DNA from: Candidatus Gastranaerophilales bacterium
Lineage (GTDB): Bacteria; Cyanobacteriota; Vampirovibrionia; Gastranaerophilales; Gastranaerophilaceae
Assembly: GCA_944323685.1 (NCBI GenBank)
Contig: CALUTJ010000001.1
Coordinates: 1 to 64,000, forward strand
DNA length: 64,000 nucleotides
Direction of reading: 5' to 3'
Part shown: piece by piece, positions 1 through 64,000 of the stretch
How the letters are laid out: every line of letters begins with the position of its first letter
Numbering within the stretch: the first letter of the stretch is position 1
Translations under genes and position numbers: made by a program
The notes under the pieces: model-generated
Told to the model about the DNA's origin: nothing
What the model saw: only the letters and a program-made list of their open reading frames with translations
Database searches by the model: none

Positions 1-2769
1 AATGCATCGGATGCGTTGCCTGATGAAGCAGCACCGCGTACAAAGCTAAAGAACCCGTCATCGGGGTTGTAAGATACATCGTATTTCCAGATGGGAGAAT
101 AAGCGATAGGAGAAGCGCCTGTGTAGGCGACATTCCCTTTTAAGCCTTCATCTGCAAATTGAATGTTAGTAACATCTTCTTTAGCGTCAGATAAAAGTAC
201 AACATTGTTAACGTTTAACATTGCATTGTCTTTAACGTTATATGTATCTGCTGTTATTCTGTCCATGGACTTATTTGCAAGGTCAGCATCGACAGATATA
301 TTTGTATTTCCGTTTAAATTTAAGGTAGGAACATGCATTGTGCCGACTGATTGGTTATTCATATATATTGAACCAGAGTTCAAAGACAATGATTGTGACT
401 GGTTGAAGACATCTTCACGACCTAAGTAAAGATTTGTGTTGTCTAAGGATATATTTGCATTGATTACATCATTGTTTAAAATAACTTTACCTGTGGAGTC
501 TCCTGTTACTTTTAAGTCAAATGCTGTTTCAGGGGTTTCTGCAACAGCCATAGTGTTTACATCCATTGCACCACCGCGAATTGTGTCGTCAAAGACTATT
601 ACTCCATTGTTTTTGGCTTCGAGTTTCAGGTTGGCTGTATTTTTGTCTGATGTTGCACCTGTTGTCATGTCTACAAACGCATACTCACCGGTTGACGCAT
701 CTTGCTCAGCTATGCCGTACATTCCTATAGCGTTTTGTTCTTCCTTGCCGTTTGAGATAGTTTTGTTGCCTGAAAAGATTGATTGTCCGTTATCTGCTAC
801 GATATTTATGTTGTTTGTACTAAATATTGCACCGCCTACGGCGTTGCCAGTTTTAGATTCTGCATAGTTGTTTATGAATGAGGAGTTGATAAAACTGCCT
901 GATTCTTTAGCAAAGGCATCATCACCAAAGGGGAGCTCTGTTCTAAATTCTCCAGATTCTATATAAGCATTTAATTCCTGCTCAAATTCGGCCCATTCTT
1001 CCGGTGTCATTTGAGGATAATTAATAGGGTTACAAACAATTTTATATCCTTGTTCCAGCAATGCGTTAGTTTCTTGTATTTCTGCGTCATTTAATTCATA
1101 CAGAACAAAGGATTCTCCTGTATTTGGATTTGTTACTTTGTAGGCTAATTGCGAAATATCATATATTTTGTCAGAAGATACATCATAGCCCATTATTGTA
1201 CCCATATTAGCAATCGCACCACCCAACGTATAAGTATTACCAGACGCATAGTTACCTATAAAATCACCTGTTATATCTCCGATTGTTCCACTGTTATAAA
1301 TCGCTCCGCCATAGGCATAATCATTTTCTGATATCGCATAGTTACCTATAAAATCTCCTGTTATATCACCGATTGTTCCACGATAGTTATAAATCGCCCC
1401 ACCATCGGCAGAAGAAGAAGAACCGGAAGCAGACGCATAGTTGCCTATGAAATCACCTGTTATATTACCGATTGTTCCACGATAGTTATAAATCGCTCCG
1501 CCATAGGCATCTAAATAAGTACCAGTACCTGCAGAAGACGCATAGTTGCCTATGAAATCACCTGTTATATTACCGATTGTTCCACGATAGTTATAAATCG
1601 CTCCGCCTTCGGCATCTCTATTTGCAGATGCATAGTTGCCTATGAAATCACCTGTGATGGCGCCTATTGTTGCTGTTGAACTAGAACTACTTGCATAGTT
1701 ATAAATCGCTCCGCCATAGGCATCTAAATAAGTACCAGTACCTGCAGAAGACGCATAGTTACCTATGAAGTCACCTGTGATATTGCCGATTGTTTCTTCG
1801 TTATAAATCGCCCCGCCATAGGCTGAATAACCTGATGCATAATTGCCGATAAAATCACCTGTTATATCTCCGATTGTTCCCTCTTCGTTAAAAATCGCAC
1901 CGCCATAGGCAGAATTGTCAGTTGAATACGCATAGTTGCCGATGAAGTCAGCATTGATATCACCGAGTTTTGCGTCGCTGCCATTATTATATATAGCGCC
2001 GCCGTATTGATTTCCAGATGTGCTGCCTGTGGTCTGGTTTACAAAAGTGCCTGAAATATTTGTTGATGATTTGTCAGCGTCGTTTGGGATTCTTTGTAGC
2101 AGACTAGATGTGTCGTATTTTACTGTAATAGTATTTTTACCTTCTGTAGGTGCTGATACTTCTTTTAATTCAAGTCTGCCGTCTGCGTTTTGAGTCCATT
2201 CAAAGTATTTTGTTGTATCGCCTTCACCAATGTTTGTTATAGAGTCTTTGAGGTTAACAAGGTAGTATTTAGGTGTGACTGTCCCATCATCGTTTTTATC
2301 ATAAAGGGTTATAGCGTTTTGAGGGAGATTTTCAGGGTCTGCGTTTTCGATTTCTGTTAAAGTATAAGCAGACTCGGGGTAGAACTGCGGCGGGTCAGTG
2401 TCGGGTATAGTTGCACCTTCCTGATTAAGTCTGTCTAAAGTAGGCACATGTGCTTGTGCCATTGCCGGTGCTGCGATGAAGAAGGATAATGCAAGGGTCA
2501 AGGCGGCTGTTTTTAATGCCTTTTGCCAGTGCCAACCCTCACCCCAGCCCTCTCCCAAAGAGAGGGGGGATTTTTCTGTCATTCTGAAGCATTCATCACT
2601 GCGTGTTTGCGAGGATTGGGTGTGTTCAGAATCTGACAAATCAGGTGTATGGTTTAAAGATTTATGAGTATCGAAACCCTCACCGCGAGAGCGTTTTAAG
2701 CTTTCGGGGGGGGGGTAAAATATTGTTATATAAGCTATTTTGAAGGTTTTTAAAATCTTTGTTATTCAT
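1..2769 (-). CDS. Repeat-rich autotransporter-like surface protein, N-terminal part, with frameshifting poly-C tract
   Basis: The minus-strand frame is open from the left edge of the window (so the C-terminus is missing) up to about 2763. A hydrophobic signal peptide (TLALSFFIAAPAMA then AQ) lies at about 2455-2510. It is followed by about eight degenerate units of roughly 30 residues with the pattern ITGDFIGNYAS...AYGGAIYN (about 1190-1990). Towards the left edge it reads like the passenger/linker of type V secreted proteins (YSPIWKYDVSYN, then FFSFVRG). The best-supported start is ATG 2767-2769, preceded by AGGG, but a run of ten C (2706-2715) puts that start one base out of frame with the body. 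An internal ATG at 2580-2582 is in frame but has no clear ribosome site. The stretch between start and signal peptide is built from dispersed intergenic repeats. Family and outer-membrane location are inferred; beta-barrel not seen. Confidence 0.75.
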
Positions 2770-3052
2770 TACAATCCCTGCTTTCTGTTCTTAATATCGC
2801 CTACCGTATCGGGTAGTAGTTTTTGTTAAAACAAAATTCAACATAAAACCACATATCAAATATCGACAGGTTATGGAAAAACTTTAGGAATTTGGGTGTT
2901 TAATTTAACAATTGTTTACATTTGCGTTTTTTGTTGGGCTGAATGCCCGACCTACGGAGCTTACCAACCCTTGAATTACACGCCCAGCCGGTAAGATTCT
3001 GAACACACCCAATCATCGCAAACCCTCAAAGACGGATGCTTCAGAATGACAG
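2576..3052. repeat. Inverted copies of a 59-bp dispersed repeat plus intergenic repeat mosaic
   Basis: The arms 2576-2634 (minus orientation) and 2994-3052 (plus orientation) match at about 52 of 59 positions; both begin AGATTCTGAACACACCCAATC and end ATGCTTCAGAATGACAG (ends given as parts). A shorter related piece (GATTCTTCGCTTCGCTTCAG) is at about 3091-3110. Between 2537 and 2567 is the widespread CCCTCACCCCAGCCCTCTCC type repeat, and at about 2938-2956 a GGGCTGAATGCCCGACC palindrome-like repeat. The roughly 480 bases 2770-3250 contain no gene that can be supported, only such repeats and the promoter region of the surface protein. Confidence 0.6.
2706..2715 (-). repeat. Homopolymeric C10 tract (G10 on the + strand), candidate phase-variation switch
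   Basis: Ten consecutive G on the plus strand lie 52 bases inside the ATG at 2767-2769. In the present state the reading frame from that ATG stops at a TGA about 25 nt past the tract. With nine or twelve C the same ATG would read through into the signal peptide and repeat domain without a stop. Such tracts near the 5' end of surface genes are known slippage switches in other bacteria; here the role is inferred. Confidence 0.7.
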
Positions 3053-3250
3053 TTTGGTTGAAAGCTCAACCTACGTACTAATATGTACATAGATTCTTCG
3101 CTTCGCTTCAGAATGACGCATAGAAAATGCCTCAGAATTACACAAGTATCGGAGATGTGTGTCGCGAAGACCTTTTTTTAATTTGTGCCGGTTTAGCAAT
3201 CCGACCTGCTTAATTCTTTCTAGAATTTGCAGCAAATGTGAACAAGTACG

Positions 3251-3871
3251 TCAAATACTTTGCAGCATGTTTTTTACTTTTTCCAGATCTTTTTTCATAA
3301 ACCACCTCGGGGTATTTGCTTCTGTTGAGTGTTGTCTTAAAAGGTACGCAGGGTGAGATATTGCCATAACCTCAGTATCATCAAATATATTCAGCCATTT
3401 TCCCCTAATATCGCTGATTTTTACGTCATCATCGACAAAAGTTTGCAGTGCAGCTGAACCGCATAAAAGAATTATTTTGGGACGTATTATTGAAATCTGT
3501 CCGAACAAATAAACCTGACATGCCCGTCTTTCTGCGTTAGACGGTATACGGTTTTGCGGCGTGTGGCATTTTATTGTGTTACAAATATAAATGTCGTTTT
3601 CTCTGCTGAGTCCTGCATCAGAGAGAAAAGTATTAAGCAGCTGGCCGGCTCTGCCCACAAATGGTTTGCCTGCGATATCTTCTTCGGGACCCGGGGCTTC
3701 GCCGATAAGCATTACCGGTGCGTCAGCTTTTCCATCGGAAAATACAGTGCTAGTTCTTGTTTTGCACAGGTCACAGGCTCTGCACTGGCTGCAAACGTTT
3801 TGCAGTTCAACAAGAGCCTTCTGCTTTTCGTCACTGTTTTTGCAGTTGACTTTTGTCAGAAGATGCTTCAT
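3251..3871 (-). CDS. Uracil-DNA glycosylase, family 4 (Fe-S)
   Basis: Excises uracil from DNA as the first step of base-excision repair. The 206-aa product has the family-4 hallmarks: the active-site GEAPG motif near residue 57, the KPFVGRAGQLL segment, the C-terminal SHPAYLLR motif with the catalytic-region histidine, and four cysteines fit for a 4Fe-4S cluster (two in RACDLC, one in IKCHTPQNR, one in RRACQVYL). The ATG at 3871 was chosen because AGGGG lies five bases upstream; a longer frame to 3961 would run into the preceding gene and add a segment not typical of the family. It follows the SEC-C gene at 28 bp and may be cotranscribed with it. Confidence 0.9.
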   Translation of the reverse strand: MKHLLTKVNCKNSDEKQKALVELQNVCSQCRACDLCKTRTSTVFSDGKADAPVMLIGEAPGPEEDIAGKPFVGRAGQLLNTFLSDAGLSRENDIYICNTIKCHTPQNRIPSNAERRACQVYLFGQISIIRPKIILLCGSAALQTFVDDDVKISDIRGKWLNIFDDTEVMAISHPAYLLRQHSTEANTPRWFMKKDLEKVKNMLQSI

Positions 3872-3899
3872 ATAACCCCTTTGATTGACTATAGTATTA

Positions 3900-5213
3900 T
3901 TATACCATAGCTCCGCAGCATTTTTTATATTTTTTCCCGCTTCCGCACGGGCAGGGGTCATTGCGGCCGACGGTTGCGCCCGATGTTTTTTGTATTTCTT
4001 TTGCTTTTGTTTCTTCAGGTGTGGGAATGAAACCCATTAAATCAGAAAATGCTTTAGAAGAGTACAGCACGCTCGTAGGCGAATAAATTTTGTTTTTAAG
4101 GTAATCAAGCTTATATTTCTCTAAAAATTCGTTGAGCGTCATCTGAGTGCCGTATAAATCGTTTAATACATCAACAAAGTTTGGATATCTGTCAGCTAAT
4201 CTTTTAACAAGGCTGGCAGGAATTTTATCGTTTTCCATAAAGGATTTAATACAGTCATCCCAGCCTTGAATGTCTTTGTAATTTTCTGTTTCAAAAATGT
4301 GGCATAGTGTTCCGTAAAACGGTACAATGAACATTCCGAGCTCTTTATCAAAAATTACGCCGACGTCATAGCTGGAGCTGTGGCTTGAAAAACCTGCAAG
4401 TGAGGATTCAAGGTATGTATCGTAGCTGCTGTTGAACTCGGGTACCTTGAAGTAGGCATAGTTTTCAACCGGTTTTATAAGCTCTTTTATTTCCTCCGGT
4501 GTTTTGGCATCAGAGTCAAAATAATAGTCGTTAAAATCGCTTATAAGCTGGTCTACGTACTTGTTTGTCGTTATAATCTCATCTTTGCCGAAGCAATCAA
4601 TAAATTTTTCCGTAAATTTTGCAATTTCTTTTTCGATTTCAACAAGTTTTTCAGGGTTATCTTTGTACAAGTTTTCAGGCTGTTCAATGATTTTTGCAAC
4701 AGCATATTTTAATACACGGTCTTTATCAAGCGATGAGTAGGTTTCTCTGATTTCGATTATATAGTACTCATTTTGAAACGGAAATATCCTTGCCAGAATA
4801 TAATTGCCTCTGTATATACCTTTCAGGTGCGACATTTTTACAAGCGGCAAAGTAAAATATTTTTTTTCGTTTACAAGGCTCAGTAAGTCAAAGCCGTTTT
4901 TGTGAACTTTAATAACTTCAAACAATGCATCAATGGAGAGTTTAAGAGCTTCGACAACTTCTTTTGTTGCTGAATCAATATCGGGGTTATCTTTAAGATA
5001 CATTGAAAACACAGTGTCAGCTCCGCGGTGAAAGGCTCTTTCAAATACGTAAGTAACCAGTATTGAGCTTATTTGTGACTGCGGGGCATTATAAGCACCT
5101 ATTGTTTTTAAGTATTCGTCAAAATCTTCTTTAATTTCAGGGTTGGCCTGTGCGTATTGAAAAACTTTGCTTAATGTATCACTAATTGATGAAATTTTGT
5201 CTATTACTGACAT
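3900..5213 (-). CDS. SEC-C motif protein of unknown function
   Basis: 437 aa, acidic and mostly helical by composition, with no signal peptide. The only recognisable part is the extreme C-terminus, a SEC-C zinc-binding motif ([20 protein letters not shown]; cysteines 421, 423, 432, 433) of the kind found at the end of SecA and of many unrelated proteins. Residues 1-400 match no family I recognise. The ATG is preceded by GGGGAG. It sits directly upstream of the uracil-DNA glycosylase. The region 5214-5397 between it and pgeF holds no supported gene. Confidence 0.8.
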
Positions 5214-5397
5214 TATCTTGCTCCCCTATTATTTTATTAATCTAATCTAGTGTCGCAGTTGCCGCCTCGAGCCTTCGAGCCGTCACTGCTCACCTTTGCC
5301 TTCTTTTTCGGCTGAACTGTGGTGAAGCCTGAAAAATGGCTTCACTATGTGAACAAAGTGTCACTCCAAAAATTCGTTCACGTTGCTTTGCTACTTA

Positions 5398-6156
5398 TCA
5401 CGAATTTTTCTCGGACAGTTTTAGTACAGCGCTGTGGCGTGCTGTTTTTCCGTATTCTTTTCTGTAAGAAAAGAATACATCAACCGAATCATAAGTACAA
5501 TATTCGCACTTGTCAATTCTCTTTACACCTAGTTCCCGAAGCTGATATTGATTTATTGTTTTTAAGTCGACGTTGTATTTGTTATTTGCTGAATCATACT
5601 CGTACCAGCCTTCATATTCCTTATGCAGTGTGGATTTGAGTTTTAAATAAACCTCTTCGTCTACCTGATAGTTTTTTAGTGAAATTGCAGGCCCTATTAT
5701 TGCGGTTACGTCTTTAGAATCGGTGTTAAAATGTTTTTGCATAAACTCAATTGTTAAGGGGACAATTGATGCAGCAGTGCCTCTCCAGCCTGCGTGAGCA
5801 ACAGCGCCGATATTATTGTATGCATCGTAAATGATAACAGGTGTACAGTCTGCAAAATTCAGCGCCACTGCTATATCAAAATCCTTTACCACAAGTGCGT
5901 CCGTGTCAGGATATTTGCAGCCTTTTTTAGCAATAGCTATATTTGAGGAATGTGTTTGTATCGGGCTGATTATTGAGTCCGCAGCTATATTGAGGTGATT
6001 TGCAATATCATTAATATTAACATTACATATTCCGCTCAGCTCAGGTAAATCACGCGGTGTAATTACAGATTCTCTTGTTGTAAAAAAGTGTTCGGCATTT
6101 TTCATCAAATCTGATTTTAATATCTTTTTGTTATTAATCGTTGAAAAGTAAAACAT
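5398..6156 (-). CDS. pgeF: Multicopper-polyphenol-oxidase/YfiH family purine nucleosidase-like protein
   Basis: About 252 aa, the usual length for the DUF152/YfiH (laccase-domain) family, whose members act on purine nucleosides and in some bacteria edit peptidoglycan precursors. The three metal-binding residues are visible: histidine in QTHSS, cysteine in NFADCTP and histidine in VAHAGWRG. The C-terminal half keeps the IGPAI and SYRKEYGKTARH motifs. The ATG at 6156 is used because it falls 5 bp after the upp stop; an upstream start would overlap upp. Last gene of a probable six-gene minus-strand operon beginning at the GlcD-like gene. The exact substrate is not determinable here. Confidence 0.85.
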   Translation of the reverse strand: MFYFSTINNKKILKSDLMKNAEHFFTTRESVITPRDLPELSGICNVNINDIANHLNIAADSIISPIQTHSSNIAIAKKGCKYPDTDALVVKDFDIAVALNFADCTPVIIYDAYNNIGAVAHAGWRGTAASIVPLTIEFMQKHFNTDSKDVTAIIGPAISLKNYQVDEEVYLKLKSTLHKEYEGWYEYDSANNKYNVDLKTINQYQLRELGVKRIDKCEYCTYDSVDVFFSYRKEYGKTARHSAVLKLSEKNS

Positions 6157-6160
6157 TGCT

Positions 6161-6826
6161 TTATTTCTCAAATGTATTGAACAGTCTGTCGCCTGCATCG
6201 CCAAGCCCCGGGACGATATAGCCTCTTTCGTTTAATCCTTCGTCTATCTGGGCGGTAATGATTTTTAATTCAGGGAAGTCACCTGTTAAAAGTTCCAGTC
6301 CCTGAGGGCAGCTTAGTATAGAAACAAAGGTCATGTTTTCTATTTTTATACCTTTTTTTAAAAACAGAGCTACAGCCGCGTGTGCAGAATTGCCTGTTGC
6401 AATCATAGGGTCAAGTATAAAAACTTTGATTTTATCGGGGTTTTCATAATGAACAGGCGTTTTATCATAGTACCACACCGGCTCAAGCGTAGTTTCATCC
6501 CTGTACATGCCGACATGCTGTATGCTTGCGTCAGGCACAACAGCACTTGCCACGTCTGATATTGCCAGACCGGCTCTAAGTATCGGTGCAAAAATTATTT
6601 TATAATCATCATCAATTTTTTGTACGCTGCATTTTTTGATTGGAGTTTCTATTTTATAACTTTTTAGCGGCAGATTTTTTGTTGCTTCCAGTATAAGTAT
6701 TGTGGCCAGACGCTTCATAGAATTTTTAAAGCCGTCAGAGTTTACGTCTTTATCCCTTATTACACCCAGATTGTGTTCGCATAACGGATGTTTTACAACG
6801 GTTACATTATTTAATGTCATTGTCAT
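6161..6826 (-). CDS. upp: Uracil phosphoribosyltransferase
   Basis: Salvages uracil with PRPP to give UMP. The product of about 221 aa shows the family N-terminus (VKHPLCEHNLGVIRDKD), the FAPILRAGL segment, the PRPP loop (ILDPMIATGNSA) and the uracil-binding C-terminus (DEGLNERGYIVPGLGDAGDR). The ATG at 6826 has GGAG 11 bases upstream and overlaps the end of the MlaD-like gene by 20 bp; ATG 6820 is a close alternative. The downstream pgeF product releases nucleobases, so the pair suggests base salvage. Confidence 0.93.
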   Translation of the reverse strand: MTMTLNNVTVVKHPLCEHNLGVIRDKDVNSDGFKNSMKRLATILILEATKNLPLKSYKIETPIKKCSVQKIDDDYKIIFAPILRAGLAISDVASAVVPDASIQHVGMYRDETTLEPVWYYDKTPVHYENPDKIKVFILDPMIATGNSAHAAVALFLKKGIKIENMTFVSILSCPQGLELLTGDFPELKIITAQIDEGLNERGYIVPGLGDAGDRLFNTFEK

Positions 6827-7421
6827 TTTTCTTTTTACTCCATTTTTCAATCAGGTCAGATTCTTTATTCTGGACTATATCAAGTATGTTGTGGATTTGT
6901 TCGAGCGCTATCGGGTCTTTTATAAAGTTAACAACCGTTGTAGTATTTTGAGGTGTCATCATGTTCATAAAATTTGATGTCATTGTCATAATGTCGCGTG
7001 CTATCTGGTTTTGATATATATAAAAGTCTTGCAGTCGTTTTGGTTCGATGGTAGAAATATAATTTTTTGCCTGTGAACCTTCCTTAGGTATATAAAGTTC
7101 CAGAGATTTTGAACCGCCCATGCCGGTAAATTCTACAGTAGCTGCAATTTTTTTAGGCATAACAATATCCTTGTCCGTGATGATAAAGGTTATAAAAACA
7201 TCATCATCAACAAAAGATATATCTGATACATAGCCGACTTGATACCCCTGTATTTTAACGGGTGAACCTTTTATAAGACCGTCAACGTCATTAAAAAATA
7301 CATAATAGGTGTTTTTTTCTCTTACATTTTTGTTGTAAACATACAGGCTGATAAAGCTTGCCGAAAAAATCAGCAACACCCATACAAAAAGCTCTGCTAT
7401 CCACAACAAATGTTTTTTCAT
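6807..7421 (-). CDS. MCE/MlaD-family protein, single-domain
   Basis: 204 aa with one N-terminal membrane segment (about residues 7-29) followed by an MCE domain (about 38-120: FFNDVDGLIKGSPVKIQGYQ, then VGYVSDI) and a short helical tail. MCE proteins bind lipids and work with an ABC permease/ATPase (MlaE/MlaF type) to move phospholipids between inner and outer membranes. No such partners are in the window, so it is an orphan here. The presence of an MCE protein supports a double-membrane envelope. Overlaps upp by 20 bp and follows the HExxH gene by 27 bp. Confidence 0.82.
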   Translation of the reverse strand: MKKHLLWIAELFVWVLLIFSASFISLYVYNKNVREKNTYYVFFNDVDGLIKGSPVKIQGYQVGYVSDISFVDDDVFITFIITDKDIVMPKKIAATVEFTGMGGSKSLELYIPKEGSQAKNYISTIEPKRLQDFYIYQNQIARDIMTMTSNFMNMMTPQNTTTVVNFIKDPIALEQIHNILDIVQNKESDLIEKWSKKKNDNDIK

Positions 7422-7448
7422 GTACTCAATTATACTCTATTTTTGTAT

Positions 7449-8285
7449 TTAAAAGAAATTGTTAATAAAATCGGCAAGTTCAAGGTATTTTCCGTTTGCA
7501 AGCTCTTTGCAAAAAACAAGGTAAGCATACGGGGCAATTTGTGTAACTTTGTTTGTATCGCTGAATAGTGCCTCGACAAATCTTGCAAACAGTTCCGCTG
7601 GGCGTTTGTAGTAGTTGTTTAATCTGTTTAGGCGTGATGAAACACGCTTTAGCATCCTCTGTTTTGATTTCAACAGTATATAATTCCGTGTATCATTGTC
7701 AAACTCCGGAAAGTCACGACTAATAGCTGTTACACTGTAGTCTTTTGTACCGCCGAAAAATGATGTTTTCACTCTTACCCTGTCGTATTTCAGCAAATAT
7801 TTTGCATCGGTTTTGCGTATGATTTTTTCAAGCTTTTTATATGGTTCTGAGCGCTTGAAATCAGGATAGTTGATTTTAATAGAAGAGGCAAGACTCTTAA
7901 TTTCCGATGCAATTGCCTCTCTTTTTTCCGATAACAACTTAAAACCTTTGTTTTTATCAAAGACTTTTGTCACGTTATAGAGTTCTTGTGCTATTTTTTC
8001 TATATCAGAGTCAGGAAACAGTGTTTCCAATTTGCCGTGAGTTTTGTTTAAATCGGGTTCTATTTTTGCATGTATATAGTGCGTAAATTCGTGTATAAGA
8101 ACTTCAATTTTTCTTTCGGAATCGATATTTGTTGATATATCAATCCTGTTTTTAAGAAAAAATCCTTGATGTCCTCTGGCTTTTGTAGTCGTATTTACAG
8201 TCACACCAAGAGAACGAATATAGTCAACCATTTGATTAAAAATGGTTGCATAATCCGCAGTATGCCCTGACTCTATGTTATTCAT
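7449..8285 (-). CDS. Putative zinc metallopeptidase with HEFTH motif
   Basis: 278 aa, not recognised as a named family. An HExxH zinc motif is seen at residues 65-69 (LIHEFTHYIHA), preceded by a beta-rich segment (KNRIDIS) as in gluzincin or ImmA/IrrE-like folds; a third ligand may come from the downstream PAELFARFVEALF segment, where an E/D follows a helix. No signal peptide, so cytoplasmic. The stop overlaps nothing, but the start overlaps the cutA stop by 4 bp, implying translational coupling. Protease function is inferred from the motif only. Confidence 0.75.
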   Translation of the reverse strand: MNNIESGHTADYATIFNQMVDYIRSLGVTVNTTTKARGHQGFFLKNRIDISTNIDSERKIEVLIHEFTHYIHAKIEPDLNKTHGKLETLFPDSDIEKIAQELYNVTKVFDKNKGFKLLSEKREAIASEIKSLASSIKINYPDFKRSEPYKKLEKIIRKTDAKYLLKYDRVRVKTSFFGGTKDYSVTAISRDFPEFDNDTRNYILLKSKQRMLKRVSSRLNRLNNYYKRPAELFARFVEALFSDTNKVTQIAPYAYLVFCKELANGKYLELADFINNFF

Positions 8286-8596
8286 GATGTTACGTCTGCA
8301 ATCCAGTTTTGATATTCTTCACTGCCTTTTACTATCGGGAGTGCAATAATTTCAGGCAGAGTATTTTCGTGCAGGGTTTTGATTTTTTCTTCAACTGCTT
8401 CAAATTTATCTTCCTGCGTTTTAATTATTAACAACAGTTCCGAATCCGTTTGAGTTATGCCTTCCCATTTGTACACGGACGTAACCGAGGGAATAATGTT
8501 TACACATGCAGCAAGATTGTCTTCAACAAGTGTTGATGCAATGAGGTTTGCATTGAATTCATTCGGTACGGTACAGTATATAACGCAATTTTTCAC
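8282..8596 (-). CDS. cutA: Divalent-cation tolerance protein CutA
   Basis: 104 aa, the normal size of the trimeric CutA1 family linked to divalent-metal tolerance, with a PII-like ferredoxin fold. Seen motifs: the N-terminal VIYCTVPNEFNANLIASTLV strand-helix, LAACVNIIPSVTSVYKWEG, the SELLLIIKT strand and the terminal LPEIIALPIVKG. Cytoplasmic. It lies 32 bp downstream of the GlcD-like gene and overlaps the metallopeptidase start by 4 bp. Confidence 0.93.
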   Translation of the reverse strand: MKNCVIYCTVPNEFNANLIASTLVEDNLAACVNIIPSVTSVYKWEGITQTDSELLLIIKTQEDKFEAVEEKIKTLHENTLPEIIALPIVKGSEEYQNWIADVTS

Positions 8597-8628
8597 TATA
8601 ATCTCCTTTAAAATACAATACTAATATT

Positions 8629-10041
8629 TTACAACATTTTTTCCGGATTCAAAATATAATTCGGGTCAAATACTTTTTTGATTTGAATCATAAGATTAAG
8701 CGTTGTTTTATCTATTACAAGCGGTAAAAAATTAGCTTTCTGGCACCCGATGCCGTGCTCTCCCGATAAAGTTCCGCCGAGGGATGCCGCCAGTTTGAAG
8801 AGTTCTGCTTTAGCTTTTTCAAAATTATTTTTTTGTTTTTTATCACGCAAATCAAGGGCAAAATTAGGATGTATGTTTCCGTCGCCGATGTGCCCCATAA
8901 CCATTGTTATCAAATTGTATTTTTTGCTTATGTCTAATATTCCCTTTGTCAGCTCAGCAATTTTTGAGCGTGGAACAACGACATCCTCGGTGATAACATT
9001 AGGGGCAAGCTGTGCACAGGCACCGAAAGCAGAACGTCTTGCCGTCCAGATTTTTTGTTTTTGCAACTCATCCTGCGCGCAATCAATTTTTTCTGCTCCG
9101 TATTCAGTACATATTTGTATTATTTTTTTCTCCTGTAACTCTACAGAAGCACTGTCTCCGTCAATTTCAATTAATAATACTGCTTCTTTATCGCATAACA
9201 GGCCGTTAGGATAAAAATGCTCTATTGTCTGTACCGTTTTTTTGTCAATTAAATCGATTACGGACGGGGTAAGATGATTGTTTATTATACCGCTTACCGC
9301 ATTCACCGCGTTTTCTACGGTGTTAAAATATGCAAGCATAACGTTTGTCGTTTCAGGAGCGGGGATAAGCCTTAATGTAGCTTCTGTAACAATTCCGAGC
9401 GTACCTTCGGAACCGACAATCAGTTGTGTTAAATTGTATCCGGTAACGTTTTTTACGGTTTGTGAGCCGGTACGGATTATTGTGCCATCAGCGAGTACTA
9501 CCTCAAGGTCGAGCACGTAGTCTTTAAAAGTTCCGTATTTAAAGGCTCTCGGGCCTCCGGAACAAAGAGCAATGCCGCCGCCTATTGTTGAAACAGCGAG
9601 GTTTGACGGGTCAGGCGGAAAAAACAGACCTATGCCTTTTACTGCTCTTTGCAGGTCACCTACAACAACACCGGGCTGGACTTTGCAGGTTAAATCCTGA
9701 TTGTTTATCTCGAGAATTTTATTCATTTGAGAAAAATGAATAATTATTCCGCCTTTTACAGGATTACAGCCACCTGCGTGGTTGGACCCCGCACCGCGGG
9801 CTATTACGGGTATTCTGCGTTTGTTGGCAATTTTTAATATTTCGCTGACCTGCTGTGTGTTTTGCGGTATTACAACAACTTTCGGATAATTTTTGTCAAA
9901 AGGTATATGCGCACAATCAAACGAATATGCATATATGCCTTCTAAGTCCGTTATTATGTTATTTTTTCCGACTATTTTGGTGAGGGCTGAAACTATGCCG
10001 TCATCAAAGTGTATAAATGAATTTTTATCAGTGGTTAGCAT
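8629..10041 (-). CDS. FAD-linked oxidase, GlcD/LctD-like (2-hydroxyacid dehydrogenase)
   Basis: 470 aa with an N-terminal PCMH FAD-binding domain (about residues 35-215; RGAGSNHAGGCNPVKGG, PPDPSNLAVSTIGG) and an FAD-oxidase C-terminal domain that keeps the metal-site motif HIGDGNIHPNF and GTLSGEHGIGCQK. The family oxidises glycolate, D-lactate or similar 2-hydroxyacids and passes electrons to quinone, to a GlcEF-type partner or to an electron-transfer flavoprotein. No GlcE/GlcF is adjacent; etfBA occur in another operon of the window (25388-27155), so ETF coupling is possible but only inferred. The ATG at 10041 lacks an obvious Shine-Dalgarno sequence. Confidence 0.88.
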   Translation of the reverse strand: MLTTDKNSFIHFDDGIVSALTKIVGKNNIITDLEGIYAYSFDCAHIPFDKNYPKVVVIPQNTQQVSEILKIANKRRIPVIARGAGSNHAGGCNPVKGGIIIHFSQMNKILEINNQDLTCKVQPGVVVGDLQRAVKGIGLFFPPDPSNLAVSTIGGGIALCSGGPRAFKYGTFKDYVLDLEVVLADGTIIRTGSQTVKNVTGYNLTQLIVGSEGTLGIVTEATLRLIPAPETTNVMLAYFNTVENAVNAVSGIINNHLTPSVIDLIDKKTVQTIEHFYPNGLLCDKEAVLLIEIDGDSASVELQEKKIIQICTEYGAEKIDCAQDELQKQKIWTARRSAFGACAQLAPNVITEDVVVPRSKIAELTKGILDISKKYNLITMVMGHIGDGNIHPNFALDLRDKKQKNNFEKAKAELFKLAASLGGTLSGEHGIGCQKANFLPLVIDKTTLNLMIQIKKVFDPNYILNPEKML

Positions 10042-10217
10042 AGTAGTATTATAATTCAGTTTTTTCAGAATTAAAATATTATATTAAGCTTTTTAATCCG
10101 AAATTTGATTTTAATATTATTTTAAATTGCCTGAATACATTCACGTTTATACGTTATTATTATTGACATTTGCTCTCATAATCTTTGCGTAACGTTTTGA
10201 GAATGAGGAGAGAATAT

Positions 10218-10925
10218 ATGCGCAAAATTATTGTTATGTTAGCTGCAATGCTTGTTATTTCAAGTTATACAGCCAATGAAGCCTTCTGCGGAATAATTGA
10301 TGTAAATCGTTATGATGAGGATTCTGCGATTACGGAAATATATGAAAACACTTCACCCTCAATTGTACTGATAGAAGCAGATTTGCCTGACGGAACGTCA
10401 ACAGGAACAGGTTGTATAATAGATTCAAGAGGCTATATTTTAACAAGTTCACATGTTATAACCGGCGCACCTACGCTTCAGGTGACAATTTCAACCGGTG
10501 AAGTTTTTAAAGGTGATGTTGTTTCTGTCATGGGAAAAGACAGCGATTTGGCAATAATAAAAATAAACGCCAAAAAAGCTTTGCCTGTTATTTCTTTGGG
10601 TGATTCGGAAAAAGTTAAAGTAGGGCAAAAGGTTCTTGCTATAGGCAATCCGTTCGGTTTTAGCAATACGCTTACAACAGGCATAGTTTCAAGGATTGAC
10701 TACAAAAAGAACAAAATACAAACTGATGCTGCTATTAATCCGGGAAATTCCGGCGGCCCTATAATAAATATTCGCGGCGAGGTAATCGGAATAAGCCAGT
10801 CAATATATAACCCCGATAATAATATTTCAAATATCGGCATTGGCTTTGCCGTACCAATTAATGAGGCAAAAAATTTCATAAAACTCGCTATGACTAATGC
10901 AAAACTCTCTAAATCCGATAATTAG
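10218..10925 (+). CDS. Secreted trypsin-like serine protease (DegP/HtrA type without PDZ)
   Basis: 235 aa beginning at ATG 10218, chosen for the GAGGAGA five to twelve bases upstream; an in-frame start at 10185 is less likely. Residues 1-24 form a signal peptide (MRKIIVMLAAMLVISSYTAN). The chymotrypsin-fold domain has a complete catalytic triad: His79 (TSSHVI), Asp110 (DSDLAII) and Ser178 (NPGNSGGP). Unlike typical DegP/DegQ it ends after the protease domain with no PDZ domain, so an independent periplasmic protease is likely. Single gene between divergent and convergent neighbours. A TTGACA sits at about 10165, but no good -10 was found. Confidence 0.88.
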   Translation: MRKIIVMLAAMLVISSYTANEAFCGIIDVNRYDEDSAITEIYENTSPSIVLIEADLPDGTSTGTGCIIDSRGYILTSSHVITGAPTLQVTISTGEVFKGDVVSVMGKDSDLAIIKINAKKALPVISLGDSEKVKVGQKVLAIGNPFGFSNTLTTGIVSRIDYKKNKIQTDAAINPGNSGGPIINIRGEVIGISQSIYNPDNNISNIGIGFAVPINEAKNFIKLAMTNAKLSKSDN

Positions 10926-10930
10926 AAGCA

Positions 10931-11254
10931 TTAGTACTTGAAGGAACGCTCAATATTTTTTTGAAGCATTTGTTCGCAAGAAGAGTATTCTGTTTCAATC
11001 ATTTGCAATTTTTGCTTGTATTGTTCCATTTTCATATCAAGCTGCTTTTCCATCACGTTTAAGCGTTCTTTGCGTGCTTCTAATTTCTTAACCAGAGGGT
11101 CATCAGCATCCAAATCGGTACCGACATTAAGTAAATCGGTACAGGTTTTAGACAAATTCATTTTTGCTTCAGTGATCAATTGTACTTTATACTCAAGGTC
11201 GAGCCTGTAAGCATTCAAATACATTAATCTAAGTTGTGCTGTTGCCATGCCCAT
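10931..11254 (-). CDS. Short MGMAxxQxR-family helical protein (needle-like)
   Basis: 107 aa, predicted almost entirely helical. The N-terminus MGMATAQLRLMYLNAYRLDLEY matches in pattern those of the genes at 12725 and 13940 (MGMAASQARYLG...EYEGQQ); shown in parts. The C-terminal coiled coil ends KNIERSFKY, matching the KNVENVFKTF and KNIEETFKTF ends of the same paralogues. It lacks their Thr/Ser-rich central domain. Start ATG 11254 is preceded by AAGGGTGG. No signal peptide or membrane segment. Function unknown; its likeness to the N/C-helix-only plan of needle subunits is an inference. Confidence 0.78.
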   Translation of the reverse strand: MGMATAQLRLMYLNAYRLDLEYKVQLITEAKMNLSKTCTDLLNVGTDLDADDPLVKKLEARKERLNVMEKQLDMKMEQYKQKLQMIETEYSSCEQMLQKNIERSFKY

Positions 11255-11278
11255 AATTGGACCACCCTTGTCTAGTTT

Positions 11279-11551
11279 TTATCGTTGCAGATTGATTTTG
11301 TTTCCCTTGAGGAAAACGTGTTCGTTGTTTTCGGCTATCAGCTGTTCCATCTGGTTCAATTTGTACATCTGGTAGTTTACTCTGTACTTCGCCATCTTCA
11401 ACTTTCGGTTCATGGTAAGGTAATCTTTAACCATTGCTGTAATCTGTGCCATAAAGATTTGCAGCGGATTATGCCTTTTGAGATAAGACATCAAGTAACC
11501 AAAGAAGTTAACTATTTTTTGCAAGTTTGTCATTAAAGCTTCTTGAAACAA
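11279..11551 (-). CDS. Small basic helical protein of the MGMA locus
   Basis: About 90 aa, rich in Lys, Met, Tyr and Gln and predicted all-helical, with an amphipathic hydrophobic N-terminal half (VNFFGYLMSYLKRHNPLQIF). I recognise no family. The start is uncertain: TTG 11551 has AAGGAG six bases upstream and is preferred; GTG 11569 and ATG 11533 are in frame. It lies 24 bp upstream of the short MGMA gene on the same strand, so the two are probably cotranscribed. Confidence 0.65.
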   Translation of the reverse strand: MFQEALMTNLQKIVNFFGYLMSYLKRHNPLQIFMAQITAMVKDYLTMNRKLKMAKYRVNYQMYKLNQMEQLIAENNEHVFLKGNKINLQR

Positions 11552-11640
11552 TGTTGACTCCTTGTCCACTTGGACCTACATAACAATAAAAACAGAACCC
11601 TGAATATTATTGCTTTATCTCTAAAAATTCTTAATAATTC

Positions 11641-11850
11641 TTAATAAATAAAGTTAATATTCGTTTCTACAGCTGCTTTAAGCAGTGCTAAGCAGCTTTT
11701 GTGTTCCTTATTATCTATCGGCATATTTTTGTGATTCTTTAGTAAATTTGAATGATAATTGAACAAATTGTAATAAAAAGTTACAATCTGTTTTAAGACG
11801 TTGCAAATTAACAGTTTATTTAAAACTGTTTTGGTTGTGGATTTAGTCAT
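11641..11850 (-). CDS. Small basic protein, unknown
   Basis: 69 aa from ATG 11850, which has AAGGGG six bases upstream; a longer in-frame reading would run into the gene upstream. Lys/Asn/Leu-rich with a hydrophobic aromatic stretch in the middle (QIVTFYYNLFNYHSNLL) and a cysteine near the end. No recognised domain. It begins 17 bp after the glycine-rich protein and may belong to the same transcript. Support is the ribosome site and position only. Confidence 0.45.
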   Translation of the reverse strand: MTKSTTKTVLNKLLICNVLKQIVTFYYNLFNYHSNLLKNHKNMPIDNKEHKSCLALLKAAVETNINFIY

Positions 11851-11866
11851 ATTGCCCCTTAAATAA

Positions 11867-12694
11867 CTACATATTTTGAACTTGTTTGCTGTTGCTTTCG
11901 ATATCGTCTTTAAGCATCTTTTTAACGATATCGCCCTGTGTATCAAGCATTTTTACAACAGTTTCAATGTTTCTTACCTTATTTGAAAGTATAGTATCAG
12001 CATTAGATAATATGCTGCCGGAAATATTTTGGTATGCAGCAAGACCGGCCGATGAGGTACCTTGCAGCAAGTTGCCTAATACTGTGGCTCCAAGACCAAA
12101 ACCTCCCATATAAGGAGCCATTGCCTGAACAACACCTGCAAAACCGGAAACTATACCGGCTGTCGGTAATACCCAGCTTGTTCCGGGAACACCGAATCCT
12201 GATGCGACGCCTGCTCCGTATGCGGCAGCATTAAGACCAACGGAACCGCCTATACTGCTTGCGGAATATAAGCCGGACGCACCGCCGGTTATTGTTCCGT
12301 CACTGTAGCTTGTATCCATTCCAAAGCCCCATGCTATCGGCGCAGCACCGCTCGGGAAACCTGGGTAGTTACCTAAGTCAGTAATACCAAAAGCCGCGCT
12401 GCCGCTGTCTAAAATGGAGTTGCCGCCGCTAATCGGCGACCAGTAAGAAGTACCGGGAATGTTCATTGTTGTATTGCCGCCCATAATCGGCATGAAAGCA
12501 CTTGGTGAAATCAATCTTGCAATCTGCCATAAAAAGCTGCCTGCTGTACCAAACCCTGCGCCGTCAAGTGCTGAACCGCTAACAGTTAAATCTCTTAATC
12601 TGTCGTAAGTTTCAAATAACTGTGCTTTAGCGTCTGAGCTTGCTTTGCCGAATTTGTTTGCTATTACAAGATATCCGTCATTTTTATAAGACAT
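11867..12694 (-). CDS. Glycine-rich hydrophobic protein of the MGMA locus
   Basis: 275 aa. Residues 45-215 are unusually rich in Gly, Ala, Ser and Pro with repeated small-residue stretches (GGASGLYSASSIGGSVGLNA, VPGTSWVLPTAGIVSGF), which could be membrane-inserting or a flexible surface structure. The C-terminal 50 residues form an amphipathic helix (NKVRNIETVVKMLDTQGDIV, then KKMLKDDIES). There is no classical signal peptide. The ATG is preceded by GAGGG. It lies 30 bp downstream of the first long MGMA paralogue. I do not recognise the family. Confidence 0.72.
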   Translation of the reverse strand: MSYKNDGYLVIANKFGKASSDAKAQLFETYDRLRDLTVSGSALDGAGFGTAGSFLWQIARLISPSAFMPIMGGNTTMNIPGTSYWSPISGGNSILDSGSAAFGITDLGNYPGFPSGAAPIAWGFGMDTSYSDGTITGGASGLYSASSIGGSVGLNAAAYGAGVASGFGVPGTSWVLPTAGIVSGFAGVVQAMAPYMGGFGLGATVLGNLLQGTSSAGLAAYQNISGSILSNADTILSNKVRNIETVVKMLDTQGDIVKKMLKDDIESNSKQVQNM

Positions 12695-12724
12695 AGTGCC
12701 CTCACATATTTTCTAATCATTTAA

Positions 12725-13702
12725 TTATTGAAATGTCTTAAATACATTTTCAACGTTTTTATCAATAACTTTCTTAACCGAATCAAGTTCTGTTTGCAAA
12801 GCTTCCTGCTCTGTATCAAGCTGTTTCAATCTCAATTCAAGAGTTCTGTCAGTTTCTTGCAGCTCTTCTGTTTTTGCGTTGATATCGGCTACTTCTTTTT
12901 CATAATTTGCTTTGTCTACATTGTATTGATCCATTGCGTCATCATAGGCCTGTTCATCATATTCACGACCTACTGAAAGTTTATAATCATACTGGTAACC
13001 GTCTTCATCAGTCCAGCTTATATTGTTATATAAACCAGATGATGACGTACCTACAGTTGCATTTTCGATAGTTTTTGTTGACTCCTGCTGCACGGTCATA
13101 ACGCTTAATAAATCAACATTCTGACTGCCTGCTGTTTTGGGGTCAAAACCTGTTTTTGTTGCATTTATGTAGTATGTTGTTTTATTCACTGAATTTGTGA
13201 ATGTGTAATATGTATCAGTTGTTTCGTTTTGATATGTAATATTCGGGTTTTTATTGAATTCATCTATCATATATTCGGGTAAATCGGTAAGACTGTTAGA
13301 TAAATCGTAGTTATTACCGTTTTCTAAATATATTTTGTTTCCGCTGGAAGAACCGTTTACATAAACTGACTGATTTGATGCAACATTATATTGCGGAACA
13401 TCTTCATTATATTTAGTGATAACTGTATAAGTCTGCGGATCTGAACCTGCATTAGGGGTTATAGATGTAACCGTAACTTTGCCGTCAGATGTAGTCGGGT
13501 CATCATACTGATAAACATCAGTATAGTACTCGGATTGTGTAGGCGGTGTTGGAACCGTTAACCCTAACAATCTTCTGAACAAACCTGCGCTTTCATTAGC
13601 CAGCGCTGTTCTTTGCTGGTTAACCTGCTGTCCTTCGTACTCAACATTTATTTTTCTGGCTGTGATACCTAAATATCTAGCCTGTGATGCTGCCATGCCC
13701 AT
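12725..13702 (-). CDS. Long MGMAxxQxR-family protein, flagellin-like layout (paralogue A)
   Basis: 325 aa in three parts: a conserved N-terminal helix region (1-45, MGMAASQARYLGITARKINV), a variable, probably beta-rich, Thr/Ser/Asn/Tyr-rich centre (about 50-245) and a conserved C-terminal coiled coil (about 255-325, ending DSVKKVIDKNVENVFKTFQ). The N- and C-parts are nearly identical to those of the next gene upstream (13940-14950), while the centres differ. Conserved helical ends with a divergent middle is the design of flagellin and hook proteins, but there is no flagellin motif and no flagellar gene nearby. No signal peptide. Start ATG has GGAGA ten bases upstream. Confidence 0.8.
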   Translation of the reverse strand: MGMAASQARYLGITARKINVEYEGQQVNQQRTALANESAGLFRRLLGLTVPTPPTQSEYYTDVYQYDDPTTSDGKVTVTSITPNAGSDPQTYTVITKYNEDVPQYNVASNQSVYVNGSSSGNKIYLENGNNYDLSNSLTDLPEYMIDEFNKNPNITYQNETTDTYYTFTNSVNKTTYYINATKTGFDPKTAGSQNVDLLSVMTVQQESTKTIENATVGTSSSGLYNNISWTDEDGYQYDYKLSVGREYDEQAYDDAMDQYNVDKANYEKEVADINAKTEELQETDRTLELRLKQLDTEQEALQTELDSVKKVIDKNVENVFKTFQ

Positions 13703-13939
13703 ATTCTTTTGTCTCCGTTCTTAACTTACTAACCATTAAAATTTAATTATCTTTCTTGAATTGTCACATTATGCACATCATATGTTAAGAATTATTACTC
13801 TCATTATAAATGTTCGTGTGCCAATTTTTAAAGCCTCTTAAAAGAAAAATCCTCTGTTTGATGTACTCCTTTTTAAAATAAATACCGGCCTTCTAATTTT
13901 CAAGCAGACTATTAAAAAGCCGGTTTAAAAATTGGAGTA

Positions 13940-14950
13940 TTATGCAAATGTTTTGAATGTTTCTTCTATGTTTTTATCAATTACCTTTTTAACTGCGTCT
14001 AATTCGGTTTGAATTGCCTGTTGTTCAGTGTCTAACTGGTCTAAGTGCAATTCAAGGTTTTTATCCTGTTGTTGGATAATTTCAGTTTGAGAGTTGATAT
14101 CAGCAATAGCTTTATCATAGATTGCTTTTTCAGCGTTGTATGTTTCCATTGCTGCATCGTAAGCTTCATCATCCTGAGTTGTTTGTTGTGTGAGTGAACA
14201 AGTAACAACGTCACCGTTTTCATTTGTGAAGGTTACTGATTTATATCTGCCTGTTCCGTCGCCTGCTGGTTCAAGAACTGCATCATTATAAGTTTTGTAA
14301 TCATTTTTAGCGATACCTTCGGCAGAATATAAAGAAAGTGTTGCACCTCTTGCCATAAGTTCTTCAAATGTCTCGTCTTCGCTTACTGCGGGGATGTAGT
14401 ATTCAACACCGCCGTCTGTAAACTTGAAGAAGTATGTATCTTCAGTGATGTTGTCTACATTGTTTTCGTCAGCTTCTTGGAATTTTGCTGTCAAAGCTGA
14501 ATATTTTTGAGGTTCGACAAGAGTGTGAGCACTGTTGTGACCGATTTGAATTGTATAAGTGTCATCATCGCCTTTTGCAATAGTGTATCTGTCTGAACCG
14601 GTACCTGTATTAACAATTTCCGTTCTGTTAGAAAGAATATCAGTAGTTGATCTGTATGTTGAAATTGTATAGTGATAGTCTCCGTTTTCGTCCGGTGTAG
14701 GATTTTTGTGAATACTGTCGATTGTATATTTCTGGCTTGTAGAATTATCAGTGAAAACATATTCTGTTTTTGTATAATCCGTTGCAGCCGGAGGAGTCGG
14801 CACGTGAAGTGACAACATCTGATTGAACAGGCCTGCGCTCTGGTTAGCCAGTGCGGTTCTTTCCTGGTTAACTTGTTGACCTTCGTATTCAACGTTAGTT
14901 TTTCTTGCTGTTAAGCCGAGGTATCTGGCTTGTGATGCTGCCATTCCCAT
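13940..14950 (-). CDS. Long MGMAxxQxR-family protein, flagellin-like layout (paralogue B)
   Basis: 336 aa, paralogue of the preceding entry. The first 60 residues keep MGMAASQARYLGLTARKTNV and then EYEGQQVNQERTALANQSAG, followed by the same VPTPP hinge at about residue 50; the last 75 residues keep the coiled coil (LDQLDTEQQAIQTELDAVKK, VIDKNIEETFKTF). The centre (60-255) has no clear likeness to paralogue A and is rich in Thr, Asp and Tyr. Start ATG has AGGAG upstream. 237 bases separate it from paralogue A, so each may have its own promoter. Function unknown. Confidence 0.8.
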   Translation of the reverse strand: MGMAASQARYLGLTARKTNVEYEGQQVNQERTALANQSAGLFNQMLSLHVPTPPAATDYTKTEYVFTDNSTSQKYTIDSIHKNPTPDENGDYHYTISTYRSTTDILSNRTEIVNTGTGSDRYTIAKGDDDTYTIQIGHNSAHTLVEPQKYSALTAKFQEADENNVDNITEDTYFFKFTDGGVEYYIPAVSEDETFEELMARGATLSLYSAEGIAKNDYKTYNDAVLEPAGDGTGRYKSVTFTNENGDVVTCSLTQQTTQDDEAYDAAMETYNAEKAIYDKAIADINSQTEIIQQQDKNLELHLDQLDTEQQAIQTELDAVKKVIDKNIEETFKTFA

Positions 14951-15135
14951 TGCTAATACTCCTTATTGTTTTTTAATTTGCATATCTGTTATATTAATCG
15001 GCACACTTTTACAAAAACTTTAGTAATTTTAGTTATAATGTTACAAAAAGTTTACAATTTAGCTAAAAATGCACTGTACTAACCTTTTTAGTCTTTAATA
15101 ATTTAAATTAAAAAGTCAATTTTAGATAAGAAACA

Positions 15136-15169
15136 TAAAAAAAGACCTGAACTTTTATGTTCAGGTCTT
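15136..15169 (-). terminator. Rho-independent terminator of ilvC
   Basis: An 11-bp perfect stem (15142-15152 with 15159-15169, AAGACCTGAAC) with a 6-base loop, followed on the minus strand by a T-run (15136-15141). It lies 20 bp beyond the ilvC stop. Confidence 0.9.
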
Positions 15170-15189
15170 AAATAATGTATACAGATATA

Positions 15190-16218
15190 TTAGTTTTTAT
15201 CTCTGTTTATGATTTTATCATTATCCTTCCAGGCAAACTTAGAGCGCAACTCTTTGCCGACCTTTTCAATAAGGTGGTCTTCTCCTGCCTGCTCAAGAGA
15301 ACGGAATTTCTTCATACCTGACTCGTATTCTTCAATCCATTCTTTAGCAAATTTGCCGTCTTGAATTTCTTTGAGAACTTTTTTCATCTCTTCTTTTACA
15401 GCAGGAGTAATGATTCTCGGCCCGATTGTTAAATCGCCCCATTCCGCTGTGTTGGAAATAGAATATCTCATATCAGAAATACCGCCTTGATTTACAAGGT
15501 CAACGATTAACTTCATTTCGTGCAAGCATTCAAAATATGCCATGTAAGGAGAATATCCAGCCTCTACAAGAACTTCAAAGCCTGCTGTGATTAAAGCTGA
15601 AAGACCTCCGCAAAGTACGGCCTGTTCACCGAAAAGGTCAGTTTCTGTTTCTTCTTTAAAGGATGTTTCATAAATACCTGCTCTGCCGGCACCGATAGCT
15701 GATGCATAAGCAAGAGCAACTTCTTTTGAATCACCTGCCGGGTCTTGATAAACTGCAATCAAAGAAGGAACGCCTTTGCCTGCTTGATATTCGCTTCTGA
15801 CTGTATGGCCGGGGCCTTTCGGTGCAACCATTAACACATTGATGTCAGAAGACGGAACTATTCTTTTAAAGTGAATATTAAAACCGTGAGCAAACATTAA
15901 ATACTGGCCCGGGCGCATATTCGGTTTGATTTGTTCTTCATATACTTTAGCCTGAACCTCATCAGGAATAAGAATTTGAATCAAATCAGCCCATTTAACA
16001 GCATCTTCAATGCTCATAACTTTTAAACCTTCGGCTTGAGCTTTTTTAGCTGAAGCACCGCCTAGTCTGGCGCCAATAACAACATCAACCCCGCTGTCTT
16101 TGAGGTTTGTTGATTGGCCGTAGCCCTGTGAACCGTAGCCAATAACCGCAACTTTTTTATTAAGGATTTTGCTTTTATCAATATCAGCATCCATGTAAAC
16201 TTTCAATTCGTGAGCCAT
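15190..16218 (-). CDS. ilvC: Ketol-acid reductoisomerase (NADP+), class I
   Basis: Converts acetolactate or acetohydroxybutyrate to the dihydroxy acids of valine and isoleucine synthesis, using NADPH and Mg2+. 342 aa, the class I length. Visible: Rossmann glycine motif [13 protein letters not shown] (about residue 27), metal and active-site segments [27 protein letters not shown] and [11 protein letters not shown] at 16218 is preceded by AGGAGAGA. Stands alone with its own terminator; no other ilv gene is in the window. Confidence 0.97.
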
Positions 16219-16654
16219 TCTTCTCTCCTTTTAAAGTAATACTTTTCTATTCACCATTATTCTATCACATCAAATTTTTATAATGTTAAATATTTCAATT
16301 TGTTTATTAAAAATATTTCATAAAAACAGATGAAAACGCTGGACAAAATATTGTTTTTATGTATTACTATATAATGTAGTATTAACATTTTTTATCGGTA
16401 ACAAAAAATGAGAATCAGAAAATACCAAAAGCGACAGTTTTATACAAACTAGAAGTCTTCGCAATATTTTGAAAAGATTGCGGTAATTCCGCATGAGCAT
16501 AGAGCAGAATTTGTGGAGTCTTCTGATAAATTCGGAAGGCTTTTTTGTCTGCAAAAAACTCAAAATTTGTTACAAAATATAAAAAAAGTTGAATTTTATA
16601 GCACAAATAAATATTTACAGTTATTAAAAATATTAATTCTAAGGAGAAATATAA
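16219..16654. other. Intergenic region with an interrupted reading frame
   Basis: The 436 bases between ilvC and the next genes hold no intact conserved gene. On the plus strand an ATG at 16408 opens 14 codons (MRIRKYQKRQFYTN) to TAG 16450-16452, after which the same frame stays open for about 68 codons without a start (KSSQYFEKIAVIPHEHRAEF onward). This could be a pseudogene with one nonsense mutation or chance. An inverted repeat GCGG-TAATT-CCGC lies at about 16480-16492. Promoter of the downstream genes is presumably in 16560-16640 but I could not pick it. Confidence 0.3.
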
Positions 16655-16735
16655 ATGTTTAATAATCGACGATATACACAATCAAGGGCAAAAGCTCAAA
16701 TAGTATTGGTTATGAACTTGGTATGGGGCCTATAG
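16655..16735 (+). CDS. Possible 26-residue small protein or leader peptide
   Basis: ATG 16655 follows a strong ribosome site (AAGGAG, 8 bases upstream) and opens 26 codons (MFNNRRYTQSRAKAQIVLVM then NLVWGL) to TAG 16733-16735, 33 bp before the next gene. The first half is basic, the second hydrophobic. It might be a leader peptide or a remnant; the only support is the ribosome site and spacing. Confidence 0.35.
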   Translation: MFNNRRYTQSRAKAQIVLVMNLVWGL

Positions 16736-16768
16736 TACGCTATACCCCGGTGTATAAAGGAAATTTAA

Positions 16769-18208
16769 ATGTTAATTAATAAAGTTACTTCAGCATATGG
16801 CGATCACTCAAATTTACTCCCGTTATTTACAAAAGATGTCGTAAACAGCACAGGGATGACAGCTTTTTCCTATGACGCAGGCGGGAAAATAGAAGCAAAA
16901 GACAGAGGAATTGATGAATTCGGCACTCAGGCAATATGGATGGGCGGCTTACCTGGCAGCAAGCTGCTTATTGACCTTACAGCATACAAACTCGCAAAAA
17001 TTGACCCGAGTGTTGATGTCAGACTATTAAGAGATAAAGAACAGTTAAGCGTGGCGCAAAAATATGCAAAAACGCTCAAAGACAAGAACATTTCTCAATC
17101 ACTTAACCATGCGGTTAAGAATTCTAAACTTGCGCAGGGGCTATTCCTAGGCAAGTTTGCAGCTGCTACAGCTATGACTTTAGCCGCTTTCTTTACACTT
17201 GTTAAAGTTAAGCAGCATTACACTAAAAAACAAATAGAAAAACAATTCTGGGCCAAAAAATCAGAACAGCATTTCTACAACAACAATGTTGCTCAAAGTC
17301 CTGCCTTCAAAGCCTTTATGCCGGCAGGTCAACAACAAAAAAACAATAACAAAAATGTAGCATTCAAAGGCTTAGGCACAGCAATTTCAAGCTTTATGTT
17401 TGATCCGGTTAAAAACTTGTTCATAGTTGACGCAGGAATCACAGGTGAAAGACTTATTGCATCAAGAACTAAAACAGAATTTGCAGAAACCGCGATTAAA
17501 GAAGGCAGCCTGTTATTCTTCCTGTATGTTGCCGGCAGATATGTACAGCAGAGCATTGAAAAACTCAGCGAAAAATTTGGCAAGCCGATTGAATTGAATG
17601 CAGAAGTTCTTTCTTCCGGTTACATGAAAGATGCGATTTCTTCCGGCAAAGCTGCTGAGGATGTAAAAACGGTTAAAAGCTTAACAAATGCTGTAAAAAC
17701 CGCAAAAGAAAACTTAAAAGCAAACAATTCTACAGCTAACAAAACCGCATTAAGCAATGCTAAAAAAGCGTTATACGAATTTATTTATGACGCTAAAAAT
17801 CAGGATAATACAGTTGTTAAAGCTGCAAAACATGCCGGTACTATCAAAACAATAGTAGAAGGCGGCTGGTTCAAAAAATTGACGGGCAAAGCTGTTAACA
17901 CTCATCAAATCGACCCGCATAAATTTATCAGTGTAAGCAGTATTGACGATAGCGCTGACAATATAGATAAACTGTACAAACAGGCAGTAAAACACAATAA
18001 TATTGAAGCATTCCTTAAAAAATGCAGAAATATGAAGATTGGTTCTGTTGCAGCTAATATGGGTATTACCTGCTTGTTCTTAGGTTTGATTGTTCCTTAC
18101 TCTATGATGAAATACAGAGAAAAACATCAAAACGGTAAAAAGGAATTCCACGTACAATCAGAAATTGAAAGACAGCTTGAGCAAAGCTTTAAAGGCAGAG
18201 TAGCATAA
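16769..18208 (+). CDS. Lineage-specific membrane-associated protein with an AFKG motif
   Basis: 479 aa, no recognised domain. Three or so hydrophobic segments can be seen: about 127-148 (GLFLGKFAAATAMTLAAFFT), 243-258 (GSLLFFLYVAGRYV) and 430-450 (MGITCLFLGLIVPYSMM), separated by Lys-rich helical regions. The stretch NVAFKGLG at about residue 197 resembles the NINFKGAF near the start of the protein at 60782. The overall plan is like that of the protein at 55920-57773 (three hydrophobic segments, the last ending in a proline and Lys-rich tail). ATG preceded by AAAGGA. No classical signal peptide. Confidence 0.75.
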   Translation: MLINKVTSAYGDHSNLLPLFTKDVVNSTGMTAFSYDAGGKIEAKDRGIDEFGTQAIWMGGLPGSKLLIDLTAYKLAKIDPSVDVRLLRDKEQLSVAQKYAKTLKDKNISQSLNHAVKNSKLAQGLFLGKFAAATAMTLAAFFTLVKVKQHYTKKQIEKQFWAKKSEQHFYNNNVAQSPAFKAFMPAGQQQKNNNKNVAFKGLGTAISSFMFDPVKNLFIVDAGITGERLIASRTKTEFAETAIKEGSLLFFLYVAGRYVQQSIEKLSEKFGKPIELNAEVLSSGYMKDAISSGKAAEDVKTVKSLTNAVKTAKENLKANNSTANKTALSNAKKALYEFIYDAKNQDNTVVKAAKHAGTIKTIVEGGWFKKLTGKAVNTHQIDPHKFISVSSIDDSADNIDKLYKQAVKHNNIEAFLKKCRNMKIGSVAANMGITCLFLGLIVPYSMMKYREKHQNGKKEFHVQSEIERQLEQSFKGRVA

Positions 18209-18223
18209 TTAGTAAAACGCATA

Positions 18224-19042
18224 TTAATCGCTGAGTGCTTCAAACAGATTTTTTTTCGCTCTGAGAAGCACAAGCTCGGATTGTATGCGTTTTCTTTCTT
18301 CTCTTGTTAAATCGTCACGTTTAAGCTTTGTTTCATTTTCTTTAAGGTCTTTATCCGCTTTATCTGCCTGAGTCTGCATTGTTGCTGCGGCATTTGAGCC
18401 AAACAGTGTTTTGCCGTTTTTATCAATTATGTCATACATTTCTGTTTTATTTTGAGCATCTGACAAATCAGACGGCTTTGTATTAACCATAGAAAGCATC
18501 TGTTTAAGCATATTTGTAAACTCACTGACATTGAAGCCGGTACCCTTCAATGCAGCAACTGTTGAAGAAAGACTTACCATAGTTTCTGAAATCAAAAACA
18601 GCTCTGTCACTTTAGCTGTCGCTTCATATGCTGATGCTTTTATTTTATCTTCTATTTTTTTTATTCTTGATTCTTTTTCGGAGTCACTCAGATACGGATT
18701 ATTCATTATCATTGCTATTTCTGATATATAACCGCTTATTGTTGACTTTAATGAACTGATAATTGCATTTGCTTTTGACGATGCGCTTAATGCTACGGAG
18801 GTAAGCTCATTGGCGCTGAGTTTGCTTAATATATCTGTATTGTTAATCATTTTATCGGCAAGATCCATTGCCGGTGCAAGCTCGGTGATATACTTAGATG
18901 TCAATTTGTCTGTTGTACTTTCAAATTCAGTTACTTGATTGAGTTCTAACAGATTGCTATCCTGTGTTTTGTTAACTGTAGATGTTTCTTTGCTTTGATT
19001 AACTTTAATGTTAATACCCGTGTTAAAAATGGCAACGTACAT
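18224..19042 (-). CDS. Helical/coiled-coil protein of unknown function
   Basis: 272 aa, predicted mostly alpha-helical with a charged C-terminal coiled coil (ADKADKDLKENETKLKRDDL then TREERKRIQSEL). Residues 65-190 are Ser/Ala/Leu/Met-rich helices (TSVALSASSKANAIISSLKS, ELFLISETMVSLSSTVAALK) of a kind found in secreted translocator or spacer proteins, but there is no signal peptide. No family recognised. Convergent with the 16769 gene (15 bp between stops). Confidence 0.68.
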   Translation of the reverse strand: MYVAIFNTGINIKVNQSKETSTVNKTQDSNLLELNQVTEFESTTDKLTSKYITELAPAMDLADKMINNTDILSKLSANELTSVALSASSKANAIISSLKSTISGYISEIAMIMNNPYLSDSEKESRIKKIEDKIKASAYEATAKVTELFLISETMVSLSSTVAALKGTGFNVSEFTNMLKQMLSMVNTKPSDLSDAQNKTEMYDIIDKNGKTLFGSNAAATMQTQADKADKDLKENETKLKRDDLTREERKRIQSELVLLRAKKNLFEALSD

Positions 19043-19129
19043 AAATTCACCCCTGAATAAATTAATGTGTGATTAATTTATCGGAATAAATTACATAAAA
19101 CTTTAATATTTAAAGAAATTAAATTAACA

Positions 19130-20110
19130 TTACTTAACAGGTCTATAAGCCTGCGGATAGTAGTAATCTTCTTTAAATCCCATCCTTCTGTACATTTTCA
19201 AGGCAGGATAGTTGTCAGTCTCGGTGCTTGCATTAACCTCTGAAAGATGATTAAGATGTCTGCCTATAAGTTTTGTTAATGTCGTATGAAGCAGAGTTTC
19301 ACCCAGTCCCTTGCCGCAATGCTCGCTTTTTAAACCAATTATAGGAATATTGGCGATTCTGCCGGCCGTAATATTTGCAAAACATATGCCCACGGGCTTT
19401 TTGTTGTAAAGTAAAACGCTTGAACAATCGTCAAGAAATCGTCCGTAAATATCGCAGGTAATTTTATTTATTATGTCTTTGCATCCGTCTTTTGTCACGA
19501 ATCTCGGGTCAAAAAGAGCATCGGAAGTATTAATAAATGACTTATTAATGACCGAGGCAATTTCTTCCTTATATTTAGAGTTCCACTCAACGATTTTATA
19601 GCCGTCCGGCAATGCTTTTGGCTTGTAAGACTTAAAGATATCCAGTGAAACCGGATTGGAAAAAATCAGTCTTTCAACAGCAAGGCCAACCAGCTTAAAG
19701 CCGTAATTTGTAATTTCCGGAGTAAACTCATCCTGTGAACCGAGCATCGGATATGTCACAACTTTCTCTTTTATTATATCTTGAGTTAGCTCCATAAATT
19801 TATCCATCAAAATACGGCGCTTGTTGTTAAGATTTTCATCGCCGAGACAGTGGATTATATTTAATTCAAGTGCCTCGCTGATTTCTGTAGTATATACAAG
19901 AAACGCTGTCGGAATCTGTTCTTCAAACAGTATAAGACATTTTATAAGCCCCGCATTGATGCTTGCGACAAATTCCTCGTATTCAAGAGGCTCAAGCTCA
20001 AATTTATAAAGTGAATAAGCTTTGTTTTTAAAGTCAGTATAAACACCTTTAAAAATATTTTTATACTCATCATTGTATTCTTGTACTTTGTAAGCCAGAG
20101 TTTCAGTCAT
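19130..20110 (-). CDS. GNAT-family N-acetyltransferase
   Basis: 326 aa. The C-terminal domain (about residues 165-326) has GNAT motif A (GLKSEHCGKGLGETLLHTTL) and the motif B region with NASTETDNYPALKMYRRMGF, so acetyl-CoA binding is likely. The N-terminal half looks like a degenerate second GNAT domain. Substrate unknown. It shares one base with the ribBA stop and is the last gene of the riboflavin operon; whether it modifies something in that pathway is unknown. Confidence 0.82.
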   Translation of the reverse strand: MTETLAYKVQEYNDEYKNIFKGVYTDFKNKAYSLYKFELEPLEYEEFVASINAGLIKCLILFEEQIPTAFLVYTTEISEALELNIIHCLGDENLNNKRRILMDKFMELTQDIIKEKVVTYPMLGSQDEFTPEITNYGFKLVGLAVERLIFSNPVSLDIFKSYKPKALPDGYKIVEWNSKYKEEIASVINKSFINTSDALFDPRFVTKDGCKDIINKITCDIYGRFLDDCSSVLLYNKKPVGICFANITAGRIANIPIIGLKSEHCGKGLGETLLHTTLTKLIGRHLNHLSEVNASTETDNYPALKMYRRMGFKEDYYYPQAYRPVK

Positions 20111-21390
20111 TATATTTGCTCCAGATTTTCCTTAATTTTATCAATTTCAAGCATATGATGCATTTTATTCGCCTTTGTACACAAATATCTGTAGTTATAT
20201 TTTGTACATTCAGAGTCTACGTGAACTCTTTCAAGAATTTCAAGACCATAGCCTTCCAGCCCGACAATTTTCTGCGGGTTGTTTGTAATCAATTTGAATT
20301 TTGTAAACCCTAAATCAAGCAGTATTTGCGCACCGTCGCCGTAATCTCTTAAATCGGAATTAAATCCGAGTGACAGATTAGCCTGCACTGTATCTTCACC
20401 TTTATCCTGCAATGCATAGGCTTTAATTTTATTAACAATACCTATGCCCCTGCCCTCATGGTTCATCAAATAAACGACTGCGCCCTTACCGTATTTGTCA
20501 ATCATTTTCATTGAGTTTTGGAGCTGGCTGTTACAGTCGCATCTAAGGCTGTGAAAGGTATCACCCGTCAAACAGATGCTGTGCATTCTTACAAGAGGAA
20601 TTTTATCTGAGCCGTCATCTTTTAGAAGTGCTACATGTTCCTGTCCTGTCAACGCATGTCTGTAGCCGATTAGAGTAAAGGTTCCAAAAGCTGTAGGCAG
20701 TGTTACCTGCGCTTCTCTTATCATTAATTTTTCATTTTTAAGCCTGTAGGCAATAAGTTGTGCAACTGTTATAAATTTAAGGTTATGTTTGTCAGCAAAT
20801 TTTCTTAAATCATCACGTCTTGCCATAGAACCGTCAGGGTTAACTATTTCGCAGCAGACTCCCGCTTCTTTTAAGCCGGCAAGTCTGCATAAGTCGACCG
20901 TTGCTTCCGTATGACCGACTCTCTCAAGAACACCGCCTTGTTTTGCAATAAGCGGAAATATATGCCCCGGCTGTCTGAAATCAGCAGCAGAAGCGTTGTC
21001 TTGTGCAATTAATTTGAGTGTTATCGAACGGTCATAAGCAGATACACCCGTAGTAACACCATACTTTGGGTCTGCGTCAATACTCTGTGTAAAAGCTGTG
21101 CCTTTAACGTCAGTATTATTTTTGACCATGTAATCCAGACCGAGTTTTTTAGCCAGTGAAAGACTTATCGGGGCACACAAAACACCTTTTGCCTCGGTTA
21201 TCATAAAATTAACATTTTCAGGTGTTGCAAATTGAGCTGCACAGATTAAATCACCTTCGTTTTCCCGTGATTCATCATCCGCGATAACAACCATTGAGCC
21301 TTTTTTAATTGCTTCAATTGCTTCTTCAACTGTATCGAATTTAAAATCGGAGGCGTTTTGCAAATCCTTTACGTTTTCTGATAATAACAT
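20110..21390 (-). CDS. ribBA: Bifunctional 3,4-dihydroxy-2-butanone 4-phosphate synthase / GTP cyclohydrolase II
   Basis: Supplies both precursors of riboflavin. 426 aa: RibB domain (about 15-220; DDESRENEGDLICAA, RPGHIFPLIA-type segment QPGHIFPLIAKQGGVLERVG, HTEATVDLC) and RibA domain (about 225-415; zinc cysteines in GDTFHSLRCDCNSQL, catalytic MNHEGRGIGIVNK, TNNPQKIVGL). The start ATG is one base after the stop of the riboflavin synthase gene, implying coupling. Confidence 0.96.
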   Translation of the reverse strand: MLLSENVKDLQNASDFKFDTVEEAIEAIKKGSMVVIADDESRENEGDLICAAQFATPENVNFMITEAKGVLCAPISLSLAKKLGLDYMVKNNTDVKGTAFTQSIDADPKYGVTTGVSAYDRSITLKLIAQDNASAADFRQPGHIFPLIAKQGGVLERVGHTEATVDLCRLAGLKEAGVCCEIVNPDGSMARRDDLRKFADKHNLKFITVAQLIAYRLKNEKLMIREAQVTLPTAFGTFTLIGYRHALTGQEHVALLKDDGSDKIPLVRMHSICLTGDTFHSLRCDCNSQLQNSMKMIDKYGKGAVVYLMNHEGRGIGIVNKIKAYALQDKGEDTVQANLSLGFNSDLRDYGDGAQILLDLGFTKFKLITNNPQKIVGLEGYGLEILERVHVDSECTKYNYRYLCTKANKMHHMLEIDKIKENLEQI

Positions 21391-22044
21391 TTAAAGAAAC
21401 CCGTTTCTTTCTAATAAATTCATATCGATGGTAGTGGCTTTATTGTTATTATTATCATTCGATAATAAATATTTTTCAACATATTTTGCAATGATATCAG
21501 TCTCAAGGTTGACTTTATCATTAATTTTTAAATATTTAAGGTTAGTATTATTCAAAGTATGCGGTATAACAGCTATTGTGAATAAATTCGAGTTTATTTC
21601 AGCAACTGTCAGGCTGACCCCGTTTATGGAAACTGAACCCTTATTGACTATTTGAGACGTAAGTTTGCTGTCGGTTTCAAAGGTTAAAAGCGTTGTTTCG
21701 CTTTCTTTTCTGATGTTTTTTAATGTGGCAAGCCCGTCAATGTGACCGCTTACCATATGACCGTCTAACCTGTCACCCAGCCGCAGAGTACGCTCTAAAT
21801 TAACAATATCTCCCTTAATCAGGTTATTGAAGGTAGTAACACTGAGCGTTTGTGATGAGGCATAAACTTTAAAACTTTTAGCTTTAATCTCAATAACGGT
21901 TTGACAGGCACCGTCAACCGCAACGCTGTCACCTATTTTCAGACCGTCAAGGATTTTATTGCATTCTATAGTCAGATAAAGCTCGTTAAGTCCTTTATCA
22001 ACGTTTAGAATTGTTCCTGTTTCTTCTATTAAACCTGTAAACAT
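21391..22044 (-). CDS. ribE: Riboflavin synthase, alpha subunit
   Basis: Dismutates two 6,7-dimethyl-8-ribityllumazine molecules to riboflavin. 217 aa made of two lumazine-binding repeats. Starts with the family signature MFTGLIEETGTI; each repeat keeps its SVAVDGACQTV or SVSINGVSLTV strand and the linking DRLDGHMVSGHIDG. The ATG at 22044 was chosen from the family N-terminus; it has no clear ribosome site and a TTG six codons upstream is in frame. Lies between the FAD-oxidoreductase and ribBA in one operon. ribD and ribH are not in the window. Confidence 0.95.
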   Translation of the reverse strand: MFTGLIEETGTILNVDKGLNELYLTIECNKILDGLKIGDSVAVDGACQTVIEIKAKSFKVYASSQTLSVTTFNNLIKGDIVNLERTLRLGDRLDGHMVSGHIDGLATLKNIRKESETTLLTFETDSKLTSQIVNKGSVSINGVSLTVAEINSNLFTIAVIPHTLNNTNLKYLKINDKVNLETDIIAKYVEKYLLSNDNNNNKATTIDMNLLERNGFL

Positions 22045-22073
22045 ATTAATAATGTAGCACAAACAAAATTAAA

Positions 22074-23348
22074 CTATTCGGACTTGAGACGTCTTATAAC
22101 ATCTCTGGCTACTGCTTCTCCCATTGAAAAACAGGAAGATTGTATCCTCAAGGCAGCCTGTGCCTCAAAGTCAGCTGATACAATTCTGCCGGCTATATAC
22201 AGATTGTCGAATCCTGAGGCTTTTAAACACTCAATAGGAAGTTCATAATCAACACGTGTAGGCTGTAGAGTTGAGCCGTCTTTTGTGTAGGAGTGTATAT
22301 CAATAGGATAATCAGCGTGTAATACAGGATTTTCATAAGTTTTGCCGCTTAAGATATCAGATTTTGTGTAAATTTTTTGACCTTCAACCCGTCTTGACTC
22401 TCTTACACCAACCATATCGGCAATATTGGATATATATGAGTTCTCAAACCCCGGAAAATACTTCTTTAAAAAGCAATAGAGATGCCAGATTTGTTTTCTG
22501 GCAAGGGTTAGAGCCTTTGAACGAGCAAACATATCCAGCGGGTCAATATCCTTATCCAGCTGTATTCGCGGGCAGTTCAGAGATATTGAACCGGACATTC
22601 CAGGGATGCTGAATATCTGAAAATAGGCTGTATCAGGGATATTGAGGTCACCGTTTACAACAGCCTTATCAAATACCTGCTTTAAGGCCCATTTACGGTC
22701 ATTATCCCATGTACAGGCAGTTGAGAGATGTATTTCTCCGTTTACTTCGCATGCAGTTGTAACATTTCGGTCATTATCAATTTTTAGCAGCCAGTCCGAG
22801 AAAGTTTTCATATCAATATTTGAAATTTGAAAGCGCAAAGTCATTGGCTGTCTTGATTTTGGATTAAGCAGCAAATTATTTTTTAAAACTTTAGAAAAAT
22901 TTCCGTCACCTGTCGCGTCTACAAAATAGGACGAGTCGATATATAGTGATAACATTTTTGAGATAACAGAAATCTTTTTAACTGTTCTGCCCTCGCTAAA
23001 AGCGTCTAAAATTTCCGTATTATATAAAATATCGCAGTTAACTCTCTCGAGCATACTGTCCAGTGCAAGCTTTGATAGTTCGGGATTAAACCAGCCTCTG
23101 TTGCCGTCACAATAGGTAATTTGTCCGTTAAATTTTTTTAACTCATCAATAAAATCATTATAAAATTCACAATTTATATTTTGTGTATTTGATTTCATAA
23201 CAGGCATAACAAGAGCAGAAGTCATTGTTCCGCCAAGATGGATTCTTTTTTCTACCACCAGCGTTTTTAATCCGTACTTTGCTCCGATGTATGCCGCAGC
23301 AACTCCGGCAGTGCCGCCGCCGCAAATTGTTAAATCGTATTGAGTCAT
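22074..23348 (-). CDS. FAD-dependent oxidoreductase (FAD_oxidored family)
   Basis: 424 aa. The N-terminal Rossmann motif (DLTICGGGTAGVAAAYIGAK) and the GGTMTSALVMPVM segment are those of the pfam12831 flavoprotein group; the C-terminal NLYIAGRIVSADFEAQAALR and SCFSMGEAVARDV complete the FAD site. Substrate unknown. Its stop overlaps nothing, but its ATG shares a base with the stop of the methyltransferase gene upstream. It is not a DAO-type MnmC oxidase by sequence, despite that neighbour. Confidence 0.85.
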   Translation of the reverse strand: MTQYDLTICGGGTAGVAAAYIGAKYGLKTLVVEKRIHLGGTMTSALVMPVMKSNTQNINCEFYNDFIDELKKFNGQITYCDGNRGWFNPELSKLALDSMLERVNCDILYNTEILDAFSEGRTVKKISVISKMLSLYIDSSYFVDATGDGNFSKVLKNNLLLNPKSRQPMTLRFQISNIDMKTFSDWLLKIDNDRNVTTACEVNGEIHLSTACTWDNDRKWALKQVFDKAVVNGDLNIPDTAYFQIFSIPGMSGSISLNCPRIQLDKDIDPLDMFARSKALTLARKQIWHLYCFLKKYFPGFENSYISNIADMVGVRESRRVEGQKIYTKSDILSGKTYENPVLHADYPIDIHSYTKDGSTLQPTRVDYELPIECLKASGFDNLYIAGRIVSADFEAQAALRIQSSCFSMGEAVARDVIRRLKSE

Positions 23349-24430
23349 TAAAGCTTCTCCGTTTTATATTTTTTTATATACTGGCTCGGTGTTTGTAAAT
23401 TCGATTCAGATTTTTCTTTATTATATAAATCTATAATTTCTTTTGCAGTCAAATTGAGATTTGCATCTTTGTAGTATATTCCAGCTTTTGTTTTTATAAG
23501 CCCCGTATCGTATTCATCAAGCTTGTTTAATATAAGATTATTATTTGGTGACGCTATTGTTCCGCAATGCCTGTGTTGTTTATCAAATAATTTGCCTGCG
23601 AAAAAGCCGGCCTCTAACATAGCGTGTCTGACAGCAGCAGAATTTGAATACGTAACAAGAGTTGCATTGACGTCAGACAGCCTGTACAATTCTTTAAAAA
23701 ATTCATAACTCCATAAAGTCGGGAGTTTTGCTGGGGTAAAAGCGTCTAAAAAAATAATATCGTATTTGTTATTTAAGCTTTTAATCGTATTTCTTGCATC
23801 ATCAAAATAAGGCTTAATTATAAAATTGTGTATTTTAAGGCGTTTGAGAGGCCTTTTATTGCGCTGCGATATACATTGATAATATATATTATGTAAAAAT
23901 GAATTATTTTGTCCCAAGGGGTTATAACTATACCTGAGAAAATATTTATTTTTAATTAAAGACCTGTAAAACGGTTCAATAAATTTCTTATTATCAGACT
24001 TTAATAAAATATCTTTTAAAGCGGCTTTGTCTTCAATTATTTCGTTTAATAAATTTGCTAATAAAATATAAGAAACCTCCGGATATTTTTTAAACAGATT
24101 ATCTTTTATAAACGGAGATATTGTTACAAGTTTTTTATCATATTCTAAAATATCGATATAAACTTTTCCTTTATATTTTGTTTGCAAAATTTTTTTTAAA
24201 AAAGCCTTTGTGTTATAGCCGATTCCGTAGCAAATATCAAGCACTTTTATATTCTTTTTATGTAAATAATTGCCGGATAAATTCAGAGGTGCAGCAAACT
24301 TTTCCTCAGCTTCTGACAGAGCGCCGAAGACAGAATGATACACATCTTCTACCTTGCGGTTATACAGACCTACTGACCCGTCTTGAGTAAATGAAAAATC
24401 AATATAATTTTTGCTTTCTGTTATACACAT
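23348..24430 (-). CDS. MnmC2/DUF752-type SAM-dependent methyltransferase
   Basis: 360 aa. The SAM motif I is VLDICYGIGYNTKAFL (about residue 64), and the MnmC-type signature follows: YDIIFLDAFTPAKLPTLWS, LVTYSNSAAVRHAMLEAGFF. In MnmC this domain methylates the aminomethyl group of tRNA wobble uridine (mnm5s2U34). Here it is stand-alone with a long Lys/Asn-rich insertion (about 120-200) and starts a five-gene operon with the FAD-oxidoreductase, ribE, ribBA and a GNAT. tRNA modification is likely from the family; not proven. Confidence 0.82.
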   Translation of the reverse strand: MCITESKNYIDFSFTQDGSVGLYNRKVEDVYHSVFGALSEAEEKFAAPLNLSGNYLHKKNIKVLDICYGIGYNTKAFLKKILQTKYKGKVYIDILEYDKKLVTISPFIKDNLFKKYPEVSYILLANLLNEIIEDKAALKDILLKSDNKKFIEPFYRSLIKNKYFLRYSYNPLGQNNSFLHNIYYQCISQRNKRPLKRLKIHNFIIKPYFDDARNTIKSLNNKYDIIFLDAFTPAKLPTLWSYEFFKELYRLSDVNATLVTYSNSAAVRHAMLEAGFFAGKLFDKQHRHCGTIASPNNNLILNKLDEYDTGLIKTKAGIYYKDANLNLTAKEIIDLYNKEKSESNLQTPSQYIKKYKTEKL

Positions 24431-24728
24431 ACAAATATTATAAATTTATATGTAAAATTACGCTAATTGTAAACATAATTTTATCACTGTATTACGCTGC
24501 GATATATAACGATAACTTGGTTTTAAAAATCGATGATTTTATCATTATATATCTATGCGATACAGATTCCTGTTTGGAGATATTATCACTATGTATCGAA
24601 TAGTAATAATTGTATTTTAAATTTTAATTAGATAAAAATTGACATACAAAATATTTTTTCGGTGATGTAGTTTTATTCGGCTTTAATTATATTTTTAATA
24701 GAAAAATTAATGTGAGAGAGGAAATATT

Positions 24729-25391
24729 ATGAAATCTATATCACTTCTTATGGTCGAAGACCATAAGCTGTTAAGAGTAGGCTTAAAATCACTGTTTAAC
24801 GAGTGTTCTGATATAAAACTTGTTGCAGAGGCTGAAACTGCTAAAGAGGCTGTTGATAAAGCCAGACTGCTTAAACCAGACGTTATACTAATGGATATAG
24901 GACTGCCTGATATGTCAGGTATAGAGGCAACCAGACGGATTTTAGACTTAAATCCCGACCAAAAGGTAATTATGCTTACATCACATATTAATGAAAAAGA
25001 GGTTATGGATTCGCTAAGCGCGGGGGCTTTTGCCTACGTCATAAAAGATGTAAATACTGAAATCCTTTTAATGGTAATAAAAACGGTATATGACGGTGCT
25101 ATATGGCTTGACCCTCAAATAGTCCCGTTAATAAGAGATAAATCCTCGTGTTTTATACCCCAAAAACAAACCTCAAGAGCAGCTTTTCGGGCTCAGCACG
25201 CTAATTTAACAGAAAGAGAATACGAGGTTTTAAAACTGGTTGTGGACGGTCAATCCAATGCCGAAATAGCAAACACATTAACAATAAGCGAACATACAGC
25301 CAAGGCGCACGTTTGCAATATAATTCAAAAGCTTGTTGTTGATGACAGGACACAGGCAGCTGTAAAAGCCATAAAAGAAGGGCTTGTTTAA
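24729..25391 (+). CDS. NarL/FixJ-family response regulator (orphan)
   Basis: 220 aa: receiver domain (residues 1-120; acidic pair ED at 9-10, phospho-acceptor Asp in VILMDIGLPDMSG, Thr in MLTSH, Lys in YVIKDV) and a C-terminal LuxR-type helix-turn-helix (about 155-216; LTEREYEVLKLVVDGQSNAE, TISEHTAKAHVCNII). DNA-binding transcription regulator. No histidine kinase is adjacent. ATG preceded by GAGAGGAAA. The 298-bp upstream region has a TTGACA at 24639 but no convincing -10. Convergent with etfA, the two stops overlapping by 4 bp. Confidence 0.92.
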   Translation: MKSISLLMVEDHKLLRVGLKSLFNECSDIKLVAEAETAKEAVDKARLLKPDVILMDIGLPDMSGIEATRRILDLNPDQKVIMLTSHINEKEVMDSLSAGAFAYVIKDVNTEILLMVIKTVYDGAIWLDPQIVPLIRDKSSCFIPQKQTSRAAFRAQHANLTEREYEVLKLVVDGQSNAEIANTLTISEHTAKAHVCNIIQKLVVDDRTQAAVKAIKEGLV

Positions 25392-26362
25392 GAAAATTTG
25401 TTTGTCAAAGCTTCAATTACGGCTGTGGCATCTGCCACTATTGCAACGTCTGAACAAGACATAATAGGTGCGTTTTTATCTGTATTTACAGCAAGAACTT
25501 TTTGTGCGTTACTAATTCCTGTCATATGCTGCAACGCACCCGAAATACCAAGAGCAATATATAATTTTGCAGATACAGAGCGTCCGGTTTGTCCCACCTG
25601 TATCTCAGAGGGGGCCCAGCCTAATTCAACAGCCGCTCTTGATGCAGCAGGTTTAGCCCCGATTAAATCACAGAGTTTATACAATTTTTCAAAATTTTCT
25701 TTAGATTTAAGTCCAAGACCGCCGGCAATTATAATATCCGAGTTTGTCCAATCATCGGTTTGGGGTTTGTATTCGGTAGAAAGAATTTCTGTTTTATTTA
25801 AAATTTCATAAACACCGTCAAAGTTTGCCTCAAAATAGACTATTTCTGTATTTTTTTCTGGGAAATTTCTTTTTAAAAATGCCCCTGGGCGAACAGTAGC
25901 AAACCCCGGCAAAGTTTTGGAATAAATTGTTGCCATCATCTGTCCGCCGTATGTCGGGCGTGTTGCAAGAAGCATATTATCTTCAATTTTTAAGTCGGTA
26001 CAATCCGCAGTAAGCCCGATTTGCAAATTTGCGGCAATACGAGGTGCAAGCTCACGCCCGTTAACAGTTGCTCCCATAAGTAAAACCTGCGGTTGTATAT
26101 TACTTATAAGCTGAGATATTACACCTGAGAACACCTCAACATTAAAGTCTTTTAACGCCTCATGCTGTATTATGTAAATTTTATCAAGACCAATTTGTCG
26201 TAATTCGGAAAACAAAGATTCAGACAGAGTTGTATTGACTGTAAGAAAGCCGCAAACACTTGTATCATCAAAGTTTTTTGACACATGTGATATGATTTCT
26301 TTAGAAACATTTTCTATTTTATTATTATTAATTTCTATATAGACAAGTGTGTTAGTTGTCAT
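25388..26362 (-). CDS. etfA: Electron transfer flavoprotein, alpha subunit
   Basis: 324 aa. The C-terminal FAD domain carries the family signature (QVGQTGRSVSAKLYIALGIS, GALQHMTGISNAQ, IVADATAVIEAL). Forms the heterodimeric FAD carrier with EtfB, moving electrons between flavoprotein dehydrogenases and quinone, ferredoxin or other acceptors. The ATG overlaps the etfB stop by 11 bp. It ends the nadB-nadC-etfB-etfA operon. Confidence 0.95.
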   Translation of the reverse strand: MTTNTLVYIEINNNKIENVSKEIISHVSKNFDDTSVCGFLTVNTTLSESLFSELRQIGLDKIYIIQHEALKDFNVEVFSGVISQLISNIQPQVLLMGATVNGRELAPRIAANLQIGLTADCTDLKIEDNMLLATRPTYGGQMMATIYSKTLPGFATVRPGAFLKRNFPEKNTEIVYFEANFDGVYEILNKTEILSTEYKPQTDDWTNSDIIIAGGLGLKSKENFEKLYKLCDLIGAKPAASRAAVELGWAPSEIQVGQTGRSVSAKLYIALGISGALQHMTGISNAQKVLAVNTDKNAPIMSCSDVAIVADATAVIEALTNKFS

Positions 26363-27155
26363 CTTGTTCCTTACACCGGTTAATTATGCTGACAATAGAG
26401 TTTGACGCTTCTTCGCAGTTATCAGGCTCAATTAATTCAGTATGTCTTACAATAACCGGTCTGTAAGCCTTTTTTACTTGAGTCGGAGAACCGCAGAAAC
26501 CCGTTTTAGAAGTTTCAGCAGATATATCACCGGCACTAAGAACCGTTATATCTGTTGTTTGAGCTTTTATCCAGCCGTTTACAGGTACAGTAAAATCTAT
26601 GTCCTTTAATGTAGTTGATACTAAAGCCGGATGTGTTATTTTGATTTCCTGCTTGTAAGCAGATGTGTCTTTAATCCACACCGAATATTCATTACAAATA
26701 TCTTTTAAGGCAGTTACGCCCGTAATTTGTGCAATACCAAGTCTTTGTGCAAGACTTGACGGTGTTTGAGCAGTATCACCGTCAACTGCCTGATAACCGC
26801 AAATAATTAAGTTAAAATCACTGCAATGTGTTTTAACAAATTGGGACAATACATAAGCTGTTGCCAGTGTGTCCGAGCCGGCAAATTTTTTGTCGCAAAG
26901 CAGATAAGCATCGTCACAGCCGAAGGCAATTGCTTCTTTAAGAGCCTCTTTAGCCTGCAATGGCCCCATTGATACAGCGCTTATTTTACAATCACCGAGT
27001 GCAGACTTTATATTTTTTGCTAATTGGACAGCACCTAAGTCGTAAGGATTAATGACCGACTCAAGCCCTTCTCTTTGTATTGTATTATGCTCAGTCCACC
27101 TGATATCTGTAGTATCCGGAACCTGCTTTACAAACACGAGTATTTTAAAACACAT
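26352..27155 (-). CDS. etfB: Electron transfer flavoprotein, beta subunit
   Basis: 267 aa with the beta-subunit signature (ILVFVKQVPDTTDIRWTEHN, VINPYDLGAVQLAKNI, VSMGPLQAKEALKEAIAFGC, LIICGYQAVDGDTAQTPSSL). Starts one base after the nadC stop, so translation is probably coupled. Whether it is a classic or a bifurcating Etf cannot be settled here; the partner dehydrogenase is not in this operon. Confidence 0.94.
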   Translation of the reverse strand: MCFKILVFVKQVPDTTDIRWTEHNTIQREGLESVINPYDLGAVQLAKNIKSALGDCKISAVSMGPLQAKEALKEAIAFGCDDAYLLCDKKFAGSDTLATAYVLSQFVKTHCSDFNLIICGYQAVDGDTAQTPSSLAQRLGIAQITGVTALKDICNEYSVWIKDTSAYKQEIKITHPALVSTTLKDIDFTVPVNGWIKAQTTDITVLSAGDISAETSKTGFCGSPTQVKKAYRPVIVRHTELIEPDNCEEASNSIVSIINRCKEQDDN

Positions 27156-27156
27156 A

Positions 27157-28002
27157 TTATTGAATATCCAATCCTAAATCAATAACCGGAGCCTTTGCAA
27201 CAATGGCGCTTGTCGAGATAACATCAACACCTGTTGCCGCAATTGCGTTTATCGTATTAATTTTAACATTTCCGCTGGCTTCGACAATAGCCTTATGGTC
27301 GATTATTTTAACGCATTCACGCATTTCGTCTATTGTCATGTTATCAAGCATAATAATGTCGCATCCGGCGTTGAGTGCTTCTTTAACCTGCTTTGCAGTA
27401 TCGCATTCAACTTCGATTTTATGAGCATGGGATAAATTTCTTTTTATTAATTCAACAGCTTTAGTTATTGAGCCGGCGTGTTTAATATGATTGTCTTTTA
27501 TCATGACACAGTCACACAGATTAAACCTGTGCAGCCTTGCGCCTCCAACCATCACGGCATATTTTTCAAACATCCGAAATCCCGGTGTATTTTTTCTTGT
27601 GTCCGTAACTTTTGCATTATAAGGAGCAATAGCCTCCTGATAGCGTTTTGTTTGTGTTGCAATGCCGCACATTCTTTGCATGTAATTGAGTGCTGTTCTT
27701 TCGCCTGTCAAAACTTCACGAGCTGGGCCGGTGATTTCTGCAAGAGTTGTACCTTTATTTACATAATCACCGTCAGAACAAAATGTATTTACAACAACTT
27801 TATCCGACAATACGGAAAATACACGTTTAAATACTTCTAAACCGCAGACAACAGTGTCTTCTCTTGTGTTTAGCTGTGCTGTTATATTATCAGAGCCCGA
27901 ATACAAAAAGTCCGTTGTTATATCTCCGTACCCGATATCTTCTTTAAGAGCATTCTTTATATGCTCGTCAATCATAAAATTATGCAATAATTTTTGAGTC
28001 AT
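27157..28002 (-). CDS. nadC: Nicotinate-nucleotide pyrophosphorylase (quinolinate phosphoribosyltransferase)
   Basis: Joins quinolinate and PRPP to form nicotinate mononucleotide in de novo NAD synthesis. 281 aa from ATG 28002, chosen for AGAGGA nine bases upstream; it overlaps the nadB end by 23 bp. Motifs seen: EDIGYGDITTDF, ERTALNYMQRMCGIATQT, DTRKNTPGFRMFEKYAVMVG, GGARLHRFNLCDCVMIKDNH, IEVECDT, DIIMLDNM, EASGNV. NadA (quinolinate synthase) is not in the window. Confidence 0.95.
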   Translation of the reverse strand: MTQKLLHNFMIDEHIKNALKEDIGYGDITTDFLYSGSDNITAQLNTREDTVVCGLEVFKRVFSVLSDKVVVNTFCSDGDYVNKGTTLAEITGPAREVLTGERTALNYMQRMCGIATQTKRYQEAIAPYNAKVTDTRKNTPGFRMFEKYAVMVGGARLHRFNLCDCVMIKDNHIKHAGSITKAVELIKRNLSHAHKIEVECDTAKQVKEALNAGCDIIMLDNMTIDEMRECVKIIDHKAIVEASGNVKINTINAIAATGVDVISTSAIVAKAPVIDLGLDIQ

Positions 28003-29623
28003 CAGGTCTGTCCTCTGATTTTTGTGTATGTCCGGCATGCTCAAAAGAAACCGTATTGCTGACGGAATCGGCTCTAAAATGTGCTCCGACAGATTCTTTT
28101 CTGCTTAATGCTGCGTTTGTTATGCATTTAGCAACAAGCAGCATGTTTCTTAATTCATATTCGTCAAGAGAAGAACATCTGTATTTATTATCAAAGACAT
28201 CATTTATCTTGTTTAATTCAGAAAGAGCGGTTAACAAAGATGTTTCCGTCCTGATAATACCGACATTGTTCCACATGACATTTTTAATTTTGGCTTTAAG
28301 CTCTGTTACATCGTAATCTTCAATATTAAGATTATCAGATTCCGCATATTTTTTGATAGTATTTAAGACAGTCTCATCAATAATTTTGGAGCTGTGCAAA
28401 TCTTGTTTGGTCACGGTATTTACAAACTCGTAAGCCGAAACAACACACTCTAACAAAGAATTGCTTGCCAGCCTGTTTGCACCGTGCAAAGAGGTGCATG
28501 CGGCTTCGCCTATTGCAAATAAATTGTTAATTGAAGTTTTTCCGTTGATTTCCGTTTTAATGCCTCCCATACAATAGTGAGCAGCAGGTGCAACGGGTAT
28601 AAAATCTTTAGTGATATCAATGTTGTTTTCAAGGCATGTTTTATAAATATTCGGAAATCTCTTCTTAAACTTGTCTATTCCTATAAAAGATGCGTCTAAA
28701 AACACTTTATTTCCCTGTGACAGCTGAGAATAAATTTCTCTTGCTACTACGTCACGCGGGGCAAGATCTTTTTGTGCAAAATCCTGCATAAAGTATTCAC
28801 CGTTCTGGTTTACAAGTTTTGCACCTTCTCCTCTTACTGATTCAGAAATTAAAAAACGAGAATCACTGTTTTCGAGAGCAAGTGCAGTCGGGTGGAACTG
28901 GATAAACTCCATATCTTTAATTTTGGCATGCGCTTTTATAGCAAGAGCCAGCCCGTCACCAGTCGTCACCGAAGGATTTGTTGTGTATTTATAAATTTGT
29001 CCGGTGCCACCTGTCGCAAGTACTGTAACAGGAGCATAGAGGGCTTCGTATTCTTTTGTTGCGGAATTAAAAGAAATCACGCCTCTACAGTTGTCATGCG
29101 AATCCAGAAGCAATTCAACAGCAAGCGTCTGCTCATAAATTGTTACGTTTGGCGCAATTGTTTTATCATTTTTTAATTTATCAACAAGAGCTTTCTCTAT
29201 TCCGTAACCTGTTGCGTCCCCGCCTACATGGAGTATTCTTCTGACACTGTGCGCACCTTCAAGGGTAAAATTAAGCTTATTTTCTTCATTTCTGTCAAAA
29301 TTAACTCCGCATGCCATTAAATCTTCTATTGCATGCTGACTGTTTTCGGAAATAAATTTAACCACATTGAAATCGCAAAGCCCGCAACCTGCTTTAATGG
29401 TATCTGCCACGTGCAGGCTGATTGAATCAGGGGTGTTTTCTTTTAATACACCGACAATACCGCCCTGCGCGTATCTTGAATTACATTCCGACAAAGCCGA
29501 TTTTGTCAGTAACAATATGCCGTCAGGAACTTTTGAGCTTTGAGCAAGCTTTATTGCGGCATATAACCCCGCGATTCCGCTGCCTACTATAATTGCAGAA
29601 TATGTTGAATGTTTCATCGGCAT
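27980..29623 (-). CDS. nadB: L-aspartate oxidase
   Basis: Oxidises L-aspartate to iminoaspartate, first step of de novo NAD synthesis. 547 aa of the succinate dehydrogenase/fumarate reductase flavoprotein group: FAD motif (GSGIAGLYAAIKLA), SRYAQGGIVG, substrate segment EGAHSVRRILHVGGDATG, HYCMGGIKTEI and ATCTSLHGANRLASNSLLE-like segment (EAACTSLHGANRLASN). First gene of nadB-nadC-etfB-etfA. In an anaerobe the electron acceptor is usually fumarate; the linked etf genes raise another possibility. Confidence 0.94.
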   Translation of the reverse strand: MPMKHSTYSAIIVGSGIAGLYAAIKLAQSSKVPDGILLLTKSALSECNSRYAQGGIVGVLKENTPDSISLHVADTIKAGCGLCDFNVVKFISENSQHAIEDLMACGVNFDRNEENKLNFTLEGAHSVRRILHVGGDATGYGIEKALVDKLKNDKTIAPNVTIYEQTLAVELLLDSHDNCRGVISFNSATKEYEALYAPVTVLATGGTGQIYKYTTNPSVTTGDGLALAIKAHAKIKDMEFIQFHPTALALENSDSRFLISESVRGEGAKLVNQNGEYFMQDFAQKDLAPRDVVAREIYSQLSQGNKVFLDASFIGIDKFKKRFPNIYKTCLENNIDITKDFIPVAPAAHYCMGGIKTEINGKTSINNLFAIGEAACTSLHGANRLASNSLLECVVSAYEFVNTVTKQDLHSSKIIDETVLNTIKKYAESDNLNIEDYDVTELKAKIKNVMWNNVGIIRTETSLLTALSELNKINDVFDNKYRCSSLDEYELRNMLLVAKCITNAALSRKESVGAHFRADSVSNTVSFEHAGHTQKSEDRPDDSKIIA

Positions 29624-29877
29624 AATTTATCCCCTTTAATTGAATTTTAATACAAAAGGATAAATTTTACTACTGCTCTTGATGAGATATTAAGTTTAAA
29701 ATTTGCATTTAAAAATTGTTAGCGATATTCTTGTTTTACTGGGATATTTTAATATTGTTAATGCGTATCCGTATATTTTGTTAACTTTTGTTAATTATCC
29801 TGCGCACAGCTAACAAATTTTTTTATATTTGGTTATTAAGCTAATGTAAACATCTACATCTGTTTAACGGAGGGAAA

Positions 29878-30063
29878 ATGATTAACCAACCTACAACTTA
29901 TGTACCGGTGGCACAAACTCCGGTCATGCCTCAAGCTCCACAATTTAATGCAATTAAAATTGACATTCAGGGCGCTACTGTCGGTGCACCGGCTCCTGCC
30001 GCACCTATGCCGCCTGTTAATCCGCCTGAAAATGTCGGACAGAATGTAAATTATACAGCATAG
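29878..30063 (+). CDS. 61-aa proline-rich small protein with the APxFNAIKI motif
   Basis: 61 aa, rich in Pro, Ala, Val and Gln, probably disordered. The stretch PQAPQFNAIKIDIQGATVGA parallels PAPEYNAIKINIVDPKVNAP in the next gene, so the two share an N-terminal module. ATG is preceded by GGAGGG and the gene is followed by a strong terminator, so it is a real, independently transcribed small gene. Function unknown. Confidence 0.7.
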   Translation: MINQPTTYVPVAQTPVMPQAPQFNAIKIDIQGATVGAPAPAAPMPPVNPPENVGQNVNYTA

Positions 30064-30102
30064 AAAAAAAGCAACCGTTTATAAAATAGCGGTTGCTTTT
30101 TT
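30064..30102 (+). terminator. Rho-independent terminator
   Basis: A 12-bp stem (30066-30077 with 30090-30101, AAAAAGCAACCG) and a run of T at its end, directly after the stop of the 61-aa gene. Confidence 0.9.
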
Positions 30103-30242
30103 AGCTAACTTCCAGTTTCCGGTGATTATTACAACAAATTATTTGTTACAAAATATTAATAAAATTTTGAAGAAATAGCAATTTTAAATCTTCACGACTA
30201 TTAAACAAATAGAAATTAATTAAGTTAAATAAGGGGAATAAA

Positions 30243-31328
30243 ATGGTACAGCCAGTTTCTACTAATTACACAATGCCGATGCAGCCGATGCAAATTCCTG
30301 CTCCGGAATACAACGCGATTAAGATAAACATTGTTGACCCCAAGGTTAATGCCCCAGGTGTACAACAAACTCCTTCAGTATATTCTTATCCGCAATCACA
30401 GATTTACAGCTACCCGCAGGCACAACAACAGGTTTACATGCCCCCTGTGCAGCAGCAGGCTCAAGTTTACATGCCTCAGCCGACTCCTGTAGCACAAAGT
30501 GCACCAGTGACACAACCTATGCCTGTTCCGCCAGCTCCCCAAGTTATAAATACACAGACTGTTAACCAAACACCTCCTTCAGTAGTACCGCAGGCACCTG
30601 CTCAAGAACAGGCTCCTGCTCCTCAACAACCGGCTGCGCCGGCAGCTCCGGCCGCAGAAGCTCCGCAGGCTGCACCTCAGCAACCGGCAGCAAACGTAAC
30701 TTCTTTTACACAAAGAATCAACTCTAATGACCTTGAAGATGTGGGGAAAGCCATTGAAGAAGTAGCTGATATTGCACAAACAAGACCTGCACCTGAGCTT
30801 CTTGATACAGGTTTAATGGAATCTTTGCTCGGTGTTATCGGCAAAGACAGCAGCACTCTTGAAGGCCCTACAGAAAGACAAAAAGAATTAAGACAACAGG
30901 TTCTTGAAGGTAAACAGCTTTCTGACGCAGATATGGCTGAAGCTAACAAAATCACTCCGTTAGAAATGGCTGAAAGAAACAAACAGTACGCATTGTTCAC
31001 AACAGCAATTTTACAAAACCAGTTGATTGATGAATTCAAAAAGACAAATAACATGACTCCTGATATCAAAGATTTGCCGGGTATGGAACAAATAGTTACA
31101 ACTATCAAAGACAACCCGAACCCGATGTTGAGAGCAAGCGGTTTGGCAGCACTTGCATATAACGCAAGACCTGAATACAAACCTGTTATGAAAGAAATCT
31201 TTGAATTGTCACAACAGGATGCTGATGAAAACGTACAAAAAGTTGCAGCAGAAGGACTTGCTAAGTTAGCCACCGTTATGGATGCTCCCGCAGCTCAACA
31301 ACCGGCTGCACCCGCTCAAGCAGCATAA
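30243..31328 (+). CDS. Pro/Gln-rich protein with APxYNAIKI motif and C-terminal HEAT-like domain
   Basis: 361 aa in three parts. Residues 1-40 hold the PAPEYNAIKINIVDPKVNAP motif shared with the 61-aa gene. Residues 40-155 are a low-complexity Pro/Gln/Ala/Tyr region with YSYPQ and QVYMP repeats. Residues 160-345 are helical (RINSNDLEDVGKAIEEVADI, NPNPMLRASGLAALAYNARP, VQKVAAEGLAKLA) and look like HEAT/armadillo repeats that bind partners. The tail is Ala/Pro-rich. No signal peptide. Followed by a terminator; function unknown. Confidence 0.78.
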   Translation: MVQPVSTNYTMPMQPMQIPAPEYNAIKINIVDPKVNAPGVQQTPSVYSYPQSQIYSYPQAQQQVYMPPVQQQAQVYMPQPTPVAQSAPVTQPMPVPPAPQVINTQTVNQTPPSVVPQAPAQEQAPAPQQPAAPAAPAAEAPQAAPQQPAANVTSFTQRINSNDLEDVGKAIEEVADIAQTRPAPELLDTGLMESLLGVIGKDSSTLEGPTERQKELRQQVLEGKQLSDADMAEANKITPLEMAERNKQYALFTTAILQNQLIDEFKKTNNMTPDIKDLPGMEQIVTTIKDNPNPMLRASGLAALAYNARPEYKPVMKEIFELSQQDADENVQKVAAEGLAKLATVMDAPAAQQPAAPAQAA

Positions 31329-31352
31329 TAAAAATTAAAAATATATATGGAT

Positions 31353-31393
31353 AAAGGCAGACTTGTAATTTTCAAGTTCTGCCTTTATTTTTT
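31353..31393 (+). terminator. Rho-independent terminator
   Basis: Stem AAAGGCAG(A)CTTG at 31353-31365 pairs with CAAG(TT)CTGCCTTT at 31373-31386 with one imperfection, followed by ATTTTTT. Confidence 0.85.
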
Positions 31394-31444
31394 ACAAAAA
31401 TTTAATATTTAGACTAAATACTAAAAATCGGTTTTAATAAAAAT

Positions 31445-31789
31445 ATGTCAGATGAAATCAATGAAAAAGTAATAAATATATTCAGCAAACATATCAAAAA
31501 CAAACCGGCCAACACGCCTGAGAAAGTTAAGACTTTTGCAGGGTTCAGCTATGTGAGAATGGACAAAGACGCTAACGGTTATCCGTTTAAAGAAGAAAAT
31601 CTGCTTGAGTATGCAAAAGAATGCCATTACATAGTTAAAGTGATGCGCAAAAAAAACGGGGCACCGGCTTTGTACAGCTATAATGTACCGAGTGACAAAC
31701 TGCTTGATTTTCTGTTGATGTTCAGAAATAATGAACTTAGCGGTAGTATTATTGAAATTGATAAATTTTTGCCGAAAAGTATAATATAA
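31445..31789 (+). CDS. Hypothetical 114-aa protein upstream of the radical SAM gene
   Basis: 114 aa, cytoplasmic, mixed alpha/beta by composition, no recognised family. Its stop (TAA) shares a base with the ATG of the radical SAM gene, so the two are translationally coupled and presumably functionally linked. Upstream lies a terminator, so this gene starts the operon. Confidence 0.72.
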   Translation: MSDEINEKVINIFSKHIKNKPANTPEKVKTFAGFSYVRMDKDANGYPFKEENLLEYAKECHYIVKVMRKKNGAPALYSYNVPSDKLLDFLLMFRNNELSGSIIEIDKFLPKSII

Positions 31790-34293
31790 TGAGAAAACTT
31801 GATGAAAAAACTCTTGATAAGCTTTTGTTTAACGTAAACAAGCCTTATCAGTATATGGGCCATGAACTGTACTCATATAATAAAGATTTTGAAAATGCCG
31901 GTGTCCGTTTTGCGATAGCTTTTCCGGATAAATACGAGGTTGGCGCAAGCAATCTCGGACACAGAATTATTTATGAAACCTTAAATTCAATTGAAGGGTG
32001 CATGTGCGACAGAGCTTACGCGCCTGACACGGATTGCAAACAGGAAATAGAAAACCAAAAACTGTTCTTATACGGTGTAGAATCCAAGGTGTGCCTCGGC
32101 GATTTTGATTTGCTCGGTTTTTCTTTACAATATGAACTGGCATATCCTACAGTTTTAGCAATGCTTAAATTGTCAGACATTCCCGTACGTTCTGATGAAA
32201 GAAATGAAACCCACCCCATAGTTTTATCGGGCGGGCCCTGCACATACAATCCTGAGCCGCTCAAAGACTTTATAGACGGTTTTTTAATAGGTGACGGCGA
32301 AGATATACTTAAAGAAATTGTTGCGGTATATAAAGCTGCTAAAAAAGCTGAAAAAACAAGAAAAGAAATAATTGCGGATTTAGCAAAAATTGACGGATTG
32401 TATGTACCGGCATTGCATAACGGACAAAAAATTAACAAAAGAATTTATGATTTTTCTGTTGATTCGGTGCCGACAAAACCGCCTGTTCCTTTTTCTACCT
32501 CAATACATGACCGCGCTGTTATGGAAATAAGAAGAGGCTGCGGCAGAATGTGCAGATTCTGCCAGCCGGGACACGTCAATCTGCCGATTAGAGAAAGAAA
32601 AGCTAAAGACATAATCAAACTGACAAAAGAACTGGTAAAAAACACCGGCTATGATGAGTTTTCAATGCTTTCTCTGTCTTCTAACGATTATACAAACATA
32701 GAGCCTGTTCTTGAAGAGTTAACCTGTTATTTCAGCGAAAAAAAGGTTTCTGCCTCTCTGCCAAGCCAGAGAATAGATCGTTTTAACATACGATTGTCAA
32801 ATCTAGTTAAGGATGTAAGAAAAACGACCATAACACTTGCACCTGAGGCCGGTTCGCAGCGGCTTAGAGATGTTATAAACAAAAATATTTCAAAAGAACA
32901 AATTGTTAATACAACTCTAGATTGTTACAAAAACGGATATGACAGCATAAAATACTATTTTATACTCGGTCTGCCTACTGAGACCTATGAAGATATTGAT
33001 GAAATGATAGAACTGCTGGGCGGTATAAAATACAGGGCCAAACAAATCAAAAATGAGCTGGGATTAAAACAGGATTTAAAACTTAACTGTACACTGTCAA
33101 TCTTTGTTCCAAAACCATTTACCCCTTTCCAATGGGTTGGGCAGGATTCTTTGCAAACTATCAGTGAAAAAATAGCTTACATAAGAGAAAAATCAAAATC
33201 ACTAAAAGGTGTAAGAATCAAAATCCACGAAAAGTATATATCTGAAATTGAAGCTGTGCTTACGCGCGGTGATTCATCCTTATGCAAGTATATTGAAAAA
33301 CTATACGAAAACGACTGCTATCTGGATGCATGGGATGAGAATTTTGACAAAGACAAATGGTATTCAATTGCTAAAGAGTGCGGATTATCCCTCGGAGAGC
33401 TTTCTCAGAAAACCTACGGTACAGAAGAAGTGCTTCCATGGGATTTTATCAATGTCGGCATAAAAAAAGACTGGTTTATAAATGAATACAATAAGGCAAT
33501 GCAAAGCAAATCAAGTGTTCCGTGCGAAACTAAATGCTCAAACTGCGGAATTTGTCAGGAATACAGTGTGTCAAAGCATCTGGATACAAACTACGAACCT
33601 GAAATGTCTTGCAAAATCTCTTATTCTTCCGATTCAATAAAAAAATACAGAGCTAAAGTCACCAAAAAAGGATACTTAAAATATCTTTCTCATTTAGATT
33701 GGCAAAATACGCTTGTAAAAGGACTGTTTCGTTCACAATTGCCCGTAGTGTTTACAGAGGGCTTTAACCCGATACCAAAAATATCACTCGGAGCAGCTTT
33801 GCCGATATTTATTGATAGCTTAACGGAATTTATTGACTTTGAACTATACGGGGACTTGCCGGCAGATGAAATAAAAGACAGATTGAATGCTGTTTTAGAT
33901 GAAAATGCACGGATTATTAATATTTATGAAATACCCAAAAAGGCTGAATCCTTAGATATAACTACACAATGGGCTCGTTATGAAATTTCGCCTCTTGATG
34001 AAGGTATTTTCAAAATCGAATTTTTAGAGTATATTAAAGATAAGCTTACTTCAGAAGATGAAATATTCTTAACGAAGAAGACAAAAAAAGGTGTAGACAA
34101 ATTAATAAACATTAAACATTCAGTAAGAGATGTTGAATTTAAAGACAATAAATTATATGTAACTCTTAAAACAGGGCAAAATCAGGAGATTCCTGCTCTG
34201 CGTGCTGATGATTTAATGAAAATTTTCTATCCCGAAGCAAAGTTTAATATTACCAGAACAGCTTTGTACGATAAAGATTTCAATCTCTTATAG
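31789..34293 (+). CDS. TIGR03960-type B12-binding-like radical SAM protein fused to a DUF2344 domain
   Basis: 834 aa. N-terminal cobalamin-binding-like region (about 1-190), radical SAM core (about 240-520) with the cluster motif RRGCGRMCRFCQPG (Cys-x3-Cys-x2-Cys), a cysteine-rich linker (CETKCSNCGICQEYS, about 579-593) and a C-terminal DUF2344 domain (about 618-834; KYRAKVTKKGYLKYLSHLDW, EGFNPIPKISLGAALPI). Such proteins are commonly encoded next to RNase E/G, as here. The exact reaction is unknown; related enzymes methylthiolate or methylate RNA or protein. Confidence 0.9.
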   Translation: MRKLDEKTLDKLLFNVNKPYQYMGHELYSYNKDFENAGVRFAIAFPDKYEVGASNLGHRIIYETLNSIEGCMCDRAYAPDTDCKQEIENQKLFLYGVESKVCLGDFDLLGFSLQYELAYPTVLAMLKLSDIPVRSDERNETHPIVLSGGPCTYNPEPLKDFIDGFLIGDGEDILKEIVAVYKAAKKAEKTRKEIIADLAKIDGLYVPALHNGQKINKRIYDFSVDSVPTKPPVPFSTSIHDRAVMEIRRGCGRMCRFCQPGHVNLPIRERKAKDIIKLTKELVKNTGYDEFSMLSLSSNDYTNIEPVLEELTCYFSEKKVSASLPSQRIDRFNIRLSNLVKDVRKTTITLAPEAGSQRLRDVINKNISKEQIVNTTLDCYKNGYDSIKYYFILGLPTETYEDIDEMIELLGGIKYRAKQIKNELGLKQDLKLNCTLSIFVPKPFTPFQWVGQDSLQTISEKIAYIREKSKSLKGVRIKIHEKYISEIEAVLTRGDSSLCKYIEKLYENDCYLDAWDENFDKDKWYSIAKECGLSLGELSQKTYGTEEVLPWDFINVGIKKDWFINEYNKAMQSKSSVPCETKCSNCGICQEYSVSKHLDTNYEPEMSCKISYSSDSIKKYRAKVTKKGYLKYLSHLDWQNTLVKGLFRSQLPVVFTEGFNPIPKISLGAALPIFIDSLTEFIDFELYGDLPADEIKDRLNAVLDENARIINIYEIPKKAESLDITTQWARYEISPLDEGIFKIEFLEYIKDKLTSEDEIFLTKKTKKGVDKLINIKHSVRDVEFKDNKLYVTLKTGQNQEIPALRADDLMKIFYPEAKFNITRTALYDKDFNLL

Positions 34294-34345
34294 CTGTGTA
34301 ACGGTAATCTTTACAGGTTTATACAAGTTTTAAAAGGAATATTCT

Positions 34346-36211
34346 ATGGCAAAATCAATAGTTATTGCGGAACGCGACAACATCGCAGCTGTGTTTGAAG
34401 ATAACAAAATCACTGAATTTTATATTCACAGAGGCGAAATTCTCTTAGGTGACGTATATTTAAGCAAAGTAGAAAATATACTTCCGAGTATTGAAGCAGC
34501 TTTTGTAAACGTAGGCTCTGATAAAATGGGCTTTTTACATGCAGCTGACGTAATAGGCAAAGGCGGATTGCAAGACAAACTTTCCCCTAAACAAAAACTC
34601 GTTGTACAGGTTGTAAAAGAACCGACAGGTCATAAAGGCCCCAGAGTCACAACATCTATTAGTCTGCCGGGAAGATTTTGTGTACTAATGCCTCAAGAAG
34701 CAGGCATAAGCGTAAGTAAAAAAATCATGTCTTCCAAAGAACGTGCCAGACTTAAGTCTATTGTCAGTCTGTTAAAACCGGTAGGGCTTGGAGTAATTAT
34801 CAGAACTGAAGCAGAGGGCCAAACAGAAGCCGAAATTCAGGAAGATTTGGAAATTTTACTCGAAAAATGGAATACCATTGTCACTCAAGCAGAGCTTGTA
34901 GATGCACCTAACCTGCTATACAGAGATCAGGATTTACTTTACAGGGTAATCAGAGAAGCCTGCACTGAAGATGTAAAAGAAATTGTTGTAGACACGCCTT
35001 ATGCAATGCACAGAACACAGCAATTGATACAGAACTGGAACTTAAACAGAAATATTGATATATCCGTTTACAAAGGCAGCGAGCCTCTTCTTGTCGCCTC
35101 AGGCGTAAAAAAAGAAATTGAGCTTGCACTGCAAGACAAAGTAAATCTTCCATCCGGCGGATATTTATTTATTCAAACAACGGAAGCCCTGACTGTTATT
35201 GACGTAAACAGCGGCAAATTTATCAGTTCCGCAACTCAGGACGAAACCATTCTAAAAACAAATAAAGAAGCTGTTAAAGAAATTGCCAGACAGCTAAAAT
35301 TACGCAACATTGGCGGTATGATTATCATTGACTTTATCGATATGCTCAGCCGTGCTGATAAAATTGCAATTCTTGAAGAACTTGAGCTGGCTGTAGAAGA
35401 TGATAAATCAAAACCTCAGGTCGGGCAGCTGTCTGATTTAGGGCTTGTTGAAATGACAAGACACAGACAGGGACAAAGTCTTTCAGAAATATTTACAAAG
35501 AAATGCCCTCACTGCCACGGTACAGGTCATATACTTGAAGACTTTGGCTTTGCCTCATCGCTTTCAGAAGGCGAACAGCGCTCTAAGGCAGCTAAGCTTA
35601 AACTGCCTATGAATGCAAACAAAAACAAACATAACGACAAACACAGTAAAGTCTTTAATTATCAAAATCCTAACCAAAACGGAAATCAACAAAAAAACGA
35701 CTACGACAGAAGAAATCACCAGCAAAACAAATCTGATGAAATAAAATCTACGGAAAATGACAATATTGAAATGCAAGTCGAGTCCAAGCAGGATAAAAAA
35801 CAGCGTTTTAACAAAAACAACAGAAGAAACAAAAATAAAAAAGATAACAAAGAATTAAATACGCAAATACAAGAACAGGTTGCTCAAGAAGAGTTAATTA
35901 TTCAAGAGCCTGAAATGTCAGAACCGGCACCACAGGTTGAACAGCCTGCACAGGCAGTAGAAATTCAGGAACCTGTTGCTGAAAAACCTGTAAAACAAAC
36001 TCGAAAAAGAGTTTCAAGAAAAGCAAAAAAAGCAGAAGAAGCTGCGGCAGCTGTTCAGGAGCCATTGCCTCTTGAACCGGTAGCAGTTGTTCCTGTTGAG
36101 TCTGAGCAGCAAAAAACGGCTAAAAAGCCGACAAAAACACGTAAGGCTTCCCGTGCAAGGAAAAAGCCAGCGGCTGACAAAGCAGAAACCACGGAAATGC
36201 AAACAGTATAA
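34346..36211 (+). CDS. rng: Ribonuclease E/G family endoribonuclease
   Basis: 621 aa. S1 domain near the N-terminus (HRGEILLGDVYLSKVENILP, AAFVNVG), RNase H-like and 5'-sensor regions, catalytic aspartates in TVIDVNSGKF and GGMIIIDFIDM, and the zinc-link CPHCHGTG (about residue 390). After about residue 410 the chain is low-complexity (Lys/Asn/Gln, then Glu/Pro/Ala, then basic), typical of the scaffold or RNA-binding tail of RNase E rather than of the shorter RNase G. Cleaves RNA in processing and decay. Follows the radical SAM gene by 52 bp. Confidence 0.93.
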   Translation: MAKSIVIAERDNIAAVFEDNKITEFYIHRGEILLGDVYLSKVENILPSIEAAFVNVGSDKMGFLHAADVIGKGGLQDKLSPKQKLVVQVVKEPTGHKGPRVTTSISLPGRFCVLMPQEAGISVSKKIMSSKERARLKSIVSLLKPVGLGVIIRTEAEGQTEAEIQEDLEILLEKWNTIVTQAELVDAPNLLYRDQDLLYRVIREACTEDVKEIVVDTPYAMHRTQQLIQNWNLNRNIDISVYKGSEPLLVASGVKKEIELALQDKVNLPSGGYLFIQTTEALTVIDVNSGKFISSATQDETILKTNKEAVKEIARQLKLRNIGGMIIIDFIDMLSRADKIAILEELELAVEDDKSKPQVGQLSDLGLVEMTRHRQGQSLSEIFTKKCPHCHGTGHILEDFGFASSLSEGEQRSKAAKLKLPMNANKNKHNDKHSKVFNYQNPNQNGNQQKNDYDRRNHQQNKSDEIKSTENDNIEMQVESKQDKKQRFNKNNRRNKNKKDNKELNTQIQEQVAQEELIIQEPEMSEPAPQVEQPAQAVEIQEPVAEKPVKQTRKRVSRKAKKAEEAAAAVQEPLPLEPVAVVPVESEQQKTAKKPTKTRKASRARKKPAADKAETTEMQTV

Positions 36212-36221
36212 AGGTAATATT

Positions 36222-36548
36222 ATGTTAAAAAACAAATTTATTGCTTTATTAATAGCCGCAGTTATAGTCATATTCGGTAGCATGCCTGCAAATTTAGCCT
36301 TTGCACTGCCTCAAGACCAGCAGCCCAAAGCTGCTAAAAGCGAGTTAAAACACGTACTTAAGAAATTTGCACTATCTATGTCACTGGTTGGCGGTTCGTG
36401 TCTGGTGTTATATTTTGCTCTAAAAACGTACAAACGCTTTAAAGAAGAGGAAGAAGCAGGACAGCCTTATCCTGTTGATACGGAAAAATGCCTTAATACT
36501 CCTGAAACAATTGAAGAAGCAACAAAACTGTTTATAGAAAAATTCTAA
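36222..36548 (+). CDS. Small membrane protein with signal peptide
   Basis: 108 aa from ATG 36222 (AAGGT upstream), starting 10 bp after the RNase stop. Residues 1-28 are a signal peptide or first membrane segment (FIALLIAAVIVIFGSMPANL, then AFA), and residues 48-68 a second hydrophobic helix (FALSMSLVGGSCLVLYFALK). The rest is charged and helical. No recognised family. A frame starting further upstream at 36087 overlaps the RNase gene and is not believed. Confidence 0.72.
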   Translation: MLKNKFIALLIAAVIVIFGSMPANLAFALPQDQQPKAAKSELKHVLKKFALSMSLVGGSCLVLYFALKTYKRFKEEEEAGQPYPVDTEKCLNTPETIEEATKLFIEKF

Positions 36549-36799
36549 AAATTAGATATTTTCTTTAATTCTTCGTGCGGCGGTCCATAGGCTTTTAGCA
36601 GAGCATTGACGATTTTAGGCATCTGGCATACAAAAGAGTATGAATAATTTCCTGTATGCAGTGAACACTTTTTGCAGTCGCAGGATATCTCATAGCATTC
36701 TATTGCCTGCAAAGTCCAGTTCTGCATTATTGACGGAGAAATTTCTCCGTTTGTTTGAGGTAGATATAAATCAGTGATAGCAGTTACCTTAGAAAACAT
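36545..36799 (-). CDS. Small cysteine-containing protein, unknown
   Basis: 84 aa from ATG 36799, which has GGAG eight bases upstream. Four cysteines in the middle and after (IECYEISCDCKKCSLHTGNY, FVCQMP) suggest metal binding. N-terminal part TAITDLYLPQTNGEISPSIM is not recognised; the frame can extend 10 codons to 36829 with an alternative start. Convergent with the preceding gene, stops overlapping by 4 bp. Confidence 0.6.
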   Translation of the reverse strand: MFSKVTAITDLYLPQTNGEISPSIMQNWTLQAIECYEISCDCKKCSLHTGNYSYSFVCQMPKIVNALLKAYGPPHEELKKISNF

Positions 36800-36897
36800 A
36801 TACCATACTCCGATGTTAGTTAAATACACAAAAGAATTACCCTATATTTTATAATATAGCGTATTTTATATGACATTTACTCGGTCTAATGGAGGAA

Positions 36898-37671
36898 TTA
36901 TACATTCACAACGTGAGCATCATAAACTATTTTTAACCCTTCAAGTGTAATATTAGGGCTAATGTAGTCAAATTTTCTTTCCATATACTCTGCAACAATA
37001 TCCGAATAACCGCCTGTTGCTATAACGACTGCTCTTTCACCGAGCTCGCGCTCACATTCTTTAATTAAACCGTCAATCATACAGGCATGACCTCGCACTA
37101 TTCCGGATAGCATTGCATCTATTGTATTGGAGCCTATAGCGTTTTTTGGGGCTTCTATTTTGATTAAGGGGAGTTTTGAGGTGAACTTTTTCAAACTTTC
37201 AGCCTGAATTTTCATACCTGCACAAATTATTCCGCCGATAAACTCTCCGTTTGATTTTACAATATCAAAGGAAGTAGCAGTACCCATATCCACTACAATG
37301 CAGGTCTTATGGTATAAAGAGTAAGCAGCAAAAGCATTAACAATTCTGTCTGCACCAAGTTCTTCAGGATAATCCACTGAATACTTGAGCATATTAGTTG
37401 TTTTGTTCGAAACAACAAACGGTTCAATGCCCAGATATCTTTTCAATGCATTTTTATATCTTTCGGTAAGGCAAACAACAACGCTGCACAGGCATGCACA
37501 ATCAACTGCGTGCTCATAGTTGTGAATTTTTAAAAGATTTAACAGCAATATGCCGATTTCATCCTCAGAACGGTGCTTTTCAGATGCGATTGTCCAAGTT
37601 TCTACAAGTTCAGACTTGGCAAAAAGCCCGATAGTTGTTGATGTATTTCCGATATCTAATGTTAATAGCAT
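36898..37671 (-). CDS. coaX: Type III pantothenate kinase
   Basis: Phosphorylates pantothenate, first step of CoA synthesis from pantothenate. 257 aa of the ASKHA fold: phosphate motif LTLDIGNTSTTIGLF at the N-terminus, YPEELGADRIVNAFAAY, VVDMGTATSFDIV and IICAGMKIQAESL. Type III enzymes are not feedback-inhibited by CoA. Single gene; panB and panC are at 47452-49180. Confidence 0.94.
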   Translation of the reverse strand: MLLTLDIGNTSTTIGLFAKSELVETWTIASEKHRSEDEIGILLLNLLKIHNYEHAVDCACLCSVVVCLTERYKNALKRYLGIEPFVVSNKTTNMLKYSVDYPEELGADRIVNAFAAYSLYHKTCIVVDMGTATSFDIVKSNGEFIGGIICAGMKIQAESLKKFTSKLPLIKIEAPKNAIGSNTIDAMLSGIVRGHACMIDGLIKECERELGERAVVIATGGYSDIVAEYMERKFDYISPNITLEGLKIVYDAHVVNV

Positions 37672-37773
37672 ATTTTTACCTCAAAATTATTTTAACAAAA
37701 AAATACTGTTAAGTAATTTTCTAAAAACAATTAATTTTTGCTATAATATTGCCAGAATATATGTGAGGAAAAT

Positions 37774-38751
37774 ATGAAAAAAATATTTATAATTTTTGCA
37801 CTGCTGATAACAACAATAATTCCTGCAAGTGCGGTTACGGACACAAAAGCAGAAAAAGATACAGAGCTTAAAAAACAGCCTGTTAATATTGATATGTCTA
37901 AAATCGGCTTCCACAAAAGACTTGATGTTGATCCCCAGCTGCAAATGAAACAGATGTTTAAGAATTATCAAAAATACCTTAACAGCAAAGATGTGGACAA
38001 ATTCTTAAGCGTTTATGACGAAACTTATAAAAGTTCTGACGGATACGGTAAAGACAAGCTGAAACAGCTTGCCGAGGCAGTTGTAAAAGCTTATCCTGAT
38101 ATGAAATATGACATAAATATTGTATCAGTTGATGTTGATGTCGATAACGCAACAGTCATAACCCGTGAAAAGCTCTATGCCAGCATGGATTCTAACATAC
38201 AGTACATCAAAGGCAAGGGGCTTATAGACGCTGAATCCACAAATATTTACTACCTGAAAAGATTTTCAAATGATTGGAGAATCACCTCAGACTTTATTAT
38301 TAACGAAAAAACGGCTATAAGATATGGTATTGCAAAATTTGTACCAATGCTTATTGATGCACCATCTATTGTTGCACCGGGGCAAGAATACTCTGCTATA
38401 TTAAAAATAAATCTGCCAACAAAATATAAAGCTTTAATAGCCATTGATAACGAGCCGATTTCATACCCTGGAGAAAAAATACCGGAAACATTCAGAGGAC
38501 TTAAGCCTTCCGGTATTCAAGAAAGAATCCTGTACAGCAACAAAGACAACAAAAACGAAAATGCCACGGCTTCAATCGGCATTGTAAAGGCAGATATAAA
38601 TAACAATAATATTAGTGTTAACATTGTAGGACTGGCATTCCTCTCAAGCAGGGTAAATGTATTAGAGCCGAAAGCAGACAGTTTTATAATAAACAATACG
38701 CAGCAAAACCAGACTCAGGATGTTACGCAACCGAAAGTTGACAACAAATGA
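37774..38751 (+). CDS. Exported NTF2-like protein
   Basis: 325 aa with a clear signal peptide (MKKIFIIFALLITTIIPASA). Residues 60-175 resemble the NTF2/SnoaL-like fold used as a small extracytoplasmic domain (KNYQKYLNSKDVDKFLSVYD, YYLKRFSNDWRITSDFI). Residues 190-300 look like a beta-sandwich. Its stop overlaps the lspA start by 4 bp. Function unknown; envelope location inferred from the signal peptide. Confidence 0.75.
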   Translation: MKKIFIIFALLITTIIPASAVTDTKAEKDTELKKQPVNIDMSKIGFHKRLDVDPQLQMKQMFKNYQKYLNSKDVDKFLSVYDETYKSSDGYGKDKLKQLAEAVVKAYPDMKYDINIVSVDVDVDNATVITREKLYASMDSNIQYIKGKGLIDAESTNIYYLKRFSNDWRITSDFIINEKTAIRYGIAKFVPMLIDAPSIVAPGQEYSAILKINLPTKYKALIAIDNEPISYPGEKIPETFRGLKPSGIQERILYSNKDNKNENATASIGIVKADINNNNISVNIVGLAFLSSRVNVLEPKADSFIINNTQQNQTQDVTQPKVDNK

Positions 38752-39212
38752 TTAACAGGCACAAAAAAACACTCTATTTTATTGTGATTGTTTTTGTATT
38801 TGCGTCATTGTCATTTTTAGTGAGAAACGCCCTTGCCGCTAACTTCAATAATGTTGATTTCGGCTTAGTTAAAATTGATTTTATAAAAAACTACGGTGCG
38901 GCATTCAGTATTATGCATACTCATACTTCTTTTCTCATTGCAGTGTCTTTTGTGATACTTATTCTGGCTTTATTTTATATATTTAAGCATATAAAAGAGT
39001 TTTCCTGTACGGATTTATTTTTTTCATCAATCCTGTGTGCCGGCATCATCTGCAATATGCTGGAAAGAATAATTGACGGGTATGTTACGGACTACATCAG
39101 GCTTACTTTTGTTGCGTTTCCTATTTTTAATACCTCTGATATTTATATCAGTATCGGGGCATTTGTGCTTATTTGTAATATACTTTTTAATAATGAACCA
39201 AAACAAGATTGA
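38748..39212 (+). CDS. lspA: Lipoprotein signal peptidase (signal peptidase II)
   Basis: Inner-membrane aspartyl protease that removes signal peptides of lipoproteins. 154 aa with four membrane segments. The family motifs are present: KNYGAAFSI (membrane 2 region), GIICNMLERIIDGYVTDYI with the first catalytic Asp, and FPIFNTSDIYI with the second. Coupled to the preceding gene through a 4-bp overlap and to rluA-type by a 20-bp overlap. Confidence 0.92.
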   Translation: MINRHKKTLYFIVIVFVFASLSFLVRNALAANFNNVDFGLVKIDFIKNYGAAFSIMHTHTSFLIAVSFVILILALFYIFKHIKEFSCTDLFFSSILCAGIICNMLERIIDGYVTDYIRLTFVAFPIFNTSDIYISIGAFVLICNILFNNEPKQD

Positions 39213-40119
39213 AACATTCGTTATAGAACCGGAAGACGCCAATATCAGGTTGGATACTTTTCTTGCGGAAGTTTACCCTGATATATCACGCTCTTTTATT
39301 CAAAAGCAAATTAAATCAGGCTGTGTTACGGTTAACAATAATACTGTTAAATCCTCGTATGTGCTAAAGCCTGATGACACTATATTCGCAGATTTCAAAG
39401 ACACAAGGGCAGAGGCACCTGCCGCGCAAAATATTGCACTTGATATACTTTATGAAGATAATGACATGCTGGTGGTCAATAAACCTGCCGGCATGCTGAC
39501 TCATCCTACTTCAACAGAAAAGACTGATACACTTGTCAATGCACTGCTGTATTATACAAATTCACAGTTGTCTGACTGCAACGGAATATTGCGTCCCGGT
39601 ATTGTCCACAGGCTTGACAGAAACACCTCGGGGCTTTTGATGATAGCCAAAAACAATGACTCATATAACTTTTTAAAAACACAAATGCAAGAACATAATG
39701 TTGTGAAAAAATACTATGCGCTCGTTTGCGGCAATTTAAAAGACGATGCAGGCACAATAAATGAACCGATAGGACGCCACAAAACAAAGCCCGAAAAAAT
39801 GGCAGTGTCGCCTGACGGCAAGCCTTCCGTAACACATTACAGAGTATTGGAACGCTTTAACGGTTATACGCTTGTCGATATAAATCTTGAAACCGGAAGA
39901 ACTCATCAAATACGTGTTCATATGTCATATATAAAACACCCGATTGTTAACGACACACTTTATGGCGGCACCAAATTGCCGGTTAAGACGCAAGAACAGG
40001 TGCTGCAAGCATACTCACTAAAATTTATATCACCGTTTGACCAAAAGGAACACCATATAGAAATCGGTTTTGATGATGATATAATAAAAACGTTAAATTA
40101 TCTGAGGAGTAAAAAATGA
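39193..40119 (+). CDS. RluA-family pseudouridine synthase
   Basis: 308 aa from ATG 39193 within the end of lspA. S4 RNA-binding domain (about 14-75; IRLDTFLAEVYPDISRSFIQ) and a RluA catalytic domain with HRLDRNTSGLLMIAKN (catalytic Asp) and GRTHQIRVHMSYIKHPIVND. Isomerises uridines in 23S rRNA (RluD-like) or tRNA; the S4 fusion favours an rRNA target. The track-length frame starting earlier overlaps lspA for 140 bp and is not used. Stop overlaps the next start by 4 bp. Confidence 0.93.
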   Translation: MNQNKIETFVIEPEDANIRLDTFLAEVYPDISRSFIQKQIKSGCVTVNNNTVKSSYVLKPDDTIFADFKDTRAEAPAAQNIALDILYEDNDMLVVNKPAGMLTHPTSTEKTDTLVNALLYYTNSQLSDCNGILRPGIVHRLDRNTSGLLMIAKNNDSYNFLKTQMQEHNVVKKYYALVCGNLKDDAGTINEPIGRHKTKPEKMAVSPDGKPSVTHYRVLERFNGYTLVDINLETGRTHQIRVHMSYIKHPIVNDTLYGGTKLPVKTQEQVLQAYSLKFISPFDQKEHHIEIGFDDDIIKTLNYLRSKK

Positions 40120-40478
40120 ATAAAACAATAGAAAAATATGCATATTTATTAATTGATATAGTTGTTTTTGCAGCGTTTATAGTGTTTATATACTTCAATA
40201 AAAACGCTACTGTCAGCTACTTTTGCCCTTTGATGCAAAAAATGTATACAACAAAACTTATATATCTCGCGTTATTTATTTTTCTGGTGTCGCATTGCGC
40301 AGGTTTTGCTCTGTGCGCATTTTTTAAGACAAAAGTCAGCGCACTTGTTGACGCTTATCAAAAAAGACACGAGAATATATCAATAGAAAAAGATTCGGAC
40401 AAAGCTAAAATTGCAGCATTAGAGGCGAAAATAGCCACCTTAGAAGCTGCTCTTGATTCAGCCTTAAAAAACAAGTAA
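40116..40478 (+). CDS. Small two-helix membrane protein with C-terminal coiled coil
   Basis: 120 aa with two membrane segments (about 10-27 and 48-72) and a charged coiled-coil tail (SDKAKIAALEAKIATLEAAL). This is the plan of LapA-like or small scaffold proteins, but no signature is clear. ATGA overlap with the pseudouridine synthase gene indicates coupling. Confidence 0.7.
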   Translation: MNKTIEKYAYLLIDIVVFAAFIVFIYFNKNATVSYFCPLMQKMYTTKLIYLALFIFLVSHCAGFALCAFFKTKVSALVDAYQKRHENISIEKDSDKAKIAALEAKIATLEAALDSALKNK

Positions 40479-40510
40479 ATAAAAAGTATATACTTTAATG
40501 CAATTATTAT

Positions 40511-40536
40511 AGAGCCGGTTATTCTTAATCGGCTCT
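40511..40536 (+). terminator. Rho-independent terminator
   Basis: Stem AGAGCCGGTTA / TAATCGGCTCT (one G-T pair) with a short loop, followed by TATTTATT; closes the transcript that ends at 40478. Confidence 0.7.
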
Positions 40537-40747
40537 TATTTATTGAGTTTCGAGGTATTGTAAAGAAATATTAAGCAATATATAACAAATATAGCAATTT
40601 TCTATAACTAAATTTTTTTATATATATACAAGAGAGAAAAAAGATAAACCGAGAAAACAAAAGGTTTATCAAAACTAGACACAATACCTAATAAATACCA
40701 TTAAATTATTTACCACCGTACCTAGACTAAGTTTTAAGGAGAGCAAA

Positions 40748-41053
40748 ATGACTATAGGGGCTATTAACACAAGATTATTGTCTTTGACGTTGTACAAAAG
40801 CAACCTTGAGTACAGCATCACTTCTATCAGCAACAAAAGACAGCAGATAGCATATCAAACAATGCAATTGTCTGATGTAGATTGGGAAAGCGATCCCAGA
40901 GTACAGCAGTTGCAGGCAATGGATTCTTATCTTGAATTGCAGCAAAAGAACTTGGAAACTCAACAAAAAGCAGCTGCATCCGAGTTGGAAAGCATGCAGA
41001 AAATATTGGATACTAACGTTAAGAAAGACTTTACGTTGAACTTGAATGCATAA
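40748..41053 (+). CDS. Short MGMA-family-like helical protein (fourth paralogue)
   Basis: 101 aa, all-helical by composition. N-terminus MTIGAINTRLLSLTLYKSNL then EYSITSI follows the pattern of MGMAxxQxRxLxLxAxKxxxEY. It has the same DPxVxxLxxxDxxLE...LE linker-and-coil as the 107-aa gene at 10931 and ends KILDTNVKKDF, like KxxIDKNxExxFK. Strong ribosome site (AAGGAG) before ATG 40748. Alone, on the opposite strand from the main locus. Function unknown. Confidence 0.7.
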   Translation: MTIGAINTRLLSLTLYKSNLEYSITSISNKRQQIAYQTMQLSDVDWESDPRVQQLQAMDSYLELQQKNLETQQKAAASELESMQKILDTNVKKDFTLNLNA

Positions 41054-41172
41054 TAACAGGGAATACATTTAAAGTTACATAAATGTAAAAAATACCTTTT
41101 TATCTTTACCAATCCTTTATAAATGAGCTTTAAAATTTGAATTTCACACGCTTGTTTGTTAATATAAGCGTG

Positions 41173-41472
41173 ATGAAGAAGATTAATATTTTTCAAACTT
41201 TTGAAACTTTTATGGCTGAACCGTTGAGTATTATTCGTGACCGAATAATACAAATTTGTCATGTTGAAGCTGACGGTGTGGAGGTACAAAATAAAATCCA
41301 GTTCAATCTGTCTGACAGATCGGCGCAAATTAACATATATAACAGCCCTGGTGCTTACAATCTTCTTTCAGCAGTACTGTACAAAAAAATGATTTTAAAC
41401 GGTAAAAATGATAATAAAACAGGCCAAATTTCTAACGAGCGCACAAAATCTCTCACAGTGTCCAAACTATAA
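41173..41472 (+). CDS. Hypothetical protein overlapping engB
   Basis: 99 aa from ATG 41173 (a TTG at 41137 is possible). No ribosome site is clear and no family recognised. The first 75 residues look protein-like (AEPLSIIRDRIIQICHVEAD, QFNLSDRSAQINIYNSPGAY) but the last 20 overlap engB in another frame. It may be real with a truncated or shifted end, or a chance frame. Confidence 0.45.
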   Translation: MKKINIFQTFETFMAEPLSIIRDRIIQICHVEADGVEVQNKIQFNLSDRSAQINIYNSPGAYNLLSAVLYKKMILNGKNDNKTGQISNERTKSLTVSKL

Positions 41473-41980
41473 TTTGCCCGAGATTGCACTCTTAGGGCGT
41501 TCTAATGTCGGCAAATCGTCTTTTATAAATACAATTGCCAATAACTCTACTCTGGCCAAAACCAGTAACAAGCCAGGAAAAACGCGACTTATTAACCTTT
41601 TTAATTTTAATGAAAAGTTTATTATCGCTGACCTTCCGGGCTACGGATATGCAAAAGTCTCCAAAGAAGTGCAAAACCTCTGGCAAAAAAATCTAGAAGA
41701 GTACCTCCTCAAAAGAGATACACTAAAATTGCTTATCCAGTTTGTTGATTCAAGGCATGACATACAGAAAAACGACCTGCAAATGCAAGAATGGCTTGAA
41801 TATAACGGATTAAAATCTATTGTAATTGCCACTAAAATTGATTTAACCCAAAAATCTCGCATTCAAGCAAACGTAAACGAACTAAAACGCATTACAAAAC
41901 GCGAGGTATTCCCGTTTTCAACAGTAAACAAACGATATAATGACCTGATACTTGATTATCTCGAAAAAGAAATTTTATAA
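41408..41980 (+). CDS. engB: EngB/YihA-family ribosome-associated GTP-binding protein
   Basis: 190 aa, the family length. GTPase motifs: G1 LGRSNVGKSSFINTIAN, G2 region NKPGKTRLINLF, G3 ADLPGYGYAKV, G4 VIATKIDL. Needed for large-subunit assembly and normal division in bacteria. The ATG at 41408 lacks a strong ribosome site. Confidence 0.94.
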   Translation: MIIKQAKFLTSAQNLSQCPNYNLPEIALLGRSNVGKSSFINTIANNSTLAKTSNKPGKTRLINLFNFNEKFIIADLPGYGYAKVSKEVQNLWQKNLEEYLLKRDTLKLLIQFVDSRHDIQKNDLQMQEWLEYNGLKSIVIATKIDLTQKSRIQANVNELKRITKREVFPFSTVNKRYNDLILDYLEKEIL

Positions 41981-41986
41981 ATTCTT

Positions 41987-42328
41987 TTATAAATTCTTTT
42001 TAAGATTTTCTGGTATGTATTTTTCCCAGCTTTCATCAAGATTTTTAAAGAAATTGTGTGCATCAATCACATCATCGTAGCAAATAGCATCCGGCCCGTC
42101 TTGTATTTGCAAGGCAAGTTCTGACTGCGAATGTTTTAAGGCATCTTTTTCGTCACAGTCGCCAAGAATCGCTATTCCAAACGATTTGCCGCAATTCTGA
42201 CAAATAATTTGAATAACATTGAGGTTTTTCTCTCTTCTCAAAATAAAAACAGAGTCCTCAGTGAAATCTGATTTGCATTCGGAACAACACATGTCCGAAA
42301 ACAGCATGTTTATTAGCTTTTTGTTCAT
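41987..42328 (-). CDS. Small zinc-ribbon-like protein
   Basis: 113 aa. Two Cys-x2-Cys pairs (CCSECKSDF at about 14-19 and IICQNCGKSFG at about 43-46) fit a zinc ribbon; the C-terminal part is acidic with an amphipathic helix (DDVIDAHNFFKNLDESWEKY). I have seen similar short proteins in cyanobacteria-related genomes but cannot name the family. Convergent with engB (6 bp between stops). Confidence 0.7.
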   Translation of the reverse strand: MNKKLINMLFSDMCCSECKSDFTEDSVFILRREKNLNVIQIICQNCGKSFGIAILGDCDEKDALKHSQSELALQIQDGPDAICYDDVIDAHNFFKNLDESWEKYIPENLKKNL

Positions 42329-42476
42329 ACTATCCTCATATTACTACAAAACAATTGTAAAGATTTGTAACGATTTTAGCCAAAAATGCCGAAATCATGT
42401 TATAAATTCAAAAAATTGGGAATTATATACATGTAACAGTTAAATGTGTAGTTAAACAGAATGAGTAGGTGGCATC

Positions 42477-42575
42477 ATGGAAATTTTAACACTTGTAGCA
42501 TTTGGCGGTTTGATGTACTTAAGCTTAATCACAATTCCGGAAATTATGGAAAAGAGAGCAGCTAAACAACAGTAA
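42477..42575 (+). CDS. 32-residue single-span membrane peptide
   Basis: ATG 42477 opens 32 codons (MEILTLVAFGGLMYLSLITI, then PEIMEKRAAKQQ) to TAA 42573-42575. Residues 3-20 are a single membrane helix, followed by a proline and a charged tail. AGTAGGTGG lies just upstream as a possible ribosome site, and a strong terminator hairpin follows 20 bp later, so it is framed like a stand-alone small gene. No homologue recognised. Confidence 0.5.
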   Translation: MEILTLVAFGGLMYLSLITIPEIMEKRAAKQQ

Positions 42576-42595
42576 TTAGCCAAAAGAGTTTTATC

Positions 42596-42630
42596 AAAGA
42601 GCTTGTATACAATAAGTATACAGGCTCTTT
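42596..42630 (+). terminator. Terminator-like hairpin
   Basis: 15-base arms 42596-42610 and 42616-42630 (AAAGAGC-T-TGTATAC / GTATACA-G-GCTCTTT) with a 5-base loop; one mismatch. The following T-run is short (ACACGTTTTA). Closes the 32-aa gene. Confidence 0.7.
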
Positions 42631-42679
42631 ACACGTTTTATAAAGGTATTGACGAATCTCAATAAAAAATGTTCCAACC

Positions 42680-43093
42680 TTACTTTAGAGATTTGTCTTC
42701 ATGCTCTGTATCGGAGTTTTCTGCTTTTTGAGCGTCTTCTATTTGCTTTTTAATAAGAGTAAGGTTTCTTACATTTTGTTCGTTAATTTTGTTGAAAACT
42801 TCTCTGATTCGCTCTTCACCGGGTGAAACAGCAGAAGCAGAACCAAAGGAAATAACGCAGTCACCTTTGTTCAATGCGTACAAAGAAAGGGCAATAATAC
42901 ACCACAACAGAACACCGTGTACAAGAGTCATGAGAGGCGCCTGCACGAAAAATCCAGCAAAATAGTTCCACACATGCATACAAACCCAGCCCGGGAACAA
43001 TAAAAAGCCTGCAATTAAGCATCCTATGCAGAATACTGCAAGGCAAATGCCTTTAACACCGTTTATTTTAATGATATTGAATTTCTTATTCAT
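42680..43093 (-). CDS. Membrane protein, unknown
   Basis: 137 aa from ATG 43093, directly after the ligA stop. Two or three hydrophobic segments (about 15-35 and 55-80; GICLAVFCIGCLIAGFLLFP, LMTLVHGVLLWCIIALSLYA) and a charged helical tail. No family recognised. Probably cotranscribed with ligA. Confidence 0.68.
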   Translation of the reverse strand: MNKKFNIIKINGVKGICLAVFCIGCLIAGFLLFPGWVCMHVWNYFAGFFVQAPLMTLVHGVLLWCIIALSLYALNKGDCVISFGSASAVSPGEERIREVFNKINEQNVRNLTLIKKQIEDAQKAENSDTEHEDKSLK

Positions 43094-43094
43094 A

Positions 43095-45098
<2,004 letters not shown>

Positions 45099-45151
45099 TT
45101 ATTTCCTGTATAATCTAACAGTACAATTTTACAACAAAAAACAATTTTGAT

Positions 45152-46510
45152 ATGAGTCTTATAAAAAAAATTAAGGATTATTATAAAGAACGCAAAAGTC
45201 TTTTATTCACTACCCCAAGCCACTCTCAGGGCAACTTTATATCACCGGAAGCCAAAGCAATACTGGGACAGAAATATTTTAAAGCGGATTTTTCGGAAAT
45301 TGAAGGCTTTGACAATCTACGCTGCCCCAAAAGCAGCATAAAAGGCGTATTAGACAAAATATCACAAATTTATGATTCAAAAGCATCTTTCATGCTCATA
45401 AACGGCTCATCATCCGGGGTTATTGCCTCAATGCTGTCAATACTGAGAGAAGGAGATAAAGTCCTTATTGCACGTAATTGTCACATATCTGTTTATAATG
45501 CACTTGTTTTGACGGGAGCAAAGCCTGTATGGTTTTACCCGAAACTCAATAAGGAATGGGGTATATACAAGGGAGTTGAAGCATCTGACATTGAAGAAAA
45601 AATTAAACATGATACGGATATAAAAGCTCTTGTTATAACCTCACCGACTTATGAAGGCATATTCAGCGATGTACAAGCAATATCAAATATTTGCAAAAAA
45701 CACGATGTAAAGTTGATTGTTGATGAGGCTCACGGCGCTCTGTTAAACTTCGGCGCATTTAATTCAAAACCGGCTATAAAATCAGGTGCGGATGTAAGTA
45801 TTCAATCACTGCATAAAACAGCGGGAGCAATTAACCCTGCTGCACTCTTACATATATCAAAAACAAGTGATATAGAACCGCAGACACTGCAAAACTCACT
45901 GAATCTAATCAACACAAGTTCTCCGTCATATCCTTTAATGGCGGATATAGAAGCTACGGTTGATTTTCTGTCTTCAAAATCAGGCAAAAAACATATAGAA
46001 AAACTTTTAGAGGACATTGAAATCTTTAAAAAATCTCTGCCGGATACAGTAAAGATTTTTTCACAAAATAATGACCCTACTAAAATTTTGCTGCAATTTT
46101 TAAACAACAACGCACAAGATATTGCTGAAATACTCAACAATAAATATAAAATTGAAGAGGAATACTCTACCGACAATGCCCTGCTTTTTATAACAGGTAT
46201 AGGCACTGACAGCAAAAAATTATCTAAACTGTCAGCAGCAATAAACAAAATTTCAAAAGAATTGCTGACCTCAAGCCAAAATATATCGGGCTTAAATACA
46301 GCTTATGATTTACCGGTAAAAATTAAATACACCCCGCGTAAAGCGTATCAGACCACCAAGGTCTCAATTAAAAAATCTCAGGCATGTGATAAAGTCTGCG
46401 GAGAAATCATTATGAAATACCCTCCCGGAGTTCCTCTGCTTCTGCCAGGAGAGCTAATAACACAAGAACACATTAAATATATCGACAAAAATGAAATTGA
46501 AATTATTTAA
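45152..46510 (+). CDS. Orn/Lys/Arg decarboxylase-family PLP enzyme
   Basis: 452 aa of the fold I group III decarboxylase family (SpeA-type/YaaO). Seen: FTTPSHSQGNF near the start, the FMLINGSSSGVIASMLSI PLP region, the aspartate motif LIVDEAHGALLNF and the PLP-lysine SLHKTAGA. C-terminal Orn_DAP_Arg deC domain ends PPGVPLLLPGELI. Probably makes a polyamine from ornithine, lysine or arginine; the substrate cannot be told by eye. ATG 45152 has no strong ribosome site. Confidence 0.87.
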   Translation: MSLIKKIKDYYKERKSLLFTTPSHSQGNFISPEAKAILGQKYFKADFSEIEGFDNLRCPKSSIKGVLDKISQIYDSKASFMLINGSSSGVIASMLSILREGDKVLIARNCHISVYNALVLTGAKPVWFYPKLNKEWGIYKGVEASDIEEKIKHDTDIKALVITSPTYEGIFSDVQAISNICKKHDVKLIVDEAHGALLNFGAFNSKPAIKSGADVSIQSLHKTAGAINPAALLHISKTSDIEPQTLQNSLNLINTSSPSYPLMADIEATVDFLSSKSGKKHIEKLLEDIEIFKKSLPDTVKIFSQNNDPTKILLQFLNNNAQDIAEILNNKYKIEEEYSTDNALLFITGIGTDSKKLSKLSAAINKISKELLTSSQNISGLNTAYDLPVKIKYTPRKAYQTTKVSIKKSQACDKVCGEIIMKYPPGVPLLLPGELITQEHIKYIDKNEIEII

Positions 46511-47451
46511 TATTTTCTTCTTAGTGAATAAACCATCACTGAATCCAATTTGCCGTTTGCATCAGGAGATTCAATATAGTATTGTCCCATCACGTCAAAC
46601 TGGTAAACACCTGGATAGATTGTTTCAAAATAGAGTTTAAATTTAGGCGTTGCTATAATTTTGTTTTTGATTTTTATATTAAGCACTCTGTCTAAGTACT
46701 CGGCTCTAACTTTTAAATCAGAAGGATTTTCGAGCAAATCAACAGCGCAATAAAATGCAACATCTAACTTGGGAACAAGCTCAGGCTTAATCAATCTTGA
46801 AGAAACAGTAACAAGATTAACAATAAAATCCTTTGAAACTGAAACATCATTCAAAAAGAAATACAAAGAACCGTTAGACAGAGCTTTAGCTTGTATATAC
46901 GGCTCATTCATTGAATCAAGTATAGCCTTTTGAATTTTTTCTTCCAATTTTGCCGTATCAATCTGTACATCAGTCATTGCTGTAAGATAAGACGTATGCA
47001 ACGTAGCAGCTATTTTGATTTTTAAGAGCATGTAATTGTTCTTTTTTAATTCTTTTATGAAATCGTGGTGCAGCTCTTCGTTGATTTTTTTCTCAATTTT
47101 ACGTTTATAATCATCAACTTTTTTATTTAACCTTTCGTGATTACCTTCAAGAAAAACTATAAAGCAATTGAGAATGTATGTAATAACAACAAAAATACCG
47201 GACACAAGAACAGGAAGAATAGTGGTTATTTCATTATATAAAGGTGTGTGTTTAATACCCTGAGCCCAAAAATCAATAACATTCCAAATAAAAAGTTCAA
47301 GCCAGTACGGAACCGTCAATCTTGCACAAAATACCAGCCAATAGATAAAAAACAGTACCGCCATTGCAATATTAAAAAACACGACAAGGGTTATCATGTA
47401 TTTAATTTCTTCAAAGAACTTATCTAAAAATTTGGCTACTTTTACTAACAT
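46507..47451 (-). CDS. Membrane protein, unknown, last gene of the pan operon
   Basis: 314 aa with two or three membrane segments in the first 130 residues (ITLVVFFNIAMAVLFFIYWL, ILPVLVSGIFVVITYILNCF) and a soluble C-terminal half of mixed alpha/beta type with no recognised domain. The ATG is immediately adjacent to the panC stop, so it is probably part of the operon yvcK-panB-panC. Stops overlap convergently with the PLP enzyme by 4 bp. Confidence 0.68.
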   Translation of the reverse strand: MLVKVAKFLDKFFEEIKYMITLVVFFNIAMAVLFFIYWLVFCARLTVPYWLELFIWNVIDFWAQGIKHTPLYNEITTILPVLVSGIFVVITYILNCFIVFLEGNHERLNKKVDDYKRKIEKKINEELHHDFIKELKKNNYMLLKIKIAATLHTSYLTAMTDVQIDTAKLEEKIQKAILDSMNEPYIQAKALSNGSLYFFLNDVSVSKDFIVNLVTVSSRLIKPELVPKLDVAFYCAVDLLENPSDLKVRAEYLDRVLNIKIKNKIIATPKFKLYFETIYPGVYQFDVMGQYYIESPDANGKLDSVMVYSLRRKY

Positions 47452-48312
47452 TTACACCTCAAGTACAATATTATCAATAAGTCTGACATTTCCGACTCTT
47501 GCAGCAAGAGCACAAATAGTTTTTTGAGAAACCTCATTAACTTGTTTGAAAGTATCAAAATCTACAAACTCCAGATACTCAAGTTCAACATTTTTATCAA
47601 GATTTGTCAATCCTGTATCAAATAATTTTTTAGTTTCTTTTATTCCTGCATTACTTAAATCTCTTATAGCAAAAAGTGCTTTGCTTAATGACAAAGCTGC
47701 CTTTTTTTGTTCTTCAGAGAGATACTTGTTGCGTGAGCTCAGCGCAAGCCCGCTTTCTTCTCTCACAAGAGGACACGGAATAATTTCTATAGGAAAATTC
47801 AAATCCTTAACCATTTTTTTTATCAAAAACAGCTGCTGAATATCTTTCATCCCGAAACAAGCATAATCAGGCTGTACTATGTTAAAAAGTTTCGTTACAA
47901 CGGTTTCCACGCCGTCAAAATGCCCGACTCTTGACTTTCCGCACATTATATCAGTCAACTCATAAGGCGGCGCAACCATTGTTAAATCAGAGAATTTTTG
48001 CAAATTCGGATACATTTCATTTACAGAGGGGGCAAAAATAATATCAACACCCGCTGATTCTGCAACAATTTTATCAGAATCAAGTGTTCTAGGATATCTG
48101 TCATAATCTTCACCGGGGCAAAACTGTATCGGGTTAACAAAAACAGATGCAACTGTTATGTCAGCAATAGAATGAGCTTTTATCATCAATGATTTATGCC
48201 CTTCATGCAAACACCCCATTGTCGGAACCAGTGCAATTGATTTCCCTTGTTTTTTATAATCTTTGATAACGTTTCTTAATTTTTCAATTTCATTTATTAC
48301 AACTAAGCTCAC
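47452..48312 (-). CDS. panC: Pantoate-beta-alanine ligase (pantothenate synthetase)
   Basis: Makes pantothenate from pantoate, beta-alanine and ATP. 286 aa with the class I aaRS-like motifs PTMGCLHEGHKSLM and SSRNKYLSEEQ, plus FCPGEDYDRYPRT and FGMKDIQQLFLIKKMV. Start is GTG 48310-48312 with GGAGG nine bases upstream; it overlaps the panB end by 23 bp. Confidence 0.95.
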   Translation of the reverse strand: MSLVVINEIEKLRNVIKDYKKQGKSIALVPTMGCLHEGHKSLMIKAHSIADITVASVFVNPIQFCPGEDYDRYPRTLDSDKIVAESAGVDIIFAPSVNEMYPNLQKFSDLTMVAPPYELTDIMCGKSRVGHFDGVETVVTKLFNIVQPDYACFGMKDIQQLFLIKKMVKDLNFPIEIIPCPLVREESGLALSSRNKYLSEEQKKAALSLSKALFAIRDLSNAGIKETKKLFDTGLTNLDKNVELEYLEFVDFDTFKQVNEVSQKTICALAARVGNVRLIDNIVLEV

Positions 48313-49180
48313 TTTTCTCAGCCTCCCGTAAAAACCTTAACTCATTACAGCTTGCCTCATCAAGGTGAAAAACCTCGTCTTCCGAGGGGAAAGTACCGTT
48401 ATTAACATCGCTGATATAGTTTGAGGCAGCTTCTTTAATTATTGAATTCAAATTAGCGTACTTTCTGGCAAATTTGGGTTTAAAATCTGAATATTTGCCT
48501 AAAATATCATCCGCAACGAGCACCTGACCGTCTGTATATCGGCCTGCACCAATACCTATGGTAGGTATATTGAGATTTTCAGTAATATATTTAGCCGACT
48601 CCTCAGGCACCATTTCTAAAACAACACAAAAAGCGCCGGCTTCTTGCAATTTCAAGGCCTGTTGCAAAATAAATTCTGTTTTTTGTGCGGACTTGGCCTG
48701 TATTTTGTATCCTCCAAGCACATTTAAGTACTGAGGAGTAAATCCGAGGTGTCCGACTACAGGTATGCCGCTTTCAACACAGCGTTTAACAACATTTAAA
48801 ATATGGTCTGTTGCACCCTCAAGCTTGACGGCAGAGGCACCTGAGCGCATAAGCATGCCCGCATTTTTAACTGCCTCTTCAACTGATGCGTGATAGCTCA
48901 TAAAAGGCATATCTGCAACCACGAGACATCGTTTGGCACCTCTTGTAACAGCGGAAGTAAAAGTGACCATATCCTCCATAGTTACATGTATTGTCGAATC
49001 ATAACCGAGAACAACCATTCCTACCGAATCACCGACTAATATTGAATCAACACCTGCCTCATCAAAATATTTTGCGGTCGAATAGTCATAAGCTGTGAGC
49101 ATTGTAATTTTTTCACCGCTGTTTTTTTTCTTTGCAAAAGTCGATACCGTTATGTCTTTTAATTTAGCTTCAACGGACAT
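48290..49180 (-). CDS. panB: 3-methyl-2-oxobutanoate hydroxymethyltransferase
   Basis: Adds a hydroxymethyl group from methylene-THF to ketoisovalerate to form ketopantoate. 296 aa from ATG 49180, chosen because AAGG lies six to seven bases upstream. Motifs: LTAYDYSTAKYFDEAGVDSI, DSVGMVVLGYDSTIHVTMED, GASAVKLEGA, VVGHLGFTPQ, TIGIGAG. Starts right after the yvcK stop. Confidence 0.96.
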   Translation of the reverse strand: MSVEAKLKDITVSTFAKKKNSGEKITMLTAYDYSTAKYFDEAGVDSILVGDSVGMVVLGYDSTIHVTMEDMVTFTSAVTRGAKRCLVVADMPFMSYHASVEEAVKNAGMLMRSGASAVKLEGATDHILNVVKRCVESGIPVVGHLGFTPQYLNVLGGYKIQAKSAQKTEFILQQALKLQEAGAFCVVLEMVPEESAKYITENLNIPTIGIGAGRYTDGQVLVADDILGKYSDFKPKFARKYANLNSIIKEAASNYISDVNNGTFPSEDEVFHLDEASCNELRFLREAEKSELSCNK

Positions 49181-49181
49181 T

Positions 49182-50513
49182 TTAGACCTTACTTCCTTTT
49201 TTATCATTTTTAGATTTTAACTGTTTTTTATACCAGTAGCTTATTGCCCTAGCTAATCTGGAAGGACTGTGTCTTACGTATTTTTCTTCATTTTCTTCAT
49301 AAAGTCTTGTTGCAACAACATTGATATTCATCGCTTTGATATTATCAATATCAACAACCACTGGATAAGAATTTGCTGCTGCATAATCAGGCGATAAATC
49401 ATCTGGTAATGAGTTATTGACAAGCACAGACTCAATCATATTCGGATAACCTGCGTGATCAAGTATAGCTTTAATATGTTCTGAAGCGGAGTATCCGGTA
49501 GTTTCACCCGGTTGGGTCATGATGTTGCAAACATATATTTTTTTAGCCTGAGATTTTGAGATAGCCTGCGATATTTCTTTTATTAAAAGGTTTGGTATAA
49601 CACTGGTATAAAGACTGCCGGGGCCTAATATAATCAAATCAGCCTCTTTAATCGCCTGCAAAACATCAGGTAATGCTTTACAATTGGCAGGCTCGGTAAA
49701 GAGCCTTTTTATTCTTTTGCCAGTTTCAGGAATGCTTGATTCACCGCGTACAATTGTTCCGTCCGCAAGTTCAGCAGCAAGTTTCATATCATCTAATGTG
49801 GAAGGTAACACTCTTCCCCTGATTGAAAGAACTTTTGAAGACTCCTGCACTGCTCTTACCATATTGCCCGTAATAGAACAAAGAGCTGTTAAAAACAAAT
49901 TACCGAAACTGTGTCCTTCTAAGCCTTCACCCGTTTTAAAACGATATTGAAACAACTTTGTAACAAGATCCTCATCATCCGCAAGGGCAGCAATACAGTT
50001 TCTTATATCCCCCGGAGGCAAAACACCCATCTCATGTCTTAATCTACCTGAGCTTCCGCCGTCATCACCTACAGTAACAACAGCGGTAATATTATTAGTA
50101 AGTTTTTTGATTCCTTTAAGCATAGTAGACAGTCCGGTACCACCGCCAACAGCAACGATTTTAGGGCCGTAATTAAGTTTTCTTCTTTTGTAAAGTGATT
50201 CTAAAAGCGCATGCCTGTCTCGTTCTTCCGTTAAATCAAGTATTGAATAGTTTGTATTTTTCCAGCCTTTTAAAAATATATATGCACCGGCAAAGACTAG
50301 AACTACACCCAGAAGCTCCTGATTGACGGTAACAGCAATATATTTTAATATCCCTACCGCAAAATATACCGGACGCATGTTAAACAAAACACACAGACCC
50401 AGTAAACTGATTACGGTACCGAGTATTATTAATCCGAACCATCTTTTAACCTGCAATCCCGGCAATAACCAACCTGCATCCTTAGGCATTCTTATTTTAA
50501 ATAACTTTTTCAA
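49182..50513 (-). CDS. YvcK/CofD-like gluconeogenesis factor family protein with N-terminal membrane region
   Basis: 443 aa from TTG 50513, selected because GGGAG lies seven bases upstream; ATG 50489 is a possible alternative without one. Two hydrophobic N-terminal segments (about 20-45 and 60-85) precede the CofD-like fold: KIVAVGGGTGLSTMLKGIKK, VTVGDDGGSSGRLR, LPPGDIRNCIAALA, LEGHSFGNLFL. YvcK proteins bind UDP-sugars and control cell-wall precursor metabolism and cell shape in other bacteria. Overlaps neighbours slightly; part of a five-gene operon with panBC. Confidence 0.9.
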   Translation of the reverse strand: MKKLFKIRMPKDAGWLLPGLQVKRWFGLIILGTVISLLGLCVLFNMRPVYFAVGILKYIAVTVNQELLGVVLVFAGAYIFLKGWKNTNYSILDLTEERDRHALLESLYKRRKLNYGPKIVAVGGGTGLSTMLKGIKKLTNNITAVVTVGDDGGSSGRLRHEMGVLPPGDIRNCIAALADDEDLVTKLFQYRFKTGEGLEGHSFGNLFLTALCSITGNMVRAVQESSKVLSIRGRVLPSTLDDMKLAAELADGTIVRGESSIPETGKRIKRLFTEPANCKALPDVLQAIKEADLIILGPGSLYTSVIPNLLIKEISQAISKSQAKKIYVCNIMTQPGETTGYSASEHIKAILDHAGYPNMIESVLVNNSLPDDLSPDYAAANSYPVVVDIDNIKAMNINVVATRLYEENEEKYVRHSPSRLARAISYWYKKQLKSKNDKKGSKV

Positions 50514-50542
50514 ACTGCATCTCCCGCTATTTAGCTGATAAA

Positions 50543-51349
50543 CTATTCCACCCAACCCGAGGCAACAACTTTGTTGTAATTAACCGGTCTGGGTTCAACC
50601 GTATTATGTGCCTCTTTTATTAAATCCAGAGTGTATCCGTAGTCTACATCAAAATGTATGGTATCACATTCAACTTTAAAGGACTCATTGTTGTTTATAT
50701 AAAGCTCACTTTGTTTGATTAAACCGTTTAATCTCCTGTCCAATAAATCTTTATCTGAAATTAGTCCTGAAGAAAAATCAAGAGACATGTCAGCAGTATA
50801 AACACCGTTAATAAGAATCTCCTGAGCGATGTTAATATTAGCGGTAGTTTCTGTTTCTTTAATAACATTTCCTGCTGCACCGTATAACACGAGCCACTCA
50901 CTGTATTTTTTAACAGCATTAGCAACTGCAAGCGAAAACTCTAAATTTTGTGCGGCAGTTTTATACATCAATCCGCAGGGACGAACATGTTCAATATTTA
51001 AGCTTGCTGCTTTAGTGAAAGAAGATATAGCCCCGAGCTGATATAATACGATAGCTTCTACCTCTTCGGAAGACAGACTCAGAGGATCTGTAACCGAAGC
51101 CGGCAGAGAAATTAAAGCTCCGATTTCTTTGCTCTTAAATTTACAGTACTCAACCGCATTTTTTATGGCAAGAGGATTTTGCGCTGACATTGTGCAGGAA
51201 ATATTAACGGAACTTGCATAATCAACAAACTCAAAACCCTTATCAATATTATTGTCAAACACCTGTGCAAGATTGATATTATAATCAAAAAGATTATTTA
51301 AAGAATTATCCATTATATTAAAATTTAACTCCAAAATCTGATTTAACAT
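50543..51349 (-). CDS. Divergent LamB/YcsF (PxpA-like) family protein
   Basis: 268 aa. The layout follows 5-oxoprolinase subunit A: N-terminal strand, YASSVNISCTMSAQNPLAIK (in place of TSANIACGFHAGDP), YQLGAISSFTKAASLNIEHV, RPCGLMYKTAAQ (in place of KPHGALYN). The residues usually conserved at those points (HAGD, the GAHPSYPD loop, the KPHGALYN His) are replaced by Ser-Ala-Gln-Asn, LISLPA and Arg-Pro-Cys. So the enzyme is probably not a normal 5-oxoprolinase. Start uncertain (51349 or ATG 51313). First gene of the yvcK-panBC operon. Confidence 0.65.
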   Translation of the reverse strand: MLNQILELNFNIMDNSLNNLFDYNINLAQVFDNNIDKGFEFVDYASSVNISCTMSAQNPLAIKNAVEYCKFKSKEIGALISLPASVTDPLSLSSEEVEAIVLYQLGAISSFTKAASLNIEHVRPCGLMYKTAAQNLEFSLAVANAVKKYSEWLVLYGAAGNVIKETETTANINIAQEILINGVYTADMSLDFSSGLISDKDLLDRRLNGLIKQSELYINNNESFKVECDTIHFDVDYGYTLDLIKEAHNTVEPRPVNYNKVVASGWVE

Positions 51350-51425
51350 TATAGATTATAACTCATCAAATTTATGAGTCTATACATTTTGATTAAGAAA
51401 AGATAAAGAAATCTGCATAACCGTA

Positions 51426-51453
51426 TTGAAAAAAAACAATTTAATGTTATGAT
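51426..51453 (+). promoter_or_regulatory. Sigma-70-like promoter of rimP-nusA
   Basis: TTGAAA at 51426-51431, a 16-base spacer and TATGAT at 51448-51453. It precedes the hairpin described next and the rimP gene. Predicted by eye. Confidence 0.55.
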
Positions 51454-51467
51454 GTTTATGTTAGGAA

Positions 51468-51494
51468 AAGAAACGGCGTTCCCGTTTCTTTTTT
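51468..51494 (+). terminator. Terminator-like hairpin in the rimP-nusA leader (possible attenuator)
   Basis: AAGAAACGG (51468-51476) pairs perfectly with CCGTTTCTT (51482-51490), loop CGTTC, followed by TTTT. It starts about 15 bases after the predicted promoter's -10 and lies 29 bp before the rimP ATG. A promoter followed by a terminator and then genes suggests readthrough control, such as NusA- or antitermination-dependent control. Confidence 0.65.
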
Positions 51495-51522
51495 ATTTAA
51501 GAAAGCTTTTTCGGAGGGTATT

Positions 51523-52011
51523 ATGCAGCCCGCAAACCTTAACAAAGCGGAAATTCTTGAAAAACTTACACCGCTCATTGAAAACACGGCAATGAGATAC
51601 AACTTGATACCGATTGAAATTGATTTCACTAAAGAGTCCGGCAAGTGGTTTTTAAGAATTTTTCTCTACAAAGACAGCGGAGTTACTCTTGATGACTGTG
51701 AAAACGTTTCTCGAAGTTTAAATCCATTCCTTGATGAGTTGATTCCGGTTAAGTTTTATTTAGAAGTCAGCTCTCCGGGGTTGGAAAGAAAGTTAAAATC
51801 GGATAAAGAATTTATTATTTTTAACGGAAAAGTAATAGATTTAAAACTTAAAACTCTTATTGAAGGCACAGCGGAAAAACATTTTTTATGCAAAATACTC
51901 GATTTTGATATAGAAAAAGGTTTGACAATCGAAAAACTTGATGACAAAAAACAATTCATAATACCAAAAGAAAAAATTGCTAAGGCACAATTACACATGG
52001 AAGATATATAG
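51523..52011 (+). CDS. rimP: Ribosome maturation factor RimP
   Basis: Helps assemble the 30S subunit. 162 aa with the RimP N-terminal domain (PIEIDFTKESGKWFLRIFLY) and the diagnostic DDCENVSRSLNPFLDEL, YLEVSSPGLERKL (C-terminal SH3-like domain follows). ATG has CGGAGGG six to nine bases upstream. Followed by nusA in the usual gene order after 15 bp. Confidence 0.94.
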   Translation: MQPANLNKAEILEKLTPLIENTAMRYNLIPIEIDFTKESGKWFLRIFLYKDSGVTLDDCENVSRSLNPFLDELIPVKFYLEVSSPGLERKLKSDKEFIIFNGKVIDLKLKTLIEGTAEKHFLCKILDFDIEKGLTIEKLDDKKQFIIPKEKIAKAQLHMEDI

Positions 52012-52026
52012 AAACAGGAGAATAAG

Positions 52027-53259
52027 ATGATTAAAATCGGAACAGCTCTTTTTGAAGCTACAGAAGAACTCGAGAGAGAAAAAGGGATTTCAAAAGAAGT
52101 TATTATAGAATCCTTAAAAGATGCTCTTGTCGCTGCTTACAAAAAGCACATCAGAGCAAAAGAAGCACCGAACGTTGAGGCCATTTTAGATGAAGTAACC
52201 GGCGAAATCGGTGTTTTCAGAACAAAACTCGTTGTAGAAAACGTTGAAGACGAAAATCTTGAGATTTCTCTTGAAGACGCAAAAGAAATCGACGATGAAG
52301 TTGAACTTGAAGACGAGGTAAAAATCGAAGTAACTCCTGAAAACTTCGGCCGTATTGCAGCTCAAGCCGCAAAACAGGTTATAACACAAAGAATCAGAGA
52401 AGCAGAAAGAAAACTCGTTCTCGACGAATTTATGGAGAAAAAAGGCACGCTTACAACCGGTATTATCCAGCGTGTTGAAAACAGAAATGTATACGTAAAT
52501 ATCGGAAAAACCGATGCAATACTTCCGTTCAGAGAACAAATTCCGGGTGAATACTACAAACCCGGCAACAGAATAAGAGTATTTGTTCTTAACGTAAAAG
52601 AAACAAACAGACTACCGCAGGTAATCGTATCACATGCTCACGCAGAAATTGTAAGAGAACTGTTTGAACTCGAAGTTCCCGAAATTGAAGACGGTATCGT
52701 TGAAATCAAGTCAATTGCAAGAGAAGCCGGTTTCAGAACAAAACTTGCTGTTCACTCCAATGACCCTGAAATTGATTCTGTCGGTGCATGTATCGGGCCG
52801 AGAGGTTCAAGAATTCAGACAATCGTAGGCGAGCTTAAGAACGAAAAAATCGATATTGTAAGATGGTCTGAAGACCCTGTCGAATACATCGTTAACGCGT
52901 TATCACCCGCAAGAATACTTTCCGTTGACATTCTTGCAGACGATGAAAATGCACACGAAGCACTTGTTGTTGTTCCTGATGACCAGCTGAGTCTTGCTAT
53001 AGGCAGAGAAGGCCAAAACGTAAGATTAGCCCACAAATTAACAGGCTGGAAGATAGATATCAAAAACGAATCACAGGCTGCTCAGGCTGAAGCTGCTTAT
53101 CAGGCTCAATATGAAGAAGAACACCATGCTGCTGACGAGGATTATGAAGAACCCGTTGACGACAATGAAGAAGAACCTATTGTTGAAGAAGAATACGGCA
53201 TCGATGCCGAAGACATGGTTGAAGAAACTTCAGACGACAGCGAACTTCAAGAAGAATAA
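52027..53259 (+). CDS. nusA: Transcription termination/antitermination factor NusA
   Basis: 410 aa: N-terminal RNA polymerase-binding domain (about 1-130), S1 domain (about 135-200; GTLTTGIIQRVENRNVYVNI), two KH domains (about 220-350; GSRIQTIVGELKNEKIDIVR, VVPDDQLSLAIGREGQNVRL) and an acidic, disordered tail (about 360-410) instead of the C-terminal repeats seen in some proteobacteria. Binds RNA polymerase and regulates pausing and termination. No ylxR or infB follows; a terminator ends the operon. Confidence 0.96.
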   Translation: MIKIGTALFEATEELEREKGISKEVIIESLKDALVAAYKKHIRAKEAPNVEAILDEVTGEIGVFRTKLVVENVEDENLEISLEDAKEIDDEVELEDEVKIEVTPENFGRIAAQAAKQVITQRIREAERKLVLDEFMEKKGTLTTGIIQRVENRNVYVNIGKTDAILPFREQIPGEYYKPGNRIRVFVLNVKETNRLPQVIVSHAHAEIVRELFELEVPEIEDGIVEIKSIAREAGFRTKLAVHSNDPEIDSVGACIGPRGSRIQTIVGELKNEKIDIVRWSEDPVEYIVNALSPARILSVDILADDENAHEALVVVPDDQLSLAIGREGQNVRLAHKLTGWKIDIKNESQAAQAEAAYQAQYEEEHHAADEDYEEPVDDNEEEPIVEEEYGIDAEDMVEETSDDSELQEE

Positions 53260-53283
53260 TAAGCAAACACAAAGTTTGATACT

Positions 53284-53313
53284 AAAAGCGGGTTTAAATA
53301 AACCCGCTTTTTT
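53284..53313 (+). terminator. Rho-independent terminator of nusA
   Basis: AAAAGCGGGTTT / AAACCCGCTTTT stem with a 4-base loop and a run of T, 24 bp after the nusA stop. The symmetric A/T runs let it also serve the convergent U32 gene. Confidence 0.88.
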
Positions 53314-55120
53314 AATTTTTTTCCGGAGAATTTATGTACATAACACAGTTCTTGCAGTCAAATTGCAGAGGATATAATACCCCGTAAGAATCTTTTAAAT
53401 AAAGTTGCCTTTTATCAGGATTCTTTTTAAGACATATACCGGCATAATCTCTTAAACAGTGTTTGGTCTTCATAAGATTAATGCCGTCAGTGCGCTTGCT
53501 ACACTCTGGAGAATATTCTTTTACGCTACAGCCGCATTTTTCGTAAAAAACTTTTGCTCTCGCATTTGAAACATTGAAGGTATAATCTAGATCTTTAAAA
53601 GGATACGCAACATTTTCAACAACGGCTTTGCGTTTGTTCAGGCGGTAATTTTTCTTAGAAATTTCCTGAAGCTGTTCAACAGCGGAGCGTCTTATTTCAT
53701 TGATTTTTGATACAGGTATAAAAAGGTTAAAATCATCGCTTATCTGTATATAAGAGGCAACAAATTCACTGTTTCCAAGTTTTGATAACTGTTTAGCCAA
53801 ATTTTCTTTTGCTTTATCTATATTATCAGCTTTATCAAAAGTTTGGTCGTAACAAACACTTACCTCATTATCCCCAAAAGATTTAAAGATGATTTTATCA
53901 TTATCAGCTTGAATACTAAGCGGAATTTTTCTTTTTATATCTGCGGAACCAATAGCCTTGTAAAATTCAGCATCAAAATTTCTGTAAATGGTTGTTCCTT
54001 TTAAAAGAGAATCCGACTTTAAAAGCTCAATGCCTTTTGTATCAGACTTTGTAACCGTAGTACCGGTCAGCTCTGAATTACTGTCGAAATATGTAATTTT
54101 ATCACCTGAATTTAATTTGATTTTTGTATCAACAACAACGCGCCTTCCGGATACGGAAACAACTTTGCCGATTTTTTCTCCTAAAAATTTCGGAGTCTTT
54201 GAATTGATGAAAATTTTTCTGTTTGCGTCAAAATAAAAATCCGTATATCCTCTGTTGAAGGTTTTATTAATATCCGGTACAAAATCGGTGATTACAGAAC
54301 CTACAGAAGGCTTTAAACCTGTGTTGATATTATCTATAAGTTTTCTGTAGTACAAAACAGTATTTGTAACATAGTCCTTGTCTTTAAGACGTCCTTCAAT
54401 TTTTAAAGAGGTAACTTTTGCCTCTATCAACTCTTTAATATGATTAGAAAGGTTATTATCTTTCATTGAAAGCAAATACCCCTCGGGGACAACTATATTT
54501 GCGTTTTCATCGATTACTGTATACTTCTTTCTGCATGGTTGTGCACAATCACCGCGGTTTGCACTTCTATCGCCGATAAAATTGCTAAAATAACATTGTC
54601 CGCTGTAACTTACGCATAAAGCACCATGAATAAAGACTTCTGTATCGATATCAATATTTTTTGCGACATTTTTTATCTCGTCTATTGAAAATTCACGCGG
54701 CAAAACAACTCTTTCCACATTCATGGATTTTAAAAATTTAATTTTTTCAAGAGAATCATTATTGCACTGCGTACTGGCATGCAAAGCAATCGGCGGAAGA
54801 TTCATCTCAAAAAAAGAAAAATCCTGAAAAATAATTGCATCAACTCCGATTTTATACAAATTCCAAACGAGTTTTTCCGCTTCTTTGATTTCATTGTCAT
54901 AAAGAATTGTATTTACGGTTACATAAATCTTTACGAGAAATTTATGGGCATATTCGACAATTTGTGCAATATCTTCCAGAGAATTGCCGGCTTTTTTACG
55001 TGCACCAAAAGAATCAGCACCGATGTATACAGCATCTGCGCCTGCATTAATTGCCGCAAAAGCACACTCTTTATTCTTTGCCGGAGCAAGCAGTTCAATT
55101 GTGTAATTTTTGTTAATCAT
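53312..55120 (-). CDS. Peptidase family U32 / RNA-hydroxylation-type protein
   Basis: 602 aa from ATG 55120 (first Met that gives a family N-terminus; a frame to 55168 is longer). Begins IELLAPAKNKECAFAAINAG DAVYIG-type, keeps the PROSITE U32 signature (EVFIHGALCVSYSGQCYFSN) and a following Cys-rich segment (RGDCAQPCRKKY) that may bind an Fe-S cluster; C-terminal U32 collagenase-like extension. Relatives include TrhP/RlhA-type enzymes acting on tRNA or 23S rRNA (ho5U, ho5C) and putative collagenases. Substrate undetermined. Single gene. Confidence 0.85.
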   Translation of the reverse strand: MINKNYTIELLAPAKNKECAFAAINAGADAVYIGADSFGARKKAGNSLEDIAQIVEYAHKFLVKIYVTVNTILYDNEIKEAEKLVWNLYKIGVDAIIFQDFSFFEMNLPPIALHASTQCNNDSLEKIKFLKSMNVERVVLPREFSIDEIKNVAKNIDIDTEVFIHGALCVSYSGQCYFSNFIGDRSANRGDCAQPCRKKYTVIDENANIVVPEGYLLSMKDNNLSNHIKELIEAKVTSLKIEGRLKDKDYVTNTVLYYRKLIDNINTGLKPSVGSVITDFVPDINKTFNRGYTDFYFDANRKIFINSKTPKFLGEKIGKVVSVSGRRVVVDTKIKLNSGDKITYFDSNSELTGTTVTKSDTKGIELLKSDSLLKGTTIYRNFDAEFYKAIGSADIKRKIPLSIQADNDKIIFKSFGDNEVSVCYDQTFDKADNIDKAKENLAKQLSKLGNSEFVASYIQISDDFNLFIPVSKINEIRRSAVEQLQEISKKNYRLNKRKAVVENVAYPFKDLDYTFNVSNARAKVFYEKCGCSVKEYSPECSKRTDGINLMKTKHCLRDYAGICLKKNPDKRQLYLKDSYGVLYPLQFDCKNCVMYINSPEKN

Positions 55121-55272
55121 TACAAAAATTATACAATAATAAAAAAATTCTCGAAAAACAGGTGACAATTGAATATGTTTTTATTACGATTATAAACGTC
55201 ACATATTTTGCTGATATGTGTGCTTTTGTAACTTAAAATCACCGAAAAATAATTTATTAAAGGAGAATAAAA

Positions 55273-55776
55273 ATGCAAGTTATTTTAAGAAAAGACGTAC
55301 AAAACGTAGGCGAAGCCGGCGACGTAGTTAACGTAAAAGACGGTTACGCAAGAAACTTTTTACTTCCGCAAAACTTTGCAGAAGTTGCTACAGAAGGTGC
55401 TTTGAAAAACAGAGAACAAAACCTTGCCAGAATCAAAGCTAAACAAGAAAAACTTCATCAGGAAGCTCTTGAAATCGCTAAGAAAATCGAAGCTCTTGAA
55501 AAACTTGAACTTTCTGCAAGAGCAGGCGAAACAGGCAAATTGTTCGGTACTATCACAACTAAAAAATTAGCTGAAGAATTAAACGCAAAATTAGGCACTT
55601 CAATCGACAGAAAAGTTATCTCTTTAGATGCTGCTATCAACAAAGTAGGCGAATTCAAAATGCTTATTAAATTAACTTCTAAAGTTAAAACAGAATTGCC
55701 TGTTATTGTTACAGCTTCAGAAGTTATCAAATCTGAAATCGAAGAAGCTCCTGAAACAGAAGAATCAGCTGAATAA
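55273..55776 (+). CDS. rplI: Ribosomal protein bL9
   Basis: 167 aa, about 15-20 longer than usual through an acidic C-terminal extension (SEIEEAPETEESAE). The L9 signature (VNVKDGYARNFLLPQNFA) and the long helix linking two domains (NLARIKAKQEKLHQEALEIA) are evident. ATG has AAGGAG seven to twelve bases upstream. An imperfect hairpin with CACATAT / ATATGTG arms lies in the leader at about 55200-55221. Rps/ssb neighbours are absent here. Confidence 0.95.
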   Translation: MQVILRKDVQNVGEAGDVVNVKDGYARNFLLPQNFAEVATEGALKNREQNLARIKAKQEKLHQEALEIAKKIEALEKLELSARAGETGKLFGTITTKKLAEELNAKLGTSIDRKVISLDAAINKVGEFKMLIKLTSKVKTELPVIVTASEVIKSEIEEAPETEESAE

Positions 55777-55797
55777 TTATTTTTTAAAACTGAACAT

Positions 55798-55829
55798 AAA
55801 AAGCCTGCATAAATTTTGCAGGCTTTTTT
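55798..55829 (+). terminator. Rho-independent terminator of rplI
   Basis: AAAGCCTGCA / TGCAGGCTTT stem with an AT-rich loop and a run of T. Confidence 0.88.
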
Positions 55830-55919
55830 GTAATAAATATTTACATTTACAAAAATACTAACAAGAATTAATGTCCCAAAGTTTTTATTATAATAAGTGT
55901 AGGTAAATACAGGTTCGAA

Positions 55920-57773
55920 ATGTCTCAGAATATTTCATCATACAATCAATCACAAGCGCAGCAATTGCAATATTTACAGCAGTTGCAGCAAATGCAGCAG
56001 GGACAGGTTCAAAACCTGAACTTTGCAGCTATGCCGAATGCGGCAACAGCAATATCTGACAAAGGAGTAGTTCAAAACAACCCTCTGCTAAACGCAGCAA
56101 CCAGCACCCCTTCTAACCCTGTTTCGTTTGTCGCAGCGGCCGGTTTAAGCTCAGCAGCTTTAATGGCAATTAACAATGTTATCAACAATCCGCTTCAAAC
56201 TAAAAAATACAATGATACATTCTTTAAAAAAGTTGAAACAGCAGTTGACAAATTCGCAACAAAACCCAAAGTAAAAGCTGCTTTAGATAAATTAAACACC
56301 TGGACAAACGGTTTAAAAACAAAAGCCAATCAGTCGGAAATATTACGTACATTATTCAACAAACCTGGTGTTGGCGGTTCTCAGGTACAGTCACAGGCAG
56401 CAGGTGCAAAAGGTCACCTTGCAAACCGTGCCATTGAGACGATGAAAAAATACAAAGATTATTACCTGAAAACAAACGGAACAGAATTTAAAGAGTTTGA
56501 TGCAATATTAAGCAAAGCAGGCAAAGAGTCATATAAATACTATGACGATATAATGGCTGCTATAAAAAATTCATCGGCAGACCTGACAAAAGTTATGGGC
56601 AAAAGACCATGGTGGGGTTTAGGTCTTGTCAAAAACAAAGCTTCGTTACAGGAAATTTTAAATAAAGATATATTAATCAAAAACTACAAAACAGCCGGCA
56701 CCTCTATCGGTAAAAAGGCCGCAGGCTACCTTATGAGAGGCATTGAATGTCTGACTAACGGTATGTTCTCAGGCAAAGGGCAGGTGTTAATTCAGGCATT
56801 AATGATTGCACAATCAGTCAATGAGGCTTCTAAAGCCGAAAAAGGCGAAAAATTCTCTACATTTATGGCTTCATTTGCCGAACTTATGGCATTTCTTGCC
56901 ACAATGGGCATTCAAATGAGAGTTGTTAACCATTTAGCCGGTTTAAAACATATAGGTATGTCAAAAGCAAATGTTAACAAGCTGCATGAAGCTATCGAAA
57001 AAGCAAATCAAGCGGCTAAAGCCGGTAACCACAGCGAATATGCAAGACAATTAAATATAATTGATAAATTAAAAGATGTTTCCAAGTCCACAACCACAAT
57101 CGGAAACAAAGCCTTAAAATGGTATCAAAAACCTGTTAAATGGTTCGGCAAGCTTATGAGCTTCGGACGTGTAAAAGAAACATTAAAACCGCTTAAAACC
57201 TCAAAATTTGCAACAAATCTTGCAAAAATCCCGTACGGTTTAAAAGTCGGACTCGGTTATGCCGGCAGGGTTGCACTGCTGATGGGTGTAATCATTCCAA
57301 TCTTCTCAGGTATTGCTAAAAAAGCATCTTATGCTCTCTTTGGCAAACCTACAAAAACCCTCGAAAAACAAAAACAAATGGAAGAAGCTGCAAACATTCA
57401 AGAGCAGCCTCTACCTCAACAGCAAGAACCTCAGCAGATGACACAGCCTCCGCAGACAACAGCACAACAACCTGTTCAGCCGCAGCAGCCTGCTTATCAA
57501 CAACCGGCTCAACCGGGCAGTCTTTATCAGCAACTGAACAATCAATACAATCACAATCCAATGGGTGCACAACCTATGACACAAGCTGCACCTGCAGCAG
57601 TTGCAATGAGAACACCGGAACAAAATGCCGGAATAACAAGAAGTTATATTCCAAACCCCGTACTCGGTGTTGAAAATTCAATAGCTCCCGTTACGGCAAG
57701 CCGAAACGCTCAAATTGATGCAGTATTAAGACAGGCTGATTTAGCCGAAGCTCAGGCTCAAAAATATCTATAG
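55920..57773 (+). CDS. Lineage-specific Gln-rich protein with three hydrophobic segments
   Basis: 617 aa, no recognised domain. N-terminal 40 residues are Gln/Ser/Asn-rich (QSQAQQLQYLQQLQQMQQGQ). Hydrophobic stretches lie at about 65-85 (FVAAAGLSSAALMAINNV), 318-338 (ASFAELMAFLATMGIQMRVV) and 448-470 (AGRVALLMGVIIPIFSGIAK). Between them are Lys-rich helical regions. The last 130 residues are Pro/Gln-rich, ending in a helix. Similar in plan to the 16769 protein. Upstream region is short and AT-rich; a ribosome site for ATG 55920 is weak (AGGTTCGAA). Confidence 0.73.
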   Translation: MSQNISSYNQSQAQQLQYLQQLQQMQQGQVQNLNFAAMPNAATAISDKGVVQNNPLLNAATSTPSNPVSFVAAAGLSSAALMAINNVINNPLQTKKYNDTFFKKVETAVDKFATKPKVKAALDKLNTWTNGLKTKANQSEILRTLFNKPGVGGSQVQSQAAGAKGHLANRAIETMKKYKDYYLKTNGTEFKEFDAILSKAGKESYKYYDDIMAAIKNSSADLTKVMGKRPWWGLGLVKNKASLQEILNKDILIKNYKTAGTSIGKKAAGYLMRGIECLTNGMFSGKGQVLIQALMIAQSVNEASKAEKGEKFSTFMASFAELMAFLATMGIQMRVVNHLAGLKHIGMSKANVNKLHEAIEKANQAAKAGNHSEYARQLNIIDKLKDVSKSTTTIGNKALKWYQKPVKWFGKLMSFGRVKETLKPLKTSKFATNLAKIPYGLKVGLGYAGRVALLMGVIIPIFSGIAKKASYALFGKPTKTLEKQKQMEEAANIQEQPLPQQQEPQQMTQPPQTTAQQPVQPQQPAYQQPAQPGSLYQQLNNQYNHNPMGAQPMTQAAPAAVAMRTPEQNAGITRSYIPNPVLGVENSIAPVTASRNAQIDAVLRQADLAEAQAQKYL

Positions 57774-57797
57774 AAGTATATATCATTTGTTAAAATG

Positions 57798-57822
57798 AGC
57801 ACTATATATGGATTATAGTGCT
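57798..57822 (+). terminator. Possible terminator
   Basis: AGCACTATA / TATAGTGCT stem with a 7-base loop and TAATATTTTG after it; weak T-run. Confidence 0.5.
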
Positions 57823-57923
57823 TAATATTTTGTTACAATATTAAAAATTCAGGCAATAATTCTATATAAATATACTTTATTTATATAAGAACTAGACTTT
57901 TACGAATTAGAGGACTGTTTACA

Positions 57924-59858
57924 ATGAGCTACGAAATTGATAGTTCAAAAAGATTAAGACCGCAAAACGGTGTACAGACACAAGCTACTGACACCGCTTC
58001 AACTGCGTCTGATTCTCAAACAAACAGCGTAAAAGTATTCCAACAATCATTACCTGAAAATGAAAAGAAATCTAATAATTTTGCTGACATTGACGTAAAT
58101 GAGCTGGTTAAAAAATATAAAAAGAATCCTATAGGGGTTCTTAATGAACTTGGCATCAAATTTGATAAAAAACAAATTGAAGAATTAAAATCATTATTAA
58201 CAGATAAAAAACAGTTAAAGTCGTTCTTAAATTTATTAAAAGACAATGAAGCCCTCACCGCAGGCGACATTGTTGGTGCAATGAAAAATATTGCAAACCA
58301 TAAAGCACAGCCGTGGTATAAAAGATTTATTAATGTAGGTAAAACATTCTTCAAAGAAGGTGTCAGCGAAGCCTTTGAATTGGCAAAAAGTGAAAAAGTT
58401 TATTACGCAGGCAAATTAGGCGAAAACATGAATGACGTAAGAACAGAAAGACAAGATTTCTCTTCGGAAGCAGTCGTTGATGTATCGGAAACAATGACAA
58501 ATCAGCCTGAAACAAAAGAAAATGTAATGCACTTTGTTATAAAATCAAACAAAGACGGCTCAAAGCTTTACACTGAACAAGATGTACTCAAAGCAAGAGA
58601 TATAATCGTACAAGACATAGACAATGCCGATGAGTTTACGGCTAACACAATAGAATTAGAAGCTATACAAACAGCCAACGGAAATATTAAATACAAAGGT
58701 TCAACAATCATTGATGTCGGCGACAAAATGACCAAAAATCAGGAAGTTAAGTCGACTATGCTTACCGTGGCTAAAAAATCAGATATGACAGATGATTTGT
58801 TGATTAATACAACAACAAACCTTGCTAAAAATCACAATATGGCAGATGTTATTGAATATTTAGTTACTGCAAAAGATAAAAACGGCAATGACAGATTCAG
58901 CGCACAAAATGTATCAAATGAATCAAATTACCTTGTTGACAAAATGAAAGAATTTTGTAAAGCATACACTGAAAACGTAAAAGAAATTGCATCACACAGT
59001 GAAATAAAAGGCGATGACGTATTAAATATCACACACAATACTACAGAACATCCTGAAATTAAACAGGATGTACTTAAAGCAATAAAAGAGAAAAAATACA
59101 CAAGCAAACAAATAAGCGATTATTCTGATAAACTTGCACAAAGAGTTGAAAAATATAAAGAAAATACAGAAACAGGCTCATATAAAAATAACACAATACA
59201 AAATTCATTGACTAACAACACAGACACAACTAACGAAAATAAATACGAATCAGAAAATGTAACAACACCGATAGAAAATGTTTACGACAGAGAAAACATT
59301 TACAAAAAACTCATGTCAAAGAAGGAAACAAAAAGAGAAGATATTCCGACCGGAGTTGCGCTAACAGACGAACAGGCAGATATCGTATATGCGGCTGTTA
59401 TTGACGGAAAAGTCTATGACAGAGGACTTGTTTTACACGCTTTGACGAAAAGATTCGGCTCATCTGCTGAAAAAGTTCTTATAGCAATAGAAAGAGACCC
59501 GAGCTTTATAGATTTGATGAAGCATTATAACGGCAACCCCGTTATCATTAACGCGCTCGTAGAAGATCCTTATCTTATTACTAAAATCAAAAAAGCAGGC
59601 GGTTCCCTCGGTATCAACGAAATAGCTGATATCGTAAAATTGTGTACTGATGCAAGAAGTACTGAAGTTATGCTCCAAGCACTACAAAATTATTCTCCGG
59701 CAGAAGCAATGAAAATTACAAAACAAAGCAAAATCTTCAACTTGAAAGACGATACAATAAACATTCTGACAAAGAACAATTCAAGCACAACAAGCAAAAA
59801 ATCACAGCTTGAAGACCTCTACTTCACAGGCGGTAAACAAAGAGAATTGCTCGCATAG
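57924..59858 (+). CDS. Lineage-specific helical repeat-like protein
   Basis: 644 aa, no signal peptide, Lys/Asn/Glu-rich and helical. Residues 30-150 resemble a globular N-terminal domain (NIVGAMKNIANHKAQPWYKR region). Residues 180-400 carry degenerate repeats of a MTxxPEx(K/V)...I(V/M)...DV(L)xxA type (VSETMTNQPETKENVMHFVI, DVGDKMTKNQEVKSTMLTVA, ITHNTTEHPEIKQDVLKAIK). The end is a second helical domain (GVALTDEQADIVYAAVIDGK). I do not recognise it; a role outside the cell is possible but unsupported. Ribosome site AGAGGA. Confidence 0.72.
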   Translation: MSYEIDSSKRLRPQNGVQTQATDTASTASDSQTNSVKVFQQSLPENEKKSNNFADIDVNELVKKYKKNPIGVLNELGIKFDKKQIEELKSLLTDKKQLKSFLNLLKDNEALTAGDIVGAMKNIANHKAQPWYKRFINVGKTFFKEGVSEAFELAKSEKVYYAGKLGENMNDVRTERQDFSSEAVVDVSETMTNQPETKENVMHFVIKSNKDGSKLYTEQDVLKARDIIVQDIDNADEFTANTIELEAIQTANGNIKYKGSTIIDVGDKMTKNQEVKSTMLTVAKKSDMTDDLLINTTTNLAKNHNMADVIEYLVTAKDKNGNDRFSAQNVSNESNYLVDKMKEFCKAYTENVKEIASHSEIKGDDVLNITHNTTEHPEIKQDVLKAIKEKKYTSKQISDYSDKLAQRVEKYKENTETGSYKNNTIQNSLTNNTDTTNENKYESENVTTPIENVYDRENIYKKLMSKKETKREDIPTGVALTDEQADIVYAAVIDGKVYDRGLVLHALTKRFGSSAEKVLIAIERDPSFIDLMKHYNGNPVIINALVEDPYLITKIKKAGGSLGINEIADIVKLCTDARSTEVMLQALQNYSPAEAMKITKQSKIFNLKDDTINILTKNNSSTTSKKSQLEDLYFTGGKQRELLA

Positions 59859-59873
59859 AAAAAAGTATACAGG

Positions 59874-60485
59874 TTATTTAATACCAAAATACACGGCATC
59901 GGCAAACTCCTGACCGTATTGTTCTTTGAGATTCTTGTACCCTTCAGAATTTTTAATTCTTTCAATATCAGCTTGATTATCAACTGAAGAATTATTGCTT
60001 TGAGTTTTTGTGACACGTTGTTTAGTTTTTACTTCAAGCTCCGGCTGCTCACTTTTAGATTTTGAAAATTCATTTATATCATCTTTCATTGTATCAGTTT
60101 GAGTTTCCACAAATGATGGTGTGTAACGTCTTTCAAAACGTCTTTGTTCTCTAAGCTCGCGCGACATTTTTTTCATCTTTTTGCCTTTTTGGTTATAATC
60201 GCGCGTGTCTAATTTTTGTTTGATAAACGTATCTAAATTTTCTTTTGGAATATCATGCCCGTCAAATTTTTGAAACACTTTATATCCGATAGCTTTAAGT
60301 TTACCTTCAAAAACAGCATCCTCATCTTGAGAAACAGACACTCTTGCCTGACTAGTTTTACTTTTGCCGATAAGCCCGTTAGGATACGACTCTATAAGAG
60401 ATCTTAGCTTTTCTTTTTTAGCATTATTAGCACCCGGCTGGGTTATCGGTATCCTGTAAGTAGAACCAAAACTTATACCAAACAT
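59874..60485 (-). CDS. Hypothetical lineage-specific protein (FGSTYRIPI N-terminus)
   Basis: 203 aa, very charged. Begins MFGISFGSTYRIPITQPGAN, then a folded part to about residue 115 (ESYPNGLIGKSKTSQARVSV, KLKAIGYKVFQKFDGHDIPK), followed by a long charged, probably disordered, helical tail and a conserved-looking C-terminus (NLKEQYGQEFADAVYFG). I recall related short proteins in gut Melainabacteria; no function is known to me. GAGAGGT before the ATG. Confidence 0.65.
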   Translation of the reverse strand: MFGISFGSTYRIPITQPGANNAKKEKLRSLIESYPNGLIGKSKTSQARVSVSQDEDAVFEGKLKAIGYKVFQKFDGHDIPKENLDTFIKQKLDTRDYNQKGKKMKKMSRELREQRRFERRYTPSFVETQTDTMKDDINEFSKSKSEQPELEVKTKQRVTKTQSNNSSVDNQADIERIKNSEGYKNLKEQYGQEFADAVYFGIK

Positions 60486-60592
60486 TATTTGTACCTCTCT
60501 TCAGATATGACATAAGCATAAAAAACAAACACAAAATAATTTGTCAGTATAATCCCATAGAACCTCAAAAATGTTACAAAAATAAAAAAGAA

Positions 60593-60615
60593 GAAAGGGG
60601 CTCGTCGCCCCTTTC
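60593..60615 (-). terminator. GC-rich hairpin, terminator orientation toward the left
   Basis: GAAAGGGGC / GCCCCTTTC stem around a TCGTC loop; the A-rich run on its left becomes a T-run on the minus strand. It lies in the divergent 296-bp region between 60485 and 60782, where no minus-strand gene precedes it, so it may attenuate the 59874 gene leader or mark an unannotated small RNA. Nothing else is seen there. Confidence 0.5.
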
Positions 60616-60781
60616 CATTCTAAATGAACATAAAGACAGTATTTTTAACTGTGTATATATAAAGTATTTTTATTAATCTTGATTTCAAAAACTCTGATAA
60701 TTGTTATATATCTTTACAAATTAAAAATACAGGCAAAAAAAAATATTTACGGATTTCCTATAAAACAGGAGAACAAATCAA

Positions 60782-61447
60782 ATGGACTTAAAAACAAATT
60801 CAAACATAAATTTCAAAGGTGCTTTTGTATTCAAAGCCCCGTCAGCAGAAGTAAAAACAGCAATACCTGATATTATAAAAAAAGGCCGGCAAATATTTTA
60901 CAACATAAAAAACGACGGTGACGTTGTAATCGTCACAAAAGACAAATACGACAAACGCATAAGAGATTTTATTGAAGAGACAGGCTCAAAATTTGAATAC
61001 TACCCTGAAATCTCAACAAAAAGCGGACTCGATGATGAGATACCATCAGGTTTAAAAAAGCTTATACAGCTAAAAGACAACTGTGTAATAACAAATTTAA
61101 AAACATTAAACAGATTTTTGAATAACTCAAAAATCCACTTAAGCAAACAAATAGAATACCTTCAGCAGGCAATGAATACCCTGCGTTTAAACATAGAAAA
61201 CACAAAAATATCCATAAATGATAAAAATCTGTTTGTAATACGTGACGAAGCTAAAAATCGTACTATCAAATCAACAGGCTTTGTATGCGGAAATGCATAT
61301 GTCCACATCATTCCCGATTCACTCAATGAAGAGGCGAAAAGATATCTAATAGGACAAAACGGCAAATCAATTACAAAAGAATACACAAGTCCTAAAGATA
61401 TCATTGCTTTTATGAAAATATTTAAAAAAGCAGGAAGCGAAGGTTAA
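60782..61447 (+). CDS. Hypothetical protein with N-terminal NINFKG motif
   Basis: 221 aa, start ATG 60782 preceded by CAGGAG. N-terminus MDLKTNSNINFKGAFVFKAP; the FKG motif within the first 15 residues is like AFKG in the 16769 protein and, from memory, in many proteins of this lineage. The rest is alpha/beta with repeated IxxxK(x)Y patterns and no recognised domain. No signal peptide. Convergent with the transporter, stops overlapping by 4 bp. Confidence 0.68.
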   Translation: MDLKTNSNINFKGAFVFKAPSAEVKTAIPDIIKKGRQIFYNIKNDGDVVIVTKDKYDKRIRDFIEETGSKFEYYPEISTKSGLDDEIPSGLKKLIQLKDNCVITNLKTLNRFLNNSKIHLSKQIEYLQQAMNTLRLNIENTKISINDKNLFVIRDEAKNRTIKSTGFVCGNAYVHIIPDSLNEEAKRYLIGQNGKSITKEYTSPKDIIAFMKIFKKAGSEG

Positions 61448-63033
61448 ATCGCACTGTCTTTTTTGCGTTTGCGCCTGTCCTCTTTCAAAAGATATACAAA
61501 AGGTAAAATCAACACAACAGCCAGTGCAAAGTATCTGAAGGTTTCTACATACCCCCAGAAAGTTGCCTGCTGCTGTAGCATATTATACATTTGCCCCTGC
61601 GCCATATGTGTTGCCACACCGTGTTCAAAGTTGTGACCGAGAAAAGCAGACGTCATTGCCCCGAGACGCTCGTTATATACGTTATTACCGTCATTTAAGA
61701 ATTGAACCATTGTCATCTGGTGAATTTGAGAGAATCTCGAAATCATAGTCATAGCAATAGATGTACCTATAGCAGCTCCTACGTTTTTAACAAGGTTCTG
61801 CAACCCCGCAGCATTTGTTTGATCTTTATTTGCAAGGCTTGCGCAGGAAATATTAGAGAGCGGAACCATAGACAAAAGCATGCCCAGCCCGAAGGTAAAG
61901 TTTGGAATAGCAATATTTGCCAGCGCGATACTTGTATTGATTTCACCAAACATAAAACTGCCGACTGCAAGTATAATAAGCCCAATTACAACAACCGGCC
62001 TTACCCCCAGTTTAATAACAAGCGCCCCGGACAATATAGATGCGATGAAACAGCCTGCCCCTCTAGGTACCATAGATAAACCGCTCATAAAAGCGGAATA
62101 TCCCATTAATGACTGGAGCATAGACGGCAAAATCGAAGAAGAAGCCATCATAACCCCCATTAACACAACCTGAGCAAGTGTACCGATTAAAAAATTGTGG
62201 TTTTTCAAGATTGATAAATTAATCAGACCTGTTTTCGATTTATTCTTTTTTATCTGAATATAAATAAAAAGGACAAGACAAATCATAGAGAAAGTAAACA
62301 ATTTACAAATCCATGGAGAACCAAACCAGTCATTGTCATTACCTTTTTCAAGAACAACCTGAAGACTCAACAGCCACAGCGCCATAAACGTAAAGCCGGA
62401 AAAGTCCATTGTCACACCTTCTTGTTTTCTGGAATACGGCGGCTCTTCAATATATTTTACAGAAAGATACAAAGCTAATATCCCGAAAGGAATATTAATA
62501 AAATAGATAAAAGGCCACGAATAAGTTTCAGTAATCCACCCACCGACAGCAGGGCCCATAATAGGTGCCAGAATTACCCCCAAACCGAAAACAGACATGG
62601 CAGAAGGCAGCTCTTCTTTGGGGAATATTTCAAAAATAATAGCCTGTGCAATAGGCATAATCCCGCCGCCGCCAATGCCCTGCAATATTCTAGAAACCAG
62701 CATCATAGGCATTGAAGTAGACAATCCGCATAATATTGACGCCAGAGTAAATATAACTAGGCTGAGCAAAAAGTATTGTTTTCTGCCCATTAATTTGCAT
62801 AAAAAATCAACTGTAGGAATAACAACACCGCTGGCTACAAGATAACTTGTAATAATCCATGTTGATTCGTTCCTGCTGACTGAAAATGAACCCGCCATAT
62901 GCGGCAGAGCAACGTTAGAGATTGTTTCATCCAGAGCAAACATAAAAATTGATAACATGATAGGAATCATCGCTATCCAGGGGTTAACCTGAAATTTCCA
63001 ATCATCCTCAGCAATAGAAAAGCTCTCTGCCAT
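61444..63033 (-). CDS. DHA2-family (EmrB/QacA-type) MFS drug transporter, 14 membrane segments
   Basis: 529 aa, the size of the 14-span DHA2 family. Conserved elements: LDETISNVALPHMAGSF (segment 1, motif D1), the loop 2-3 motif LCKLMGRKQYFL, motif C in ILAPIMGPAVGGWITETYSW and PFIYFINIPFGI. Proton-driven export of drugs or other toxic compounds from the inner membrane. No EmrA membrane-fusion partner is next to it in this window. Ribosome site not clear. Confidence 0.92.
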   Translation of the reverse strand: MAESFSIAEDDWKFQVNPWIAMIPIMLSIFMFALDETISNVALPHMAGSFSVSRNESTWIITSYLVASGVVIPTVDFLCKLMGRKQYFLLSLVIFTLASILCGLSTSMPMMLVSRILQGIGGGGIMPIAQAIIFEIFPKEELPSAMSVFGLGVILAPIMGPAVGGWITETYSWPFIYFINIPFGILALYLSVKYIEEPPYSRKQEGVTMDFSGFTFMALWLLSLQVVLEKGNDNDWFGSPWICKLFTFSMICLVLFIYIQIKKNKSKTGLINLSILKNHNFLIGTLAQVVLMGVMMASSSILPSMLQSLMGYSAFMSGLSMVPRGAGCFIASILSGALVIKLGVRPVVVIGLIILAVGSFMFGEINTSIALANIAIPNFTFGLGMLLSMVPLSNISCASLANKDQTNAAGLQNLVKNVGAAIGTSIAMTMISRFSQIHQMTMVQFLNDGNNVYNERLGAMTSAFLGHNFEHGVATHMAQGQMYNMLQQQATFWGYVETFRYFALAVVLILPFVYLLKEDRRKRKKDSAI

Positions 63034-63132
63034 ATATATTTACTCCCCCTCAGCTGTAGACAAGTCTATAAATAGATTAAAAAATAAAACTAAGGCAAAT
63101 GCAAATAATTTTTAAGGAGAAACGCGCCTATA

Positions 63133-63461
63133 GAAATTTGCGGTTAGAATCCCTAATAAAAAAACTTCCCGAAGGAAGTCTTATAAAAACTGGGCCCGGA
63201 GACTCTGCCGAAAAAAACAAGACTAAATGTCTTGTTTTTTGAGAGGTAGAACCCCGAATTTCCGAAGGAAATTTGCGGTTCGAATCCCTAATAAAAAAAC
63301 TTCCCGAAGGAAGTCTTATAAAAACTGGGCCCGGAGACTCTGCCGAAAAAAAACAAGACTAAATGTCTTGTTTTTTGAGAGGTAGAACCCCGAATTTCCG
63401 AAGGAAATTTGCGGTTCGAATCCCTAATAAAAAAACTTCCCGAAGGAAGTCTTATAAAAAC
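63133..63461. repeat. Tandem 135/136-bp repeat built of tRNA ends and terminators
   Basis: The unit recurs at 63190, 63325 and 63461 (each starting CTGGGCCCGGAG, which is the 3' end of the tRNA at 63462-63533 on the minus strand) with period 135 then 136 bp. Each full unit holds the piece GACTCTGCCGA, a hairpin ACAAGAC-TAAAT-GTCTTGT, a TTTCCGAAGGAAA hairpin, a GCGGTTCGAATCCC piece (tRNA T-arm-like, plus strand) and a hairpin ACTTCC-CGAA-GGAAGT with a flanking A-run. The copies differ at a few bases (GGTTAGAA vs GGTTCGAA; 7 vs 8 A). No protein gene in this 428-bp region. Confidence 0.85.
63428..63452 (-). terminator. Terminator of the tRNA
   Basis: On the minus strand ACTTCC-TTCG-GGAAGT followed by seven T. 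It lies just beyond the tRNA 3' end. The same hairpin recurs in the upstream copies of the repeat at about 63165-63181 and 63300-63316. Confidence 0.85.
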
Positions 63462-63533
<72 letters not shown>

Positions 63534-63634
63534 GTGGCGATTATTTATTTAATTGTTGCCTGACCTGCTTGTGGTAGCTGCGCTACCTACCTCTCCTCTG
63601 ATGTGACATTTAGTCACATCCTCGTCGGCAGAGT

Positions 63635-63653
63635 GCCACAGGCCCGTGGCGAT
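63635..63653 (-). repeat. Duplicated tRNA 5'-end fragment
   Basis: 19 bases identical to 63523-63541, i.e. the first 11 bases of the tRNA (GGGCCTGTGGC) plus 8 bases of leader. The piece is followed by ACTCTGCCGA, an inverted match to the TCGGCAGAGT next to the tRNA 3'-end copy at 63325. No supported gene in 63534-63772. Confidence 0.75.
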
Positions 63654-63772
63654 AATAAAAAGTGCAACCCGAATCATATTGATAATCGGCTAACAACCTT
63701 TTACGTATGATTAAAATACCATTAACATTAAGCATGGTCAAGCACATTTAAAACAAAAATAATCTAAACAGC

Positions 63773-64000
63773 CTATTCTTCTGAACTTTCAGGAATAGCA
63801 TTATTAACAGCAGTTAAAATATTGATGTTATTTTGAACCTGCAAATTTCTGTTACTTAGCTCTTTCGAATATCTTATATAAGAAGCTACAATCATTGCAG
63901 GCATAAGTACAAATGCTGATATATTATTAGCAATGCCAAGATACGGCCTTTTTTCAACAAATTTTTCCGCAGGCATGACTAATTTTTTATTAACAAAAGA
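63773..64000 (-). CDS. C-terminal end of a membrane protein running off the window
   Basis: The frame is open to the right edge; codons upstream of the ATG at 63976 continue without a stop (SFVNKKLV), so the start is outside. The visible part has one membrane segment (about GIANNISAFVLMPAMIVASY) and a soluble helical tail (RNLQVQNNINILTAVNNAIP). It cannot be assigned. Confidence 0.6.
   Translation of the reverse strand, partial: SFVNKKLVMPAEKFVEKRPYLGIANNISAFVLMPAMIVASYIRYSKELSNRNLQVQNNINILTAVNNAIPESSEE

Follow-up and report, generated by a model that had tools for sequence, protein, structure and literature searches.

Flagellins and hook-associated proteins (FliC, PF00669/PF00700; FlgL, FlgK and FliD) have conserved terminal helices, paired in a D0/D1 core, and a variable middle, and they carry no apparent signal peptide. 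Flagellins and other late flagellar genes elsewhere are transcribed from sigma28-type promoters. A comparable terminal-helix logic is seen in the injectisome needle subunit SctF and in EspA-type filaments. FlgB, FlgC and FliE have been treated as flagellum-specific (Abby and Rocha 2012, PMC3459982). In Melainabacteria, partial flagellar sets (flgG, flgC, fliF, fliH, flhA, fliI, fliP, fliQ, fliR and flhB) have been read as genome reduction or flagellum loss (Di Rienzi 2013, PMC3787301; Soo 2014, PMC4040986); flhB is among the genes common to four Melainabacteria genomes, and MEL.A1 is without filament, cap, junction, and L and P rings (Di Rienzi 2013, PMC3787301). Filament-less basal bodies of Buchnera also keep the basal body and export gate without flagellin, but they represent a recent reduction in one symbiont, and no new substrate family appears to be described for them (PMC8109811). 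In our literature search, the partial flagellar sets were the only trace of a type III system reported for Gastranaerophilales.

The window analyzed here (64,000 nucleotides of contig 1 of the 2.3-Mb genome G000, Candidatus Gastranaerophilales) contains a locus some of whose proteins, which we call MG, resemble flagellins in all of the above respects, the D0/D1-like pairing by prediction and the promoter type by motif. They differ from flagellins in having ends-only forms of about 107 aa, in being linked to a glycine-rich partner, and in being present also in flagellin-free genomes. An earlier note had described the ORFs of this locus (long paralogues of 325 and 336 aa, a 107-aa relative, a 90-aa protein, a glycine-rich protein and a 69-aa protein); they are real and were all found where it had placed them, on the minus strand. 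The features are as follows.

14996-15022, minus strand: sigma28 (FliA)-like promoter TAAAGTTTTTGTAAAAGTGTGCCGATT, kept across the genus, with the ATG of A about 46 bp downstream
13940-14950, minus strand: MG-family protein A, 336 aa, with a predicted (AF2) N-terminal helix, beta-rich middle and C-terminal helix
12725-13702, minus strand: protein B of the MG family, 325 aa, encoded next to the Gly-rich gene as the cassette copy, without a sigma28-like site
11867-12694, minus strand: Gly-rich protein (Gly275), 275 aa, with helical ends, a hydrophobic Gly-rich center and no known family
11641-11850, minus strand: 69-aa ORF, with which both a conserved inverted repeat (ATTGTAA-n7-TTACAAT) and the sigma28-like site of the H90 unit overlap
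11716-11741, minus strand: sigma28-like promoter TAAAGAATCACAAAAATATGCCGATA, with the H90 gene about 165 bp downstream
11279-11551, minus strand: H90, a protein of about 90 aa, with a TTG start behind AAGGAG
10931-11254, minus strand: short MG protein, 107 aa, two ends only
40748-41053, plus strand: divergent short MG relative, 101 aa, in the same window

A listed 96-aa ORF is the H90 frame begun at an upstream GTG. The order of the cassette, which consists of one or more long MG genes, the Gly-rich gene, the gene of about 90 aa and the short MG gene, recurs across the GTDB family; the last two genes are missing from it in some genera, and the 69-aa ORF is kept within the genus and near relatives. 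At least two more MG relatives, of 224 and 131 aa, are encoded elsewhere in genome G000. MG proteins were detected in all 97 genomes of the GTDB family and the Gly-rich gene in 93 of them, so the locus is more than a chance arrangement. When N- and C-end matches are counted separately, a genome can have up to 28 MG matches, spread over scattered loci.

Comparison of A and B revealed 82% identity over residues 1-55 and 63% over the last 76 residues, which bears out the conserved ends proposed in the earlier note. Its description of the centers as unrelated is too strong, since the middles, although only 21% identical, align 6.3 SD above shuffled sequence and look like very divergent homologs. 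Across the family the middles are very variable and reach several hundred residues, and the short forms (107-109 aa), including the 107-aa relative in the window, consist of the two ends only, the 109-aa form being that of the deepest branch. MG proteins are poor in cysteine (0.45% versus 0.98%), tryptophan and histidine and rich in threonine, glutamine and tyrosine; the poverty in cysteine is not shared by the short members. As the note had stated, signal peptides appear to be absent: a simple hydropathy scan found no Sec-like hydrophobic N-terminal segment.

Unlike flagellins, the MG and other cassette proteins have no detectable match to Pfam or NCBIfam above curated cut-offs. When 51 MG members were scanned singly against Pfam, none matched the flagellin profiles PF00669 and PF00700 at E-values up to 1 or any hook, rod or needle family, and the weak matches were generic coiled coils only. 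Although the short MG proteins have about the size of a small needle or inner-rod subunit, SctF gave no match with one short member and the 51 long ones, and a sequence profile search of the PDB returned nothing meaningful.

To investigate the fold, AF2 was run on protein A with a 51-sequence alignment. The resulting model (pLDDT 88.7, with a pTM of only 0.54) has a helix at residues 3-47, a beta-rich middle and a long helix at 261-335. Foldseek found nothing below an E-value of 0.001 with this model; its best match was flagellin 4nx9 (E = 0.0047), with low TM-scores. A second-look structural aligner placed flagellar filament, cap and junction chains at ranks 1-7 (Z 8.6-9.0), and flagellar axial proteins (flagellin, FlgL/HAP3, FliD, hook and rod) made up 29 of the first 34 rows. 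These alignments span both ends of A, for example 109 residues at 1.7 A with 8sug_A and 120 residues at 2.5 A and 18% identity with FlgL 5yti. According to the aligner's own note, a Z near 9 can also be reached by unrelated two-helix proteins or other common arrangements; the argument therefore rests on the specificity of the list rather than on Z. The MG terminal helices are thus predicted to form a core around the variable middle, with a flagellin-like topology. As a group of flagellin-shaped proteins, the MG family had not been described before; it stands outside the flagellin family by sequence and is flagellin-like by structure prediction.

The E. coli sigma28 consensus is TAAAGTTT-n11-GCCGATAA (PMC2859248). 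Upstream of A we found TAAAGTTT-n12-GCCGATTA, which is close to this consensus, the latter being that of E. coli. A strict motif occurs within 90 bp of 19 of 104 long MG genes, compared with 5 of 897 other genes. With a relaxed motif and the same distance, non-cassette MG genes were positive at 13 of 15 in flagellin-bearing genomes (others 5/179; P = 1e-14) and at 9 of 23 in genomes without flagellin (others 3/484; P = 3e-11). Because the motif had first been spotted in the window sequence and was counted afterwards, a second set of newly fetched, named loci, largely independent of the first but with partly overlapping species, is the fairer test. There, 26 of 31 non-cassette MG genes had the motif, compared with 5 of 148 other genes and with 0.75 of 31 in a control using scrambled -10 boxes. 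A sigma28-like site also lies approximately 150-175 bp upstream of the unit of the ~90-aa gene in many genomes. The non-cassette MG genes and the H90-short MG unit are therefore probably transcribed from sigma28-type promoters, and the motif points to late, sigma28-dependent expression of MG. The cassette MG copy mostly lacks the relaxed motif in the first set (present in 8/49), and its expression may therefore be timed differently; in the second set 32 of 72 cassette copies had it, largely in single-MG or duplicated arrangements. Among 20 flagellin genes from these genomes, 8 have a related element, TAAAGTAT..TCGATA, by the relaxed pattern.

We then considered which export apparatus these genomes encode. 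FlhA-family genes were detected in 96 of the 97 genomes of the GTDB family. The first FlhA type (FlhA1, ~870 bits) is that of the ordinary flagellum: it occurs in 41 genomes, every one with flagellin, while PF00669 was matched in 42 genomes and in none of the remaining 55. A second type, FlhA2 (~720 bits), is 37% identical to the first and is present in 91 of 97 genomes, including 52 of the 55 without flagellin. The FlhA2 operon is FliF-FliG-FliH-FlhA, followed by FliI in some genomes including that of the window; in other families of the order it is FlgF-FlgG-FlgB-FlgC-lytic transglycosylase-FliE-FliF-FliG-FliH-FlhA(-FliI). Non-flagellated genomes have one FliP and flagellated genomes as a rule two, and the second FliP operon reads FliMN-FliO-FliP-FliQ-122 aa-FliR, where the 122-aa protein has only a sub-threshold match to T2SS-T3SS_pil_N.

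By Pfam, this second apparatus (system 2) includes FliF, FliH, FliI, FliMN, FliO, FliP, FliQ, FliR, FliE and FlgB/C/G. It contains FlhA, FliP, FliQ, FliR, FliF, FliH and FliI, as expected of a basal body with an export apparatus. It also has the rod proteins FlgB, FlgC, FliE and FlgF/FlgG (loci L094, L197-L199 and L204), and their presence sets it apart from an injectisome, which would be without FlgB, FlgC and FliE; the system 2 rod genes were not located in the window's own genome. No flagellin filament can be assigned to system 2 in the 55 of 97 genomes lacking a flagellin match. The partial set of Melainabacteria corresponds to system 2. Where it had been read as reduction or loss, we find a set of loci of their own, almost universal, with a distinct FlhA and FliP and a boundary shared with the MG and Gly275 families.

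In a sample of the phylum, Gly275 was present in families f1, f2, f3 and f5 only, and FlhA2 orthologs (64-100% identity) and MG showed the same boundary among 27 genomes tested. MG and Gly275 were absent from f4 and f6, which are families of the same class, and from all other parts of the phylum that were sampled; the FlhA found there is no more than 48% identical. G375, the most distant MG-bearing genome, belongs to the same class but to another family; it retains the MG-Gly275 pair, and all of its MG proteins are of about 109 aa. MG genes persist in three genomes in which FlhA2 was not found (G045, G271 and G405); in two of these, FlhA is represented by partial relatives only.

The flagellin, hook or needle logic put forward in the earlier note is thus supported by three independent lines, namely the predicted fold with its structural neighbors, the sigma28-type promoters and the boundary shared with FlhA2. 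The logic of its idea holds, and an apparatus and a promoter can now be added to it; its interpretation as a whole is supported in part. The search for known cytoplasmic families, which gave generic coiled coils only, and the terminal-helix pairing seen in the model and in alignments spanning both ends are both compatible with that logic. The sigma28-like promoters and the apparatus elsewhere in the genome were absent from the note and were added by the present analysis.

Gene neighborhoods provide additional, weaker hints. In 15 of 87 genomes, from 7 genera, a distance of 8-13 kb separates the cassette from FlhA2; in the FlhA2 tree these genomes fall in one clade with losses, so the linkage is weak and does not serve as a main argument. 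In f1 it is consistent with one gain and several losses in that clade. One MG gene is located near FliI2 in L217 and another beside a FlgB-FlgC-FliE-FliF-FliG cluster in L208, a deep-branch locus. MG genes near FliP2 operons (L153 and L162) were dropped as evidence, their frequency being close to that expected from gene density. FlhA2 and Gly275 seem to be lost together in G045, G271 and G405, with G068 and G397 as exceptions. This co-loss is only suggestive, since ends of MG genes coincide with contig edges and the absences may be due to gaps in the assemblies; a decayed FlhA2 in G045 was ruled out, the remnant being another partial FlhA-like ORF.

Three other explanations of the MG family should be weighed. 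It might belong to, or be exported by, the ordinary flagellum, as alternative flagellins or filament decorations that linger after flagellum loss. The flagellin-like fold and sigma28-type promoters would fit this, as would one deep-branch MG gene that has a FliD-like gene on one side and a flagellar FlgB-FliG cluster on the other. Decay, however, would not predict numerous MG copies, or the retention of MG and Gly275 in genomes that lack both flagellin and FlhA1 (Gly275 in 50 of 55), and we regard this explanation as improbable. It also seems unlikely to us that the MG proteins are type III-like secretion effectors or adhesins, whose ends would be export or chaperone-binding modules and whose middles would act on the host or on other bacteria without polymerization. 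Their many copies at scattered loci and long, variable middles are what such proteins might show, but both termini are conserved, rather than an N-terminal signal alone, and match axial D0/D1 helices, and ends-only forms exist. The N-terminal export signals of effectors are usually less conserved than the MG ends.

A cytoplasmic coiled-coil scaffold unrelated to export would make the structural matches generic two-helix coiled coils and the promoter a sign of co-regulation only. Consistent with this, Z values near 9 are close to those of unrelated helical models, and the weak Pfam matches are all generic coiled coils. On the other hand, it is flagellar axial proteins in particular, not assorted coiled coils, that head the list of structural matches, and both the sigma28-type promoters and the Cys/Trp/His-poor, Thr/Gln/Tyr-rich composition speak against a scaffold, which we consider very unlikely. 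The reading that we favor, and think fairly probable, is that system 2, the second flagellar-type export apparatus found almost throughout Gastranaerophilales, has the MG proteins as its flagellin-like axial subunits or its late substrates.

If MG proteins are such subunits or substrates, they would be exported unfolded through FlhA2-FliPQR, by system 2 rather than by the ordinary flagellum, and assembled outside the cell. Their N- and C-terminal helices might pack as in flagellin D0/D1 or the rod, forming a packing and export core, and the beta-rich middle, which varies, would be turned to the outside and displayed; the short forms would be the core only. With regard to the order of assembly, the cassette pair could be expressed early and the further MG genes late from sigma28-type promoters, following flagellar checkpoint logic, with the Gly-rich protein as a possible cap or anchor. 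A wider picture is possible, though we lean somewhat against it: Gastranaerophilales may have a second, non-motility flagellar machine whose exterior is made of new flagellin-like subunits with interchangeable variable middles, a Gly-rich cap or anchor and a sigma28 checkpoint, that is, a third flagellum-derived appendage beside the flagellum and the injectisome. If so, widespread animal-gut bacteria carry an unrecognized surface or secretion machine, genes annotated as a decaying flagellum belong to a kept and working apparatus, and flagellar evolution has had a third outcome besides motility and injection. The family would also offer a natural test case for the origin of flagellin-type subunits, with ends-only forms in the deepest branch and middles inserted later. 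The Gly-rich gene, FlhA2, the MG genes and the sigma28 promoter provide markers for transcriptomes and proteomes.

The Gly-rich gene is nearly always single-copy (in good-quality genomes of the family, 81 of 83 have it), and its relatives, up to 97% identical, come from Candidatus Gastranaerophilales or gut metagenome bins. The protein has no Pfam or NCBIfam family above cut-off, and its AF2 model (pLDDT 42) is unusable, so we make no claim about its fold; our guess is that it is a cap, tip or membrane-contacting partner. H90 is helical, almost always Cys-free and basic (pI 9.8), and its basic character makes a role as a classical acidic export chaperone improbable. Its gene is the conserved upstream neighbor of the short MG gene.

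A helical, cysteine-free protein of 272 amino acids is a candidate co-regulated substrate, its gene being preceded at 36 bp by a sigma28-like (FliA-type) promoter motif.

18224-19042, minus strand: gene of the 272-aa protein
19079-19105: sigma28-like site, TAAAGTTTTATGTAATTTATTCCGATA
About 11740-11790 and 15040-15070: repeats of TTGTAA, conserved
Locus L048, 1858-3114: gene of the HD-GYP type, preceding the FliF2 operon

A strict sigma28-like promoter also precedes the HD-GYP-type gene. The TTGTAA repeats form an inverted repeat (ATTGTAA-n7-TTACAAT) before the unit of the 90-aa protein and a directly oriented pair upstream of A, the 336-aa flagellin-like protein; they may be an operator common to both units.

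Several uncharacterised proteins share a short N-terminal FKG/FxG motif, which might be a sorting signal.

Window 60782; L048 3963 and 15717: FKG/FxG proteins
L075 5732-6367; L164 5877-6587: conserved 'TEGVGK' coiled-coil protein
L049 (contig 22 of the window's genome) 3319-4782: 487-aa protein that is an FlhA C-domain on its own
L150 8197-8565: 122-aa secreted protein, between fliQ and fliR of the second export apparatus

In many genomes the 'TEGVGK' gene adjoins the cassette of flagellin-like genes and their partners, and in the window's own genome it adjoins fliJ-, fliK-, flgD- and flgE-like genes. The FlhA C-domain protein, whose gene adjoins a PSP1 gene, is missing the membrane part; many relatives likewise show partial matches to FHIPEP. 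The 122-aa protein, which weakly matches T2SS-T3SS_pil_N, is possibly an outer-ring or secretin-like partner. Several genomes carry ExbB/ExbD-like genes close to the second FliP operon (L151, L158, L159).
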